Assembly: GCA_016872645.1 (NCBI GenBank)
Contig: VGZH01000039.1
Span: 1-50,868, forward strand
DNA: 50,868 nt
Source of the DNA: Planctomycetota bacterium
Lineage (GTDB): Bacteria > Planctomycetota > Planctomycetia > Planctomycetales > Planctomycetaceae
Reading direction: 5' to 3'
Shown here: positions 1 to 50,868 of the stretch, piece after piece
Layout of the letters: each line of letters starts with the position of its first letter
Numbering within the stretch: the first letter of the stretch is position 1
The notes under the pieces: generated by a model
The model's database searches: none
What the model was told of the DNA's origin: nothing
The model's input: only the letters and a program-made list of their open reading frames with translations
Made by a program: the position numbers and the translations under genes

Positions 1-1
1 G

Positions 2-466
2 TCCGCGGCGGGAATTCGTGGCGAGACCGCCGTCGTCAGTTTCTCAGCCAATTCCCTGCGCGAGACGACGCAACAACGCACGTTTCGCGCTCATCGAGGC
101 CGCTGGGATGGCGAAGCGTTTGGCCTGTGCGCTCGCCGCGATTGGCTGCAAACTCGCGGAGCGAGGCCGGTGGTCTACGGTGACGATGCGACGTGGCCAA
201 CTTTGACGGAAACGGAGCGACCGTTCTTTCAATTGAAAACCACTCGCTCGCGTCGCGGAGCCAAACTCATCGACTGGTCGCGAGAAGCCGAATGGCGAGT
301 GCCGCACGACGTCGATTTGTCCGAGGCCAGCCCCGACGACGTTGTGCTGTTCGTGCCAACACAGGGTGAAGCCCGGCAACTCGCCGCCATCAGCCCGTGG
401 CCGGTGCTCGTGTTGCCTACTTCCCAAAATCCTTCGGCAACTCCAGCGACCACACCTCGCTGCTGA
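2..466 (+). CDS. Hypothetical protein, 3' part (5' end outside window)
   Basis: The frame is open from the left edge to a TGA at 464-466, giving 154 visible residues. I do not recognise a family. The middle reads like real protein: a stretch around KLIDWSREAEWRVPHDVDL, then a hydrophobic beta-like run (VVLFVPTQGEARQL, SPWPVLVLP). The last residues are low complexity (SQNPSATPATTPRC). Its last 50 bases lie antisense to the end of the kelch gene, so the two genes converge and overlap. The unusual tail may mean the original stop was lost and translation now runs into the opposite gene. A start inside the window (for example 170) is possible, but coding-like sequence continues upstream of it. Confidence 0.55.
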   Translation, partial: SAAGIRGETAVVSFSANSLRETTQQRTFRAHRGRWDGEAFGLCARRDWLQTRGARPVVYGDDATWPTLTETERPFFQLKTTRSRRGAKLIDWSREAEWRVPHDVDLSEASPDDVVLFVPTQGEARQLAAISPWPVLVLPTSQNPSATPATTPRC

Positions 467-1412
467 GCGGTTGCGCGTGGCCACCCGCGATCCAGAGCTT
501 GTCTCGAAAGACGTAGCCGGAGTGCTCGTGACGCTCTTTCCAAGTCACTTCGGACTTGAGCTGCTTCCAGTCTTTGCCATCCTTGGAATACCACACGTCG
601 CCCCAATTCTTCGACGGATTGTTCGACCAACCGCCGAACACCCAGATGTGATCGCGGTACACCACTGACGAAAACCACAACCGTGGCGACCAGCCAGCGT
701 GTTCGGTCAGTTGCGTCCAATGCTCGCCATCTTCCGAGCACCAGACATCGTTGACTCCGTGATACTTCGGGACGTAGTTGCCGCCGCCGAAGACGTACAT
801 CTTGCCATTGAGCACCGCCGCCTGGTGATACGCTCGCGGAGACCAACCGGCGTTGGCCGTGTGCTGCTTCCATTCTTTGCCGTCGGCTGACGACCAGACG
901 TCGTTTTTCAAACTGCTGTCGTCGCCAAAGTAGTAGTTCTCAGTCCCGCCGAGGATCCACATGCGGCCTTTGAATTCAAGTGCCGCCGCCGCGATCCGAG
1001 GAGTCCAGCCCGCCTTCGCGGTGGCCTGTTCCCACTTCGTTCCATCGGTGGACCACCAGACTTCGTTGCTGGCCGAATGCCCCGGCAAGCGGCCGTTGTA
1101 CCAACCACCCATAAACCACATCTTGTCTTGAAACGTCAGCGTCATCGGCAAGTCACTGTGCTTCCACGGAGCATCCTCCGTCACCTTCTTCCAGGTCTTG
1201 CCATCGGGGGAACTCCACACGTCGCGCGGCGGAGCGTGATACGAATCGAACCAGCCACCGAAGATCCACAACTGATCTTTGAAAACGACTTCACCCTGCG
1301 AATCGCGAGGCTGCCAACCGGCTTTGTCGGTGACTTTGACCCAATCGTGCACTTTGTCATCAGCGTTCGCGACGGACAAAAAACTCAGAATGAGCACGAG
1401 TGCAAATCTCAT
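417..1412 (-). CDS. Secreted kelch-repeat beta-propeller protein
   Basis: This encodes 331 residues. The start at 1412 is chosen because GGAGG lies just upstream and it begins a clear signal peptide (MRFALVLILSFLSVANA); a longer frame exists to 1493 but has no such features. After the signal there are about six kelch-like blades, each with a hydrophobic strand ending in a double glycine (IFGGW, FMGGW, ILGGT, VFGGG, VFGGW, IAGGH) followed by a DVW..DGK.W motif. That count fits a six-bladed propeller. The role is probably binding in the periplasm or outside the cell; no catalytic residues are visible. It is the last gene of a minus-strand run after the PHP protein and the alpha/beta hydrolase, 87 bases from the latter. 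The ligand cannot be told from sequence. Confidence 0.85.
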   Translation of the reverse strand: MRFALVLILSFLSVANADDKVHDWVKVTDKAGWQPRDSQGEVVFKDQLWIFGGWFDSYHAPPRDVWSSPDGKTWKKVTEDAPWKHSDLPMTLTFQDKMWFMGGWYNGRLPGHSASNEVWWSTDGTKWEQATAKAGWTPRIAAAALEFKGRMWILGGTENYYFGDDSSLKNDVWSSADGKEWKQHTANAGWSPRAYHQAAVLNGKMYVFGGGNYVPKYHGVNDVWCSEDGEHWTQLTEHAGWSPRLWFSSVVYRDHIWVFGGWSNNPSKNWGDVWYSKDGKDWKQLKSEVTWKERHEHSGYVFRDKLWIAGGHAQPLSSEVWSLELPKDFGK

Positions 1413-1499
1413 GGGGCCTCCAAGGAAAAAGCTACGGCCGGCAGCGTAGGTTGGCACTCTGTCACGACCCGCACGGTCGAGATGGAATCCCAAGCCACT

Positions 1500-3551
1500 C
1501 TATTCTGCCCGAGTCGGCTTGAATTTCCAGCGTTCGTCGAAGAAGTCCGCATCGACAATTTTTCCGGGGTATCGTGGATTGGGCGGAGTGCGGACATCGA
1601 CAATCGCCCAGTCGGGCAGCTTGGGAACTTGGCGTGCGTTGTTGAGGTAGTCGTACTCGCGATACGTGAAGCTGCTATTGAGCACGACGTACCGATTCGG
1701 ATTGAGCGGGTTCGGATAGATCGCGATCGGAGCGTGATGCTCGGCCGAGAACTTGCGATCGCCAACGACGATTTCGGTATCTCCCCAGCGGATTGGCAGT
1801 TTGTCGGCGATCGTCTTCAGAACCGCGTTGCTGGTCGGATCGCCCCATAGCACGAGGTTACTGTTGGCCATGTCGGCATCGGTGATCGCCGTATCGTCCT
1901 TCACAGGAGCCTGACCTCGAAACTGCTGCCTCCAGTGGACGATGGCGTGGCTGAGTTCTGACTGCGTCCATTTTTCAATCGCCTCGTGCGACGATTTGCC
2001 GGTCGGGCGTACGAAGACAAACGAATCGAGAAACGCATCGTCGATCGGGCCTTGCAGACCGTGTCGTTTGCGAAGCCCGTCGTTGGGCAAACTGCCGACT
2101 TTCCAATTCTTCCCCTGCTTGTTGAGCGACACTTGCCATGAGCGATCCGAACCCGCCTTGGGTGCCTCAACCAATTGTTCCTTGCCACCCTCATTGATTC
2201 GCACGGTGACGGGCAGATCAGTACTGAACGACACATGTCCCGGTGGGATCGCCAGGGTCAGCGCGTCGATGTTTGCGAGGTCCAACACAACCTCGGCATT
2301 GAGCGGATTTGGTTGGATCGAGGCACGCACGGACCCCTTCTCCCAATGTTCGCCGAGCGCATCGACCGTGACCCATTTCATGCGGTTGTAGCGGAGCGTG
2401 TAGGTCGTGAAGCGAACGGCGTCGGGAACAGCTAATCGACCGAGAGCCATGATGCTGTCGATGCGTCGATCGACTTCCAGTTTCGTGACGGGATGATAGG
2501 CGTGTGCCGTATCGGGGCCGATCAGATGCGTGAGCTCAATCCCTTCGGCCTTTAGTGCGGCGGCCATGATGTCAGCCGCTTGCTTCTGGCGATCTTTGTC
2601 TCCGCTGTAGGCGACCGTCGGCAACTGAGCGAGATTCGCGGCCCAGTCCGTGCAGTCATACATGTGCCACAACTTCTGTTCGTACCACGTCGGTTCGAGC
2701 GTCTCGTTCTGAAAGACTTTGAGGAAATCCGGCGTCTCCGAGAAGCCAGCTCCCGGGGCGGCTGCGGCCCAGCGATCCGTGTAATGCACCGCGAACTGCC
2801 AGCACGCCGCACCGCCCATCGAGAACCCGCGCACCGCAATGCGATCATCGTCGATGCGGTAGCGACGCTTCACCGATTCGATCGCTTCGAGCGAATCAAT
2901 TTCGCCGGCCAGCTTATTCGCGTTGCAGTAGCGACCGTAAGGATGCAGCACAATCGTGTCGGCTGGCGTGAACTGCCCTTTGTTCTTGCGACGGTCTTCC
3001 AAAAAATTGACTTCGCTGAGCACTTCGCCTCGGCCATGAAACCACAAATCCAATCGCCAGCGATGTGGTCCCGTCGACATGAACGACTCCGGCACGACCA
3101 ATCCGTACGGCTGCACGCTGCCGTCGATCTTCGAGACGTACCCGCGCGGCACGAGTCCCGTCGCCGTCGTCCACGAAGCCTCGCCACGCTTCAACTGCTC
3201 CGCGCGAGCCAGCCCATCATTGAGCAGCGATTTCGCTGTGTTAATTTCCTGCGGCTTGAAGAACTCGTGATACATCAGTGCGTCATGCACCGCCTTGTGA
3301 TAGATCTGCACGTCGGGCAACAGCTCCTGTGTGCGAGCGTCCTTCTTCTGAGCCAGTTCGTCGATGGCAACCTTGAGCTTCTTGAGCCCATCTTCCAGGT
3401 CATCCCGTTCTGCTTCCGGCACTTCGATCCCCGCCGGAGGAATTGGACGAACCTTTTCCGCTTGATTGTCCGCCGGGCCATCGGCAAAGGCCGGGACACA
3501 ATGGGCAGAACACAGAACGGCCACAAAAACAGAAAGCCAAGTCCGACGCAT
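1500..3551 (-). CDS. Secreted alpha/beta hydrolase, prolyl-oligopeptidase-like
   Basis: This encodes 683 residues from the ATG at 3551, which begins a signal peptide (MRRTWLSVFVAVLCSAHCVPAFA). Residues about 45-125 form a charged helical region. The hydrolase core follows, with the nucleophile elbow GFSMGG (Ser about 244), a candidate acid in YSGDKDR (Asp about 318-320) and a candidate histidine in DTAHAYHP (His about 350-353). A long beta-rich C-terminal part (about 370-683) is not needed for the fold and could position substrates. The family is S9/esterase-like, and the substrate (peptide, acetyl-sugar or other ester) is not shown by sequence. It sits between the PHP and kelch genes on the same strand, gaps 134 and 87 bases, so co-transcription is plausible. 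Confidence 0.85.
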   Translation of the reverse strand: MRRTWLSVFVAVLCSAHCVPAFADGPADNQAEKVRPIPPAGIEVPEAERDDLEDGLKKLKVAIDELAQKKDARTQELLPDVQIYHKAVHDALMYHEFFKPQEINTAKSLLNDGLARAEQLKRGEASWTTATGLVPRGYVSKIDGSVQPYGLVVPESFMSTGPHRWRLDLWFHGRGEVLSEVNFLEDRRKNKGQFTPADTIVLHPYGRYCNANKLAGEIDSLEAIESVKRRYRIDDDRIAVRGFSMGGAACWQFAVHYTDRWAAAAPGAGFSETPDFLKVFQNETLEPTWYEQKLWHMYDCTDWAANLAQLPTVAYSGDKDRQKQAADIMAAALKAEGIELTHLIGPDTAHAYHPVTKLEVDRRIDSIMALGRLAVPDAVRFTTYTLRYNRMKWVTVDALGEHWEKGSVRASIQPNPLNAEVVLDLANIDALTLAIPPGHVSFSTDLPVTVRINEGGKEQLVEAPKAGSDRSWQVSLNKQGKNWKVGSLPNDGLRKRHGLQGPIDDAFLDSFVFVRPTGKSSHEAIEKWTQSELSHAIVHWRQQFRGQAPVKDDTAITDADMANSNLVLWGDPTSNAVLKTIADKLPIRWGDTEIVVGDRKFSAEHHAPIAIYPNPLNPNRYVVLNSSFTYREYDYLNNARQVPKLPDWAIVDVRTPPNPRYPGKIVDADFFDERWKFKPTRAE

Positions 3552-3685
3552 GATGCTGCTCCACAAGGCGAGTGCCTGAATTGGCCGCAAAGAGTATCAA
3601 CCTCGTCGCGATGACAACACACAGTCGCCACTCACAAGAGGCTGCCTCTTGAGGCGAGATTTCTTGCCCACCGTTTCCTGAGCAA

Positions 3686-6073
3686 TTAATCCGTCGTCGC
3701 CTCCATGAGTCGCGCTTCGTAGATTTTCGTGGCCTCGTCGTAGGCGGCTTTGGCGACGGCGCGTTCGGGTTCGCGGATTTGGTTTTTCTTCGCGTTCCAG
3801 CAGACATCGACGGCTTGTTTGCACCAGTCGATGCTCTTCTTGCTGGCTCGAACCGGTTGGTCGCCGACTTCGACCCAGATCGGATTCGTGTGAACGCTCG
3901 GCAGGATGCGCACGGCGACCCAGCTTGATTGTTTGATCGGGATGTCGAAGCTCAGCGGCTGAGTCTTGCCGTCGGCGATGATGTTCTTCGTGGCGGCGAC
4001 TTGGCCGTTGACGATGATCTCGACGGGGACTTCGCGCGTCTGGCCGACTCGGCAGCGTTCGATGTGCCAGTACGGTTTCGCATCGAGGCGGCGTTTGCGG
4101 ATCGACTCGGTTTGCTCGTTCGGCTTCTCGGCTAGCATTGCATTGACATCGAACGAGACGGTCACGTTGCCAAGTTTGGCCAGTTCGACCGTGCTCAACT
4201 TCTTCGATGATCCCGGTTCACCGACGCCGACTCCGTTCAATTTGAAGTCCAGGATGTGGCTCAGTCCGTCACCGCAGTAACTGCGGCCGTCGCGGACTCC
4301 AAGAATCCAGTTGTCGAAATCGAGCGGCTGGTCTTTGTTGAGCTTCACGTAGATACGGCCGAGTCCCACCTTGTCGCCGTAGATGCAGGGGAAATCGGTT
4401 TCACCGCTGATCTTCGCTCGGAAGCCGGCGTTGAGCGTGTGGTACCAGACGTTGAGTTCCCAGATCGACGGCGTATCGACGGCGCTGATGAAGTGGCAGA
4501 CGTCGTGAGCGACCGTGACGACGTACTCGTTCGCGCCGATGCCGTCGAAGCGAGGCATTGCGTAATCGGGCAGCTTGTCGGCGGCTTTGCCTTTCCAGCC
4601 GTCGGGCGCGGCTCCGTAGCCCTTCAGCATTTCGCGCGAGCCGTCGGGCATGATGTCGGGCAGTTGCAGGCCCCAGCCGCTGTGGCTGTAGCCGACGATG
4701 CCACCTTGATCCTTGCCCCACTTCAGCACCGGCAGCGTCCAGCTTGGCCAGTCTTCGAGCACCTTCGTGTTCGGGTAGTCGTCCTCGGTCAGTCGCAGCA
4801 GACACAAGTGGCCGGCGTGCGACGACGGAAAACCGCTGACCTCGATGTCGTACCGCATCAGGTAATTCGGCCGCGAGAGGGCTGACGTCTTCCCCTCGAA
4901 GTACTGCTTCTGCGAGTACCAGCACGGGCCCCAGCTCAGCACGCAACCGACGTTGAGGTCTTCGCCCAGAATGTGCCGCAGCATGTCAGCCGGCGTGACG
5001 CCTTCGGTCGGGCTGTCGTAGTGAGCACACCCGGCCGCGTGAACGTGATGATCTCCGGAGTACCAGCCACGCGTCGCCGAATGTGTCCAGCGACTGAGCT
5101 TGTAATCGACCTTCTGGCTGACCCCGCCGCTCGACACCGTGAGCGGATGCGTCTGCACGATGTACTCCGGACCGCGGCTGACTTCGACGGTGTATTCCCC
5201 CGGAGCCAGCGACACCGATTCGCCATCGGCTCGGTAAATCTGATTGTGGAAGAAGAAGTCGGGTGAGAGCCGCCGTGCCGGATTCGGATACACGTTGCCT
5301 CGCTTGTCGCGAATGACGAACGCCGCCGAGGTCGGCTCGCCATCAAAATCCTTCACGCCGAGCACCACCTCGACCGACGGAGCCGCGTGAAACAGGATCG
5401 GCACGGTGTTGCGAAAGCCCAAGTCCTGCGTCCCCTGTCCCACGTTGAATCCGAGCTTCGCCTCTCGCCGCCCGATCTCGCGCGAGTAAAGCTGCATGAT
5501 GCGGTACTCCAGCGCCAAACCCGACAGCGTCGGCTTCAGCGGCTGCTTGTCGAACATGGCGATGTCGAGAAATCGATGCGGCACATCCTCCGGCTTGACG
5601 AGTTTGTCCTTCTCATCGGTCAACGGCTTCTGCCGAGCATTGACTGACCCGCGCATGTAAAGCGGAGCCGCATTCGGACTCTCCGGCTTGAGCTGCGGCG
5701 TGATCCCCGCGTCATTCTGCACCTTGACGAGAAACGTCGCCCACCCCCCTTGCATCAACCGCTTCGCCACCGGCCCCTCGACGACCGACACTCGGCTCTC
5801 CGGATTGATCGTCACACCCACAACGCAATGCGGATCGAGTATTTTTTGGATCGCGCGATTCGCCGTCTTCGCATCCGTCTCCTTGAGCGCGGCCTTCAAC
5901 GCCTTCGTGTCCTCCGCCGGCAACGGAGCACCGACAAATTCCAACGCCTCAAGCAACCGCTCCGTCGCCGCGACAAGGGGCTGCTGCTCAACCTCCGTAA
6001 CCAAAGGCAAGTCAGCCGCGAAACAAGTCGACGTCGCGAAGACCACAAACAGAGACGCAAAGATCGTTCGCAT
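3686..6073 (-). CDS. CehA/McbA-family PHP-domain metallohydrolase, secreted
   Basis: This encodes 795 residues. A strong ribosome site (AAGGAG) precedes the ATG at 6073. Residues 1-19 are a signal peptide (MRTIFASLFVVFATSTCFAA). A long N-terminal beta-rich region (about 85-330) precedes the PHP core, which starts with GWYSGDHHVHAAGC (metal-binding residues near Asp341, His342, His343 and His345) and continues through VGCVLSWGP and GYSHSGWGLQ. The named members CehA and McbA hydrolyse carbamate pesticides, but most relatives are uncharacterised, so the safe call is a metal-dependent hydrolase of unknown substrate. It heads a minus-strand cluster of exported proteins. A second, broken member of this superfamily lies at 48128-49212. 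Confidence 0.85.
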   Translation of the reverse strand: MRTIFASLFVVFATSTCFAADLPLVTEVEQQPLVAATERLLEALEFVGAPLPAEDTKALKAALKETDAKTANRAIQKILDPHCVVGVTINPESRVSVVEGPVAKRLMQGGWATFLVKVQNDAGITPQLKPESPNAAPLYMRGSVNARQKPLTDEKDKLVKPEDVPHRFLDIAMFDKQPLKPTLSGLALEYRIMQLYSREIGRREAKLGFNVGQGTQDLGFRNTVPILFHAAPSVEVVLGVKDFDGEPTSAAFVIRDKRGNVYPNPARRLSPDFFFHNQIYRADGESVSLAPGEYTVEVSRGPEYIVQTHPLTVSSGGVSQKVDYKLSRWTHSATRGWYSGDHHVHAAGCAHYDSPTEGVTPADMLRHILGEDLNVGCVLSWGPCWYSQKQYFEGKTSALSRPNYLMRYDIEVSGFPSSHAGHLCLLRLTEDDYPNTKVLEDWPSWTLPVLKWGKDQGGIVGYSHSGWGLQLPDIMPDGSREMLKGYGAAPDGWKGKAADKLPDYAMPRFDGIGANEYVVTVAHDVCHFISAVDTPSIWELNVWYHTLNAGFRAKISGETDFPCIYGDKVGLGRIYVKLNKDQPLDFDNWILGVRDGRSYCGDGLSHILDFKLNGVGVGEPGSSKKLSTVELAKLGNVTVSFDVNAMLAEKPNEQTESIRKRRLDAKPYWHIERCRVGQTREVPVEIIVNGQVAATKNIIADGKTQPLSFDIPIKQSSWVAVRILPSVHTNPIWVEVGDQPVRASKKSIDWCKQAVDVCWNAKKNQIREPERAVAKAAYDEATKIYEARLMEATTD

Positions 6074-6097
6074 GGGAAGGCTCCTTGAGGTGAGGAA

Positions 6098-6385
6098 TTA
6101 CACTGCACCGTAAGCGATCAAACGTGAAATCAAGTAGATGGAGAAACCGATGAGCAAGATGGAAAGTCCATTTCTCCAATTCGCAACCTTGCCGTAAGCA
6201 TTCTGTCGAATGCAAAGTCCGCAAACGAGTCCTGTCAGCCACGACGTAGGTGCCGCGAAGGAACAAAACTCGGAAGGCGATCTCACACCAATCATGGAAA
6301 ACGCGATAGCGAGAAAGAGGCACAGCCACCCAATGAGCAACAAGATCAATCCGGGGCTCTCGTTCCATGCCTTCGCGAACTTCAT
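6098..6385 (-). CDS. Small membrane protein, three predicted helices
   Basis: This encodes 95 residues. The start at 6385 has AGGGGA about 10 bases upstream; an upstream in-frame extension to 6526 runs through a heptad repeat and is rejected. Hydrophobic segments are near residues 12-33 (GLILLLIGWLCLFLAIAF), 48-60 (SWLTGLVCGLCI) and 73-92 (GLSILLIGFSIYLISRLIAY). There are no recognisable motifs and I do not know the family. It lies 24 bases upstream of the PHP gene on the same strand, so they may share a transcript, although the PHP gene has its own strong ribosome site. Confidence 0.65.
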   Translation of the reverse strand: MKFAKAWNESPGLILLLIGWLCLFLAIAFSMIGVRSPSEFCSFAAPTSWLTGLVCGLCIRQNAYGKVANWRNGLSILLIGFSIYLISRLIAYGAV

Positions 6386-6455
6386 GATTCGTCGTCCCCT
6401 GCGAATCGACGTAATTGCATCCCTTGCAGGTCGCGGTGGCAAGTAAGACGATGGG

Positions 6456-6528
6456 GTTGTCAGTGGTCCGTTGTCCGTGGTCAGTTGCAACGGACTACGG
6501 ACGACTGACAACGGACCAAGGACCAACC
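6456..6528. repeat. Heptanucleotide repeat arranged as an inverted repeat
   Basis: There are ten consecutive 7-base units. The first four read GTTGTCA, GTGGTCC, GTTGTCC and GTGGTCA; the unit GTTGCAA is the turning point; the next five (CGGACTA, CGGACGA, CTGACAA, CGGACCA, AGGACCA) are the same motif on the other strand. The centre (GTTGCAAC, 6484-6491) is a perfect palindrome, so the array can fold as one long imperfect hairpin. It fills the space between two divergent genes and ends 3 bases before the PhyH start. Confidence 0.85.
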
Positions 6529-6531
6529 TCG

Positions 6532-7356
6532 ATGGACACCGCTGCCGATTTGCTCGATCCCGTTCCGATACCCGTATCGCCGCCTAAGGAAAAACTGCGG
6601 CGGCTGAAGGTGGCGGAGTGGGAGCGGTTTCAGCGCGACGGGGTTTTGGTGTTCCGGCAGCTCATTCCGGCGGCGGTGCGCGAGCAGATGCTGGCCGTGA
6701 CGCTCGACGGTGTCGAGCGGGAGATTGGGCCGATCGAATACGAAGCCGAACTGCACTATCCCGGCGCACCGGCCTCGCTGGCGGCCGAGGGAGGCCGCAC
6801 GATTCGGCGGCTCAAGCAGGCGCACTCGCGGCATTACGTTTTCACGCAATGGCTAAGTGAACACGAACTGACAGATCGGCTGGTCGATTTGCTGGGGCCG
6901 AGGCTGGTCATGCCGCTGGCGCATCACAACTGCATCATGACCAAGCAGCCGAAATTCAGCAGCGACACCGGCTGGCATCAAGACATCCGCTATTGGGCGT
7001 ATCACCGCCCCGACCTCATCAGCGTCTGGATTTCGCTCGTCCCGGAACGGATCGAGAACGGCTGCCTGCGAGTCATCCCTGGCTCGCATCGGATGAGCTT
7101 TGACCGCTCGCGATTTGACGAGTCGTTGTTCTTTCGCGGCGACCTGTCGGAGAACCACGCCGTGATCGCCAACGCGGTCCCGGTGGAACTCGATCCGGGA
7201 GATGTGTTGTTCTTCCATGCGAAGACGCTGCATTCGGCGAGTCGCAATTACACGACGCAGACGAAGTATTCGGCGGTGTTCACGTTCCGCGCGGCGGATA
7301 ACTTGCCGCTGCCGGGGACACGCTCGGCCGAATTGCCGGAGTTGATGTTGCCGTAG
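6532..7356 (+). CDS. Phytanoyl-CoA dioxygenase (PhyH) family protein
   Basis: This encodes 274 residues from the ATG at 6532. The Fe(II)/2-oxoglutarate site is visible as H-x-D in GWHQD (His149, Asp151) and a distal histidine in HAKTLHSAS (His234), followed by Arg238 and Lys245, either of which could hold 2-oxoglutarate. The flanking PGSHRMSF and LDPGDVLFF segments are typical of the family. The likely reaction is hydroxylation of a small molecule or acyl substrate in the cytoplasm; the substrate is unknown. The ATG has no good ribosome site because the bases before it are the right arm of a heptad repeat, so translation may depend on that structure or on leaderless initiation. It converges on the Hsp70 gene, with a strong hairpin between them. 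Confidence 0.88.
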   Translation: MDTAADLLDPVPIPVSPPKEKLRRLKVAEWERFQRDGVLVFRQLIPAAVREQMLAVTLDGVEREIGPIEYEAELHYPGAPASLAAEGGRTIRRLKQAHSRHYVFTQWLSEHELTDRLVDLLGPRLVMPLAHHNCIMTKQPKFSSDTGWHQDIRYWAYHRPDLISVWISLVPERIENGCLRVIPGSHRMSFDRSRFDESLFFRGDLSENHAVIANAVPVELDPGDVLFFHAKTLHSASRNYTTQTKYSAVFTFRAADNLPLPGTRSAELPELMLP

Positions 7357-7377
7357 CCAAAGTGGCACTCCGTCTAT

Positions 7378-7452
7378 GGAATGCGCGCGTGTCAGCAACG
7401 CTTTGGATTCTTGGACCGGGCGATCCAAAGCGGTGCTGACACACCGCACTCC
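7378..7452. terminator. Long imperfect hairpin, GGAGTGCG-family palindrome
   Basis: The left arm is 7378-7408 and the right arm 7423-7452. They pair over about 30 bases with three mismatches and one bulge, around a 14-base loop. The outer end reads GGAATGCG/CGCACTCC and the inner stem CGCTTTGGAT/ATCCAAAGCG is perfect. There is no U-run, so it is not a textbook intrinsic terminator, but its place between two convergent stop codons (7356 and 7460) suits a bidirectional terminator or 3'-end stabiliser. Related palindromes occur at 18637, 40312 and 42742. Confidence 0.7.
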
Positions 7453-7459
7453 AAAGAAG

Positions 7460-9052
7460 CTACTCGACGTGATATTGGCGAATGAGCTGGCGAAGTGTTT
7501 CGATGGCTTGTTTGTCGAGTGCTCCGTCCCAGGCGATCTCGACAGCGGCGGAGCATCCGCCGGTGAGTTCCTTGGCGGTAGCGGTGATGCGGCCACGGTG
7601 GTCGTAGCTGTAGACGACTTCGACGGGCGAGCCGGCCGGCAGAGCCTTCGACAGTTGGCTAATGCGGACATCGCCGATGTAGGTACAGCCGGCAACGTCG
7701 CTGACTTCTCCTTGCAACAGCCGGATAACGATGTTCTCCGGCATTTCGGTCGTCGTCACAAATTGTTTTTTGATTCCGCAGGGAAGCCGCGAGTTGCGTG
7801 GGATCATGACGTGGTGGCGTTTGAGATTCGGATCTCTCGAATCGGTGATCTCGACCCCCAGCGAGTGTGAATTCACATCGGTGGTGGTGATGGCTCGCAG
7901 GCGTTTGAGCAGGGCTGCGGACAGCTGGCCATGCGCGTCGGTCGCTTTCGCTTCGAGAATCGCCGCGTGAATCGCAGCTCCCTGCGCCACGGCAAGCTGC
8001 GGGTTGAGCACTTTCGAAGGCCGCTTGCCGGTCAGCTTTTCCAGCATCTCGACGACGGCGGGGATCGACGTGCTGCCTCCCACAAGCACAACCTCGCTGA
8101 GTTCGTCACGCGAAACATGATTGTGCTCCAGCACGAATTCCGTGGTATCGCGGGTGCGTTGCAGCAGGTCGAGCGTCATCTGCTCAAACTCAGAGCGGGA
8201 GAGTTCGACCAGCATGGATTGGCCGCGATACTTGACCTCGATTTTCGTTTTGACCCAATGACTGAGTTCTCGCTTGGCCGCTTCGCACTCGCGCATCAGC
8301 GCGTATTTGGCGAGAGGATCTTCTCGTAGATCGATGCCGTACTTCGCGACGAACTTGTCGCACACGAAGTTGAGCACTCGATCGGTCCAATCCAAGCCGC
8401 CGAGCATCGTGTCGCCATCGGTCGCCAGCACGGTGAATTCGGTCGGCGTGTACTTCACGACGGTGACATCAAACGTACCGCCGCCGAGATCGTAAACCAG
8501 GATCGTTTTCGTCTCCCCGGGAACATCCAACCTGCCGAGTTCACCTTTCGTCCAAGCGTAGGCCAACGTGGCGGCCGTCGGTTCGTTGATGATGTCAACG
8601 ACGTTCAGGCCGGCAATCTTCGCGGCGTACTGCGTGGCCGAGCGTTTAGGTTGATTGAAGTAGTGCGGGACGGTGATGACGGCATTGCCAATCGGGCCAA
8701 TCTTTTTCTCAGCGTCTTGCTTGAGCTTCGTCAAAATCAGCGACGAGATCATTTCCGGAGTCATGCGCCGTTCTTGGTAGTGCAACGCAAAACGCGGATT
8801 GCCCATCTCGCGCTTGATCGCGATGACAACCCGCGCCGGATCTTGCTGCGCCAACACATCTGCTGGGGGCCCAACGACGATTTTGCCGCTCTCGCCGAGT
8901 ACCACAATTGAAGCCGTAATCGGACTGTCATGCGAATTGTTGATGACCTCGGGGTTGCCATCCTCGCCCAGTCGCGAAAGCGCCGAATACGACGTTCCCA
9001 AATCAATACCGACCGTTTGACCTTCAACAAATTTGATGGCCGCTTCGCTCAT
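7460..9052 (-). CDS. Hsp70/DnaK-like chaperone, shortened form
   Basis: This encodes 530 residues. The actin-like ATPase is complete: phosphate-1 motif GIDLGTSYSALS (15-26), NEPTAATLAY (156-165), DLGGGTFDVTVV (188-199) and the adenosine motif VLVGGSTSIP (322-331). A substrate-binding beta domain follows (about 392-500; THe SLGVEI and VMIPRNSRLP segments match the family). The chain ends about 100 residues before DnaK's usual length, so the alpha-helical lid is mostly absent. It therefore belongs with the many planctomycetal Hsp70 paralogues rather than the main DnaK, and no grpE or dnaJ is near. It lies 6 bases after the FAH-family gene on the same strand, so the two are surely co-transcribed. 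Clients are unknown. Confidence 0.9.
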   Translation of the reverse strand: MSEAAIKFVEGQTVGIDLGTSYSALSRLGEDGNPEVINNSHDSPITASIVVLGESGKIVVGPPADVLAQQDPARVVIAIKREMGNPRFALHYQERRMTPEMISSLILTKLKQDAEKKIGPIGNAVITVPHYFNQPKRSATQYAAKIAGLNVVDIINEPTAATLAYAWTKGELGRLDVPGETKTILVYDLGGGTFDVTVVKYTPTEFTVLATDGDTMLGGLDWTDRVLNFVCDKFVAKYGIDLREDPLAKYALMRECEAAKRELSHWVKTKIEVKYRGQSMLVELSRSEFEQMTLDLLQRTRDTTEFVLEHNHVSRDELSEVVLVGGSTSIPAVVEMLEKLTGKRPSKVLNPQLAVAQGAAIHAAILEAKATDAHGQLSAALLKRLRAITTTDVNSHSLGVEITDSRDPNLKRHHVMIPRNSRLPCGIKKQFVTTTEMPENIVIRLLQGEVSDVAGCTYIGDVRISQLSKALPAGSPVEVVYSYDHRGRITATAKELTGGCSAAVEIAWDGALDKQAIETLRQLIRQYHVE

Positions 9053-9058
9053 GGCACG

Positions 9059-9862
9059 TCACCGCTCGTCGTGAACGGGGTTTGTCAACTGCCCAATCTT
9101 CTCGATTTCGATCGTCACGGTGTCGCCGTTTTTGAGAAACACTGGCGGCTTGCGGGCTCCACCAACGCCGTGCGGTGTGCCAGTTAATATCACCGTGCCT
9201 GGGAGCAGTAGCGTGCTACCGCTGAGGAATTCGATGAGCGTTGGCACATCGAAAATCATGTCGTTGGTATTCCAATCCTGCATGGCTTGGCCGTTGAGGA
9301 TCGTCTTGATGTTCAGCGTGTTGGGATCGGGAATCTCGTCCGCAGTCACAAGGCACGGGCCCAGCGGACAGAACGTGGCAAACGTCTTGCCTCGACACCA
9401 CTGCCCGCCGCCCCGTTTAATCTGCCAGTCGCGAGCACTCACATCATTCGCGCACGTGTAGCCAAGCACATACTTCAATGCGTCCGCCTTTGAGACATTT
9501 TTGCACGGCTTGCCGATGACAACCGCCAGTTCGCATTCGTAATCCACAGCGTCGCTGCGCAATTGTCGAGGCAGCAGAATCGGATCGCCGGGATTGTTGA
9601 CCGCTCCGGAGTTCTTCATGAACAGGACCGGCCATTCAGGGATCGCTTGATTCCCCTCTTCGGCATGACGGCGGTAGTTCAGTCCGATGCACATCACGTC
9701 GACCGGTGCGATCGGAGTCAGCAACTTGGCAACGTCAGCCTTTTCGCCGGTGTCGCGGTGTTGCGCGAAAATATCCCCGTCAATCCGTGTCGTCGAACCG
9801 TCGGATTTTTGGCTCCCGAAGTGCGTGTTCCCAATCGAATCGCGATATCGAATGATCTTCAT
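9059..9862 (-). CDS. Fumarylacetoacetate hydrolase (FAH) family protein
   Basis: This encodes 267 residues. AGGAG lies 8 bases before the ATG at 9862. The FAH fold is recognised by GLNYRRHAEE, the metal-site segment YECELAVVIGK, ANDVSARDWQ and the C-terminal TGTPHGVGGARKPP. Family members cleave C-C bonds or decarboxylate/tautomerise beta-keto acids (for example acylpyruvate hydrolase, oxaloacetate decarboxylase) using Mg or Mn; the particular substrate cannot be read here. It is the first gene of a two-gene unit with the Hsp70-like gene. The gamma-carbonic anhydrase gene begins 95 bases away in the opposite direction, so the gap carries divergent promoters. Confidence 0.9.
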   Translation of the reverse strand: MKIIRYRDSIGNTHFGSQKSDGSTTRIDGDIFAQHRDTGEKADVAKLLTPIAPVDVMCIGLNYRRHAEEGNQAIPEWPVLFMKNSGAVNNPGDPILLPRQLRSDAVDYECELAVVIGKPCKNVSKADALKYVLGYTCANDVSARDWQIKRGGGQWCRGKTFATFCPLGPCLVTADEIPDPNTLNIKTILNGQAMQDWNTNDMIFDVPTLIEFLSGSTLLLPGTVILTGTPHGVGGARKPPVFLKNGDTVTIEIEKIGQLTNPVHDER

Positions 9863-9957
9863 GAATCAAGCTCCTGGTTTTTGAATGGACTCGGAGGGCA
9901 TTACGACAACTCGCCGCCAGCGTTGCAAGCGAGCGCGACAAGCGCGATTCTTCCGGA

Positions 9958-10605
9958 ATGAACGCCGACCATACGCTCTCCTCAACACTCGATGCGATCC
10001 CCTGCCCCACTCTGCCGTACCCCGACGAAGGGAACGTTTGGAATGCGCTGTGGACTCCACCAGAAATCGACCCAACCGCATGGGTCGCCCCCGGCGCAAC
10101 CGTCTTCGGCCGAGTGCGACTGAAAGCTCGCAGTTCAGTCTGGTATGGCTGTGTACTCCGCGGCGACGGCGATCTCATCGAAGTCGGCGAGGACACGAAC
10201 GTCCAAGACGGCTCAATTCTGCACGTCGATCACGGCTTTCCCTGCATCCTGGGCAACCGAGTCACGCTCGGTCATCGCGCGCTGGTCCATGCGTCAGTGG
10301 TCGGCGACGACACGATGATCGCAATCGGTGCGACAGTTCTCAGCCGCTGCGTGATTGGCGAGCAAGCCCTGATCGCCGCCGGAGCGGTCGTCATGGAGGG
10401 GACGCACGTCCCGCCACGCACACTGTGGGCTGGCTGTCCCGCGCGCAAGATCAAAGACTTGACGGACGAGCAACTCGCACGGATCGCTCACGCCTGGAAG
10501 CACTACGTCAACAACGGCCAATTGGCTCTCGCCCGATTTGGGAGGCGGCATATTGACGAGTTGGTGAATTCCGCGCGAGCGCATTCGATGGACAGCCAAT
10601 CATGA
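9958..10605 (+). CDS. Gamma-class carbonic anhydrase family protein
   Basis: This encodes 215 residues forming a left-handed parallel beta helix of hexapeptide repeats (about 38-150). The three zinc ligands of the gamma class are in place: His89 (ILHVDHG), His106 (LGHRAL) and His111 (LVHAS), so a trimeric metalloenzyme is likely. Relatives (YrdA/PaaY/CaiE type) include proteins with no measured carbonic anhydrase activity, so hydration of CO2 is probable but not proved. The N-terminal 35 residues are an extension not needed for the fold. Its last 6 bases overlap the end of the convergent zinc-ribbon gene. Confidence 0.9.
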   Translation: MNADHTLSSTLDAIPCPTLPYPDEGNVWNALWTPPEIDPTAWVAPGATVFGRVRLKARSSVWYGCVLRGDGDLIEVGEDTNVQDGSILHVDHGFPCILGNRVTLGHRALVHASVVGDDTMIAIGATVLSRCVIGEQALIAAGAVVMEGTHVPPRTLWAGCPARKIKDLTDEQLARIAHAWKHYVNNGQLALARFGRRHIDELVNSARAHSMDSQS

Positions 10606-10929
10606 ACGGAAAGACTGGTCGCTAGGATCAGACTCGCGCCAGCCCGTGCGTTTTGTCCGCCGACAATTGGAACAATAATAATTCCAGTGAACCGAGCGTG
10701 TTCGTCTTGCGGTCTGCATCCCGCAGTAAGGACAGTGAACCGACATCCCTTTGAAGACGTCGAGGTGTCCGATGCTGGCTCCCAAAAAAAATCCGACGAC
10801 GATTCCCACGAAGATTGCCGCTTCGTGATTTACGACCAACGCGCCAACGACGTATCCCGAAAACATTAAAAAAGGTAACCAAAACATTTCCCACAACAGC
10901 ATCAGCAGAATGTGCATTCGGATCGACAT
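10600..10929 (-). CDS. Small membrane protein with C-terminal zinc ribbon
   Basis: This encodes 109 residues. There are two hydrophobic segments (about 7-32 and 36-53) followed by a zinc ribbon, CPYC at 66-69 and CSNC at 86-89, with a basic tail. The topology suggests a cytoplasmic zinc ribbon tethered to the inner membrane. I do not recognise a named family. It converges with the carbonic anhydrase gene, overlapping by 6 bases. The paired cysteine motifs argue that it is a real gene and not an antisense shadow. Confidence 0.7.
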   Translation of the reverse strand: MSIRMHILLMLLWEMFWLPFLMFSGYVVGALVVNHEAAIFVGIVVGFFLGASIGHLDVFKGMSVHCPYCGMQTARRTRSVHWNYYCSNCRRTKRTGWRESDPSDQSFRS

Positions 10930-11047
10930 GACGAATCACTCGCACCTTCCGAACGGCGACGCAACACGCATGGTTCTCCACCCAAAAGCAGCCGACTGAC
11001 GCGGAGTTTGATTCACGGTGAAGTCACCAGCAAACCAGGCGGTGATG

Positions 11048-11077
11048 TTCCCAAATTATGAATCGTCGCGCTATAAT
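11048..11077 (+). promoter_or_regulatory. Candidate sigma-70 promoter for the DUF6580-like gene
   Basis: A perfect TATAAT lies at 11072-11077. A weak -35 (TTCCCA, 11048-11053) is 18 bases upstream. Transcription would begin near 11084, leaving about a 73-base leader before the ATG at 11157. Confidence 0.45.
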
Positions 11078-11156
11078 GTCACATCGCACGACCGGTTTGT
11101 GCCCGGACATGCGTATCCTTTTCGAACTTTCCCCGACCGAGGAGTTTTCAGCCGAA

Positions 11157-11747
11157 ATGCCTAGCTCGCGAGTTTTACTGTTGATCGTATTGATCTTTAC
11201 GGCCGCGTTCGCACGGTTAGTGCCGCACATGTACAATGCCACTCCGGTGACCGCGGTCACGCTCTTTGCTGCGGCATATCTGCCAGCCCGACGCTGGAGT
11301 GTGCTGCTGCCCTTTGCCGCGATGTTCTTCAGTGATCTGGTACTGTACGCAACCAAAGATATCGCCTATCGCGATCAAGCCATCTTCAACATGCTGTTCG
11401 TTTACTCGGCTTTCGCCGGCATCGCGTTACTGGGTCAGTTGCTGCGTCGGCAAGTGACGGCCAGTCGAGTCATCGGAACGGCAGTAGTTGGCTCAATTTT
11501 ATTTTTTCTGGTCACGAACTTTGGAGCGTGGCTGGCGTTGAGCCAACCTTTGAGTACGGGTGAGCCCGCCTTTTATTCACGCACGCTTGGCGGTTTGATC
11601 GACTGCTACATCGCCGGCGTTCCATTCTTTCGCGGGACGTTCTTCGGCGATTTGATCTACACCACCGCACTGTTTGGCGGCCTGGCCTTGCTGGAACGAA
11701 TCGTTCCACAATTTCAGCAGCCGATCGCGCAACCGACCGTTCAATAG
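11157..11747 (+). CDS. Polytopic membrane protein, DUF6580-like
   Basis: This encodes 196 residues from the ATG at 11157, which has GAGGAG 12 bases upstream; an in-frame start at 11058 would place the N-terminus in the predicted leader. Five or six hydrophobic segments span nearly the whole chain (LLLIVLIFTAAFARLVPH, AVTLFAAAYLPARRW, VLLPFAAMFFSDLVL, and others). The pattern, with PARRWSVLLPFAAMFFSDLVL and FLVTNFGAWL, resembles the DUF6580 membrane family, which looks like ECF-transporter S components; no substrate is known. It is a single gene with its own promoter, converging on the small HDxxH gene. Confidence 0.75.
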   Translation: MPSSRVLLLIVLIFTAAFARLVPHMYNATPVTAVTLFAAAYLPARRWSVLLPFAAMFFSDLVLYATKDIAYRDQAIFNMLFVYSAFAGIALLGQLLRRQVTASRVIGTAVVGSILFFLVTNFGAWLALSQPLSTGEPAFYSRTLGGLIDCYIAGVPFFRGTFFGDLIYTTALFGGLALLERIVPQFQQPIAQPTVQ

Positions 11748-11757
11748 GCGTCGCCAT

Positions 11758-12249
11758 TCAAATCTGAACGGCCGTACGTCCGCGCGAAGTTCGAAATCCG
11801 TATTCAATGGCGAACCAATTGGCGTAGCGTTCGCGGTCCTCGGCGCGCGTGTTGCGTGTGTCGAGCACATGTGCAATGTCGTGGATCAAGACGTTGTTGA
11901 GGTAAAAGTCCTTGAGTGACTTCGTTGTCGAAGTCAGTGTCCATTCGCGGCCCGCTTCCGCCCAGACACCACCAAACATGCGAGCTTCAATCTGCTGCTG
12001 AGGAGTCGGTGGACAGACGTAGGTTTCCACGAGCGACTTCTCGATCGGGTACAGGTACACGCTGGCTCCCCACTGCATTCCGTAACAGGGGAACAAACCT
12101 CGACTTTTTGCACGATCGAAGTCGGCAGCAAAGACAGACACTGACGGTCGTGCCGATTGCGCAACGGAAGATCGGCAATCAAGGAGACTGGCGGAGGCGG
12201 CGGCGACGCGGTTATTTGGCTGTGATTCCCGCCGTCTTGTACGGCTCAC
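11758..12249 (-). CDS. Small protein with HDxxH motif, degenerate zincin-like
   Basis: About 163 residues from a GTG at 12249; the true start is uncertain and may be further in. The last third carries VLIHDIAHVLDTRNTRAEDRERYANWF. This has the layout of a gluzincin helix (HExxH followed by a downstream acidic helix), but the catalytic glutamate is aspartate (HDIAH). The chain may be a weakly active or non-catalytic zincin, or a metal-binding regulator. It overlaps the end of the kinase gene by 38 bases on the same strand, so it is almost certainly translated from the same message and may work with the kinase. Confidence 0.6.
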   Translation of the reverse strand: MSRTRRRESQPNNRVAAASASLLDCRSSVAQSARPSVSVFAADFDRAKSRGLFPCYGMQWGASVYLYPIEKSLVETYVCPPTPQQQIEARMFGGVWAEAGREWTLTSTTKSLKDFYLNNVLIHDIAHVLDTRNTRAEDRERYANWFAIEYGFRTSRGRTAVQI

Positions 12250-15200
12250 CCGCCTTGGCGACTAAAAATAATTCGGCGGTCGGACGTGTCGTCTCGAATT
12301 GAATTGATGGAACACGCGATCCACTATTGCCAAGCAAGTCGCGTTCACCGTTCGCGGCATTCTTTGTTTTGCGGTCTGTCCAGTTGTTCTCGATCGGTTT
12401 GTCGGCACTCATCAGCGAATTGAACTTGTTCGCGTCGTAGCCTTTCGCGATGAGCAACTCGGCCTTCGCCGGGCCTGAAAACAAACAATTGCGCCACTTC
12501 AGGTCGCCAGATCCTTCCCTTGGCATTGCCTCAAACAACAAACCGGCTTCGGCCTGATTGCGAAACGAGCAATGATCGATCAGCACATTTTTCGCCACCA
12601 CTCCTTCGGCGAAGCGAATACCGCTGGTTGACCCAGTCACTCCGCAGTTGCGGACGGCCAACGACTCAACAGAACCTTCAAGGAGGACGCCCGCCGACAT
12701 CGACCCAAAAAAACGGCAGCGTTGCACAGTGACGCGTTGACTCGCCCCACCATTGCCCGACTTGCCGATGTGGACACCAGCCGCGGTCGGAGAGGCTTTC
12801 TGAATTGTGTTCAATTCCAAAACGATGCCATCGGCTCCTTCCCCCCCGACCGCACCGCTCAGTTCGATCCCAGCTTTCCCAGGATCCGAGATGACACAAT
12901 TTCGAACTCGACAGCGTTCGACCGAACCGGAGATGACAATCCCCTTCTCCTTTTGCGGAAATCCCTCCAGATCAATTTTCAGGTTCTCGATCGTCACGCC
13001 GCTGCGGTTTTTGATGGTGATCGCTGGCTCGGAAAGGCTGGGAGATGTCAGCGTCGCCGGCTTTCCGGCGGTCTCCGAAGTCAGATGAACTTCGCCAGGA
13101 AATGATTCATCGAAGACGATCGCTTCCTCAAATATTTGCCCCGATTTCACCTGGATCAGGAATCTCAGCGGCTTTCCGTTGGCGGCTTTCTCGTGCTCGG
13201 CACGGCTCTCGACCGCGGAATGAACCGCTCGGCCGATTGATTTGAATTCGCCACCGGCTCCAACCACCAGCGTGACTTCATAAGCGGCTGACTTTTTTGC
13301 TCCGCCCGCCGCGCTGCTCCCCAGCAATTTTTCCGCTTTTCCATTCTTGGTGGAATTCGCGCTGGGATTGCCGGATTCACCCGAACCGCGAGTGCTCCAC
13401 CAAGCAATGCCTCCGATGACCACGACGCCAGCCAGCGCCAACGAGACGTATCGAACTGCGGGATTCTTGAGCAAGTCGCTGATCGAGTTCGCGGACTTCT
13501 TGAGAGTTGGTGCCACCAGCTCCGCACGACTAGCCCCGAAAGACAGCTCGGAGGCGTCCGACTCTGGCGATGGCGATGCAATCACCACTGTTTCCACAAA
13601 CGAAGGATTACGAGGAACCGACTTAATTGGAGCATCGTGTACTTCTGGTTCGACTTCCTCGGTGGATGTCTCTTCGCTTTGAGCACCGAAGAGCGCGAAA
13701 AGGTTGTCATCCTGTCCGGTCTCTGCTGAGGACTCCAAAGGGGTGACGAGGATCGCTTCATTTGCAGCTTGATTGTCAAACTGAAAGTCAGTCGGGGTCT
13801 GTGTGGTCTCCGAAGATGCTTCCGCAAAAAAGTTGATTGGGACTGGACCGGGTCCAGCGGAAGTCGTCTTAGGGACAGCGGCCATCACCGGTGACGCCAC
13901 AGGCGTTGCCACAACCGGGGCGGCAATCGGCACAACTGGTTTCGCCACAGGAGGCAGCGGGGCTGCCACCGGCTTAGCAATCGGAACAGCAAGCGGTGGC
14001 GCTGCGACCGGAACGACGACCGGCACGGCAATCGGCGGAGCCGTCGGACTCTGAGTTGGAGCGGCTGTCGCTGTTGTTGGCCGTAAAATGTCACCGGCCG
14101 AAGAATCATCGGCGTCTGCCGGACTTTCTACAGAACCCAAGACGTCTGAATTGGGCTTCAGAATCGCCGGGGCACTGTACAAATCTCGCGGCGGAAGAGC
14201 CGCTCGCGCACTCGCGTGCGAGAGCGGGAGACGGGACTGTTTCCAATCGGCACCAACATTGTCGGCCAACCATTGACGACACGCTTCGGCGACTTCAGCC
14301 GCAGATTGATAACGATCCTCCGGTTTCTTCTCGACCATCTTGTTGAGGATCGCGGATAACGAGACTGGGCAGTCGATCCGCGTATCGGTCAGCGGCGGAA
14401 ATGGCTTTGACTGATGCCAAATCAGCCTTTGCGTCAGCGTGCCTTCTGTGAACGGCGGATGTCCCGTCAGAAAGAAATACAGCGAGCACCCCAAACTATA
14501 GATGTCGGCTCGCGTATCGACCGCGTGGCTATCGAGCGCCTGTTCCGGGGCGAGATAGTCGGCGGTGCCGAGCACTTTTTCATCATGAGCCACCGTCAGC
14601 GGATTCGCTTCCGCATCGTTGAAGAAGCGTGCCAATCCCATGTCTAGGATTTTGATGACGCCGTTGGTATCGATCAGAATGTTTCCCGGCTTGATGTCGC
14701 GATGCACGAGTCCCGCGCGGTGCGCGTGCTCCAAGCCTTCGGCTGATTGCCGGATGTATTCGACCGCGTCGGCGAAGTTGGCTGGCCCGTTGCGAGCGAT
14801 CAATTCCTGCAAGCTCTGTCCGGTGACGTACTCCATCACCAGGAAGTGAGTCTGCGAATCGCGGTCCTGAGCACAATCGACGTCATAGGCACGCACGATG
14901 TTCGGGTGATCGACCGACGCGACCGCTTGTGCCTCGCGGTGAAAACGGGCGAGGTACGACGCCTCATTGACTCGTTTGGAGGGCAGCACTTTGATCGCGC
15001 AGCGTCGCTTCATTAGCACGTGCTCGGCCAGGTAGACCGAACTCATCCCCCCTTTACCTAGCAAGTCCAGCAGCTTGTACTTGCCCAGCGAGAAGCCCTT
15101 GTGCTTTCCGGCGAGCAGTTTCTCGGCCTGCCAGCGCGTGACGATCTCGTCACCAACGAGTGCATCGGCGATCGACTGCGAAGTGGTGACGTCGACCCCT

Positions 15201-15304
15201 TGAGCCTCGTACTGCTGCAACAGCTTTTGAAGCTTCTCCTTGTCGATCAAGCCGCTCTGCCGAACGACTTGCAAAAACGATTCGACAGTCAACTTGAGGG
15301 CCAT
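12212..15304 (-). CDS. Membrane Ser/Thr protein kinase with beta-helix ectodomain
   Basis: This encodes 1030 residues from the ATG at 15304. Order: an N-terminal helical region (1-70); a Hanks-type kinase domain (75-350) with glycine loop GKGGMSSVY, Lys105, HRDIKPGNIL (Asp203) and DMG (Asp221) instead of DFG; a Pro/Ala/Val-rich linker (about 415-480) with repeated P-V-A units; an acidic region; one membrane helix (619-637); and an outer part (about 675-985) with parallel beta-helix repeats (IKNRSGVTIENLKI, RVRNCVISDPGKAGI, VTVQRCRFFG, LIDHCSF). The kinase faces the cytoplasm and the beta helix, a fold usual in polysaccharide-binding or -cleaving proteins, faces outward, suggesting a receptor for a cell-surface or environmental polymer. 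No lyase residues can be asserted. Overlaps the downstream HDxxH gene. Confidence 0.9.
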   Translation of the reverse strand: MALKLTVESFLQVVRQSGLIDKEKLQKLLQQYEAQGVDVTTSQSIADALVGDEIVTRWQAEKLLAGKHKGFSLGKYKLLDLLGKGGMSSVYLAEHVLMKRRCAIKVLPSKRVNEASYLARFHREAQAVASVDHPNIVRAYDVDCAQDRDSQTHFLVMEYVTGQSLQELIARNGPANFADAVEYIRQSAEGLEHAHRAGLVHRDIKPGNILIDTNGVIKILDMGLARFFNDAEANPLTVAHDEKVLGTADYLAPEQALDSHAVDTRADIYSLGCSLYFFLTGHPPFTEGTLTQRLIWHQSKPFPPLTDTRIDCPVSLSAILNKMVEKKPEDRYQSAAEVAEACRQWLADNVGADWKQSRLPLSHASARAALPPRDLYSAPAILKPNSDVLGSVESPADADDSSAGDILRPTTATAAPTQSPTAPPIAVPVVVPVAAPPLAVPIAKPVAAPLPPVAKPVVPIAAPVVATPVASPVMAAVPKTTSAGPGPVPINFFAEASSETTQTPTDFQFDNQAANEAILVTPLESSAETGQDDNLFALFGAQSEETSTEEVEPEVHDAPIKSVPRNPSFVETVVIASPSPESDASELSFGASRAELVAPTLKKSANSISDLLKNPAVRYVSLALAGVVVIGGIAWWSTRGSGESGNPSANSTKNGKAEKLLGSSAAGGAKKSAAYEVTLVVGAGGEFKSIGRAVHSAVESRAEHEKAANGKPLRFLIQVKSGQIFEEAIVFDESFPGEVHLTSETAGKPATLTSPSLSEPAITIKNRSGVTIENLKIDLEGFPQKEKGIVISGSVERCRVRNCVISDPGKAGIELSGAVGGEGADGIVLELNTIQKASPTAAGVHIGKSGNGGASQRVTVQRCRFFGSMSAGVLLEGSVESLAVRNCGVTGSTSGIRFAEGVVAKNVLIDHCSFRNQAEAGLLFEAMPREGSGDLKWRNCLFSGPAKAELLIAKGYDANKFNSLMSADKPIENNWTDRKTKNAANGERDLLGNSGSRVPSIQFETTRPTAELFLVAKAGEPYKTAGITAK

Positions 15305-15479
15305 GCGAAACCAACCCAAACATGCAGCGTGATGAGGGACGCGGAATATAGTTTGAAAAAGCGGGGAGTGGTATTAAATCAGTCGATTCTTTGGCTTTCC
15401 AGCACGGGGCCACGCTCCCCGAATCGCCGACTTTTGGAAACGGCTGGATTCGTCCAAATCATCGTCCTGTTCCGGGACA

Positions 15480-15508
15480 TTCGCAGTACGAATCGCTGCC
15501 ACTACAAT
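15480..15508 (+). promoter_or_regulatory. Candidate sigma-70 promoter for hemE
   Basis: TTCGCA (15480-15485), a 17-base spacer and TACAAT (15503-15508) match the sigma-70 consensus at four and five of six positions. The start of transcription would be near 15515, about 20 bases before the TTG start codon, just enough to include the GAGGAG ribosome site. Confidence 0.45.
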
Positions 15509-15534
15509 CGCGCCCTCAACCGAGGAGCCTTACT

Positions 15535-16575
15535 TTGTCCGATGCCCTGCAAAACAGTCGTTTCCTGAAGGCCGTCCGTCGCGAGCCCACCGACACCACC
15601 CCCATCTGGATCATGCGTCAGGCTGGCCGCTACCTGCCGGAATACATGGAGGTCCGCCGCCGCGTGACCTTCATGGAACTCTGCAAACGCCCGGATTTGG
15701 CGGCTGAAGTCACGCTGACGGCTCAGCGAGTGCTCGGCGTCGATGCCGCGATTTTGTTTGCCGATTTGCTGCCGATTCTCGAACCGATCGGGTTACAACT
15801 GGAATACACCGCCGGCGAAGGTCCGGTGATCCACAATCCGGTCCGAGACGCCGCTGGGATCGACGCGCTACGACCTGTCGATGATGTCGATTCCCTAAAG
15901 TACGTTTTCGACGCCGTCCGGCTGATCCGCCGCGATCTGCCCGCCAATATCCCGCTGCTCGGCTTCGCCGGAGCCCCCTTCACACTCGCGTCGTACGCCA
16001 TCGAAGGGGGTAGTTCGAAGAATTACGCCAACGTCAAACGGCTGATGTATTCTGATTCCGGAGCCTGGACCGCGCTGATGAACTGTCTAACGCACAGCCT
16101 CGTCAAGTACATCCTGGCGCAGGTGAAAGCTGGCTGTCAGGCGATTCAACTCTTCGACAGTTGGGCCGGCTGCCTCTCGCCGAGCGACTATCGCGACTAC
16201 GTCCTGCCGCACACGAAGACTGTCATCGACAGCGTGAAACACTTCGCGCCGGTCATCAACTTCGCAACCGGCAATCCAGCCTTGCTGCCGCTCCTTCGCG
16301 AAGGGGGTGGCGACGTGATCGGCCTCGATTGGCGAGTCGATCTGCGGGATGGCTGGAAAACTGTGGGGCACGATGTCGCCGTCCAAGGCAACCTCGACCC
16401 AATCACGCTGCTGACCGACATCCCCACAATTCGTCGCCGCGCCTTGGAAGTCCTGGCCGCCGCGGAGCACCGACCCGGCCACATCTTCAACCTCGGCCAC
16501 GGTATCACTCCTGAAGTCCGCCCCGAACACGCCAAAGCCTTGGTTGAGATCGTGCATGAACTCGGAGCAAGGTAG
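15535..16575 (+). CDS. hemE: Uroporphyrinogen decarboxylase
   Basis: This encodes 346 residues, the usual length. The start is a TTG at 15535: GAGGAG (15522-15527) lies 7 bases upstream and the protein then begins as expected ([17 protein letters not shown]). The in-frame ATG at 15391 would add 48 unrelated residues upstream of the likely promoter. The signature [10 protein letters not shown] is present near residue 26, with [11 protein letters not shown] and FNLGHGI further on. The enzyme removes four carboxyl groups from uroporphyrinogen III to give coproporphyrinogen III in the cytoplasm, for heme. No other heme gene is adjacent. The TTG start may lower translation. Confidence 0.96.
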
Positions 16576-16673
16576 TCGTCTCGCGCTGCGACCGGGAAGC
16601 CGAGCGTTTTATCGACGTCGCTCGTGAGATCATGCCTCATTAGCCATCCAACTTCGTCCTCGCGCTCGGCACT

Positions 16674-16697
16674 CCTGTCGCGGAGCGACAGGGCTAC
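16674..16697. repeat. GTAGCCC hairpin element, copy 1
   Basis: A perfect 8-bp stem (CCTGTCGC, GGA loop, GCGACAGG) is followed by GGCTAC. Read on the minus strand it begins GTAGCCC, and this TAG is the stop codon of the thioesterase gene. A second copy at 36808-36831 does the same for another gene. It also sits between convergent hemE and thioesterase genes, where it could act as a 3'-end structure. Confidence 0.7.
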
Positions 16698-17089
16698 GAT
16701 TCGGCACACATCTGTAACAACTCGCTCGGTATCCGTTGCAGTTTGCCAGCACGGTCTACGCAAGCCAGCGTGCTGTGCCCACTGCAGAGCAGCATGCCAT
16801 CTCGCAACAATTCGTACTCGTGCTCGAGCTTCGCTTCTGTCGCAGCCGTGATCGTCGTCCGCAGCGTCAGCAAGTCGTCGTACCGAGCCGGCACGCGATA
16901 CCTGCAATCGAGCTTCGCGACGACGAGGAACAAGCCGCCCTCCTCCATCGCTCGGTAGTCGCCCCCTTGAGCCCGAAACAATTCTGTCCGTCCAAGCTCA
17001 AAGTAGCAGAAGTAATTCGCATGATGCAGAAACCCCATCGCGTCGGTTTCCGAGTACCGCACCCGAATCTGAATCTCATGTTGTCGCAT
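16694..17089 (-). CDS. Acyl-CoA thioesterase, YbgC/4HBT hotdog family
   Basis: This encodes 131 residues from the ATG at 17089; a longer frame to 17488 is antisense-like and crosses a repeat. The hotdog signature [19 protein letters not shown] carries the catalytic Asp (residue 16), and [11 protein letters not shown] follows. Members hydrolyse acyl-CoA thioesters in the cytoplasm; the YbgC subgroup often works with envelope functions. No tol-pal gene is nearby. It lies downstream of the ALDH/ligase pair on the same strand but is separated by a hairpin. A shared role in acyl metabolism is possible but not shown. The stop codon lies inside a dispersed repeat. Confidence 0.88.
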
Positions 17090-17114
17090 GGCTAGGCCTG
17101 ATGCTCTGATTTGA

Positions 17115-17173
17115 CCCACAAAGTCACAAAGGCACGAAGCCAATCGTTGTGTCTTCGTGCCTTTGTGGTCCAT
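17115..17173. repeat. Octanucleotide repeat forming a hairpin (CACAAAGG family)
   Basis: Units of 8 bases (CACAAAGT, CACAAAGG, CACGAAGC) are followed, after a short loop, by their complement (GTGTCTTC, GTGCCTTT, GTGGTCCA). The arms 17124-17139 and 17153-17168 pair at 15 of 16 positions. The element lies between the end of the ALDH gene and the thioesterase gene and could end or stabilise the ALDH transcript. Confidence 0.7.
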
Positions 17174-17190
17174 CTCATTGTCGTGGTGGA

Positions 17191-18627
17191 TCAATGGCTC
17201 GGCGGCTGCGTGTTTTGGAACGCTCTCGCCCGGAACAGGAAGTCGATGATGTTGCCTTCGTGGGGTTGCATCCAGTGGAGTTGGATTGTCTTTACCTCGC
17301 CGATGTTCAGGCGGTCGATGTTGGTGGCGTCGAGTAGCTCTTGCGACCACTTGGGGTCTTTCGTCAGGCAGCTCGCGACCAGAGTGGTGCCGATCTTCTT
17401 GAGCATTTCGTTCTGCGGGCATTTCACGACCGAGCAGAACGGGAACATGTACTCGGTGTTCGCAATCGGCGGTTCGGTGCTGCTGCAATGCACGATTGTC
17501 GGGCGGAGGAAGTCGTAACGCTCGTGAGCGACGTGGCGGTCGCCGTTGCGGTACTTCGCGGTGACTTCGGTCGCGCCGGGTGCCTTTACCAAGTCTTCGA
17601 TCTGCGCGTTGATCGCCTTTGCCGCACCGGGAACGGTGAACGCGGCCAGTGGCGATTTGGGGTCGCTCATCGGCAGCGGAGCGACCGGGCCGAGCCGCTT
17701 GGCGAGGGCTTCCGCAATTTCTTCAGTATGGCGTGAGGCCCAGATGCCCGAACAGGAAATGCAACTTCGGCCGCTGTTGACAAAGATGCTGTCGGCCATG
17801 AGGTCGATGTATTTCTCCCACTGATCGACCATGTCGTCGCCGAGCAGAAACTTCGAGAAGCCCGGCCCGTGAGCCTGCACGCGCGGGTTGCCGTGATAGC
17901 GCTCGACGGTCGGCAGGCCGCCGAAGATCATGGCTCGGTTACAGGTCTCCAACACGGCGGCTCCGCATTCGGGACCGCCGGGATAAATACAAAAGACTTC
18001 GCGCGGCACGCCGGCTTGGGCGAACGCTTCATAAATTCGGTACGGAGTCCACGGCTCTTGCGGACCGGGTTTGAGCACAAGGCCGATCTGTAACGGAATG
18101 ACCGGCATCCACAGCGTATGCACGCCGGGCGAGTTCGATGGCAGCACCATACCCAGCACGTTCGTCTGAGCCTGATAGCTGACCATCACGCCTCGGCTCT
18201 CCATGCCGTAGCCCTTGGTCAGAATCTCGAACGGCAGCCCACGAGTCAGAGCCTCCAACGTGTGCCGCATGTTGCGCAGGACGTAAGCGTTCTTCTTCAT
18301 ATTGCCAGCACACATGTGCTCGGGGAGGCCAGTCGTCGCCGACTGCATGCGGCAGAACTCTTGCGGGTTTTGCGTCCCATTACCGAGCGGCAACGTGGCG
18401 TTCAAATATAAATCGGCGGCCTTCTCGGCCATGCTGCACAGCTGCTCGACGCTGAATTGCCGGAGGATGTCGCGGGCCTTGCCTTGCTTCCGCATGTCCA
18501 TCTTGATGAGACCAGCGTTCGCGTTATTGACCGTCGCGACCGCCTCGCCGGTTTCAAAGTGGACGATCTTGTCCTTCTCCATGGACTCGTATGGCTGGCC
18601 CCAGCGGATCACAGGAATTTCAAGCAT
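17191..18627 (-). CDS. Aldehyde dehydrogenase-fold acyl reductase, LuxC-like
   Basis: This encodes 478 residues, with AAGGA upstream of the ATG at 18627. The ALDH fold is shown by the nucleotide-binding part ([21 protein letters not shown], residues 146-166) and a catalytic cysteine in [11 protein letters not shown] (Cys289; Cys292 is an alternative). The usual FTGS loop reads MIFGG instead, as in acyl-CoA/acyl-enzyme reductases more than in ordinary aldehyde dehydrogenases. The next gene upstream on the same strand encodes a short acyl-adenylate ligase. Such a pair fits the LuxC/LuxE logic: the ligase activates an acid, the acyl group passes to the reductase cysteine, and NAD(P)H reduces it to an aldehyde. 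The substrate (fatty or aromatic acid) is open. No luxAB-like gene is here. Confidence 0.8.
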
Positions 18628-18636
18628 GGTTGTTCC

Positions 18637-18775
18637 TTTGGAGTGCGACGATCTATCTGATCGTCGCTTTCATTTGCGGCGGAGCCGCTTTGGTTGTTCG
18701 AGAGTGAATGCGGAAAACAAAACGAAAAGCGGCTCCGCCGCGAGGGAAAGCGGGGATGCATCCCCGCACTCCAAA
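18637..18775. repeat. 139-bp composite palindromic element with terminal inverted repeats
   Basis: The ends are an 11-base inverted repeat, TTTGGAGTGCG (18637-18647) and CGCACTCCAAA (18765-18775). Inside are three more structures: GCGACGATC / GATCGTCGC (18645-18667, loop TATCT); GCGGCGGAGCCGCTTT paired perfectly with AAAGCGGCTCCGCCGC across about 35 bases; and an 18-base perfect palindrome GCGGGGATGCATCCCCGC. No reading frame of note is present. It exactly fills the gap between the acyl-ligase and reductase genes, so it must be transcribed within that unit. It looks like a MITE- or REP-like element. Confidence 0.8.
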
Positions 18776-19876
18776 TTAGTAAACCCCGACCGTTGTCGTC
18801 GCCGCGAACTCGTGGAACGGTCGCGTGCCGCTGATGCCGTCCCAGGGGTATTTGTCGTGGGGGAGTTCGCGTTCGCCCTCGTCGCGTTCCATGAAGCCTG
18901 GGACGAAGAGTTCTTTCGTCATCGTGTAGAGCTTCACGCGGCCGGTGCTGCCGTAGGGGACGACTTGGTTGTAGTCCTTAAATTCGACGGTCTCGATGAC
19001 GGCTCGCGGTTGCGGAGCGTAGTAAGTGATCTTGAAGTTGTCGGCCGGATCGAAGGGCTTGCCGCAGGCGAGGCCCATCAGCGTGTTGCCGTAGGTCGGC
19101 GTGATGTAGACGTTCGGGCCGAGCAGTTCCTCGCGGCAGAAGCGATACCACTGCGGAGTGAACTCGGTGCCGCCGGCGAAGATTCCCTTGATGCCGGACT
19201 CTTCGATGCTGCTTCCCTTGTCGATCAGCTTCAGGGCGAGAGCTTCGAGCAGTTTCGGCGTCGCGAAGGCGCACTTGATGTCGTGGCCAGCCGAGAGAAT
19301 TGTCACCGCCTGATCGATGACGTGATCGGCATACGCTTTCACGCCGGAGATGTCTCCCTTCTTCAACAGCTTGACGACCCAGCGCGGATCGAGGTCCACG
19401 CAGAAGCAGATGCCGCCGCGATACTGCGCGAGATGCTCGACCGCGAGTCGCAAGCGGCGCGGGCCGGAGGGGCCGAGCATCAGCCAGTTCGAGCCGCGCG
19501 GGAAGTGCTCGTCGGGCAGCGTGTCGCTGAAGTTCTCGTAGTCGATCCAGTGATCCTCGATGACCATGCGGCTTTTCGGGATGCCGGTCGTGCCGCCGGT
19601 CTCAAAGACGTACACAGGCTTGTCGGCCAGACCCTTCGGAACCCAGCGACGGATCGGGCCGCCGCGGAGCCATTCGTCCTCGAAGTTCGGAAACTTCTTG
19701 AGGTCCTCGAAGCAATTCACTTCCCTGAGCGGGTCAAATTTCAGTTCCCGTTTTTTTTCCAGCCAGAACGGGCAACCGGTTTCATCGCTGAAGTGCCAGC
19801 GGACGGTTTGGCGAGTGTGTTCGTCGAGCAGTTCTTTGGCTTTGGCCTGTTTGGCGGCCAGGGCAGTGTCACTCAC
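18776..19876 (-). CDS. Acyl-adenylate-forming ligase, LuxE/PaaK-like
   Basis: This encodes 366 residues from a GTG at 19876, with AAGGAG 12 bases upstream; the closer ATG is out of frame and stops after five codons. The adenylation P-loop is FETGGTTGIPKSR (91-103). The later YITPTYGNTLMG and GSTGRVKLYTM segments match the family. The length is that of LuxE acyl-protein synthetases (about 370) and shorter than phenylacetate-CoA ligases (about 430), lacking most of the C-terminal lid. It would activate a carboxylic acid with ATP and hand the acyl group on. It is transcribed before the LuxC-like reductase, separated only by the 139-bp palindromic element. Confidence 0.8.
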   Translation of the reverse strand: MSDTALAAKQAKAKELLDEHTRQTVRWHFSDETGCPFWLEKKRELKFDPLREVNCFEDLKKFPNFEDEWLRGGPIRRWVPKGLADKPVYVFETGGTTGIPKSRMVIEDHWIDYENFSDTLPDEHFPRGSNWLMLGPSGPRRLRLAVEHLAQYRGGICFCVDLDPRWVVKLLKKGDISGVKAYADHVIDQAVTILSAGHDIKCAFATPKLLEALALKLIDKGSSIEESGIKGIFAGGTEFTPQWYRFCREELLGPNVYITPTYGNTLMGLACGKPFDPADNFKITYYAPQPRAVIETVEFKDYNQVVPYGSTGRVKLYTMTKELFVPGFMERDEGERELPHDKYPWDGISGTRPFHEFAATTTVGVY

Positions 19877-20350
19877 GGTGAGTCATTCTCCTTGCAATGC
19901 TAGGCGGGACGATGGACGAGCGTGACCACGTTTGGCCACGAGAAATTTCCACGGCGGGAGGGGCGAGAGAGTATTTGGCCGATGCTGCCATTTCAACTCG
20001 CCCAACGCCAGGCGTCACAGCGACAAGCCCCCGCCATTCTCTGCCGAGACGTTCGCCTCCCTCCATTGGATCGTGACGACTGAACTGCGGGGAACGCCGA
20101 ACTTTGCGGTTCGACGACGTTGGGGCGTGACATAGCAGTTGCCGCTCGAATTCCCGCAAACTACCAAGGTTACCCGCGGAGACAAAGCCCCTGTGCGGAG
20201 ATTACGCCGCCGTGAATACGTCGTCTGCAAAACCGCACGAGCCATTGTCGCAAGACGACGGTCTCAACCACCAAACGATCGCGAATGTGCCAATGACCTC
20301 TGGCGAAGACAAGCCCGTCGCGAACTACTTTTCGGTAATGTGATCAGAGG
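19877..20350. other. Intergenic region without a convincing gene
   Basis: These 474 bases separate two minus-strand genes. Short open frames exist on both strands but their translations are arginine-rich and show no family features. It must hold the promoter of the ligase/reductase unit and the 3' end region upstream of it. I found no confident promoter, hairpin or RNA gene. Confidence 0.5.
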
Positions 20351-21766
20351 TCAGAACGCGTACTGCAACCGCATGGCGAAAATGTCGGCATTGCTGCTCA
20401 GGGAATTGCGATCCAAAAAAGAGTGGATGTAGTTCAGCATCACGCGCGATCGAAAAGCGTAGTTCCAATTGAGTCCACAGGTCACGTTAGTCATCCTGCC
20501 GCCGTGTAGCGAGGCGTGATCGAGATCGAACCACGAAACTCGGCAGGCCACCTCCCAAGCTCCACCGATGCGCCAGCGACCGTCGCCTTGGTCTCCGATC
20601 CGAAACGCATGTTTGGGTGTGACGGAATCATACCGGCCTTGAGTGCGGTTGAAGTTGCGATGCTCGCCGGTCAGCCAATACATCACCTCGAGATAGCCCC
20701 CTTGAAGAAACAAGCTCTGGTTGTCGGATTGCACCCCTGCCAGTGCGACGTACTCGCCCTGAAATGACAGTGAACCGAGCACGCTGCTCATTTCGAGGCC
20801 AGCGACGTGATAGTCGTGAACAGATATCAGACCCGTGTCCACGAAACTCGGTGTCAACAACGCTCCTTCCTTCAAATTGATTTCAGGCCGAGAAGCGAAG
20901 TTCCGGTTGGTATTCCCCAGTTTTCGGTAGCTGTAGCTGGCTCCGACGTGAATCAACTGGCTGCCATCGTCGTTGACAAACGGGAGCCATGTGACACGAC
21001 CAGTTCCCGCGAGTCCCGTCCGATCCCGATTGTCCTCACCAAATTCGTTGGTCGCTTCGTCGAAGACGCCGTAGGACCAGGTCATCGTCCGGTCGACATT
21101 CCAATCAAACGCCATCAGGCCGACGCTCCGGAACGGAGCGAGTGTGTTGACGGCCGCACTACGTTCGAGAAACGGCAGGTCGTGCGAACTATCGAGCCGT
21201 TCAAGGCTGAACGGCTCACGAAAGTGTCCGACTCTTAAATTGCCGAGCACCGGAAGTTCTTGAACGTCGAGATACGCATCGAAAATCGTCGGCCGCGTGG
21301 CGGTCGATTGATCGAACGTCACGAAATCTACGTCGAATCGATAGAACAAATTGTCGAATCCTTCGCCCTCAACCCCCAATCGAGCGCGTCGAATGCTGAT
21401 GCCGTTGTGAGCATCGGCTCCCACGCTGGCCCTGTTCGCGTCATCCTGATTGAACGTACCGGTGTCGATGTGGAGACGCCCGAACGGTCTTACTACGAAC
21501 TTCTGTTTGGCTTTTTCGGCTGCCTGAAAGTCCGTGGCCTCGCGTTGTTCGAGTTTTCGCTCGACGTCTGCCAACCGGTCGGTCAATTCGGAAATCACTT
21601 TGTCGTATTCGCTGCCCGAAGATGGAAACAACCGCGAATTGCTGGAATCGCTTTCTGGCACTGTCGATTGCGCGGCAAGAGAGCTGGTGACAAATGCAGT
21701 CAACCAGACCACGACCAACCACCCCCACGGGCGGGCACGGTGCTGTCGGGGTGCTGTGCTCGCCAC
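20351..21766 (-). CDS. Phosphate-selective porin O/P (OprP/OprO) family protein
   Basis: This encodes 471 residues. The start is placed at a GTG (21766) with AGGAG 8 bases upstream; the in-frame ATG at 21787 has none. A signal peptide follows (WLVVVWLTAFVTSSLAA). Residues about 45-80 form a coiled coil (YDKVISELTDRLADVERKLEQRE), as in many planctomycetal porins. The rest alternates in beta-strand fashion (RPFGRLHIDTG, ISIRRARLGVEG, FYRFDVDF, VLGNLRVGHFREPFSLE) and ends in an aromatic residue (LQYAF), the usual outer-membrane insertion signal. Anion or phosphate uptake is the family role; selectivity cannot be read here. It stands alone on the minus strand. Confidence 0.88.
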   Translation of the reverse strand: MASTAPRQHRARPWGWLVVVWLTAFVTSSLAAQSTVPESDSSNSRLFPSSGSEYDKVISELTDRLADVERKLEQREATDFQAAEKAKQKFVVRPFGRLHIDTGTFNQDDANRASVGADAHNGISIRRARLGVEGEGFDNLFYRFDVDFVTFDQSTATRPTIFDAYLDVQELPVLGNLRVGHFREPFSLERLDSSHDLPFLERSAAVNTLAPFRSVGLMAFDWNVDRTMTWSYGVFDEATNEFGEDNRDRTGLAGTGRVTWLPFVNDDGSQLIHVGASYSYRKLGNTNRNFASRPEINLKEGALLTPSFVDTGLISVHDYHVAGLEMSSVLGSLSFQGEYVALAGVQSDNQSLFLQGGYLEVMYWLTGEHRNFNRTQGRYDSVTPKHAFRIGDQGDGRWRIGGAWEVACRVSWFDLDHASLHGGRMTNVTCGLNWNYAFRSRVMLNYIHSFLDRNSLSSNADIFAMRLQYAF

Positions 21767-22143
21767 GGAACCGGCTCCTACAAACATTCTGATTCTGGCC
21801 TCCCAGACCGAAACTCGGCGCGAAGCGGGTGCGCAGATGCCGCGACACGACCTTGCCTCTTATTTCGGTTATTCCGTTTACGAAGAATCTGGCAATTACG
21901 TAATCCGCAAAGCTTCGCGAGCAAGCGAGTTTGGCCAAAGCTACGCGACCGGCAAGAAATGCCACTGAACGGCGTCAGCGTTTGTGGTCATCCGTCAGTC
22001 AAGCAGGACTGACGGGGTGTGAAGCCATGCCCCGAGCCAAGGCCAGCGGGGATTTCACGCAACTTGGGTAGCGCGAGGGGAAATCTCGAGGTCGAGCGTT
22101 TGCAGGAATTTGTCGAGGTTCTCGAGACCTCTCCCGACTATTT
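21767..22143. other. Intergenic region with a perfect 9-bp hairpin
   Basis: The stretch holds no convincing gene. On the minus strand TTGCCA, a 16-base spacer and AATAAC (about 21875-21902) could be the porin promoter, but the match is modest. A perfect hairpin lies at 21992-22015 (CCGTCAGTC, loop AAGCAG, GACTGACGG), between the decayed HD-GYP gene and the porin promoter, and may end transcription of the former. Confidence 0.5.
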
Positions 22144-22690
22144 CTAAGCCAAGTTTTCATCGAGAAAGTGCACTGAGCACATCGACAACGTCGGATCGTT
22201 CTCGCGAATGCGATCCGAGACATCTGCAAATTGGCGCTCGATGCGCAGAACGACTTTGACGAATTCCAAGGCGATTTGCGTGCCGGCACCTTCGCGAATC
22301 ATCACCAGGCATTGCTCGTGCGGAAACGTCGGTTTGCGAACCCGCACGGAGACCAAGGCGCGGCACACATCAGCGATCGCAACGATTCGAACCGCGAGCG
22401 GAATCGCTTTCCCGCGCCGGCCGGACGGATAACCGAGCCGGCGCCAGTGCTCGTGGTGATACCGCGCAATCTCGTGAGCCATCTCCAAGAAATTTACGGA
22501 TCCGAGCTTCTCTTCATTTCTGCGGAGGCACTGACTGCTGATCAACGGATGCTCCAGTCCGCTTGTCCGGCTTGAGCAGAATCGCATCTGCGATCCCAAC
22601 TTTGCCGATATCGTGCAACATCGCACTGATTTCGATCTGCTCGACAAACTCGGGTGTGACAACACAGCGGTAATTTGGGTGCGTTTGATG
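22144..22690 (-). pseudogene. HD-GYP phosphodiesterase remnant, frameshifted and truncated
   Basis: Two minus-strand frames each carry part of an HD-GYP domain. Upstream (about 22690-22540) one frame reads [12 protein letters not shown], then [19 protein letters not shown], with the HD pair intact, and stops at a TGA near 22540. A second frame takes over with [31 protein letters not shown] (the HHE and GYP signatures) and IVAIADVCRALVS, and ends at 22144. About ten or more residues that normally join LLKPDK to EHP are missing, so a deletion with frameshift is likely near 22560. The N-terminal part is gone: the nucleoside hydrolase promoter region lies there. Intact relatives degrade cyclic di-GMP; this copy should not. 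Confidence 0.8.
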
Positions 22691-22762
22691 CTCAAAAATT
22701 GCCGCGTGAGCCGTACAATCGACCTCCCGTCTGCGCCATCAAATTCTTTCAGGATGAGAACC

Positions 22763-23722
22763 GTGCCCAGCAAACTGATCATTGACGCCGATCCAGGGAT
22801 CGGAGACGCCCTCGCGGTGGCGCTGGCCTTGCTCGATCCTGAAGTCGATTTGTTGGCAGCCACTGCCACAGCGGGATGCGTCTCTGGCCCGATCGCGACC
22901 AAAAACCTGCAAGCCGTCATCGAGCTGATCGATCCACCGAAGTGGCCGCGACTGGGAGCTTGCGACGCAGCGGTCCCGCTGCCGGGCGGTGATTTGATGC
23001 CGGGCTTCGTTGATCCGGTACTGCTCAATGGACGATACGGCCTCGGTGAGTCGGCCGTCGCTGTGGCGGAACTACACAAGCCGCACGACGCCGTCAAATT
23101 GCTGATCGAACTGGTGCGACAGCATCCGCAGCAAGTCACCGTATTGACGCTTGGTCCGCTGACTAACATCCAGGCTGCTCAAGAACGCGACCCAGAGTTT
23201 CTGTCACTGCTCCGTGAGATGGTCTGCCTTGGCGGCTCGATCGCCGCGGGAGGCAATGCGACCGCCGCCGCCGAGTTCAACATCTTTGCCGATCCTGAAG
23301 CCGCTCGTCAGGTACTGAAATCGCCAGCGACCAAAACGCTTGTGCCACTCGATGCCGCCCAGCAACTTGTGCTCAATTACGATCAGTTCGCGCGTTTATC
23401 GGACGTCGGCATTGGACGCGCCGGCAAGGCGATTCTGGATTGGCTTCGGTTCGGATTGCGTGCTTCGCACGAACATCTGGGGAACGAAGGATTCTCGCTG
23501 TGCGAGGTCGTCGCGCTGGCGGCGGTGGCGCAAGATCGCCTTGTTCATACTTCGTCGATGGCGATCGATGTCGAAACGCAAACCGGGTTATGTCGTGGAG
23601 TCACGGTCTTTGACCGGCGCGCCTCGCGCCGCTGGCGCAATAACATCGAAGTCGTCGATGACATCAACCCACAGGGATTGCTCGACTATTTCGGCAGAAT
23701 GCTTCGGCGGATCGAGATTTGA
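22763..23722 (+). CDS. Nucleoside hydrolase (IUNH) family protein with altered active site
   Basis: This encodes 319 residues from the GTG at 22763, which has AGGA 8 bases upstream; the ATG at 22754 is the alternative. The N-terminal motif reads DADPGIGD (8-15). Family members have DxDPGxDD, so Asp14, which binds the ribose hydroxyls, is glycine here while the calcium ligands Asp10 and Asp15 remain. Near the C-terminus the usual HD of the catalytic segment is replaced by CE (SLCEVVALAAVAQD). The rest is normal (LTLGPLTNIQ, AAEFNIFADPEAA, DVETQTGLCRGVTVFD). It may have shifted specificity or lost N-ribohydrolase activity. It converges on and overlaps the HtrA gene by 37 bases. Confidence 0.85.
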   Translation: MPSKLIIDADPGIGDALAVALALLDPEVDLLAATATAGCVSGPIATKNLQAVIELIDPPKWPRLGACDAAVPLPGGDLMPGFVDPVLLNGRYGLGESAVAVAELHKPHDAVKLLIELVRQHPQQVTVLTLGPLTNIQAAQERDPEFLSLLREMVCLGGSIAAGGNATAAAEFNIFADPEAARQVLKSPATKTLVPLDAAQQLVLNYDQFARLSDVGIGRAGKAILDWLRFGLRASHEHLGNEGFSLCEVVALAAVAQDRLVHTSSMAIDVETQTGLCRGVTVFDRRASRRWRNNIEVVDDINPQGLLDYFGRMLRRIEI

Positions 23723-24933
23723 AGTTTGAAATCGCCGATCTCCAACTTCAGGTCAAGTGGCTCAGAACGCTCCGTCGCGAAACTCATCTGCTCAACCGGC
23801 GTATCCGCTTTGCTTTGTTGCGGCACAGAGGGCGTCAAATCCTCTTCTGCAACGGATCGATCGCTGAGGTCGACTTGCACAGGAAATTTCTCGCCGCGCC
23901 GCAAGACCATCAGCCGGACTTTTTTGCCGACCGGCGACAAGCTGACGACGTTGATGAGATGGTTCTCGTCGACAATGTCGATGCCGTCGAAACTTAGAAT
24001 GACATCGTCCTTCTGTAACTTCGCTCGCGCGGCGGGTGTGTTGGGATAGATTGCCATCACTCGCGCGCCGCGAGCGCGATCCAGCTTTAACGCCCGAGCT
24101 TTGTTGATGTCGAAGTCGGGATCGAGCTTTACGCCCAGATATGCACGATACACCTTGCCGTATTCCAAAAGTTGATCGACGACGCGGCTGACCAGATTGC
24201 TGGGAATGCTGAAACCGATCCCCTCGTTGCCGCCGCTGTTAGACGCGATCGCAGTGTTAATTCCGACCACCCGTCCATTCAGATCAATCAACGGCCCGCC
24301 GCTGTTGCCAGGGTTGATCGCCGCATCCGTCTGAATGAAATCCTGATTCAGCACTCCCTTGTCGCCAAGCTTCAACGATCGACGGCTCTTTGCGCTGATG
24401 ATGCCGAAAGTGACCGATTGGCTCAGCCCAAACGGGCTGCCGACGGCCAGCACTGGGTGTCCGATCTCTGCCAAGTCGCTGTCTGCCCACACCGCTGCCG
24501 TGAGACCATCGACCGGCAATTTCATCACGGCAATGTCCGAGGCCGCGTCATCCCAGACTCGCTCTGGATGAACCTGACGGCCATCGGGCAATGTGACTTT
24601 GATTTCCTTCAACTCCGAACCGGCGATGACATGCCGGTTCGTGACGACGTACTCACCGGGCAAATGAGTGCTCTGGACGAGAACTCCCGATCCTGTTTCC
24701 TCAACTTCGCCCCGCAGGACTGTGCGATGCGAGGCTTCAATGTGAACGACGCTCGGCGAAATCTGTTTGGAGATCTTGGCCATCACGCGACCGGCATCCC
24801 GCAGCGCATTCGAACCGCTGTCGAGATCCAGTTCGCCCCTGCGGCGCGGATCGGCGTGCAGCTGCTCAAAAACGATCCAGCCACCGACGAACGCCAATAC
24901 TCCGCACAGCACGATCGTGGATCGAACTCGCAT
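23686..24933 (-). CDS. HtrA/DegP-type serine protease with one PDZ domain
   Basis: This encodes 415 residues. Residues 5-22 are a signal anchor. The trypsin-like triad is His101 (VTNRHVI), Asp133 (ASDIAVMKL) and Ser211 (NPGNSGGPL). One PDZ domain spans about 265-355 (YLGVKLD, GARVMAIYPNTPAARAKLQKDDVI). It would act in the periplasm in protein quality control. The final 25 residues (LDLKLEIG, DFKLQIS and so on) are encoded by a heptanucleotide repeat and overlap the end of the nucleoside hydrolase gene; they are unlikely to be part of the conserved fold. It lies downstream of the recombinase gene, 220 bases apart. Confidence 0.93.
   Translation of the reverse strand: MRVRSTIVLCGVLAFVGGWIVFEQLHADPRRRGELDLDSGSNALRDAGRVMAKISKQISPSVVHIEASHRTVLRGEVEETGSGVLVQSTHLPGEYVVTNRHVIAGSELKEIKVTLPDGRQVHPERVWDDAASDIAVMKLPVDGLTAAVWADSDLAEIGHPVLAVGSPFGLSQSVTFGIISAKSRRSLKLGDKGVLNQDFIQTDAAINPGNSGGPLIDLNGRVVGINTAIASNSGGNEGIGFSIPSNLVSRVVDQLLEYGKVYRAYLGVKLDPDFDINKARALKLDRARGARVMAIYPNTPAARAKLQKDDVILSFDGIDIVDENHLINVVSLSPVGKKVRLMVLRRGEKFPVQVDLSDRSVAEEDLTPSVPQQSKADTPVEQMSFATERSEPLDLKLEIGDFKLQISIRRSILPK
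23714..23755. repeat. Heptanucleotide repeat at a convergent gene end
   Basis: Six 7-base units (GAGATTT, GAAGTTT, GAAATCG, CCGATCT, CCAACTT, CAGGTCA). The second half is the approximate complement of the first, so it can fold back. It covers the stop codon of the nucleoside hydrolase and encodes the C-terminal tail of the HtrA protease on the other strand. Confidence 0.7.
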
Positions 24934-25081
24934 GGTCGCTGCTCCGGTCGAAAAACGGTTCTCCTCGGTTGATCGTCGGCAGCCGCGACCTCAGCGAATG
25001 GAATTGCCGTGACGATCACTCGCGAGACGCAAGTCATGCCCGCGATGCCGGACGGGCAAGGCGTTCGGATTCGGCAAACTG

Positions 25082-25120
25082 TGACACGCTGACAAGCTGA
25101 GAGGGTGACAATGTGATGCG
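25082..25120. repeat. Octanucleotide tandem repeat, TGACAAGC-like
   Basis: TGA recurs every 8 bases in five units (TGACACGC, TGACAAGC, TGAGAGGG, TGACAATG, TGATGCGT). It lies in the 220-base gap between the recombinase stop and the HtrA start. No gene is present there. Confidence 0.6.
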
Positions 25121-25153
25121 TCACAAATTCTGCCCATTGACCATGTCACCTCC

Positions 25154-26101
25154 TCATCCCCGAGGGTGACACCGCGCATGCACTGCCTTCAGTCGCGAGT
25201 GCTCAACATGCGTGTAAATCTGCGTCGTCGCGATATTTGCATGTCCCAGCAATTCCTGCAGAGCACGAATCTCCGCTCCGCCGGCCAACATGTGCGTCGC
25301 AAAGCTGTGTCGAATCGTGTGCGGACTGACCAGTTTGCTGCACCCCGTTCGAGTTGCGTACTTCTTCACCAGTTGCCAGATCATGATCCGCGTCAAACCT
25401 GTGCCGCGCCGAGTGACGAACAACCAATCAGCATCGCGTTGGCTGACAAGCTGCGGCCGTTCGTGTTCGAGGTACGCTTCCAACGCCAACCGGGCGACCG
25501 GGTTCAGACCGACAATTCGCTCCTTGTTCCCCTTTCCCAGGCAGCGACAGAAATTCTCATCGAGCCGAACATCCTTCACTTTCATGTTCGAGATTTCCGA
25601 AGCTCGGCACCCAGTGGCGTACAGCATGCAGAGCAACGCCCGATCTCGCATGGGCTGGCGATCGTCCGACGTTGGCGACGCGATCAACCGATTGACCATC
25701 TCCGGCGAAAGCACCTTCGGCAAATTCTGCCACAGCTTCGGCGAGCTCATCAGGTCCGCGACGCTTTCGGCCAGAATCCCCTCCAGCACGAGATACCGAA
25801 AGAACATTTTGATCGCGACCAAATGCCGCCCAATCGTGCTGGCCGCCAGCTTCCGCTCGTGCAGCCACTGCAAGTGTCCGGTCAGAGTGCCGAGATCGAC
25901 CTGATGCACAGTCGCCGGACCATGTTCGCCAAGCCATTCGGAGAATTGCAGTAAATCCGTGCGATAAGCCGCGAGCGTGTTCTTCGACATCCCGCACTCG
26001 GCCTGCAAGTAAGTCACAAATGCGGCGACCTGACTCGACAGGTCAGCCGGCTTCGCGGTGGCGCTGGCAACAGAAGATACAGGTCGGCGACGTTCGGGCA
26101 T
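25154..26101 (-). CDS. Tyrosine recombinase, XerC/XerD type
   Basis: This encodes 315 residues from the ATG at 26101 (GGGGAGA upstream). An N-terminal SAM-like DNA-binding domain (about 22-110) precedes the catalytic domain, which carries the full set: Arg166 (GCRASEI), Lys190 (LGKGNKER), His261 and Arg264 (SPHTIRHSFATH), His287 (LLGHANI) and Tyr296 (TQIYTH). Length and motifs fit the chromosome-dimer resolvases, but several Xer paralogues are usual in large genomes, so dif resolution is likely rather than certain. A perfect 11-5-11 palindrome lies 80 bases upstream of its start. Confidence 0.92.
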   Translation of the reverse strand: MPERRRPVSSVASATAKPADLSSQVAAFVTYLQAECGMSKNTLAAYRTDLLQFSEWLGEHGPATVHQVDLGTLTGHLQWLHERKLAASTIGRHLVAIKMFFRYLVLEGILAESVADLMSSPKLWQNLPKVLSPEMVNRLIASPTSDDRQPMRDRALLCMLYATGCRASEISNMKVKDVRLDENFCRCLGKGNKERIVGLNPVARLALEAYLEHERPQLVSQRDADWLFVTRRGTGLTRIMIWQLVKKYATRTGCSKLVSPHTIRHSFATHMLAGGAEIRALQELLGHANIATTQIYTHVEHSRLKAVHARCHPRG

Positions 26102-26180
26102 TGGGCATCTCCCCATGTCCCCTATCGTCATTCCAATTGAGCCATATTTACCGAGTGCGGGCGGCACTCGATAAACGGTC

Positions 26181-26207
26181 CCGCTGACGATTGAGCATCG
26201 TCAGCGG
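26181..26207. repeat. Perfect 11-bp inverted repeat with 5-base loop
   Basis: CCGCTGACGAT, loop TGAGC, ATCGTCAGCGG. It lies between the recombinase start and the TIR pseudogene. It could be a terminator without a U-run, an operator for the recombinase gene, or a recombination site. The 11-5-11 layout is near the 11-6-11 of dif sites but lacks their AT-rich inner arms. Confidence 0.6.
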
Positions 26208-26321
26208 CATAATCCTCTCTGTCCAGATGATCCGCGCACAGAGGCATGCGCATGTTCGAAGTGCGCATCATTCGAGTCTTCAGCAGCCCGCTGCGGCTGA
26301 TCGGTCGGCCCGATTTCAAAA

Positions 26322-26867
26322 TTGGCCGACGAGTTCCTGTGTGGGCGCGGCGTGCCCGAAGATTTCATCACCGACCTGCCGTCGCTCATCGGGACGATGC
26401 AGCCGGTTCGACACCAATCGTGCTTCAGCAGCTACAGCAGCCTGGACGAGGAGGTCGCTCGGCGACCGCACGAGAAGATGCGTCGCGAAAAGCTGCGTGT
26501 CTGGTTTGTTCCGGAAGACATGCCGTGAGCCCAGAAACTCATCGAGCACATCGATCTGGCCATTTAGATCAACGACGGACTGCTGCTGGTACTCTCGGAT
26601 CACAGCATGAACAGCGAATAGTTGAAAATCGAGATTCTCAAAGCTCGCCACGCCGAACTCCGCAAGCAACGCTAGCAGCTGCTCCCCATTCGGCTAATGA
26701 GCAGCGACCGCATCCACGACTGAAGCTGCTTCGACGCCGACGTCGGCAAAGACCTGGCCGTCAAACTCCGCGAATATCACATCCCCGCCTTCTTTAGCTG
26801 GAAAAACCACGACGCTTTTGAGTCCGCCTTCGCCGATGTACTTCGCGAACTGCGAAATCAAACATAA
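26322..26867 (+). pseudogene. TIR-domain protein pseudogene with five in-frame stops
   Basis: One reading frame from 26322 to the TAA at 26865-26867 gives a nearly complete TIR domain of the planctomycetal pentapeptide-TIR type: GVPEDFITDLPSLIG, SCFSSYSSLDEEVARR, LRVWFVPEDMP, LIEHIDLAI, DGLLLVLSDHSMNSE, LLPIRLM, CFDADVGKDLAV, REYHIPAFFSWKNHDAFESAF. It is cut by five stops (26526, 26565, 26616, 26673, 26718) but by no frameshift. Three stops stand where the family has tryptophan (TGG to TGA or TAG), as expected from G-to-A changes. Any pentapeptide-repeat N-terminus upstream is not recognisable. Intact TIR domains serve in defence or signalling, often as NADases; this copy is dead unless read through. 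Confidence 0.85.
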
Positions 26868-26878
26868 GGTCGGGGGCG

Positions 26879-29347
26879 CTACCGCAGGCCAACCGGGGTC
26901 AGCGGGCATTTGTCGGCGACGAAGGTTTCGGTGCGGTCGTCTTGACCGAAGCGTACGATGACGGTTTGCCGTTGCATCATTCGTCCGACTTCGACAACTT
27001 CACCCAACCCGTAACGCGGATGCCGAACTGCGTCACCGACGGTGAAACGCGCGGTGACTTCCGAGTTCTCCGTCTGCGATTGGAGCAGAGCGGCGCCGGT
27101 CATCAGTTTGGATTTCAATTCGCTTGCGCTCGGCGCGAGTCTTTCAACCCCGTCGCTGGGCCCGACTTCTGGTCTCCCTGAATCGTGGGAGACCTGCGGT
27201 CGTCGGAGTGTGGAGTCGGGAGACCCGCGCTCAGCGCGGTGGGCGTCCTCCGGGGACTCGGGATCGTCGTCCGGCTCTGTCGCGGAAATCGCGGCTCCGA
27301 AATTGAAGTCCTGCCAATCGCCGTCGGGCACGTCCTGGTTTTCGTCCTGCATAAAAGGATCGGCTTTTCTGTCTCGCCCCTCGCCCCTCGCTCCTCGTCC
27401 CTCCAACGTATGGTCAATCTCTTCGCATTCGATTTCCGTCTCGAACTGGCTGCGGACGGTGCGGAGCGGGCGGCCAAAGGAGTAGCGTTCGACGGTGCTG
27501 GTCAGATGCAGTTGTTTCATCGCGCGGGTCATGCCGACAAACAACAGACGGCGTTCCTCTTCGAGGGCCATTTGCATTCTGCGCAAGTCTTCTTGCTCGT
27601 ACATCGCCCGCTCGTGAGGGATCAGGTTTTGCTCAAAGCCGACGATATAGACGACGGGAAACTCCAGGCCCTTTGCGGCGTGCAGAGTCATCAGCGTGAC
27701 TTTGCCGGAGGACTCATCGACGAAATCGGTCTCGCTGACGAGTGAAGTTGTTTCGAGAAACGCTTGCAGCGAACGACTCTCCCCGGCCTGCTCGTCGAAC
27801 TGCTGCGCCGCATTGATCAACTCAATGACGTTGCCGAGCCGCTGCTGTTCGTGCTCATCGCTGCTCTCACGCCAGTCGTCGCCGTAGCTGGTTTCGGAAA
27901 GTACGGCACGGAGCAATTCCGCCACGGGGCCGGTGCCTTTTTCGCGCAAGCCGCGCATCAGCTCAGCGAAACCGAGCAGAGCTTTCGTCGGACCGGCGGA
28001 CAGCTCAGGAATTGTCTTCGCGTGCTCGGCAGCTTCGAGCAGTGTCAGTTCGTGCTTGTCGGCGAAGCGGGTCAGCTTGATGAGCGTGCTTTTCCCGATG
28101 CCGCGCGGCGGATTGTTGATGATTCGCAGAGCCGCGGCGCGGTCGGCCGGGTTCTCGATCGTCCGCAGGTACGCCAGCATGTCTTTGACTTCGGCACGTT
28201 CGTAGAACGCCAAACCGGCAGCGACCTGGTACGGCACGCGGTTGCGCCCGAGTGCCAGTTCAATCTCGCGCGACAGCCAGTTGACGCGGTAAAAGATCGC
28301 GACGTCCGACCATTCCCAGACACTCGCCTCGATGTCGCGGCGAATCTGCGAGGCGATCTCTTCGGCCTCGTCTTTGCCGCTCCAAAAGCGGTGCAGCTTG
28401 ACCTCGTCGCCCGATTCGTTGTCGGTGTGCAGTCGCTTGGCCTTGCGATGGACGTTGTGCTCGATCAGTGAATCGGCGACGCGCAGAATCGACTGCGTGC
28501 TGCGAAAATTCTCTTCAAGCCGCACGACATTCGCGTCTGGGTAGTCCGATTCGAACCGCAAAATGTTGTCGATCCGCGCGCCTCGCCAGCCGTAGATCGA
28601 CTGGTCGGGATCGCCGGTCACGCACAGGTTCGGAACGTCATGAGCCAACGCGCGGATGATTTCGTACTGAGCCTTGTTCGTATCCTGGTACTCATCGACC
28701 AGAATGAAGCGGTACTGGTGGTCAAGTTCGGAACGCAGTTCCGGGTTGCCTTGCAACAGCGAGACGACGTGCAGCAGCAAATCGTCAAAGTCGACCGCGT
28801 TCGATTCACGCAGCCGCTTCTGGTACTCCGGGTAAACGCGAGCAGTGACAACCGTTTTGAAATCCATCGCCGCTTGTTCGCGACGAGCGGCCTCGACGAT
28901 ATCTGGCGTGACCAGTTCATTCTTCATCCGGCTGATGGCGGCGTTAATCTTCGCCGGAGCATACTGCGTCGAGTCGAGGTTCAAATCGGTGAGCGCCCGC
29001 TTGATGACTCCGCGTTGATCGTCGGTGTCAAAGATTGTGAAATTGCTGCTCAGGCCAACGAGCTCGGCGTACTCGCGCAGCAGCCGCGCACAGAAACGGT
29101 GAAACGTGCTGACCCAGACTCGCGAACCGGGAACGAGCGCTTCGACTCGGTGCTGCATTTCTTCGGCGGCTTTGTTCGTGAAGGTGAGCGCGAGCATTCG
29201 ACGCGGCGGTACGTCACGCTCAATCAACCTCGCAATGCGATGCGTGATGACCCGCGTCTTGCCAGAGCCGGGGCCCGCCAGCACGAGCAGTGGTCCTTCA
29301 AAATGCTCGACGGCTTCTCGCTGCGGTTCGGTCAAACGGCTCTGCAC
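26879..29347 (-). CDS. UvrD/PcrA-family superfamily 1 DNA helicase
   Basis: This encodes 822 residues. The start is a GTG at 29347 with AAGGGAG 7 bases upstream, giving the usual N-terminus close to motif I (LAGPGSGKT, residues 23-31). Further motifs are present: LTFTNKAAEEM, VDEYQDTN, GDPDQSIYGWRGA, LEENFRST, LMTLHAAKGLEFPVV and GMTRAMKQL. A C-terminal Tudor-like PcrA domain follows (VGDAVRHPRYGLGEVVEV). The 3'-5' helicase works in repair, replication restart and clearing of RNA polymerase. The linker before the C-terminal domain contains an arginine/glycine-rich segment encoded by a heptanucleotide repeat. It is divergent from the BtuF-like gene. Longer starts (to 29530) would overlap that gene and lack support. 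Confidence 0.95.
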   Translation of the reverse strand: MQSRLTEPQREAVEHFEGPLLVLAGPGSGKTRVITHRIARLIERDVPPRRMLALTFTNKAAEEMQHRVEALVPGSRVWVSTFHRFCARLLREYAELVGLSSNFTIFDTDDQRGVIKRALTDLNLDSTQYAPAKINAAISRMKNELVTPDIVEAARREQAAMDFKTVVTARVYPEYQKRLRESNAVDFDDLLLHVVSLLQGNPELRSELDHQYRFILVDEYQDTNKAQYEIIRALAHDVPNLCVTGDPDQSIYGWRGARIDNILRFESDYPDANVVRLEENFRSTQSILRVADSLIEHNVHRKAKRLHTDNESGDEVKLHRFWSGKDEAEEIASQIRRDIEASVWEWSDVAIFYRVNWLSREIELALGRNRVPYQVAAGLAFYERAEVKDMLAYLRTIENPADRAAALRIINNPPRGIGKSTLIKLTRFADKHELTLLEAAEHAKTIPELSAGPTKALLGFAELMRGLREKGTGPVAELLRAVLSETSYGDDWRESSDEHEQQRLGNVIELINAAQQFDEQAGESRSLQAFLETTSLVSETDFVDESSGKVTLMTLHAAKGLEFPVVYIVGFEQNLIPHERAMYEQEDLRRMQMALEEERRLLFVGMTRAMKQLHLTSTVERYSFGRPLRTVRSQFETEIECEEIDHTLEGRGARGEGRDRKADPFMQDENQDVPDGDWQDFNFGAAISATEPDDDPESPEDAHRAERGSPDSTLRRPQVSHDSGRPEVGPSDGVERLAPSASELKSKLMTGAALLQSQTENSEVTARFTVGDAVRHPRYGLGEVVEVGRMMQRQTVIVRFGQDDRTETFVADKCPLTPVGLR
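27373..27407. repeat. Heptanucleotide repeat inside the helicase gene
   Basis: Five 7-base units (CTCGCCC twice, CTCGCTC, CTCGTCC, CTCCAAC) lie in frame inside the helicase gene and encode the segment EGRGARGEGRDR on the minus strand. The position is the variable linker between the helicase core and the C-terminal domain. Confidence 0.75.
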
Positions 29348-29434
29348 AACACAACTCCCTTTTGGGGGATGGCTCCCTTTTAGACGGGCCAGACTATAAA
29401 AGTTGAGGTTGGCCGGAACTAGGAAGCCCATTTT

Positions 29435-30355
29435 ATGTTGTCTCGACGACGAATTATCTCGCTTCAGCCGAGCGCGACGGAGATCGTCGCTGCCCTCGGA
29501 ATGCTTGATCAACTGGTTGGCCGGTCGCACGAATGCGATTTTCCTCCGGAAGTGCAGAGCGTGCCGATCTGCAGCCGACCGCGGATCGACATCGCGAAGT
29601 CAGGAGCGGACATCGACCGTCAAGTGAAAGACTCTTTACGAGCCGGGTTGTCGATCTTTGAAGTCGATGCGGCACTGATGCTCGAACTGCGGCCGGATGT
29701 CATCCTCACCCAGACGCAATGCGATATCTGTGCGGTGACGCCGCAAGATCTCGAAGCCGTGCTGGCTCAAGGTGACAACGGCCCCAGCGTCATCGACCTC
29801 CATCCACAACGACTGGAACACCTCTTTGGAGACATCCACGTCGTGTCGATGGCACTGCACATTTCCGATCGGGGACACGATTTGGTTGTTGAATTACGCG
29901 GCGAGTTTGAAAGCTTGCGGCTGACGACGTCGAAGCTGCGTCGCAAGCCGACGATAGCCTGCCTGGAGTGGTTGGACCCGCTGATGACCGCCGGAAATTG
30001 GATCCCCGAATTGGTCGAGATCGCCGGCGGACAAAACCTCGGAGCGGAACCGGGACAGCACTCACCTTGGTTTGACTGGAATCAACTGCTGGCCGCCAAT
30101 CCAGAGGTGTTGGTCTTGATGCCCTGCGGTTGGGACATCGCGCGAGCACGTGCTGAGTCTCGTGTGCTGACGTCCGATCCACGCTGGACACAACTGTCGG
30201 CCGTTCGGTCTGGCAAAGTCTTCGTCACAGACGGCCATCAATTTTTCAATCGGCCGGGACCGCGACTCTTGGAGTCGGCTCAGATCCTGGCGGAGATTCT
30301 GCATCCGGAAGCCTGCGACTACGGACACCGCAGCCGAAATTGGGAGAAGCTATGA
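29435..30355 (+). CDS. BtuF-like cobalamin/metal-chelate-binding protein without signal peptide
   Basis: This encodes 306 residues; AGGAAG lies 8 bases before the ATG. It has the helical-backbone class III binding-protein fold of BtuF: ISLQPSATEIVAALGM at the N-terminus, LRPDVILTQTQCDICAV, EWLDPLMTAGNWIPELVEIAGG, and the C-terminal VFVTDGHQFFNRPGPRLLES. BtuF delivers vitamin B12 to BtuCD in the periplasm, but this chain starts directly with the first strand and has no signal sequence, as in the widespread cytosolic cobalamin-binding-like group. No btuCD is nearby. Its stop codon overlaps the start of the NHL gene (ATGA), so the two are translationally coupled. Confidence 0.85.
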   Translation: MLSRRRIISLQPSATEIVAALGMLDQLVGRSHECDFPPEVQSVPICSRPRIDIAKSGADIDRQVKDSLRAGLSIFEVDAALMLELRPDVILTQTQCDICAVTPQDLEAVLAQGDNGPSVIDLHPQRLEHLFGDIHVVSMALHISDRGHDLVVELRGEFESLRLTTSKLRRKPTIACLEWLDPLMTAGNWIPELVEIAGGQNLGAEPGQHSPWFDWNQLLAANPEVLVLMPCGWDIARARAESRVLTSDPRWTQLSAVRSGKVFVTDGHQFFNRPGPRLLESAQILAEILHPEACDYGHRSRNWEKL

Positions 30356-31461
30356 AGTGGTCATTGGTCATTGGCCGTTGGTTATTGGTGATTGGCACGC
30401 TCGTATTGTCGGGCGAGTTGCAAGCGAGCGAAGTGGTCACAGTCGCCGGGACTGGGAAGAAGGAGTATTCAGGAGACGGCGGTCTCGCTCGCGAAGCGGG
30501 TGCGGGAGAACCGTATGGTTTGACGATCGGTCCGGACGATTCACTGTATTTCTGCGACATCGCATTTCACGTCATCCGTCGCGTGAACAGAGAGGGTCGC
30601 ATTTCAACGGTCGCCGGCTCCGGCAAGAAGGGCTACGCGGGGGACGGCGGCCCGGCGACACAGGCACTGCTCAACGAACCCTACGAGATTAAGTTCGACG
30701 CCGAAGGTTCGATGTACTTTGTCGAGATGCAGAACAATCTCATCCGCAAAGTCGACAAGGCCAGCGGCACAATTTCGACGATCGCCGGCACCGGCAAATC
30801 GGGATTCAGCGGCGACGGCGGGCCGGCTCGCGAAGCAACTTTCAACAAGCCGCACTCGATCGCGCTGGACGGCAAGGGAGCACTCTTCATTTGCGACATC
30901 GGTAACCATCGCGTGCGCCGCTTGGACTTGAAATCCGGCGTCGTGACAACCTTCTCCGGTACTGGCGAGAAGGCTGTTCCGAAGGATGGTTCCTCATTTC
31001 TCAACGCGGCCATCTCTGGCCCGCGAGCCGTCGATTTTGCCGCCAATGGCGACATGATCTTGGCTTTACGCGAAGGAAATTCCGTCTATCGACTGGATCT
31101 GGCGAAGATGCAGTTCGCTCATCTGGCTGGCACCGGCAAGCAAGGCTACACCGGCGATGGCGGCCTGGCTCGTCTGGCAACATTGTCCGGCCCAAAAGGA
31201 GTCGCGATCACTCCCAAGGGTGACATTGTTTTGGCAGACACAGAAAGTCACACAATTCGTATTCTGCACCACGGCAGTGGGATCATCGAGACAATTGTCG
31301 GCGATGGCCGGATACATGACGGACCGGATGGCGATCCAAAATCCTGTGGATTGGCTCGGCCACATGGGGTCTGCGTGGACTCGGCCGGCAACCTCTTCAT
31401 CGGTGACAGCGAGAATTATCGGGTTCGCAAATTGACCAACCGATCACCGAAGACTCCCTGA
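30352..31461 (+). CDS. Exported NHL-repeat beta-propeller protein
   Basis: This encodes 369 residues from the ATG at 30352, whose ATGA overlap joins it to the preceding BtuF-like gene. Residues 1-25 act as a signal peptide (WSLVIGRWLLVIGTLVLSG), and much of it is encoded by a heptanucleotide repeat. About six NHL blades follow, with the recurrent unit TVAGTGK, G(Y/F)(S/A/T)GDGG(P/L)A, then A.L..P.G(I/V)A (for example AGSGKKGYAGDGGPA, AGTGKSGFSGDGGPA, AGTGKQGYTGDGGLA). The propeller probably binds ligands or proteins in the periplasm. No catalytic residues are evident. The tight coupling hints at a shared pathway but the partner is unknown. Confidence 0.9.
   Translation: MKWSLVIGRWLLVIGTLVLSGELQASEVVTVAGTGKKEYSGDGGLAREAGAGEPYGLTIGPDDSLYFCDIAFHVIRRVNREGRISTVAGSGKKGYAGDGGPATQALLNEPYEIKFDAEGSMYFVEMQNNLIRKVDKASGTISTIAGTGKSGFSGDGGPAREATFNKPHSIALDGKGALFICDIGNHRVRRLDLKSGVVTTFSGTGEKAVPKDGSSFLNAAISGPRAVDFAANGDMILALREGNSVYRLDLAKMQFAHLAGTGKQGYTGDGGLARLATLSGPKGVAITPKGDIVLADTESHTIRILHHGSGIIETIVGDGRIHDGPDGDPKSCGLARPHGVCVDSAGNLFIGDSENYRVRKLTNRSPKTP
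30358..30392. repeat. Heptanucleotide repeat forming a signal-peptide coding region
   Basis: Five 7-base units (TGGTCAT twice, TGGCCGT, TGGTTAT, TGGTGAT) run from the third codon of the NHL gene. Because 21 bases are seven codons, the protein shows a 7-residue echo (SLVIGRW, LLVIGTL). Confidence 0.8.
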
Positions 31462-31660
31462 AACCAAAAACCGCACCAACCGGTTCGAGTGGCAACTGAC
31501 CAGCACGTTTCCCTGAAACATCGGTCGCGACATCGGAAGATTCGACGAATCTGCTCAAAGACGGCCCGATTCGCCGAATGAAAATTTCAGAAGCCGTCAA
31601 AAGGAGTCCATCAAGGAAGTGACTTTGAATTTCCGCAACAGTCGCGCGACCAATGGCGGG

Positions 31661-32758
31661 CTACGAGTCCAACCATCCCCGTCGCTTCATGTAGATCAGC
31701 AACATCAAGGTCGTCGCCGCCATCAGACCCAGTGAGAAGGGATATCCGTAGAACCAATGCAATTCCGGCATATTCCACGGAGACCGTTCGGGCACGAAGT
31801 TCATTCCGTAGAGCCCGGTGATGAAGCCCAACGGCAAGAAAATCGTCGAGAGAATCGTCAGAACCTTGATGACTTGATTCGTCTTAAAACTGATCTGCGA
31901 GAGGTAGTAGTCACGCAAGTCCGCGCACAGCTCGCGATAGGTTTCAACGACGTCCAGGATTTGAGCGGTGTGATCGACACAGTCGCGCAAGTAGATCCGC
32001 GTTTCCTGTTTGATCAACTCGTAGTCGTCGCGAATGAGTTCGCTCAAGGAATCTCGTTGAGCCCACATCGTCTTTCGGACTTGCAACAGGTTAGAGCGCA
32101 GCCGATGCAACTCCGACACGATTCGTGGTGACGGCGAACGGGTAATGATCTCATCGAGTTGTTCCATGCGGTCCCCGTACTTCTGGACGACTGGAAAATA
32201 GGCGTCGAGCGTGGCATCGAGAACCGCGTAGGCCAGATAATCCGGCCCCGCGTGCCGCATGCGCCCCGCGTGTTTTCGGATTCGCTCACGCAACGGATTC
32301 AGACAGTCTCCCGGACGTTCTTGAATCGTCAGCAGGAAATTCTTTCCCAAGAAGATCGACGTCTGATCGGTTTGCAGCGGATCGGCCTCTTCGATCATAC
32401 GCGTGACAATGAACAGGTACTGTCCGTAGTCGTCGACCTTTGGCCGTTGATGGACGTGAACCACGTCCTCCATCGCCAGCGGATGGATGCCGAACAAATC
32501 TGCCAGCATTTCCAATTGGCAAACATCGGCCAATCCTTCAACGTTGACCCACGTCACCGGCCAGTGGCTCAGAAATTCGTCAAGTTTTCCGACGTCATGC
32601 AGTTCCTCTTCATGGATCTCCGTCGGCGAAAAGCAGATCGCCGTGATCCGAGTCGGCGCGGCATCGGCGGGGGCGAGAATCGTTCCAGGAGCATCTCCGG
32701 GCTTGGTCTGTCGGCGGAACGGGGGATCGCCAGGCAGCAGCGAAGAGTCATCGGACAT
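31661..32758 (-). CDS. corA: CorA-family magnesium/cobalt transporter
   Basis: This encodes 365 residues; GGAGA precedes the ATG at 32758. The large N-terminal cytoplasmic domain (about 1-300) ends in two membrane helices. The first is followed by the selectivity motif GMN (318-320, in GLYGMNFVPE) and the second by a short basic tail (YMKRRGWLDS). The pentameric channel carries Mg2+ (or Co2+/Ni2+) across the inner membrane. It is the last gene of a glgB-ybeY-corA run on the minus strand with gaps of 12 and 24 bases, so co-transcription is near certain. Confidence 0.95.
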   Translation of the reverse strand: MSDDSSLLPGDPPFRRQTKPGDAPGTILAPADAAPTRITAICFSPTEIHEEELHDVGKLDEFLSHWPVTWVNVEGLADVCQLEMLADLFGIHPLAMEDVVHVHQRPKVDDYGQYLFIVTRMIEEADPLQTDQTSIFLGKNFLLTIQERPGDCLNPLRERIRKHAGRMRHAGPDYLAYAVLDATLDAYFPVVQKYGDRMEQLDEIITRSPSPRIVSELHRLRSNLLQVRKTMWAQRDSLSELIRDDYELIKQETRIYLRDCVDHTAQILDVVETYRELCADLRDYYLSQISFKTNQVIKVLTILSTIFLPLGFITGLYGMNFVPERSPWNMPELHWFYGYPFSLGLMAATTLMLLIYMKRRGWLDS

Positions 32759-32782
32759 GGTCGTCTCCGAGACGAGAGGCAG

Positions 32783-33358
32783 TTACACCGGCTCGGAATA
32801 GTGCGGCGAAAGACCCCAATCTGCAAGCACCTCGCGCTCCCGCTGCTGCATCGCCGCTTGTTCTTTCCGAGTCCTGTCGTCGTAGCCGCACAGGTGCAGC
32901 AAGCCATGCACGACATACAGCGTCACTTCGTCGAGTGGCTTCCAGCGATACTTGACTGCCATCTGTTTGGCCATTTCCGAGCTGAGAATAATCTCCCCCT
33001 CGATTCTCTTACCACAGCCGCGAGGCGAACCTTTCGGAATCGGCAACGAGCCAGGATCGAGTTCTTCCTCCAACAGAAAGCTCAGCACGTCGGTCGGATA
33101 ATCGTGTTGCAAATACCGAATGTTGAGATCATGAATCGTTTCGTTATCGATGATGGCGATGCTGATCGAAGCCGACACACACTTTTCGGCCGCAAGCACC
33201 GATCGCGCAACATCCACAAGGCGGCGATGGTCGACCTTCAGCACCTTCTGCGAGTCGTCAACCTCGACCTCGTAGCGAGCGATCCATTCCGGAAGGATCT
33301 CGGGGGTCGGAGACTTTGTTTTGGCAGGCTTGGACTTCGAATCGGAATTCGCAGGCAT
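32783..33358 (-). CDS. ybeY: Endoribonuclease YbeY (rRNA maturation factor)
   Basis: This encodes 191 residues. The zinc motif reads HGLLHLCGYDD (151-161). Most YbeY proteins have HGxLHLxGYDH, so the third ligand is Asp161 instead of histidine; Asp can bind zinc, so activity is likely kept. The segment LNIRYLQHDYPTDVLSF is also characteristic. YbeY acts in 16S rRNA 3' maturation and ribosome quality control. An N-terminal 30-residue extension is rich in Lys/Ser/Pro. It lies between glgB and corA; the phoH and 7TM-HD genes, which often adjoin ybeY in bacteria, lie about 6 kb away. No ribosome site is obvious, so it may depend on coupling to glgB. Confidence 0.93.
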   Translation of the reverse strand: MPANSDSKSKPAKTKSPTPEILPEWIARYEVEVDDSQKVLKVDHRRLVDVARSVLAAEKCVSASISIAIIDNETIHDLNIRYLQHDYPTDVLSFLLEEELDPGSLPIPKGSPRGCGKRIEGEIILSSEMAKQMAVKYRWKPLDEVTLYVVHGLLHLCGYDDRTRKEQAAMQQREREVLADWGLSPHYSEPV

Positions 33359-33370
33359 AAGCAGAACAAT

Positions 33371-35377
33371 CTACACGCGTGCTGGCGTTTTGCTGGAACG
33401 ACTGGACGGGGTCGGTTTCAGGATCAACATCCCCAGCGGAGGCAGCGACAGCTTCACGCTCAGAGCGTGACCGTGGGCACGGACTCGTTCGGTGCGGACC
33501 TTCCCTTGGTTGCCGACGTTCCCGCCGCCGTAAATCTGTGCGTCGCTATTGAGGATTTCGGTATAGTCGCACTCGGACGGAACTCCGATGCGATAGTCGT
33601 AGCGCGGTACCGGCGTGAAGTTCAGCACGACGACGGTGAAGTCTTCCGGATTCTTGGCGTAACGGCAGAAGGCATAGACGCTCTGCTGCCAGTCGTCGCA
33701 TTGCAACCACGAGAAGCCGGCCGCCTCGAAGTCCACTTCGTGCATCGACGGTTGCTCGCGGTAGACGCGGTTCAGGTCGCCGAGGAACCGGCGCAGTCCG
33801 TCATGCTTCTCGTGTCCCAGCAGCGCCCAATCGAGTTCCGTGTTGTGGTTCCATTCGAGCCATTGGCCGAACTCGCCCCCCATGAACAGCAGTTTCTTGC
33901 CGGGCATTGTGAACTGATAGCCGAAAAGCATCCGCAGGTTCGCGAACTTCTGCCAGTAGTCCCCGGGCATCTGCGACAGCAGCGACTTCTTGCCGTGAAC
34001 GACCTCGTCATGCGACAGCGGCAGCACGAAGTTTTCCGTGAACGCGTAAACCATTCGGAACGACAGTTCGCCGTGGTGATGCGCCCGATGGATCGGCTCG
34101 TGGTGCATGTACCGCAGCGTGTCGTTCATCCAGCCCATGTCCCACTTCATGCTGAAGCCGAGACCGCCGGTGTAGACCGGCCGGCTGACTCCACCCCACG
34201 CGGTCGACTCCTCGGCGATTGTCAGGATGCCGGGGAACTCGCCGTGCAGGATTGTGTTCATGTCCTTGAGGAATTGAATCGCTTCCAGGTTCTCGCGACC
34301 CCCGAAGACGTTGGGAATCCACTCTCCCTGCCGGCGCGAGTAATCGAGGTAGAGCATCGAGGCGACCGCATCCACGCGAATACCGTCGATGTGATACACG
34401 TCGAGCCAGAACCGAGCACTGCTCAGCAGGAAATCGCGGACCTCAAAGCGGCCGTAGTTGAAGATGTAGGTTCCCCAGTCGGGATGCTGTCCAAGTCGCG
34501 GATCAGCGTGTTCGTAGCAGCAGGTTCCATCGAACCGCCCCAACGAGTGAACGTCCATCGGAAAGTGTCCCGGCACCCAATCCACCAGGACGCCGATGCC
34601 GTGTTGATGGCAGTAGTCGACGAAGTACATGAAGTCGTGCGGCGTGCCGAAGCGGCTGGTCGGAGCGAAGTAACCAGTCGTTTGGTAGCCCCAACTGCCG
34701 TCGAACGGGTGCTCAGTGATGGGCATCAATTGCAGGTGCGTGTAGCCCATCTCGTGGCAGTACTCGACCAGCATGTGAGCCAGTTCGCAGTAGCTGAAGT
34801 AGAGCCGATCCGGTTCCGTCGGTCGCCGCCAACTGCCAAGATGGACTTCATAAACCGAAATCGGTTGCTCGAACCAGTTGGTGGTTTCGCGTCGCTTGCG
34901 CCAGTCGGCGTCGTGCCATTCGAAGTTGCCAAGGTCGTAAACAATGGATGCCGTCTTCGGTCGCATCTCGCTGAAGAAAGCGTACGGATCAGACTTCTCC
35001 AGCAGATGACCATCGGGAGCACGGATGCCGAATTTGTACGTTGCGCCGTGAGCCACTCCGGGGACGAATCCAGACCAGATGCCGGAGTCGCTACCACTGA
35101 GCCAGAAGTTTCCATGCTGCCAATTCGTCTGATCACACAGCACGCTCACTTCACGAGCGTTCGGAGCCCACACGGCGAAACGAGTTCCATCGACGCCGTT
35201 GACTCGATCCAGATGCGCTCCAAGGTGCTGATACATCGCCGCCTGTCTTCCATCCGAACTGGGAATCGTCCGTGCCGTTTCCCTCAACGGCCGGCGCTGG
35301 TGCCGAGCCGGCGAATTCTGCCGCCACGGAACGCTCGCCCGACGGCGTCGCAGTTGAGTGTAAATGCTGTCGTCCAT
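33371..35377 (-). CDS. glgB: 1,4-alpha-glucan branching enzyme
   Basis: This encodes 668 residues from the ATG at 35377 (GAGGAA upstream). The N-terminal carbohydrate-binding module (about 50-150: [25 protein letters not shown]) precedes the GH13 barrel. Catalytic residues are the Asp in [15 protein letters not shown] and the Glu in ILTIAEEST; the transition-state Asp is in [10 protein letters not shown]. The enzyme makes alpha-1,6 branches in glycogen. No glgA, glgC or glgP is in the window. It is the first gene of an operon with ybeY and corA, an unusual mixture. Confidence 0.96.
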
Positions 35378-35767
35378 GACTTCCTCTGACTCCCTGGCTC
35401 GGCCAGGAAACACGATCGCCGTGATTCTTCGACAGGTCCCGCACGACTCTTGAAATCGTTTCTACCCGCCGGACGCAATCCATCGTCCCGTGCGCGCGGC
35501 GACAAATTGAGATTGCCAATCTTCGACTCAAGTTTCGCCCAGCCCGCATGCCCGCCTCGGCATTTTTCCCACAGAGAATCGTGGAAAACTTTGCCAACTG
35601 CACGGACTTGAGCAATCACAGCGACGAGACTCTAGGCAGTTGCCCAAAACGACTCAAGAAGAGGTCATGTCTTCCCGTCTGCGGTTTAGACTCTGGCGTG
35701 GCCGACACTTTTCGCGCCGGTGGGACGGATTCGAGACACTTCGGGTACGACATCAGGAGCCTTCTTC
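35378..35767. other. Divergent promoter region of glgB and the HExxH protein gene
   Basis: These 390 bases separate two divergent genes and must hold both promoters. I see no reading frame with family features and no confident -35/-10 pair. AGGAG at 35755-35759 fixes the GTG start of the plus-strand gene. Confidence 0.5.
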
Positions 35768-36811
35768 GTGGATCCGCATCGCAAATTCGTCCTGATTGCT
35801 GGACCGATCTTGCTGACTGCCATTTCCTTCGTGCTGACGTTGGGCAGCACGAAAGATTCTCGTTCGGTGGCCCCCAGACAGATCTCCGTCGATGTCATCT
35901 CGCCGTTGCAGAACGACGAACGTTCGCGACTGCGGCAACTCTGCGAAAACGCCGCCCAAGAAATTCAGACACAGGTCGACCGCACCAACACCGTTCTCAT
36001 TCGCCCGCCCTTCGTATTAGCTGGCGACATGCCCGAAGAGGTCCTCGATCGCCTGCACCGCGACGTCGTGCAGCCCACTGAACGAGCTTTGAACGTCGGA
36101 TTCTTCGACGTGGCACCTACCGAGCCAATCACGATTGTCGCGTTCGCCAAAGAGGCGGGCTTCCGCGACTTCGCTCGCCGAGTCGACCGTCGGCAGCCCG
36201 ACTCGTACTACGGCTACTACTTGCGATCGCATCGCCGATTAGTCGTCAATGTCTCGACAGGAGCCGGCACGTTGGCTCACGAATTGACACACGCGCTCGC
36301 CCACTTCGATTTCCCGAACATGCCCGAATGGTTCGACGAGGGCCTGGCGTCGGTCTTCGAGCAAAGCGAGTTCACCGACACCATCCACCGCCTGATCGGC
36401 ACCGACAACTGGCGAGTCCATCAAGTCCTGCGAGCCTTGCACGAAAACCGGCTGCGAAAGACTGACGAACTCGTTCAAGGCCACTCCGTCCGCGCGAATC
36501 ACGCATCCATCGACTACGCCCACGCTCGCTACGTCTGCCTGTACTTGCAGGATCAGCAGCTTCTCGAACCGTTCTATCGCAAGTTCCGATCGCGGGCCGA
36601 AATCGATCCGACCGGCTGGCTGACGCTACGACAAGTCGTCGCCACTGACATCGATGCTGACTTCCGTCGCTGGGTCGTCAAGTACCACAAGAATCAACGT
36701 CAGCGCACGGCACGCACTGACCGACACACGCTCTCGATGAAGCCGATCGAGGCGACTGACCGCGCGGAAACGATCGCCACCAACAAGCCCAGCAGCGAAG
36801 CCGCCAAGTAG
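35768..36811 (+). CDS. Membrane-anchored HExxH metallopeptidase-like protein
   Basis: This encodes 347 residues. The start is a GTG at 35768 with AGGAG 8 bases upstream; an earlier GTG at 35720 lacks one. Residues 8-27 are an N-terminal membrane anchor (FVLIAGPILLTAISFVLTLG). The zincin site is LAHELTHALAH (HExxH at 171-175) with the third ligand in EWFDEGLASVFE (Glu191), the layout of gluzincins. The domain would lie in the periplasm. The substrate is unknown; similar proteins in this phylum are annotated only by the domain. Its TAG stop lies in a GTAGCCC hairpin element. It converges with the ExeA-like gene. Confidence 0.82.
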   Translation: MDPHRKFVLIAGPILLTAISFVLTLGSTKDSRSVAPRQISVDVISPLQNDERSRLRQLCENAAQEIQTQVDRTNTVLIRPPFVLAGDMPEEVLDRLHRDVVQPTERALNVGFFDVAPTEPITIVAFAKEAGFRDFARRVDRRQPDSYYGYYLRSHRRLVVNVSTGAGTLAHELTHALAHFDFPNMPEWFDEGLASVFEQSEFTDTIHRLIGTDNWRVHQVLRALHENRLRKTDELVQGHSVRANHASIDYAHARYVCLYLQDQQLLEPFYRKFRSRAEIDPTGWLTLRQVVATDIDADFRRWVVKYHKNQRQRTARTDRHTLSMKPIEATDRAETIATNKPSSEAAK

Positions 36812-36831
36812 CCCAGTCGCTCCGCGACTCA
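36808..36831. repeat. GTAGCCC hairpin element, copy 2
   Basis: GTAGCCC is followed by the hairpin AGTCGC, TCC loop, GCGACT. It matches copy 1 at 16674-16697 (opposite strand) in GTAGCCC and in the GTCGCTCCGCGAC core. Its TAG is the stop codon of the HExxH gene. Confidence 0.6.
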
Positions 36832-36855
36832 ATGTCCGGCCACCGAGTGTCCGGT

Positions 36856-38811
36856 CTACTTTCGACGCCGCCTCAGCTCGCTGAAGAGCCGACTGTACGC
36901 TCGCTGAATCACGTCCGGCTTATCCGCAGACGAATCAGCAACGCGATCCGAACGGTCGTCCCTTCCCAAATCTTGCGGCAGGTCCTCCGCCTCGGAGTTT
37001 GCTGAGGCATCTTTCGCGATCTGGCGATCAACCAACGACTGCTTCACGTCGAGGTACATGTCGAGCACATCCGCACTCATTTGCTCTTCAACGCCATCGT
37101 CTTCCAAAGTCACCTTCAACAACTCGGTCGGCAGATGCCAATCAAGCTTGACCTCGTCGCGAGCCTCATTGGAAACCGGCCCCACGTTTCGTGGATTGCG
37201 CGAGTAGCTCTCGACAATTCCCAAGTCGAGGTCGCGGCCGCCTTCGGGTTTTGAGGGCGGCAAATCAGTTGGCTCGTCGGCGGCCGCCATCAGCACTGGT
37301 GTTGTCTTGACCGGCGCCACCGCTCGATTCGCTGTCGAGCGGCTGTGCGCCGCGTGACGATTCCAGTTCGTCACCGCATCATTCGTGTCGTTCTCAATGC
37401 GAACGTACCGATCAATGACCGGTTCTTCTTCGACGTCTGCGTCTGCGTCATCACCGAGCGAACATGGTCGCTCCGGAAGATTCCACACCGGCTGAACATC
37501 ATCGGACCCAGCCAATGACCAAGGATCGGCCGGTGATTTGTCACCAAATTCGCTGCCGTCGGCGAACTCTTCCACCGCGAATGAATGCGGCGACTGAGCA
37601 CCGAACTCGATGTCCCGCCCCGCAAAGGTTTGCCCCCGCAGCGGCGAGACGGCGTCGGTTTCCAATGACTGGGCAAGTTCGGCGACATCGTCTAGCAGCT
37701 CATCCACGGACGACTGGCGAGCGTTCTCTTGCCAGCCCGGTTTGAGGCAACTGAATTGCTCGGTCGACACGGGCTCCGACTCATGCGGTTCGTCCGACGC
37801 GGCATCCAGTTCGCCACCAATTTCGATCGCCGCACTCGATTCGCCAAACGCGGACTCTTCCCACGAGCGGCTTGGTTGCGGTTCGTCCACGGTCGTCTCC
37901 ATGTGCTGTGGCCAGAGATCGACCGCCGAATCCTCCATCGCGGGCCGCTGCGAAAGACCACGATAAATCTCACCGCCGCTGATCGGGTCGTTCCATTGCA
38001 GCGGAAGTTGTTTCAGATCGTCCAGCGCCTGACGCACGACGTCGGCGGAAACGGGACGTCGCTCGGTGACGAACGCCAACAGCAGCGAGTGATCGGCGAG
38101 ATGATTCAAGCAACGTGGCACGCCGTCAGCCGCTTTTGCAAGAAAAGCCAACGCCTCTTCGGTGAAAATTTCTTCCGCTTCCGCACCCGCGAGCTCCAAG
38201 CTCGTACTCAAATATTCCAGCGATTCGACTTGGGTCAACGGAGCCAGATCGACTTGGCATGCGACTCGCTGATTGAACGCGGCGAACTCCGGATCGGCCA
38301 GCCGCTCCTCGAATTCGCGATTTCCAATGAGCACTGCTCGGACCAGCGGTTCTCCTTCGTATGCGAGCAACGTCAACAGGCGCACCTCGTCGAGCAGCGG
38401 AACGCTCAACCGATGCGTCTCGTCCACGATCAGCACAAGACCTTGTTTCTCGGACCGCAGCGACTTCAACGCCGACGTAAGTTCCAGCCGCAGCTCTTGT
38501 TCACCCATGCGATCGTACGGCCGATTCAGTTCAAACAGGATCGCCTGCAACAACGCTCGCCGAGTCGCGTAGGCCGAATGTCCCAGAAACGCGGTCGCGA
38601 ACGTCGGCTGAAGTTCAAAAGCCAACCGCAATCCGACCATTGACTTGCCCAAACCCGCTTCTCCCGTCAGCACACCAATCCCCTGCCCTCGCTCGCACGA
38701 GACAGCCAGCGCATCCAGAACTCCCTGGTGCGTCTCCAGCGGCACAAAACGATTGGGATTGGGGGTGGCAGAAAACGGTCGGCGTTGCAGGCCGAAAAAC
38801 TCTTCGTACAT
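36856..38811 (-). CDS. ExeA/GspA-like AAA+ ATPase with long acidic C-terminal region
   Basis: This encodes 651 residues from the ATG at 38811, the start expected for the family (MYEEFFGLQRRPFSATPNP). The AAA+ domain has Walker A GEAGLGKS (50-57), Walker B LVLIVDETHRL (Asp130, Glu131) and later LTLLAYEGEPLVRAVLIGN, with a lid domain to about 300. The remaining 350 residues are acidic and probably disordered, and lack the peptidoglycan-binding domain of Aeromonas ExeA. Such ATPases energise assembly of secretion or pilus complexes or act in transposition (TnsC/IstB-like); no partner is nearby. The frame continues upstream to 39180, but that part has no protein features and carries a palindromic repeat. 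Confidence 0.85.
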   Translation of the reverse strand: MYEEFFGLQRRPFSATPNPNRFVPLETHQGVLDALAVSCERGQGIGVLTGEAGLGKSMVGLRLAFELQPTFATAFLGHSAYATRRALLQAILFELNRPYDRMGEQELRLELTSALKSLRSEKQGLVLIVDETHRLSVPLLDEVRLLTLLAYEGEPLVRAVLIGNREFEERLADPEFAAFNQRVACQVDLAPLTQVESLEYLSTSLELAGAEAEEIFTEEALAFLAKAADGVPRCLNHLADHSLLLAFVTERRPVSADVVRQALDDLKQLPLQWNDPISGGEIYRGLSQRPAMEDSAVDLWPQHMETTVDEPQPSRSWEESAFGESSAAIEIGGELDAASDEPHESEPVSTEQFSCLKPGWQENARQSSVDELLDDVAELAQSLETDAVSPLRGQTFAGRDIEFGAQSPHSFAVEEFADGSEFGDKSPADPWSLAGSDDVQPVWNLPERPCSLGDDADADVEEEPVIDRYVRIENDTNDAVTNWNRHAAHSRSTANRAVAPVKTTPVLMAAADEPTDLPPSKPEGGRDLDLGIVESYSRNPRNVGPVSNEARDEVKLDWHLPTELLKVTLEDDGVEEQMSADVLDMYLDVKQSLVDRQIAKDASANSEAEDLPQDLGRDDRSDRVADSSADKPDVIQRAYSRLFSELRRRRK

Positions 38812-39164
38812 GGCAAAGTACCTTCGTGGCGGACGGGTATCACGCCCGTTGGCGACGACCGACGCGAGACGCGTCGGCCACGAACCGCGAGCGCAATCTG
38901 TGCGGCAGCCAGTTGATCGAACTCCGGTTGTGCCGCGCTTGAGGGCTTCTCCGGTCGTACCGAGCACGCCGCGACATTCGCGTTCAAACCTCTGGCTGCG
39001 TGAGGAGTTCGAGTTGTCGGCGATTGGCAATCTAGGCGAAATTTGCGGATCGCAGCGTGTCTCGATTGGATTTCGCCGCTTTCGCTGGCGGCATTCGCGA
39101 CCTAGAATCCCGGCGACGCTCGCGGATGTCGCGAGCACCTCGACGGCCCGTGGCACAACCAGGC
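38812..39164. other. Divergent promoter region of the ExeA-like and phoH genes
   Basis: These 353 bases hold no convincing gene, although frames remain open on both strands. The main feature is a structured repeat at 38823-38884 just upstream of the ExeA-like start. No clear promoter hexamers were found. Confidence 0.5.
38823..38884. repeat. Nested palindromic element upstream of the ExeA-like gene
   Basis: The outer arms TTCGTGGC (38823-38830) and GCCACGAA (38877-38884) enclose ACGGG/CCCGT and a perfect hairpin CCGACGCG, AGA, CGCGTCGG (38859-38877). On the minus strand it ends 11 bases before the ATG, so it would be in the mRNA leader and could hide or expose the ribosome site. Confidence 0.65.
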
Positions 39165-40211
39165 ATGTCTGAAGCGACAATCAACTTCGAGAATCAAGAC
39201 CTTATCCGCACCCTGTTTGGAGAAAGAGACCGACACCTGCGAAAAGTTCGCGACTCTGTCGGAATCGAGGTTGTGATTCGTGGCGATGAACTCCACCTCT
39301 TCGGCACGGATGCCCAAGTCGAACGCGGCCGCGAAATTTTCGCCGAACTGCAATCGCTCATCGAAAAGCAAGGAATCTTGCGCGACGGCGAAGTTGTCCG
39401 GGTCATCGAAGCCCATCTGACAGGCGGCTCCGGCACTGATTCCAGTTCCGCCGATGATGCCGTGATCGTGCGCGGCTCCGCGCGAACCAAGCCGAACGGC
39501 AACGGCACCAAAACAAGCCCCACCGACGGTGGCATCAACCTGTTCGACCGCGCCGCCAAGATTCATCCGCGAACGGCCGGGCAATTCGAGTACGTCGAGG
39601 CGATTCGCCAGAACGACATCACCCTCTCGATCGGTCCGGCTGGTTCGGGCAAGACGTACCTCGCCGTCGCGATGGCCGTGAATGCTCTGCGGCAGGATCA
39701 GGTCCGCAAGATCGTGCTCGTCCGCCCGGCGGTCGAAGCGGGTGAACGGCTCGGCTTCCTACCCGGCGACATGCACGCGAAGCTCAACCCCTACTTGCGG
39801 CCATTGCTGGATTCCCTCAACGACATCCTCAGCTACGAGCAAGTGAAGCGCTACCTCGAAAGCGACGTGATCGAGATCGTCCCGCTGGCGTACATGCGCG
39901 GCCGAACGCTCAACAGCACCTTCATGATTCTCGACGAGGGTCAGAACACGACGATCACTCAGATGAAAATGTTTTTGACCCGCATGGGACACGACTCAAA
40001 GATTGTCGTGACCGGCGACGTCACGCAAATTGACCTGCCGCCGGAAGTTCCCAGCGGCCTCATTGACGCTTTCGGGCGACTCGGACATCTGCCGGGGCTC
40101 TCTTGCGTGGAGCTGACGACGCAAGACATCGTCCGGCATCGGCTGGTCGGCGAGATCGTCAAAGCCTACGACGGCGACCAACACCACGCCTCAAAACGGA
40201 GGCACAAGTGA
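39165..40211 (+). CDS. phoH: PhoH-family ATPase
   Basis: This encodes 348 residues from the ATG at 39165; the ribosome site is weak and upstream in-frame starts exist (39126), but the protein similarity begins here. An N-terminal KH-like region (about 8-70: LFGERDRHLRKVRDSVGIEVVIRGDEL) precedes the ATPase with Walker A GPAGSGKT (157-164), VRPAVEAGERLGFLPGD, and the Walker B segment FMILDEGQNTT. PhoH-like proteins are cytoplasmic RNA-associated ATPases linked with YbeY and RNA decay. It is followed 137 bases later by the 7TM-HD gene on the same strand. Confidence 0.93.
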   Translation: MSEATINFENQDLIRTLFGERDRHLRKVRDSVGIEVVIRGDELHLFGTDAQVERGREIFAELQSLIEKQGILRDGEVVRVIEAHLTGGSGTDSSSADDAVIVRGSARTKPNGNGTKTSPTDGGINLFDRAAKIHPRTAGQFEYVEAIRQNDITLSIGPAGSGKTYLAVAMAVNALRQDQVRKIVLVRPAVEAGERLGFLPGDMHAKLNPYLRPLLDSLNDILSYEQVKRYLESDVIEIVPLAYMRGRTLNSTFMILDEGQNTTITQMKMFLTRMGHDSKIVVTGDVTQIDLPPEVPSGLIDAFGRLGHLPGLSCVELTTQDIVRHRLVGEIVKAYDGDQHHASKRRHK

Positions 40212-40311
40212 GCGATTGGGCGGGCGGCAAGTCATCGCCGCTTTCACATTCGGTGCAGCCCTTTTCTTTTGAAATGTCCTCGGAAAATAACAACAGTTGC
40301 ATCGCGATAGA

Positions 40312-40344
40312 TTTAAAGCGGCGATGACTCGCCGCACTCCAAAA
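40312..40344. repeat. Partial GGAGTGCG-family palindrome
   Basis: A hairpin GCGGCGA, TGAC, TCGCCGC (40318-40335) is followed by ACTCCAAAA, matching the right end of the 18637-18775 element; the left end has decayed (ATTTAAAGCGG). It lies just before the 7TM-HD start. Confidence 0.55.
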
Positions 40345-40348
40345 GACC

Positions 40349-42739
40349 ATGATCCTCTTCGGGCCAGTTTCCTTCCGACGCAAAAGAACCGCGCGAGTCT
40401 CGACGCTGCGAGACGATTCGCTTCTGCGGTTGATCGGCGACGCGTTCACCGACCGCAATGTCCTGACGCGACTCTTTGTCTGCTTGATCGCGATGGCTGC
40501 GCTGCTGTTCGCGATCGAGGCGTGGCGGACACCGTTCACCCATCGGCTTGGCGATAATCAGCCGCATGGGATCCTGGCTCAAGTGCCGTTCAAGCGGATC
40601 AATCGGTTCGAGACCGACCGCGCGAAGGCCCAAGCCGAAGACCAAGTCCCGTTCATCTTCCGACTGGAGCCAAGTAACTCGGAGCGGCTCCTCAAGTCGC
40701 TCAAGTCCGACCTGGAGGAAATCGCGCAGGCGGAGACATTGGAGTCCGTCCGTTCCAGCACACGCTCGGCGTTCGGCCTGTGGACTGAAACCGATCGGCC
40801 GATGGACGACATGCCGCCGGAGATGCAGGAGCAGCAGTTCCGCAAGTTGCGATCCGCCCTGTTCACCGGACGCCCGTTCGATCCAATGGCGACCGAGGAA
40901 TTCATCGCCCGACCGGACGACATGTCCGACCGCATCGTTCAGCTTGTCAGCGATGCCAAAACCTTTCTGGAACCGGTGCAGCGATACGGCATCGTCGATC
41001 CGTTTGAACTCAGCCGCAACAAGATTCGTGGCGACCAATCGTTGGCGATCGTGAAACTCCCGGACGACCTCGCCGCGCGCGAGGCGGCGTTCAAAGACGC
41101 GGTCGCTCCGGCGGAAGTGCTGCTAGCCAGCTTGCTCAACGACGACGGCAAGCTCGGCAAAGCGTGGTCGCAATTCCCCCAGTTGTCGGCGATCAAGGGA
41201 CCGTTTGAACGCTGGCTGAACTCGAATCATTCGTCACTGGTTTCGTTGCGGCATGATCCGTCGCTGACGCAAGCCGCTCGACGAGAGGCTCGGCAGAAGG
41301 TGCCCAACGTCACCGACCCGTACAACCAAGGAGACGTGCTCGTCACTCCCGGTCAGAAGATCGACCAGGCCGCGCTCGACGTGCTCCACGACGAGTACGA
41401 CCAAGTCGAACAAGATGTCTCGCTGCGAAATCGCATTCTCCGCGTGACCACCGTCTTCGTGCTGATCTTTGTGCTGACGGTGCTCAACGGCTACTACCTC
41501 GTCGCGAATGAACCGCGTCTCGTCGAACGGCTGAGCGGTTTGGCCGTATATCTCGGAGCGATCGTGCTGGCCGCGTTCCTCGGCCGCATTCTCAGCTTCG
41601 ATCCGTGGCGTGCGGAGATCATCCCCCTGATCGTCACCGTGATGGTCCTCGCGATCGCGTACAACCAAGACCTCGCCGCGCTGACCGCGTTCACGCTGAG
41701 CCTACTCCTGACGCTCTCGTCCGTCGCCGATATCGGCGAGTTCGTCGTGCTGATGAGCGTGGGCGCGACCGCGATCGTGCCGCTCGGCCGCATCCGTTCG
41801 CGCTCGTCGCTGATCAAGATCGGCTTCTGGTGCGGAGTCGTCTTCTTCCTCGTCACCTACGGCACCGCGATGTGCAAGACACAGTCGCTCGACGCGCTGT
41901 GGCGTGATCAAGGGTTGCTGCTGCACAGTCTGCGCGGAGCGGGCTGGTGTCTCGCCTCCGGTTACATCGTCGCCGGCAGCCTGCCGTTCATCGAGGCGAC
42001 ATTTGGCATTGTCACCGACATCAGCCTGTTGGAACTCAGTCACGTCTCACACCCGCTGCTGCAAGAACTCGTCCGCCGAGCACCTGGCACCTACAACCAC
42101 TCGATCACCGTCGCGACGCTGGCCGAAGCCGCCGCCGAACGGATCGACGCCAACGGTCTGCTCGTCCGCGTCGGAGCCTACTTCCACGACATCGGCAAGA
42201 TGCTGAAGCCCGGCTACTTCATCGAGAACATGCTCGAAGGCGCCTCCAGCAAGCACGAGCATCTGAACCCGGCGATGAGCACGCTGATCATCATCGGCCA
42301 CGTCAAAGATGGCGTGGACCTCGCCGAGCAACATAGTCTGCCGCGACCGATCGTCGAATTCATCGAGCAGCATCACGGCACGACACTGGTGCAGTATTTC
42401 TACCACGCCGCCTCGAAAGCCGCCGAAGATCACCCCGATCGGATCGAGGTCGAAGAGTCCAGCTTCCGCTACCCCGGCCCGAAACCGCAGTCGCGCGAGT
42501 CCGGTGTGATGATGCTCGCCGACGCCGTCGAAAGCGCCAGCCGCACGCTCAGCGAGCCGACACCAAAACGCATCGAAAGCCTCGTCCGGTCCATCACGAT
42601 GGACAAACTCCTGGATGGCCAATTCGAAGAAAGCACGCTGACGCTCAGCGAAATCAACCTCATCCAAGAGTCGCTGACCAAGTCGCTGATCAGCATCTTC
42701 CACACCCGCATCAAGTATCCGGAACAACGGGCCGGATGA
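40349..42739 (+). CDS. 7TM-HD family phosphohydrolase (PgpH-like)
   Basis: This encodes 796 residues. One membrane helix (about 40-57) is followed by an extracytoplasmic 7TMR-HDED-like domain (about 60-340), then seven hydrophobic segments (about 365-560: VTTVFVLIFVLTVLNGYYLV, LAVYLGAIVLAAFLGRIL and others), and a cytoplasmic HD domain (about 575-765) with HSITVATLAEAAAERI, FHDIGKM (His613, Asp614), GHVKDGVDLAEQH and EQHHGTT. Relatives such as Listeria PgpH hydrolyse cyclic di-AMP, so this is the best functional guess; planctomycetal members are untested. It follows phoH on the same strand, a common order in bacteria. A palindrome follows the stop codon. Confidence 0.92.
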   Translation: MILFGPVSFRRKRTARVSTLRDDSLLRLIGDAFTDRNVLTRLFVCLIAMAALLFAIEAWRTPFTHRLGDNQPHGILAQVPFKRINRFETDRAKAQAEDQVPFIFRLEPSNSERLLKSLKSDLEEIAQAETLESVRSSTRSAFGLWTETDRPMDDMPPEMQEQQFRKLRSALFTGRPFDPMATEEFIARPDDMSDRIVQLVSDAKTFLEPVQRYGIVDPFELSRNKIRGDQSLAIVKLPDDLAAREAAFKDAVAPAEVLLASLLNDDGKLGKAWSQFPQLSAIKGPFERWLNSNHSSLVSLRHDPSLTQAARREARQKVPNVTDPYNQGDVLVTPGQKIDQAALDVLHDEYDQVEQDVSLRNRILRVTTVFVLIFVLTVLNGYYLVANEPRLVERLSGLAVYLGAIVLAAFLGRILSFDPWRAEIIPLIVTVMVLAIAYNQDLAALTAFTLSLLLTLSSVADIGEFVVLMSVGATAIVPLGRIRSRSSLIKIGFWCGVVFFLVTYGTAMCKTQSLDALWRDQGLLLHSLRGAGWCLASGYIVAGSLPFIEATFGIVTDISLLELSHVSHPLLQELVRRAPGTYNHSITVATLAEAAAERIDANGLLVRVGAYFHDIGKMLKPGYFIENMLEGASSKHEHLNPAMSTLIIIGHVKDGVDLAEQHSLPRPIVEFIEQHHGTTLVQYFYHAASKAAEDHPDRIEVEESSFRYPGPKPQSRESGVMMLADAVESASRTLSEPTPKRIESLVRSITMDKLLDGQFEESTLTLSEINLIQESLTKSLISIFHTRIKYPEQRAG

Positions 42740-42741
42740 TT

Positions 42742-42772
42742 TTTGGAGTGCGGTGTGTCAGCGCACTCCAAA
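42742..42772. terminator. GGAGTGCG-family hairpin between convergent genes
   Basis: A perfect 11-bp stem, TTTGGAGTGCG and CGCACTCCAAA, closes a 9-base loop (GTGTGTCAG). It starts 3 bases after the 7TM-HD stop and ends at the MFS stop, so it probably ends or protects both transcripts. The arms are identical to the terminal repeats of the 139-bp element at 18637-18775. Confidence 0.75.
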
Positions 42773-44194
42773 TCACTCCGGCAATGGCTTGCCTTTTGTC
42801 TCCGGCGCGAATGGTAGCACAAGCAGGCCGAGGACGAAGATGGAACACATCGTCACGCCGGCGTAGCGCATCCCTTCTTGGTAGCCGTTGGCCACGGAGA
42901 AGACTTTGCTGGTAAGCATTCCCAGTGCGAAGGGGCCGGCAGCGGCGACGTAGCGGCCGACGTTGTAGCAGAAGCTTGTGCCGGTCGATCGCAGCCGAGT
43001 CGGGAACAACTCCGGGAAGTAAATCGCGTAGCCGCCGAACAGCGCCAGCTGGCAAAAGCCCATCAACGGGATCATCCAGAACACCTCACTGAATTGGTCG
43101 AGGTTCCAGAAGACCAAGGCCGTGCTGGCCAGTGCTGCGACGAACGATACGGCAAACGCTGGCTTGCGGCCGAAGATGTGCGTCATATGACTGTAGGCGT
43201 AGATGCCGAAGAAGCCTCCGATGTTCTGCATCACGGACGTGATGCCCACCCACGTGGCCACTTTGCCGTTGACGACGTTTTCGGCAAGCCCCTCGGCTTC
43301 AAAATGTTTGCGGAAGACGGGGGAAAGCAGATCAAAGCTGAAAAAGCCGATCCCCCACAGACCGATGATTCCCGACGAGGCCAACAACAAGCCGACGATC
43401 GCGTTCTTGCGCCAGCGAGGGTCGCCGAACAACTCTGCGAACGACCCCAATTGCTTGCCGACTCCAGCGTCGTGCTGAGCCTTCCAGGTTTCCGGCTCTT
43501 TCAGGTTGCGGCGAATGAAGATCGCCAGAATCGCAGGAACGGTGCCGATCAAGAACAGAATCCGCCAAGCCTTCACTGGGGTATCACCCACGGCCAAGTT
43601 TTGCAAATGGCCGGCGCTTTCTACTTGCCCCAATGCAATATTCATCAGCGCGGCGGAGATGTTGCCAACCGCCGATAATGCTTGCAGCAAACCCAGCGCA
43701 AATGGCCGAGCGCGATTGGGCATGACTTCCGCCACCAGCGACACACCGACCGCAAACTCGCCGCCGACTCCCAGACCGGTCAGAAACCGGTAGAACGCGA
43801 AGTCCCAGAAACCGATCGAAAAGGCGCTCAAGCCGGTGCAGATCGAGTAAATCAGAATCGTCCAGAGCATGACCTTCGCTCGGCCGATGCGGTCGCCGAG
43901 CACACCGAAAATCAGCCCACCGGTCGCCCAACCGATCATGAATACGGAGGTCGCCAACGGACCGTAGAAGTCCAAGAGCTCTTTTTTTACCGCCTGTCCC
44001 GGCTCATGCGGGAGCAACTCTTTCATCGCTGGCACGCGAGCCAGATTAAACAGCTGCTGATCCATGGTGTCGAACAGCCAGCCCAACGCAGCCACGGTCA
44101 GCACAAACCAGTGATAACGACTCAGCTCGTGATACCACTTGCCGGTAGCGGGGGCAGCGTTCGGATCAGCTTTGAATTCTTCAATTCCGTGCAT
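42773..44194 (-). CDS. Major facilitator superfamily transporter
   Basis: This encodes 473 residues with about 12 hydrophobic helices. The cytoplasmic loop between helices 2 and 3 carries a family-type motif (GVLGDRIGRAKVM), and helix 4 onward reads RFLTGLGVGGEFAVGVSLVAEVMP, typical of the sugar/organic-acid (SHS/AAHS-like) groups. It would carry a carboxylate or sugar with protons; the substrate is not evident. The N-terminal 20 residues are a hydrophilic extension. It is divergent from the nuo operon, whose promoter lies in the 220-base gap. Confidence 0.88.
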   Translation of the reverse strand: MHGIEEFKADPNAAPATGKWYHELSRYHWFVLTVAALGWLFDTMDQQLFNLARVPAMKELLPHEPGQAVKKELLDFYGPLATSVFMIGWATGGLIFGVLGDRIGRAKVMLWTILIYSICTGLSAFSIGFWDFAFYRFLTGLGVGGEFAVGVSLVAEVMPNRARPFALGLLQALSAVGNISAALMNIALGQVESAGHLQNLAVGDTPVKAWRILFLIGTVPAILAIFIRRNLKEPETWKAQHDAGVGKQLGSFAELFGDPRWRKNAIVGLLLASSGIIGLWGIGFFSFDLLSPVFRKHFEAEGLAENVVNGKVATWVGITSVMQNIGGFFGIYAYSHMTHIFGRKPAFAVSFVAALASTALVFWNLDQFSEVFWMIPLMGFCQLALFGGYAIYFPELFPTRLRSTGTSFCYNVGRYVAAAGPFALGMLTSKVFSVANGYQEGMRYAGVTMCSIFVLGLLVLPFAPETKGKPLPE

Positions 44195-44307
44195 GGCGGA
44201 GTCATTTCTGGCTGGAGGCGGTGTTCAAAAGTCGGAGCAGTACAGCCGAAGAACTCGCAGGCTGCAACCGAAGGCGGGATCAGGGTTCGCGGCGAGATGT
44301 CGGTGGC

Positions 44308-44335
44308 TTGAGTCTGGTTGCCCCGCACCTATAAT
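44308..44335 (+). promoter_or_regulatory. Sigma-70-type promoter of the nuo gene cluster
   Basis: TTGAGT (44308-44313), a 16-base spacer and TATAAT (44330-44335). This is the best promoter match in the window. Transcription would begin near 44342, giving about a 74-base leader to the ATG at 44416. Confidence 0.6.
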
Positions 44336-44415
44336 CCCGCCGCGTTTCTGACCACCGGTCGGATCGTGCATTGTCTCATCAGGAATTCCGCCTCACCGAA
44401 AGCGTTACGAACGTC

Positions 44416-44967
44416 ATGCTCACTTGGTTTCGGAATGTTTGGTTCGCCGTCAGCACGCTCATCCAGGGAATGTTGGTCACGCTCATCACTTGGATGAAGA
44501 CTTATCGTCGGCGGACCTTCACGGAAGTTTTCGAGTACCCCGAAGTCCCCGCTCCGGTCAAAGCTCGCTACCGCGGCTTTCATCGCTTTGACCTGACGAC
44601 CTGTATCGGCTGCGAGAAGTGCGCCGCGGCTTGCCCCGTGGACTGCATCTACATCGCCAAAGAGAAAAACTCCGTCGGCAAAGGCTTCCGCATTGACGGC
44701 TTCGCGATCGACTACACCAAGTGCATGTTCTGTGCTCTGTGCGTCGAGCCATGTCCCGTGGATTGCATCTTTATGGGCTCGAACTTTGACCTGAGTTGCT
44801 ACAGCCGCGACGGCTGTATCGTCGATTACGCCAAGCTGCCATTGCAAACCGCTTGGGGCCAGACGACGCTCAATCCGGCAGCCGTGTCCGAGTCCAAGGT
44901 TCTGTACGAACCGGTCTGGGTCAAAGGCGAACCAAGCCCCTTCGGTTTTGAAGCCAGCGAGCACTAG
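44416..44967 (+). CDS. nuoI: NADH-quinone oxidoreductase subunit I
   Basis: This encodes 183 residues from the ATG at 44416; a TTG at 44371 would add 15 residues without family support. An N-terminal amphipathic/hydrophobic helix (about 1-28) anchors the subunit at the membrane. Two 4Fe-4S clusters are complete: Cys63, 66, 69, 73 ([12 protein letters not shown]) and Cys103, 106, 109, 113 ([12 protein letters not shown]). It corresponds to clusters N6a and N6b, which pass electrons to NuoB. It is the first gene of the cluster here, whereas the usual order places nuoI after nuoH. Confidence 0.93.
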
Positions 44968-44971
44968 AACC

Positions 44972-45466
44972 ATGAACGCCGCCGCCACCCAACAGACGAA
45001 CGAGCAGTCCAAGCGATACTTCACGCTGGCCGAAGCCAATCAGCGTCTGCCGCTGGTCCGTGCGATTGTCAGCGACATCGTCGACCTATTCCGAGATGTC
45101 ACCGAACGTCGGCAGCGGTTGATCGAATTGGTGGAACGGAATCAACTCGGTTCAAAACGAGTCGCGTCGCCGTACACGGAAGAACTCGAACAAATGCAGG
45201 TGGACATCCAAGCGGATGTGGAAAAGCTCAACGGTTTCGCACAGGAACTTGCCGAACTCGGTACCGAATTGAAAGACCCGAACATCGGCTTGGTCGACTT
45301 TCCGACCCTTATCGATGGCCGCGAAGCCTACTTGTGCTGGAAACTCGGCGAGCCGGAAATCGGATTCTGGCACGAACTGACGGCGGGGTTTCAAGGCCGA
45401 CAGTCGGTTGACGGCTTGAAGCCGCAGCCACGATCTCAGGTTCCAAGTCTCAAATCTCAAATTTGA
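44972..45466 (+). CDS. DUF2203-family protein
   Basis: This encodes 164 residues from the ATG at 44972, 4 bases after nuoI. The family is recognised by YFTLAEANQRLPLVRAIV near the N-terminus and by the C-terminal GLVDFPTLIDGREAYLCWK...EIGFWHEL segment. The central part is a long helix (about 30-95) likely to form a coiled coil. The function of DUF2203 is unknown. The last 12 residues (RSQVPSLKSQI) are encoded by a heptanucleotide repeat and lie outside the domain. Its place inside the nuo cluster may be chance or may point to a complex I-linked role. Confidence 0.88.
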   Translation: MNAAATQQTNEQSKRYFTLAEANQRLPLVRAIVSDIVDLFRDVTERRQRLIELVERNQLGSKRVASPYTEELEQMQVDIQADVEKLNGFAQELAELGTELKDPNIGLVDFPTLIDGREAYLCWKLGEPEIGFWHELTAGFQGRQSVDGLKPQPRSQVPSLKSQI

Positions 45467-45480
45467 AATTTCTAATCCCA
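45432..45480. repeat. Heptanucleotide repeat between DUF2203 and nuoA
   Basis: Seven 7-base units (GATCTCA, GGTTCCA, AGTCTCA, AATCTCA, AATTTGA, AATTTCT, AATCCCA). They encode the C-terminus and stop of the DUF2203 protein and run up to the first base of the nuoA ATG. nuoA therefore has no normal ribosome site. Confidence 0.75.
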
Positions 45481-46010
45481 TGACAGAACTAGTTGGCCAC
45501 ATCGTCCTCTTCATCATCGCTGGCATCGCCATTGTGGCGATCCCTCTGATTATCGGCCGGCTTGTTCGTCCAACGCTGCCGACCGCGGAAAAAGACGCGA
45601 TCTACGAATGCGGCGAGCCAACCATCGGCTCCAGCTACATCCAGTTCGACCTGCGGTACTACACGGTCGCACTACTGTTCATCATATTTGACGTCGAAGT
45701 CGCGTTCTTCTACCCGTGGGCCTCGGTCTATGGCGGGGCCATGCAACTCGCGGACAGCCGACTCGCTTCGAACTCAGAAGCCCGCATTCAAATTTCCGAA
45801 AAACTGTTAAACGTCACCCCAGGTACTCTTGATGCCTCGCAAGCCATCACGAAGGAAACCGCATTGCAGATCGGCTTTGTCAGCATGATCGACATCGCCG
45901 TCTTTTTCGCCGTTCTGCTGGTCGGCTTCGCCTACGTCTGGAAGCGAGGCGACCTCGACTGGGTCCGAGCCTACCAAAAGCCCATACCGGTCGAAGATGC
46001 CGCCGCATAG
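45480..46010 (+). CDS. nuoA: NADH-quinone oxidoreductase subunit A, with internal insertion
   Basis: This encodes 176 residues; NuoA is usually 120-150. Three membrane helices are near 5-27, 60-80 and 131-153. The conserved loop YECGEPTIGSSYIQFDLRYY (42-61) and IIFDVEVAFFYPWA are intact. Between helices 2 and 3 there is an extra hydrophilic stretch of about 40 residues (about 84-128: QLADSRLASNSEARIQISEK and on), which would enlarge the loop. The subunit is part of the membrane arm at the junction with NuoB/C/D. The expected next gene, nuoB, is absent; nuoC follows after 74 bases. Confidence 0.93.
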   Translation: MTELVGHIVLFIIAGIAIVAIPLIIGRLVRPTLPTAEKDAIYECGEPTIGSSYIQFDLRYYTVALLFIIFDVEVAFFYPWASVYGGAMQLADSRLASNSEARIQISEKLLNVTPGTLDASQAITKETALQIGFVSMIDIAVFFAVLLVGFAYVWKRGDLDWVRAYQKPIPVEDAAA

Positions 46011-46023
46011 TTCCGCACTTCCT

Positions 46024-46044
46024 CCACCGGGATTGCCCCGGTGG
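46024..46044. repeat. 8-bp hairpin in the nuoA-nuoC gap
   Basis: CCACCGGG, loop ATTGC, CCCGGTGG. It lies in the 74-base space where nuoB would be expected. It may be a stabilising or attenuating hairpin in the polycistronic mRNA, or the footprint of a repeat-mediated deletion. Confidence 0.6.
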
Positions 46045-46084
46045 CTCGTCGGCTTTTGCCCTACTCTGAAATTGAAGCCCACAC

Positions 46085-46618
46085 ATGACCGCCGAAGACC
46101 TCCACAAGCTCCTCACAACTCAATTCGGTGAGTCCAAAATCACCGGCTCGAACTTCACCGCTAAAGACCCCTGGATCGAAGTGGCCGCCGAAGCGATTGT
46201 GGATGTCGCCCGCTTCTTGAAGCACGACGAGCGGACACAGTTCGATCACCTCAACGATCTGACCGGGGTCGATTACTTTGAGCCGGACACCAAGAAGGCG
46301 GCCAAATTCAATCATCAACCGCACGTCGAGGTCGTGTATCACCTGACAAGCTACACACTGAGACATCGCATCACGATCAAGGTCAAAGTTCCCCGCTGGA
46401 AGGACGAGACGACGAAGACGATCCCCGAAGTCCCTTCGGTCACGTCCATCTGGGCCATCGCCGACTGGCACGAACGGGAATGCTACGACCTCGTCGGCGT
46501 GAATTTCACCGATCATCCAAACTTGAAGCGCATCCTCTGCCCGGAAGACTGGGAAGGCCATCCGCTTCGCAAAGACTACGACATGCCGCTGGAGTATCAC
46601 GGTGTGCGCGGTCGGTAG
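46085..46618 (+). CDS. nuoC: NADH-quinone oxidoreductase subunit C
   Basis: This encodes 177 residues. The 30-kDa subunit signature is present: [13 protein letters not shown], then [24 protein letters not shown] and [22 protein letters not shown]. It belongs to the peripheral arm next to NuoD and is here a separate protein, not fused to D. It lies between nuoA and the small DUF1232-like gene. Confidence 0.95.
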
Positions 46619-46633
46619 TTCGCTGGTGAATCG

Positions 46634-46894
46634 ATGCAATCCCTTAAAGATTTGTTCGTGTTGTTGCTCGGAGCGATCTCAGCCTTGTACCTGTTGAATA
46701 TCGGAGTGGGAGTTTTTGAGTTCGTGCCAGACAACCTCCCGTTGATTGGCAACCTCGACGAAGCGACTGCCACGTTTTTGCTGTTGAACTGTCTAACGTA
46801 TTTTGGAATCAACATTGGTCCGCTGCAGAAGCTGCTTCCGGCGGACAAACGACTCAAATCAGAACCGCCGAGTTCCCCGGCTGACAAGAAATAG
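46634..46894 (+). CDS. Small membrane protein, DUF1232-like
   Basis: This encodes 86 residues, starting 15 bases after nuoC with GGTGA upstream. A hydrophobic stretch (LLGAISALYLLNIGVGVFEF) leads into VPDNLPLIGNLDEATATFLL, which resembles the DUF1232 (YkvA) core pattern PDxxPxIGxxDD. A second hydrophobic segment and a basic Lys/Ser/Pro tail follow. Function is unknown. It is inserted between nuoC and nuoD and should be co-expressed with complex I. Confidence 0.75.
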   Translation: MQSLKDLFVLLLGAISALYLLNIGVGVFEFVPDNLPLIGNLDEATATFLLLNCLTYFGINIGPLQKLLPADKRLKSEPPSSPADKK

Positions 46895-46924
46895 CAACGC
46901 CCACCGGCGTTGATTGAGGTTTCC

Positions 46925-48163
46925 ATGAGCCTGACTCTCGAAGATCCCCGCGTCATTGAGTTCGACGTTCGCACCGACGAGATGCTCGTCAACATGGGGC
47001 CGCAGCATCCCAGCACTCACGGCGTGTTGCGACTGTTGCTGCGGACCGACGGCGAAATCATCCATGAGATTACGCCGCACATCGGTTATCTGCATCGCTG
47101 TGCCGAGAAGATCGGCGAGAACCTCTCACCGCCGCAGTGGGTACCGTACACCGACCGCATGGATTATCTCGCCGCGATGAACATGAACCTCGGCATGGCG
47201 CTGGCCGTCGAGAAGCTGATCGGCATGGACGTCCCCGAAAAGGCGATGACCGTTCGCGTGCTGGTCGCCGAACTCGGCCGCATCGCCAGCCACTTGGTCG
47301 GCATGGGAGCTTACGGCCTGGATCTCGGCACGTTCAGCCCGTTCCTGTATGCCTTCCGCGAACGGGAAATCATCCTCGACCTGTTCGAGGAACTCTGTGG
47401 AGCACGTCTGACCTACAGCTACTTCACGATCGGCGGAGCGACGCACGACCTGCCGGAAATTATCCCGATTCCCCCGGGTCTCGCCGCGCTGACGAAACGC
47501 AACAAGAACATGAAGCTGACTTGGCTGGAAGCGGTCGAGATGTTTCTCAACTGGCTGGAGCCGCGCATCAAGGAATACCACACGCTGCTGACTCGCAATC
47601 AGATTTTCATCAAGCGAACTGCGGGCCTGGGAATCCTTACCAAAGAACTGGCGATCAGCCACGGCTGCACCGGACCGGTCCTGCGCGGTAGTGGGGTTGA
47701 TTGGGATCTTCGCCGCGACGGCGAGCCGATCTACACACGCAATTACGCTGGCTACGACTTTGACGTCATCTCCGCCCCGTTCGAAGACGCCCCGCGCGAA
47801 GCGGTGCTCGGCGACAACTGGTGCCGCTTCTTCGTCCGCATGATGGAAGTCGTGCAAGCCATCAAGCTCGTCCGCCAAGCGATGGCCAAGTACCCGAAGT
47901 CACAAGGGACCCACCGCGTCCCATACAAGATGAGCACCAAGCTCCCCGTGGACGAAGCCTACCTCGAAACCGAATGCCCACGCGGCGCGATGGGCTTCTA
48001 CATCGTCGGCAACGACAAAGCCGAACCGTACCGCGCCCGAGCCAAAAGCTCCTGCTTCTGCAACCTCTCCGTCACCGCCCCGCTCTGCGAAGGTTTTCTG
48101 CTGGCCGACATCCCCGCCATCGTCGGCTCATTGGACGTCGTGATGGGCGAGATCGACCGGTAG
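46925..48163 (+). CDS. nuoD: NADH-quinone oxidoreductase subunit D
   Basis: This encodes 412 residues from the ATG at 46925 (TTGAGG upstream). The 49-kDa subunit signatures are all present: NMGPQHPSTHGVLRL, IGYLHRCAEKIGEN, AELGRIASHLVG, RGSGVDWDLRR and the C-terminal DIPAIVGSLDVVMGEIDR. It helps form the quinone site with NuoB. It ends the nuo cluster here: the next gene is on the opposite strand and is a truncated pseudogene whose 3' end overlaps nuoD by 36 bases. Genes for B, E-H and J-N must be elsewhere. Confidence 0.96.
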   Translation: MSLTLEDPRVIEFDVRTDEMLVNMGPQHPSTHGVLRLLLRTDGEIIHEITPHIGYLHRCAEKIGENLSPPQWVPYTDRMDYLAAMNMNLGMALAVEKLIGMDVPEKAMTVRVLVAELGRIASHLVGMGAYGLDLGTFSPFLYAFREREIILDLFEELCGARLTYSYFTIGGATHDLPEIIPIPPGLAALTKRNKNMKLTWLEAVEMFLNWLEPRIKEYHTLLTRNQIFIKRTAGLGILTKELAISHGCTGPVLRGSGVDWDLRRDGEPIYTRNYAGYDFDVISAPFEDAPREAVLGDNWCRFFVRMMEVVQAIKLVRQAMAKYPKSQGTHRVPYKMSTKLPVDEAYLETECPRGAMGFYIVGNDKAEPYRARAKSSCFCNLSVTAPLCEGFLLADIPAIVGSLDVVMGEIDR

Positions 48164-49212
48164 ATCGGACATCCAATCGAAGGCGACAAAGGCTCGACCG
48201 GTTTCCAACGCTTGCCAGACGGCGGCGGTGGTCAACTCGGTCAGCAATAAGCGCGTGCCGACGTGGCGCAGACTGTTTTCGTAGCGGTCGAGTCGCATTT
48301 CGAGCAACGCATCGCCGACCTTGGCCTCCTTGAGAGCCGGTTGCAGGATGGCGATTTCGGTCGCATCCAGATCGAACAGCCTCTTGCCCAGGGCGTCTTC
48401 GAAACGAGCTTTGTTTTCATCGGCCAGGCGAACGATCAAGCCGATGTTTTGATGGGCATCGCTGGCCGAGATTCCCGTGTGCGGAGTCCGTTCGCACAGC
48501 TGATCCCAGCGGCGGAGATAATCGGCGGGATAATCGTGCAGGGCTGAAAATGCTTCTTGTGGGTATTTGCGAAACAGCTCGGCCGCATTCAGCAGCCACA
48601 ACGGATTTCGCAATGACGCGGCCAAGGGTTTTTCGTCTTTGAAGTCGGCATGTGTGTTGTAGATTTCGACGCCCGTCAGCCCGCGCAGTTCCCAATCCAT
48701 GCGATCTTCAAGATGCGACAGAAACGTCAAACCGTCGCGACCGCGGACGACGTCGGAGAATTCTTGCGGCGTACCGCTGTCCAATCCGCGCACGCTTTGT
48801 TTTGGATAGACGAGCATCCCTTTCGTCTCGGCTCCGGGGATCAACAGGACTCCGTCTCGCAGTCCCTGATGGCCATCCTTGACGAAGTCGTAGTGGTCGG
48901 CGGGGTGCTCTGTGAACATGAGCACTTTCGTACCAACCAACTTCGCGGCGGCGACAATCTCGTCGATGTACCGCGGCTGTCGTGCGAGAATGCCGAATGT
49001 ACATGCAGGTTAGCGCGATACTCTCGCAGCGGTCCGGTTCGAGGCACTTCACGGCGTTCGCTGCGGAGCTTGATTATGGCCCGATGTACCGCGTCCAACT
49101 TCTCGGCGGTGAGTCGCTCCAACGCATCTGCGTAACTGCAAGTGCAAGTCGCCAATACGTGGACGGCGAACACCAACAAACCGACAACAATGGATCTGTG
49201 TGCGGGTTTCAC
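48128..49212 (-). pseudogene. CehA/McbA-like PHP protein gene, frameshifted and 3'-truncated
   Basis: The gene begins with a GTG at 49212 that overlaps the esterase stop (GTGA). A signal-like N-terminus (IVVGLLVFAVHVLATCTCSYA) is followed by YRANLHVHSAFSHDSRGT, the PHP metal motif. At about 48968 one base is missing: the frame then goes wrong, while the correct continuation (IDEIVAAAKLVGTKVLMFTEH) appears in the next frame and runs through LIPGAETKGML, LTGVEIYNTHADF and GISASDAHQN to GRAFVAFDWMSD. Family members continue about 100 residues further; here the sequence turns into the antisense of nuoD and stops at 48128. So it carries both a frameshift and a lost 3' end. Confidence 0.82.
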
Positions 49213-50114
49213 GGCGTTTTGTTCGCGGCGGCGGGTGTGATCAACTGGCGGTCGAACCAGTCGGCGAGCACTTTGACTTCCTCGTGAATCGTTGGCCACG
49301 GGTGGCCGCCTCCTTTTTTGACAATCAACTCGGCGGGGACGTTCGCCTTCTTCAGCGCGTCCAGCATGACTTGAGACTGTTGCAGCGGAACCATGAAATC
49401 TAAATCACCGTGGATCAGCAGAAACGGCGGGGCCTTTTCAGTGACCAGCCGAGCGGGTGAAATCTGGATGAGCTTCTCCTTCATTTCGTCGTCGTCGAGT
49501 TCCGGGGCACCGATCGGAAGCGCCAACCGACGGGTGTACGGCGACTTGAGATCCAACGGTAGCGGTCCGTAGACCAGGAAATCGGTCGGCGGAAAAAACA
49601 CGGCCGTTGCCTTCACGCGTGTGCTCGGCTTGCCGTTTGCCGCCTCATCGGGAGTCACTGCCGCCAGACAGGCGAGGTGTCCGCCCGCCGATGCACCGGT
49701 GAGTCCCAGTCGATCGGGATCGATCTCGTATTGCCGCGCTCGGTCTTTGACCCAGCGAATCCCGATCTTGATATGCGTCATCATCTCCGGCACGCAAAAC
49801 TTTGTCACTGAACCCGGCCGCACGGCGAAGACCGTGTACCCCTTGGCTCCGAAGATGTCGTACATCTGCGCTTTCTTGTGGTCGTTGATTTTGCCGCGAT
49901 CGGAATACCAGGCTCCGCTGGCGATATCGACGATGCCGATCCCGTTCTTGGCCCCAGTCGGCACGAAGACATCCAGCACCAACGCGACGCCATGCACTTC
50001 CGAGTACACGATGTTCTCGTGCTGGGTGTAGGGTGGCACCGCGCGGGCCTGCGAGCATTCAGTACCAACGCCAATCAACAGCAAAACGCAAAACACACGT
50101 CGACATGACCTCAT
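49209..50114 (-). CDS. Secreted alpha/beta hydrolase, esterase/lipase-like
   Basis: This encodes 301 residues; AGGAG lies 8 bases before the ATG at 50114. A signal peptide (FCVLLLIGVGTECSQARA) precedes the hydrolase. The nucleophile is Ser142 in GLTGASAGGH; the acid is in LLIHGDLDFMVPLQQ and the histidine in KKGGGHPW. The layout fits the BD-FAE/acetyl-esterase type, with no clear HGGG oxyanion motif (the strand reads IVDIASGAW). It probably acts on ester-linked sugars or lipids in the periplasm. It is translationally coupled to the following PHP pseudogene. Confidence 0.88.
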   Translation of the reverse strand: MRSCRRVFCVLLLIGVGTECSQARAVPPYTQHENIVYSEVHGVALVLDVFVPTGAKNGIGIVDIASGAWYSDRGKINDHKKAQMYDIFGAKGYTVFAVRPGSVTKFCVPEMMTHIKIGIRWVKDRARQYEIDPDRLGLTGASAGGHLACLAAVTPDEAANGKPSTRVKATAVFFPPTDFLVYGPLPLDLKSPYTRRLALPIGAPELDDDEMKEKLIQISPARLVTEKAPPFLLIHGDLDFMVPLQQSQVMLDALKKANVPAELIVKKGGGHPWPTIHEEVKVLADWFDRQLITPAAANKTP

Positions 50115-50279
50115 GGCCGTACTCCTGGTGGAACAAGTCTGCGTCGAGTCTATGCCGCATGATCGCCAAGTTCTAGAAGTGGGTTCGAATCCAAATCGTG
50201 AGCCGTTGGCGTTCGCCTCGGGCCGATGTCATCCCTCGATACCCTCATCCATCATCGGCCCGACGCTATCGCGGTCGGA

Positions 50280-50489
50280 TCACGTTTTGAATCCGATCGA
50301 CGGTTTGGAGTTTGTACTCTGGCTTCGCATGAGCGATTGCAATTCGGCTTCGACGGCTGCGATTTGCTTCCTGAGAGCCTGCAGCTCATCGAGATCGTCT
50401 TTCTGCTGTTGAGCTCCAGAAAGCTGTTGGCGAAGCCTCTGCAGACTGCCGTGTAAAACGTCGATTCGTTTTTTGCTTTTCTTGTCCAT
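50280..50489 (-). CDS. Small coiled-coil protein
   Basis: This encodes 69 residues from the ATG at 50489, with AAGGA 6 bases upstream. A basic start (MDKKSKKRIDVLHG) is followed by one long amphipathic helix (about 10-52: LQRLRQQLSGAQQQKDDLDE and on) and a short polar tail. Small proteins of this pattern occur in planctomycetes, but no function is known to me. It lies just downstream of the MlrC-like gene (14 bases), so both are probably in one transcript. Confidence 0.7.
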   Translation of the reverse strand: MDKKSKKRIDVLHGSLQRLRQQLSGAQQQKDDLDELQALRKQIAAVEAELQSLMRSQSTNSKPSIGFKT

Positions 50490-50503
50490 GGAGTCCTTCA
50501 TTT

Positions 50504-50868
50504 CTACGGGCGGTCGAGCGGGAACACCGGCCGCCGGATTTGCTCGTACGGCAACGTGCGCAGATCGCTCGTGCATGGGCCAAGCGTGTTGACGGTGTGA
50601 CTATGTTTCGTGATCGGATCGTAAGCTTGTCGATGCGCAACCGCCGCTTTGACGCCAATCACGGACAGCTCTTCTGGCATGATTCCCTGGCTGCGGAGTT
50701 GGCCAAGATCGAACGGCGGCGTCTTGCGGCTGGTCAACAGGACGCGGATGCCGGCGTGTTGCACGACGGCACACGGCCCCATGTCGATCTGAACTCCGCA
50801 CATTGAGGCGAGATGGCTGTGCCGATCTTCGAGCGTGAATCGGCCGTCGCTCGTCGAAAGCAACTCGA
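50504..50868 (-). CDS. M81-family (MlrC-like) metallopeptidase, C-terminal part
   Basis: Only the last 120 or so residues are inside the window; the frame is open to the right edge. The C-terminal MlrC domain is recognised by DMGPCAVVQHAGIRVLLTSRKTPPFD, then GVKAAVAHRQAYDPI and a proline-rich end (RRPVFPLDRP). Named members (MlrC) degrade linearised microcystin; most are uncharacterised. The catalytic N-terminal domain is outside the window, so activity cannot be judged. Confidence 0.82.
   Translation of the reverse strand, partial: ELLSTSDGRFTLEDRHSHLASMCGVQIDMGPCAVVQHAGIRVLLTSRKTPPFDLGQLRSQGIMPEELSVIGVKAAVAHRQAYDPITKHSHTVNTLGPCTSDLRTLPYEQIRRPVFPLDRP

Follow-up and report, generated by a model that had tools for sequence, protein, structure and literature searches.

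A putative two-protein aromatic acid reductase in a candidate chorismate-derived pathway of Planctomycetota

A gene pair in a Planctomycetota bacterium, LIG and ALDH, encodes a short adenylate-forming ligase and an aldehyde-dehydrogenase-fold reductase. We read the two proteins, with a probability of roughly 0.6, as an ATP- and NAD(P)H-dependent aromatic acid reductase within a chorismate-derived planctomycete pathway. The window is the whole stretch of DNA that was analysed, 50,868 nucleotides of contig VGZH01000039.1. Our computations covered homology, gene pairing, active-site residues, a shared operon in related families and co-occurrence. A pair of the kind found in antibiotic clusters is conserved in most of the families sampled from a bacterial class. 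In distant families elsewhere in the phylum, it forms a fixed part of a roughly ten-gene operon that also encodes a diverged chorismate-lyase homologue, a radical-SAM enzyme and PQQ-type propellers.

The gene pair and its proteins

The preliminary description of this DNA placed an adenylate-forming ligase beside an ALDH-fold reductase with a GRSC catalytic site, and we find both ORFs on a common strand, ligase first, with a gap of 148 bp (Table 1). No carrier domain or second domain was found in either protein by domain search, and the ORFs identified at 12-25 kb of the window included no phenazine genes.

Table 1. Features of the window locus
Feature	Position	Strand	Product	Basis
LIG, short adenylate-forming ligase, EhpF family	18776..19876	-	366 aa, GTG start	PDB match, tree, motifs
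ALDH, aldehyde-dehydrogenase-fold reductase, EhpG type	17191..18627	-	478 aa, ATG start	PF00171, tree, motifs, fold
YbgC/4HBT thioesterase, downstream neighbour, probably outside the system	16694..17089	-	131 aa	

When compared to the PDB, LIG matched EhpF (3hgu/3l2k) at E 2.4e-42, and the next PDB family scored 0.03. The homology spans residues 20-336 at equal length. The AMP-binding Pfam match is weak (E 9e-5, under the cut-off), and a P-loop, ETGGTTGIPK, is present at residue 92. By motif alignment, LIG ends about 50 residues past an A8-like motif, which leaves no space for the usual C-terminal ANL domain. LIG is a short EhpF-homologous adenylate-forming protein that lacks this domain. The names of the best 80 named ligase matches among 406 relatives are planctomycete, except for two labelled just 'bacterium', and these names support a planctomycete origin.

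The ALDH ORF matches PF00171 (E 5e-21). The GRSC site was located at residues 286-289, within NSGRSC; G286, R287 and C289 are invariant across 37 planctomycete ALDH sequences, and alignment places C289 at the position of the catalytic Cys in GabD and BetB. His253, in HGPGFSK, stands where ordinary ALDHs have the general-base Glu. In the active-site alignment, from which the EutE, PaaZ and LuxC rows were omitted, the Cys is present in every row and the general-base Glu in 0/21 pair ALDHs, as compared to 2/2 ordinary ALDHs. A structure model (pLDDT 84) has the ALDH fold with a best Z of 32.5. The model confirms the fold only and does not discriminate among kinds of ALDH, and the absence of EhpG, LuxC or CAR from its structure-match lists is uninformative.

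In the ALDH tree, GabD, BetB, EutE and PaaZ are set apart by a 99/99 branch and LuxC is apart at 100/100, with EutE, PaaZ and one LuxC row flagged as long branches. The same tree leaves the link between the planctomycete ALDHs (85/97) and the EhpG-type proteins of other pairs (79/81) without firm support. In the ligase tree, PaaK groups with LuxE, and LuxE and PaaK together are apart from LIG (100/99); a Halomarina row with a branch length of 6.15, probably a wrong reading frame, was disregarded. The pair is thus placed apart from the ordinary aldehyde dehydrogenases and from the CoA ligase; grouping with such proteins would have spoken against the preliminary description.

That description also called the pair LuxC/LuxE-like, and this kinship was rejected. 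The LuxC model PF05893 has 0 matches in the window genome at E<=0.001, while it matches 9/14 control genomes. At 1e-20 it matches 6/199 genomes of the phylum, the window genome not among them. The LuxE model PF04443 has no match in the window genome, including in an ORF search at E<=1, and 11/199 phylum genomes match it, nine of them above the cut-off. Because the genome lacks both Pfam matches and the trees separate the proteins, we conclude that LIG and ALDH are not LuxE and LuxC.

A thioesterase does lie downstream, as had been noted, but its membership in the unit did not hold up. Among 40 loci of the class, some of whose stretches end near ALDH, a thioesterase is near ALDH in 3/5 loci from the same genus and 0/35 from other genera. 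The thioesterase of the distant operon L311 matches L146:8610-9197, on another contig, at 45% (7e-31) and the window copy at 24.6% (1e-7), making the former its closer counterpart among the examined parts of the window genome. The best match of the window thioesterase to operon thioesterases is 1e-13 (L317, 29%). As it is a genus-level neighbour only and the other copy fits the operon better, it is probably outside the LIG and ALDH unit.

Distribution and genomic setting

We investigated how frequently the two genes occur in 59 related genomes, the window's own included. The ligase is present in 50/59 and the ALDH in 47/59, and 28/41 ALDH-holding loci (window included) have ligase and ALDH on one strand within 600 bp, ligase first. 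Their occurrence and adjacency indicate that the pairing of LIG and ALDH is not chance. There are exceptions, such as G015 and G036, where the genes are far apart, and Streptomyces NBC_00998, where they are on opposite strands.

The 59-genome sample is skewed, with 37 genomes from the window's family, 12 of these from its genus; among the 22 genomes of other families, 14 have the ligase. Across the phylum the ligase is found in 120/392. The pair is missing from two families, f2 (7/7 genomes) and f7 (one genome). When LIG, ALDH, the HemN-like radical-SAM enzyme (rSAM), the family c7 and the iron-dependent alcohol dehydrogenase (FeADH) are scored together, all five are present in 42 of the 59 genomes, none in 8 and a mixture in 9, where FeADH was counted above a threshold of ~350 bits that was set once the scores had been seen. 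One mixed genome, G019, has c7 and FeADH and lacks LIG, ALDH and rSAM. This co-occurrence is carried by two or three family-level losses and not by 59 independent events.

In distant families of the phylum, a single operon of about ten genes holds the pair together with FeADH, rSAM, an SSF transporter and PQQ-type propellers. Among 24 distant loci with LIG and ALDH, we found SSF in 23, FeADH in 22, rSAM in 20, c15 in 14 and c7 in 10; in 14, c7 was not found on the examined stretch. We selected the distant loci (40 in all) from ligase matches, so the sampling was not random. Their family labels come from HMM matches at 1e-12 to class-derived models; counts of c7 may therefore be too low, and the similar PQQ propellers c9, c10 and PROP may have been confused. 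In the window genome, several of the operon genes are on other contigs. Some genomes have a DUF116/polyprenyl synthase and a squalene-cyclase-like gene near the pathway genes. We found no description of this planctomycete operon or pathway in the portions of the literature searched, and the retrieved part of PMC12125101 has a different subject.

By sequence profile, c7 is a distant homologue of UbiC. When c7 was compared to a four-sequence UbiC profile, it gave P 3.7e-8, and the best of 120 column-shuffled controls gave 0.012. Arg80 and Glu178 are invariant in 24/24 c7 sequences and align with the catalytic Arg and Glu residues of UbiC; a PLG motif is conserved as well. The best local alignment to the profile ends before the Glu, which only one other alignment covers, and two of four single UbiC sequences match c7 only at P ~0.006. 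No chorismate-lyase match was found in Pfam or NCBIfam for any of 14 c7 members. PDB profile searches were not significant (2nwi 0.28; in a second search Nup50 0.023 and 2nwi 0.032), and a single-sequence structure model at pLDDT 31 was not used. Rv2949c-type lyases were found in 0/199 phylum genomes. We limit the claim for c7 to homology and do not class it as a chorismate lyase.

Relatives outside the phylum also adjoin chorismate-pathway genes. Five annotated bacterial relatives do so: two lie in phz clusters, a third next to isochorismatase and anthranilate-synthase-family genes with DAHP synthase, a fourth next to DAHP synthase and pabB, and a fifth next to aroF and isochorismate synthase. 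No aromatic genes lie beside L035, a haloarchaeal pair. We also examined plasmid records, 28 of which carry an EhpF-type ligase. In nine of these an ALDH is matched at E<=1e-20, and in 9/9 the ligase is adjacent to it or about 2 kb off. Two of the other 19 were examined: L034 has an ALDH next to the ligase, and Streptomyces L032 has none annotated in an 11 kb stretch. Because LIG is an EhpF homologue and such a ligase stands near the ALDH in 9/9 plasmid records with that match, the planctomycete pair is probably an ATP-dependent two-protein aromatic acid reductase of the EhpF/EhpG kind and, by description, of the GriC/GriD kind.

Proposed role and alternatives

The pathway containing the pair is widespread and probably starts from chorismate. 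In its likely role, the pair would take a chorismate-derived hydroxybenzoate to the aldehyde on the way to the alcohol. In our model, c7 would make 4-hydroxybenzoate or a close relative from chorismate, LIG and ALDH would convert it to hydroxybenzaldehyde, and the iron-dependent alcohol dehydrogenase would give the alcohol. The HemN-like radical-SAM enzyme and a flavin enzyme would probably carry out further modification. Within the pair, LIG would adenylate the aromatic carboxylate. Acyl-CoA ligases form the thioester with a C-terminal domain that is absent from LIG, and the acyl-AMP may therefore be handed straight to Cys289 of ALDH. Hydride from NAD(P)H would then reduce the enzyme thioester to the free aldehyde, and ALDH is predicted to run towards reduction since hydrolysis is disfavoured where the general-base Glu is missing. 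We infer the enzymatic activity, the CoA-free acyl-AMP transfer, the substrate, the order of steps and the end product from the computed features.

Of the preliminary proposals on function, our computations support the conversion of a free acid to an aldehyde by two proteins, with no tie to luminescence. Aromatic acids appear the likelier substrates among the lipid, hydrocarbon or aromatic ones proposed, and kinship with LuxC/LuxE was not supported.

If CoA were involved, LIG or a PaaK-type ligase, the latter present on the stretch in 5/24 distant loci, would supply an aryl-CoA, and ALDH would be a CoA-acylating reductase. A homologue of the 4HBT thioesterase of L309 in 17/40 distant loci is compatible with this, and loss of the general-base Glu is also known in CoA-acylating ALDHs. 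However, LIG has no space for the usual C-terminal domain, and the acylating NCBIfam model MMSDH gives ALDH only 33 of 448.5 bits. The acylating EutE does not group with the pair either, its own placement being unsure because of its long branch. We consider a CoA-linked reaction unlikely.

It is more doubtful that the system is degradative, with ALDH oxidising an aromatic aldehyde, the iron-dependent alcohol dehydrogenase an alcohol and SSF importing the substrate. The transporter and alcohol dehydrogenase of the distant operons and the ALDH fold would suit such a scheme, but the missing general-base Glu does not, an adenylating partner and a chorismate-lyase homologue are ill-suited to oxidation, and conservation in 50/59 genomes fits biosynthesis better.

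An equally speculative extension is that the pair is a step in an undescribed Planctomycetota pathway from chorismate to a new small-molecule redox cofactor or quinone. The carboxylate would be reduced by LIG, ALDH and FeADH, the product altered by the radical-SAM and flavin enzymes, and the compound used by the PQQ-type beta-propeller proteins of the same operon.

A fatty acid reductase supplying long-chain aldehydes for lipid or hydrocarbon metabolism would share its two-gene layout and general chemistry with LuxC/LuxE and could account for the polyprenyl-synthase and squalene-cyclase-like genes, but the missing Pfam matches, the tree separation, the five chorismate-linked relatives and the chorismate-lyase homologue in 10/24 distant operons make it very improbable.

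Comparison with known systems

LuxC/LuxE act by adenylation, acyl transfer to a Cys and reduction. They resemble the planctomycete pair in their two-protein layout and, by Pfam and tree, belong to different protein families. Carboxylic acid reductases (CAR) of the Nocardia type convert acid to aldehyde with ATP and NADPH. They hold adenylation, carrier and reductase functions in one chain, whereas LIG and ALDH are single-domain proteins. UbiC differs from c7 in that c7 is very diverged, without a Pfam match, and its gene is beside acid-reductase pathway genes. To our knowledge, the known two-protein acyl-AMP/ALDH reductases, EhpF/EhpG and GriC/GriD, are all from antibiotic clusters. The planctomycete enzymes may enlarge the range of CoA-free acid reductases for aromatic aldehyde production.

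Arylcarboxylate reductases, previously suggested as a comparison, proved apt, as both of these systems fit. Streptomyces proteins annotated as arylcarboxylate reductase match at 29.5-32.7%. GriC/GriD, of grixazone synthesis in Streptomyces griseus, follow a similar two-protein scheme; the likeness is drawn from their description and from these matches. In the retrieved text of PMC10179220, an AMP-binding protein forms the acyl-AMP and 3-amino-4-hydroxybenzoate is then reduced to the aryl aldehyde; in that of PMC11429834, GriC/GriD appear in the reference list only. GriC/GriD differ from the planctomycete pair in serving secondary metabolism with an aromatic acid from a different source.

EhpF/EhpG, from the D-alanylgriseoluteic acid phenazine cluster of Pantoea/Enterobacter agglomerans, share the ligase-ALDH gene order with the window pair. 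Our facts on EhpF come from the PDB entry and the retrieved part of PMC3175449, supplemented by general background. The part of PMC11278526 retrieved names an adjacent pair ehpF/ehpG in Proteus mirabilis. The Pantoea plasmid pair is annotated only as an AMP-binding protein with an aldehyde dehydrogenase, and we assigned the Ehp names by match and position. It is 33% identical to the planctomycete pair in the ligase and 22.7% in the ALDH, and the two ALDHs have the GPGxSK motif and the Cys in common. EhpF/EhpG belong to an accessory cluster, whereas the planctomycete pair is widely conserved in a class and, unlike EhpF/EhpG, has FeADH, rSAM, SSF and c7 as operon partners in related families.

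The ligase and putative reductase

Two open reading frames, separated by 148 bp, lie in the window on the minus strand, ligase first and reductase second. These genes and the downstream thioesterase, a hot-dog protein, are present as claimed in the preliminary description.

Positions of the gene pair and neighbouring features in the window
Feature	Positions	Strand	Description
Ligase	18776-19876	-	ORF, 366 codons; EhpF-type ligase
Reductase	17191-18627	-	ORF, 478 codons; aldehyde-dehydrogenase-fold protein (PF00171, E 5e-21)
Thioesterase (YbgC)	16694-17089	-	Hot-dog protein downstream of the reductase
Porin-like gene	20351-21787	-	Phosphate-selective-porin-like (PF07396), upstream of the pair
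Beta-helix/kinase gene	12212-15319		Right-handed beta-helix region fused to a protein kinase

The ligase matched the AMP-binding family weakly, below the cut-off (E 9e-5). Its top PDB match was EhpF (3hgu, 3hgv, 3l2k; E 2.4e-42, residues 20-336), and the next PDB family followed at 0.03. An excerpt on EhpF places it in a phenazine antibiotic pathway of Enterobacter agglomerans, in which most of EhpF-O carry phenazine-1,6-dicarboxylate onwards (PMC3175449). The P-loop ETGGTTGIPK is retained. In the alignment the chain stops about 50 residues past an A8-like motif, too soon for the usual C-terminal domain to fit. A relative (G031) encodes a second ligase, 31% identical to that of the window, at C268:10954-11922 besides the usual copy.

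The preliminary description had called the pair LuxC/LuxE-like. That label is wrong. Both proteins stand apart in trees. LuxE and PaaK split off together at 100/99 in the ligase tree, which was read without a Halomarina row that is probably in the wrong frame. The reductase tree had 30 rows, among them five LuxC from other planctomycete families, which split off at 100/100, and E. coli GabD, BetB, PaaZ and EutE, which split off at 99/99; EutE, PaaZ and one LuxC row were flagged as long branches. True LuxC homologues occur in 6/199 phylum genomes and LuxE homologues in 9/199 over the cut-off, in other planctomycete families (L273-L284). The LuxC frame spans 876 and 899 codons in two genomes, perhaps as a fusion.

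Within the reductase tree, planctomycete sequences stand at 85/97 and reductases of other pairs at 79/81, and the branches that would join the two groups were not firm. The link to EhpG is therefore based on a plasmid search and a shared motif, not on the tree. Ordinary aldehyde dehydrogenases are assumed to be common on plasmids. When 72,556 plasmid records were searched by tblastn at E<=1e-20, the reductase matched nine, and all nine also held an EhpF-type ligase. The ligase adjoined the reductase except in one Streptomyces record, where it lies about 2 kb off on the opposite strand. An ehp-like cluster is present on four of the nine, all from Pantoea (one of the four examined); the other five comprise a phenazine cluster on an E. 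coli plasmid, one Burkholderia, one Streptomyces and two haloarchaeal records. EhpF-type ligases were found in 28 plasmid records, 19 of them without a reductase match at this threshold. The shared motif is GPGxS-like, with GTG in three planctomycete rows and RPG in Burkholderia.

Cys289 of the reductase, in NSGRSC, falls in the same alignment column as the catalytic Cys in GabD and BetB. Where these two have their general-base Glu, all 14 planctomycete rows have His; the seven pair reductases from elsewhere have Gln, Leu, Arg or Tyr. These residues favour acyl transfer and reduction rather than aldehyde oxidation, and would be compatible with CoA use. The AlphaFold model (pLDDT 84) has the aldehyde dehydrogenase fold; its top structural match had Z 32.5 and 16% identity, with an rmsd of 3.0 across 431 residues.

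Distribution and operon context

The ligase is encoded by 50 of 59 class genomes, the window's own included, and the reductase by 47. This sample leans to the window's family (37/59, of which 36 have the ligase); outside it, the ligase is present in 14/22 genomes and absent from all seven of family f2 and from f7. Of 41 loci holding the reductase, 28 have the ligase on its strand and no more than 600 bp away, and some genomes, such as G015 and G036, retain both genes far apart. The window's thioesterase stands beside the pair in 3/5 same-genus loci vs 0/35 others.

Several f3 and f5 loci have conserved downstream genes: an iron-containing alcohol dehydrogenase (FeADH), a PQQ-type propeller, a HemN-like radical-SAM enzyme (rSAM), a GcvH-like lipoyl protein and a 4Fe-4S protein. 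In the window's genome, contig C97 carries rSAM, FeADH, one propeller and c7, a diverged chorismate-lyase homologue. Contig C22 encodes two more propellers and the GcvH-like and 4Fe-4S proteins, along with a squalene-cyclase-like protein and a fusion of DUF116 with a polyprenyl synthase. The last two form a conserved four-gene set with the 4Fe-4S and lipoyl proteins (L147:4330-10574), part of which joins the acid-reductase cluster in some f3 and f5 loci. In the genome of L228, c7, a flavin enzyme (c15) and rSAM lie about 7 kb from the pair.

The set of ligase, reductase, rSAM, c7 and FeADH is complete in 42 of the 59 genomes, wholly absent in eight (seven f2, one f7) and mixed in nine, each of these nine a draft in >200 contigs. 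Fisher values for this co-occurrence overstate independence because there were few independent losses. A counter-case, G019 (95% complete), has c7 and FeADH and lacks ligase, reductase and rSAM.

Across the phylum, 120/392 genomes, some of them in the class, encode the ligase. Among 40 ligase loci fetched from outside the class, 24 have ligase and reductase on the stretch, together with an SSF symporter (23), FeADH (22), rSAM (20), the propeller PROP (17), c15 (14), c7 (10) and a PaaK-type ligase (5). The usual order is two PQQ-type propellers, symporter, ligase, reductase, FeADH, propeller, rSAM, c7 and c15. Several operons continue with a glycosyltransferase and a 4HBT thioesterase; Pfam was applied to three such thioesterases and to one glycosyltransferase. 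The thioesterase of the L311 operon has a closer counterpart beside c7 in the window's genome (L146:8610-9197, 45%, 7e-31) than in the window's YbgC (24.6%, 1e-7), whose best match to operon thioesterases was 1e-13 (L317). The PQQ-type propellers c9, c10 and PROP and the symporter are regular members in L308-L318, L336-L339 and others, and would be odd in a purely biosynthetic cluster. In the literature searched, we found no description of this operon.

The remaining 16 of the 40 loci lack the reductase on the stretch; 12 of these ligases have <40% identity to the query and other surroundings (e.g. L303-L307), which in L304 include an MMPL exporter, a U32 peptidase and an aminotransferase (Pfam). 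The EhpF-like ligase of loci L303-L307 and L334 is more distant, at 33-37% identity; its neighbourhood is conserved, has no reductase on the stretch and includes genes that look cytochrome-like by eye. Gene content, and genomes of about 3.5-4.4 Mb for L303-L307, hint at possible anammox-type hosts.

Candidate substrate and reaction

The c7 protein (~180 aa) had no chorismate-lyase match in Pfam or NCBIfam. A 14-member c7 profile matched E. coli UbiC at P 1.8e-4, single UbiC of Klebsiella, Serratia and Proteus at 6.2e-4, 0.0054 and 0.0065, and four aligned UbiC at 4.9e-5; among 120 shuffles and 160 decoys the lowest P was 0.028. Enlarging the profile to 24 members gave P 3.7e-8 (probability 95%), against 0.012 for the best among 120 column shuffles. 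Arg80 and Glu178 of c7 are invariant (24/24). They lie opposite UbiC Arg77 and Glu156 (Met1 numbering), which we take to be its active-site pair, in the 14-member alignment with E. coli UbiC; the 24-member alignment ends ahead of the Glu.

Because c7 resembles UbiC and chorismate-pathway genes surround five bacterial pairs outside the phylum, the substrate is likely an aromatic acid, most simply 4-hydroxybenzoate. The haloarchaeal pair L035 has no chorismate-pathway genes beside it, and a Streptomyces ligase (L032) lies near a type I PKS on a stretch where no aldehyde dehydrogenase is annotated.

We infer the pair's activity, direct acyl transfer and substrate as follows. The ligase would convert acid and ATP to acyl-AMP, the acyl group would pass directly to Cys289, and reduction by NAD(P)H on the reductase would release the aldehyde, which FeADH could convert to the alcohol. 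Judged from sequence, the earlier functional idea, a two-protein route from acid to aldehyde with no tie to luminescence, appears largely right.

The pair is notable for its conservation and for a phylum-wide operon holding a diverged chorismate-lyase homologue, and is worth testing. An excerpt on GriC/GriD has acyl-AMP formed first and the aldehyde by reduction next (PMC10179220), which by analogy supports the proposed scheme for an aryl acid. We regard the pair as a new addition to a known kind, the EhpF/EhpG- and, by description, GriC/GriD-type reductases.
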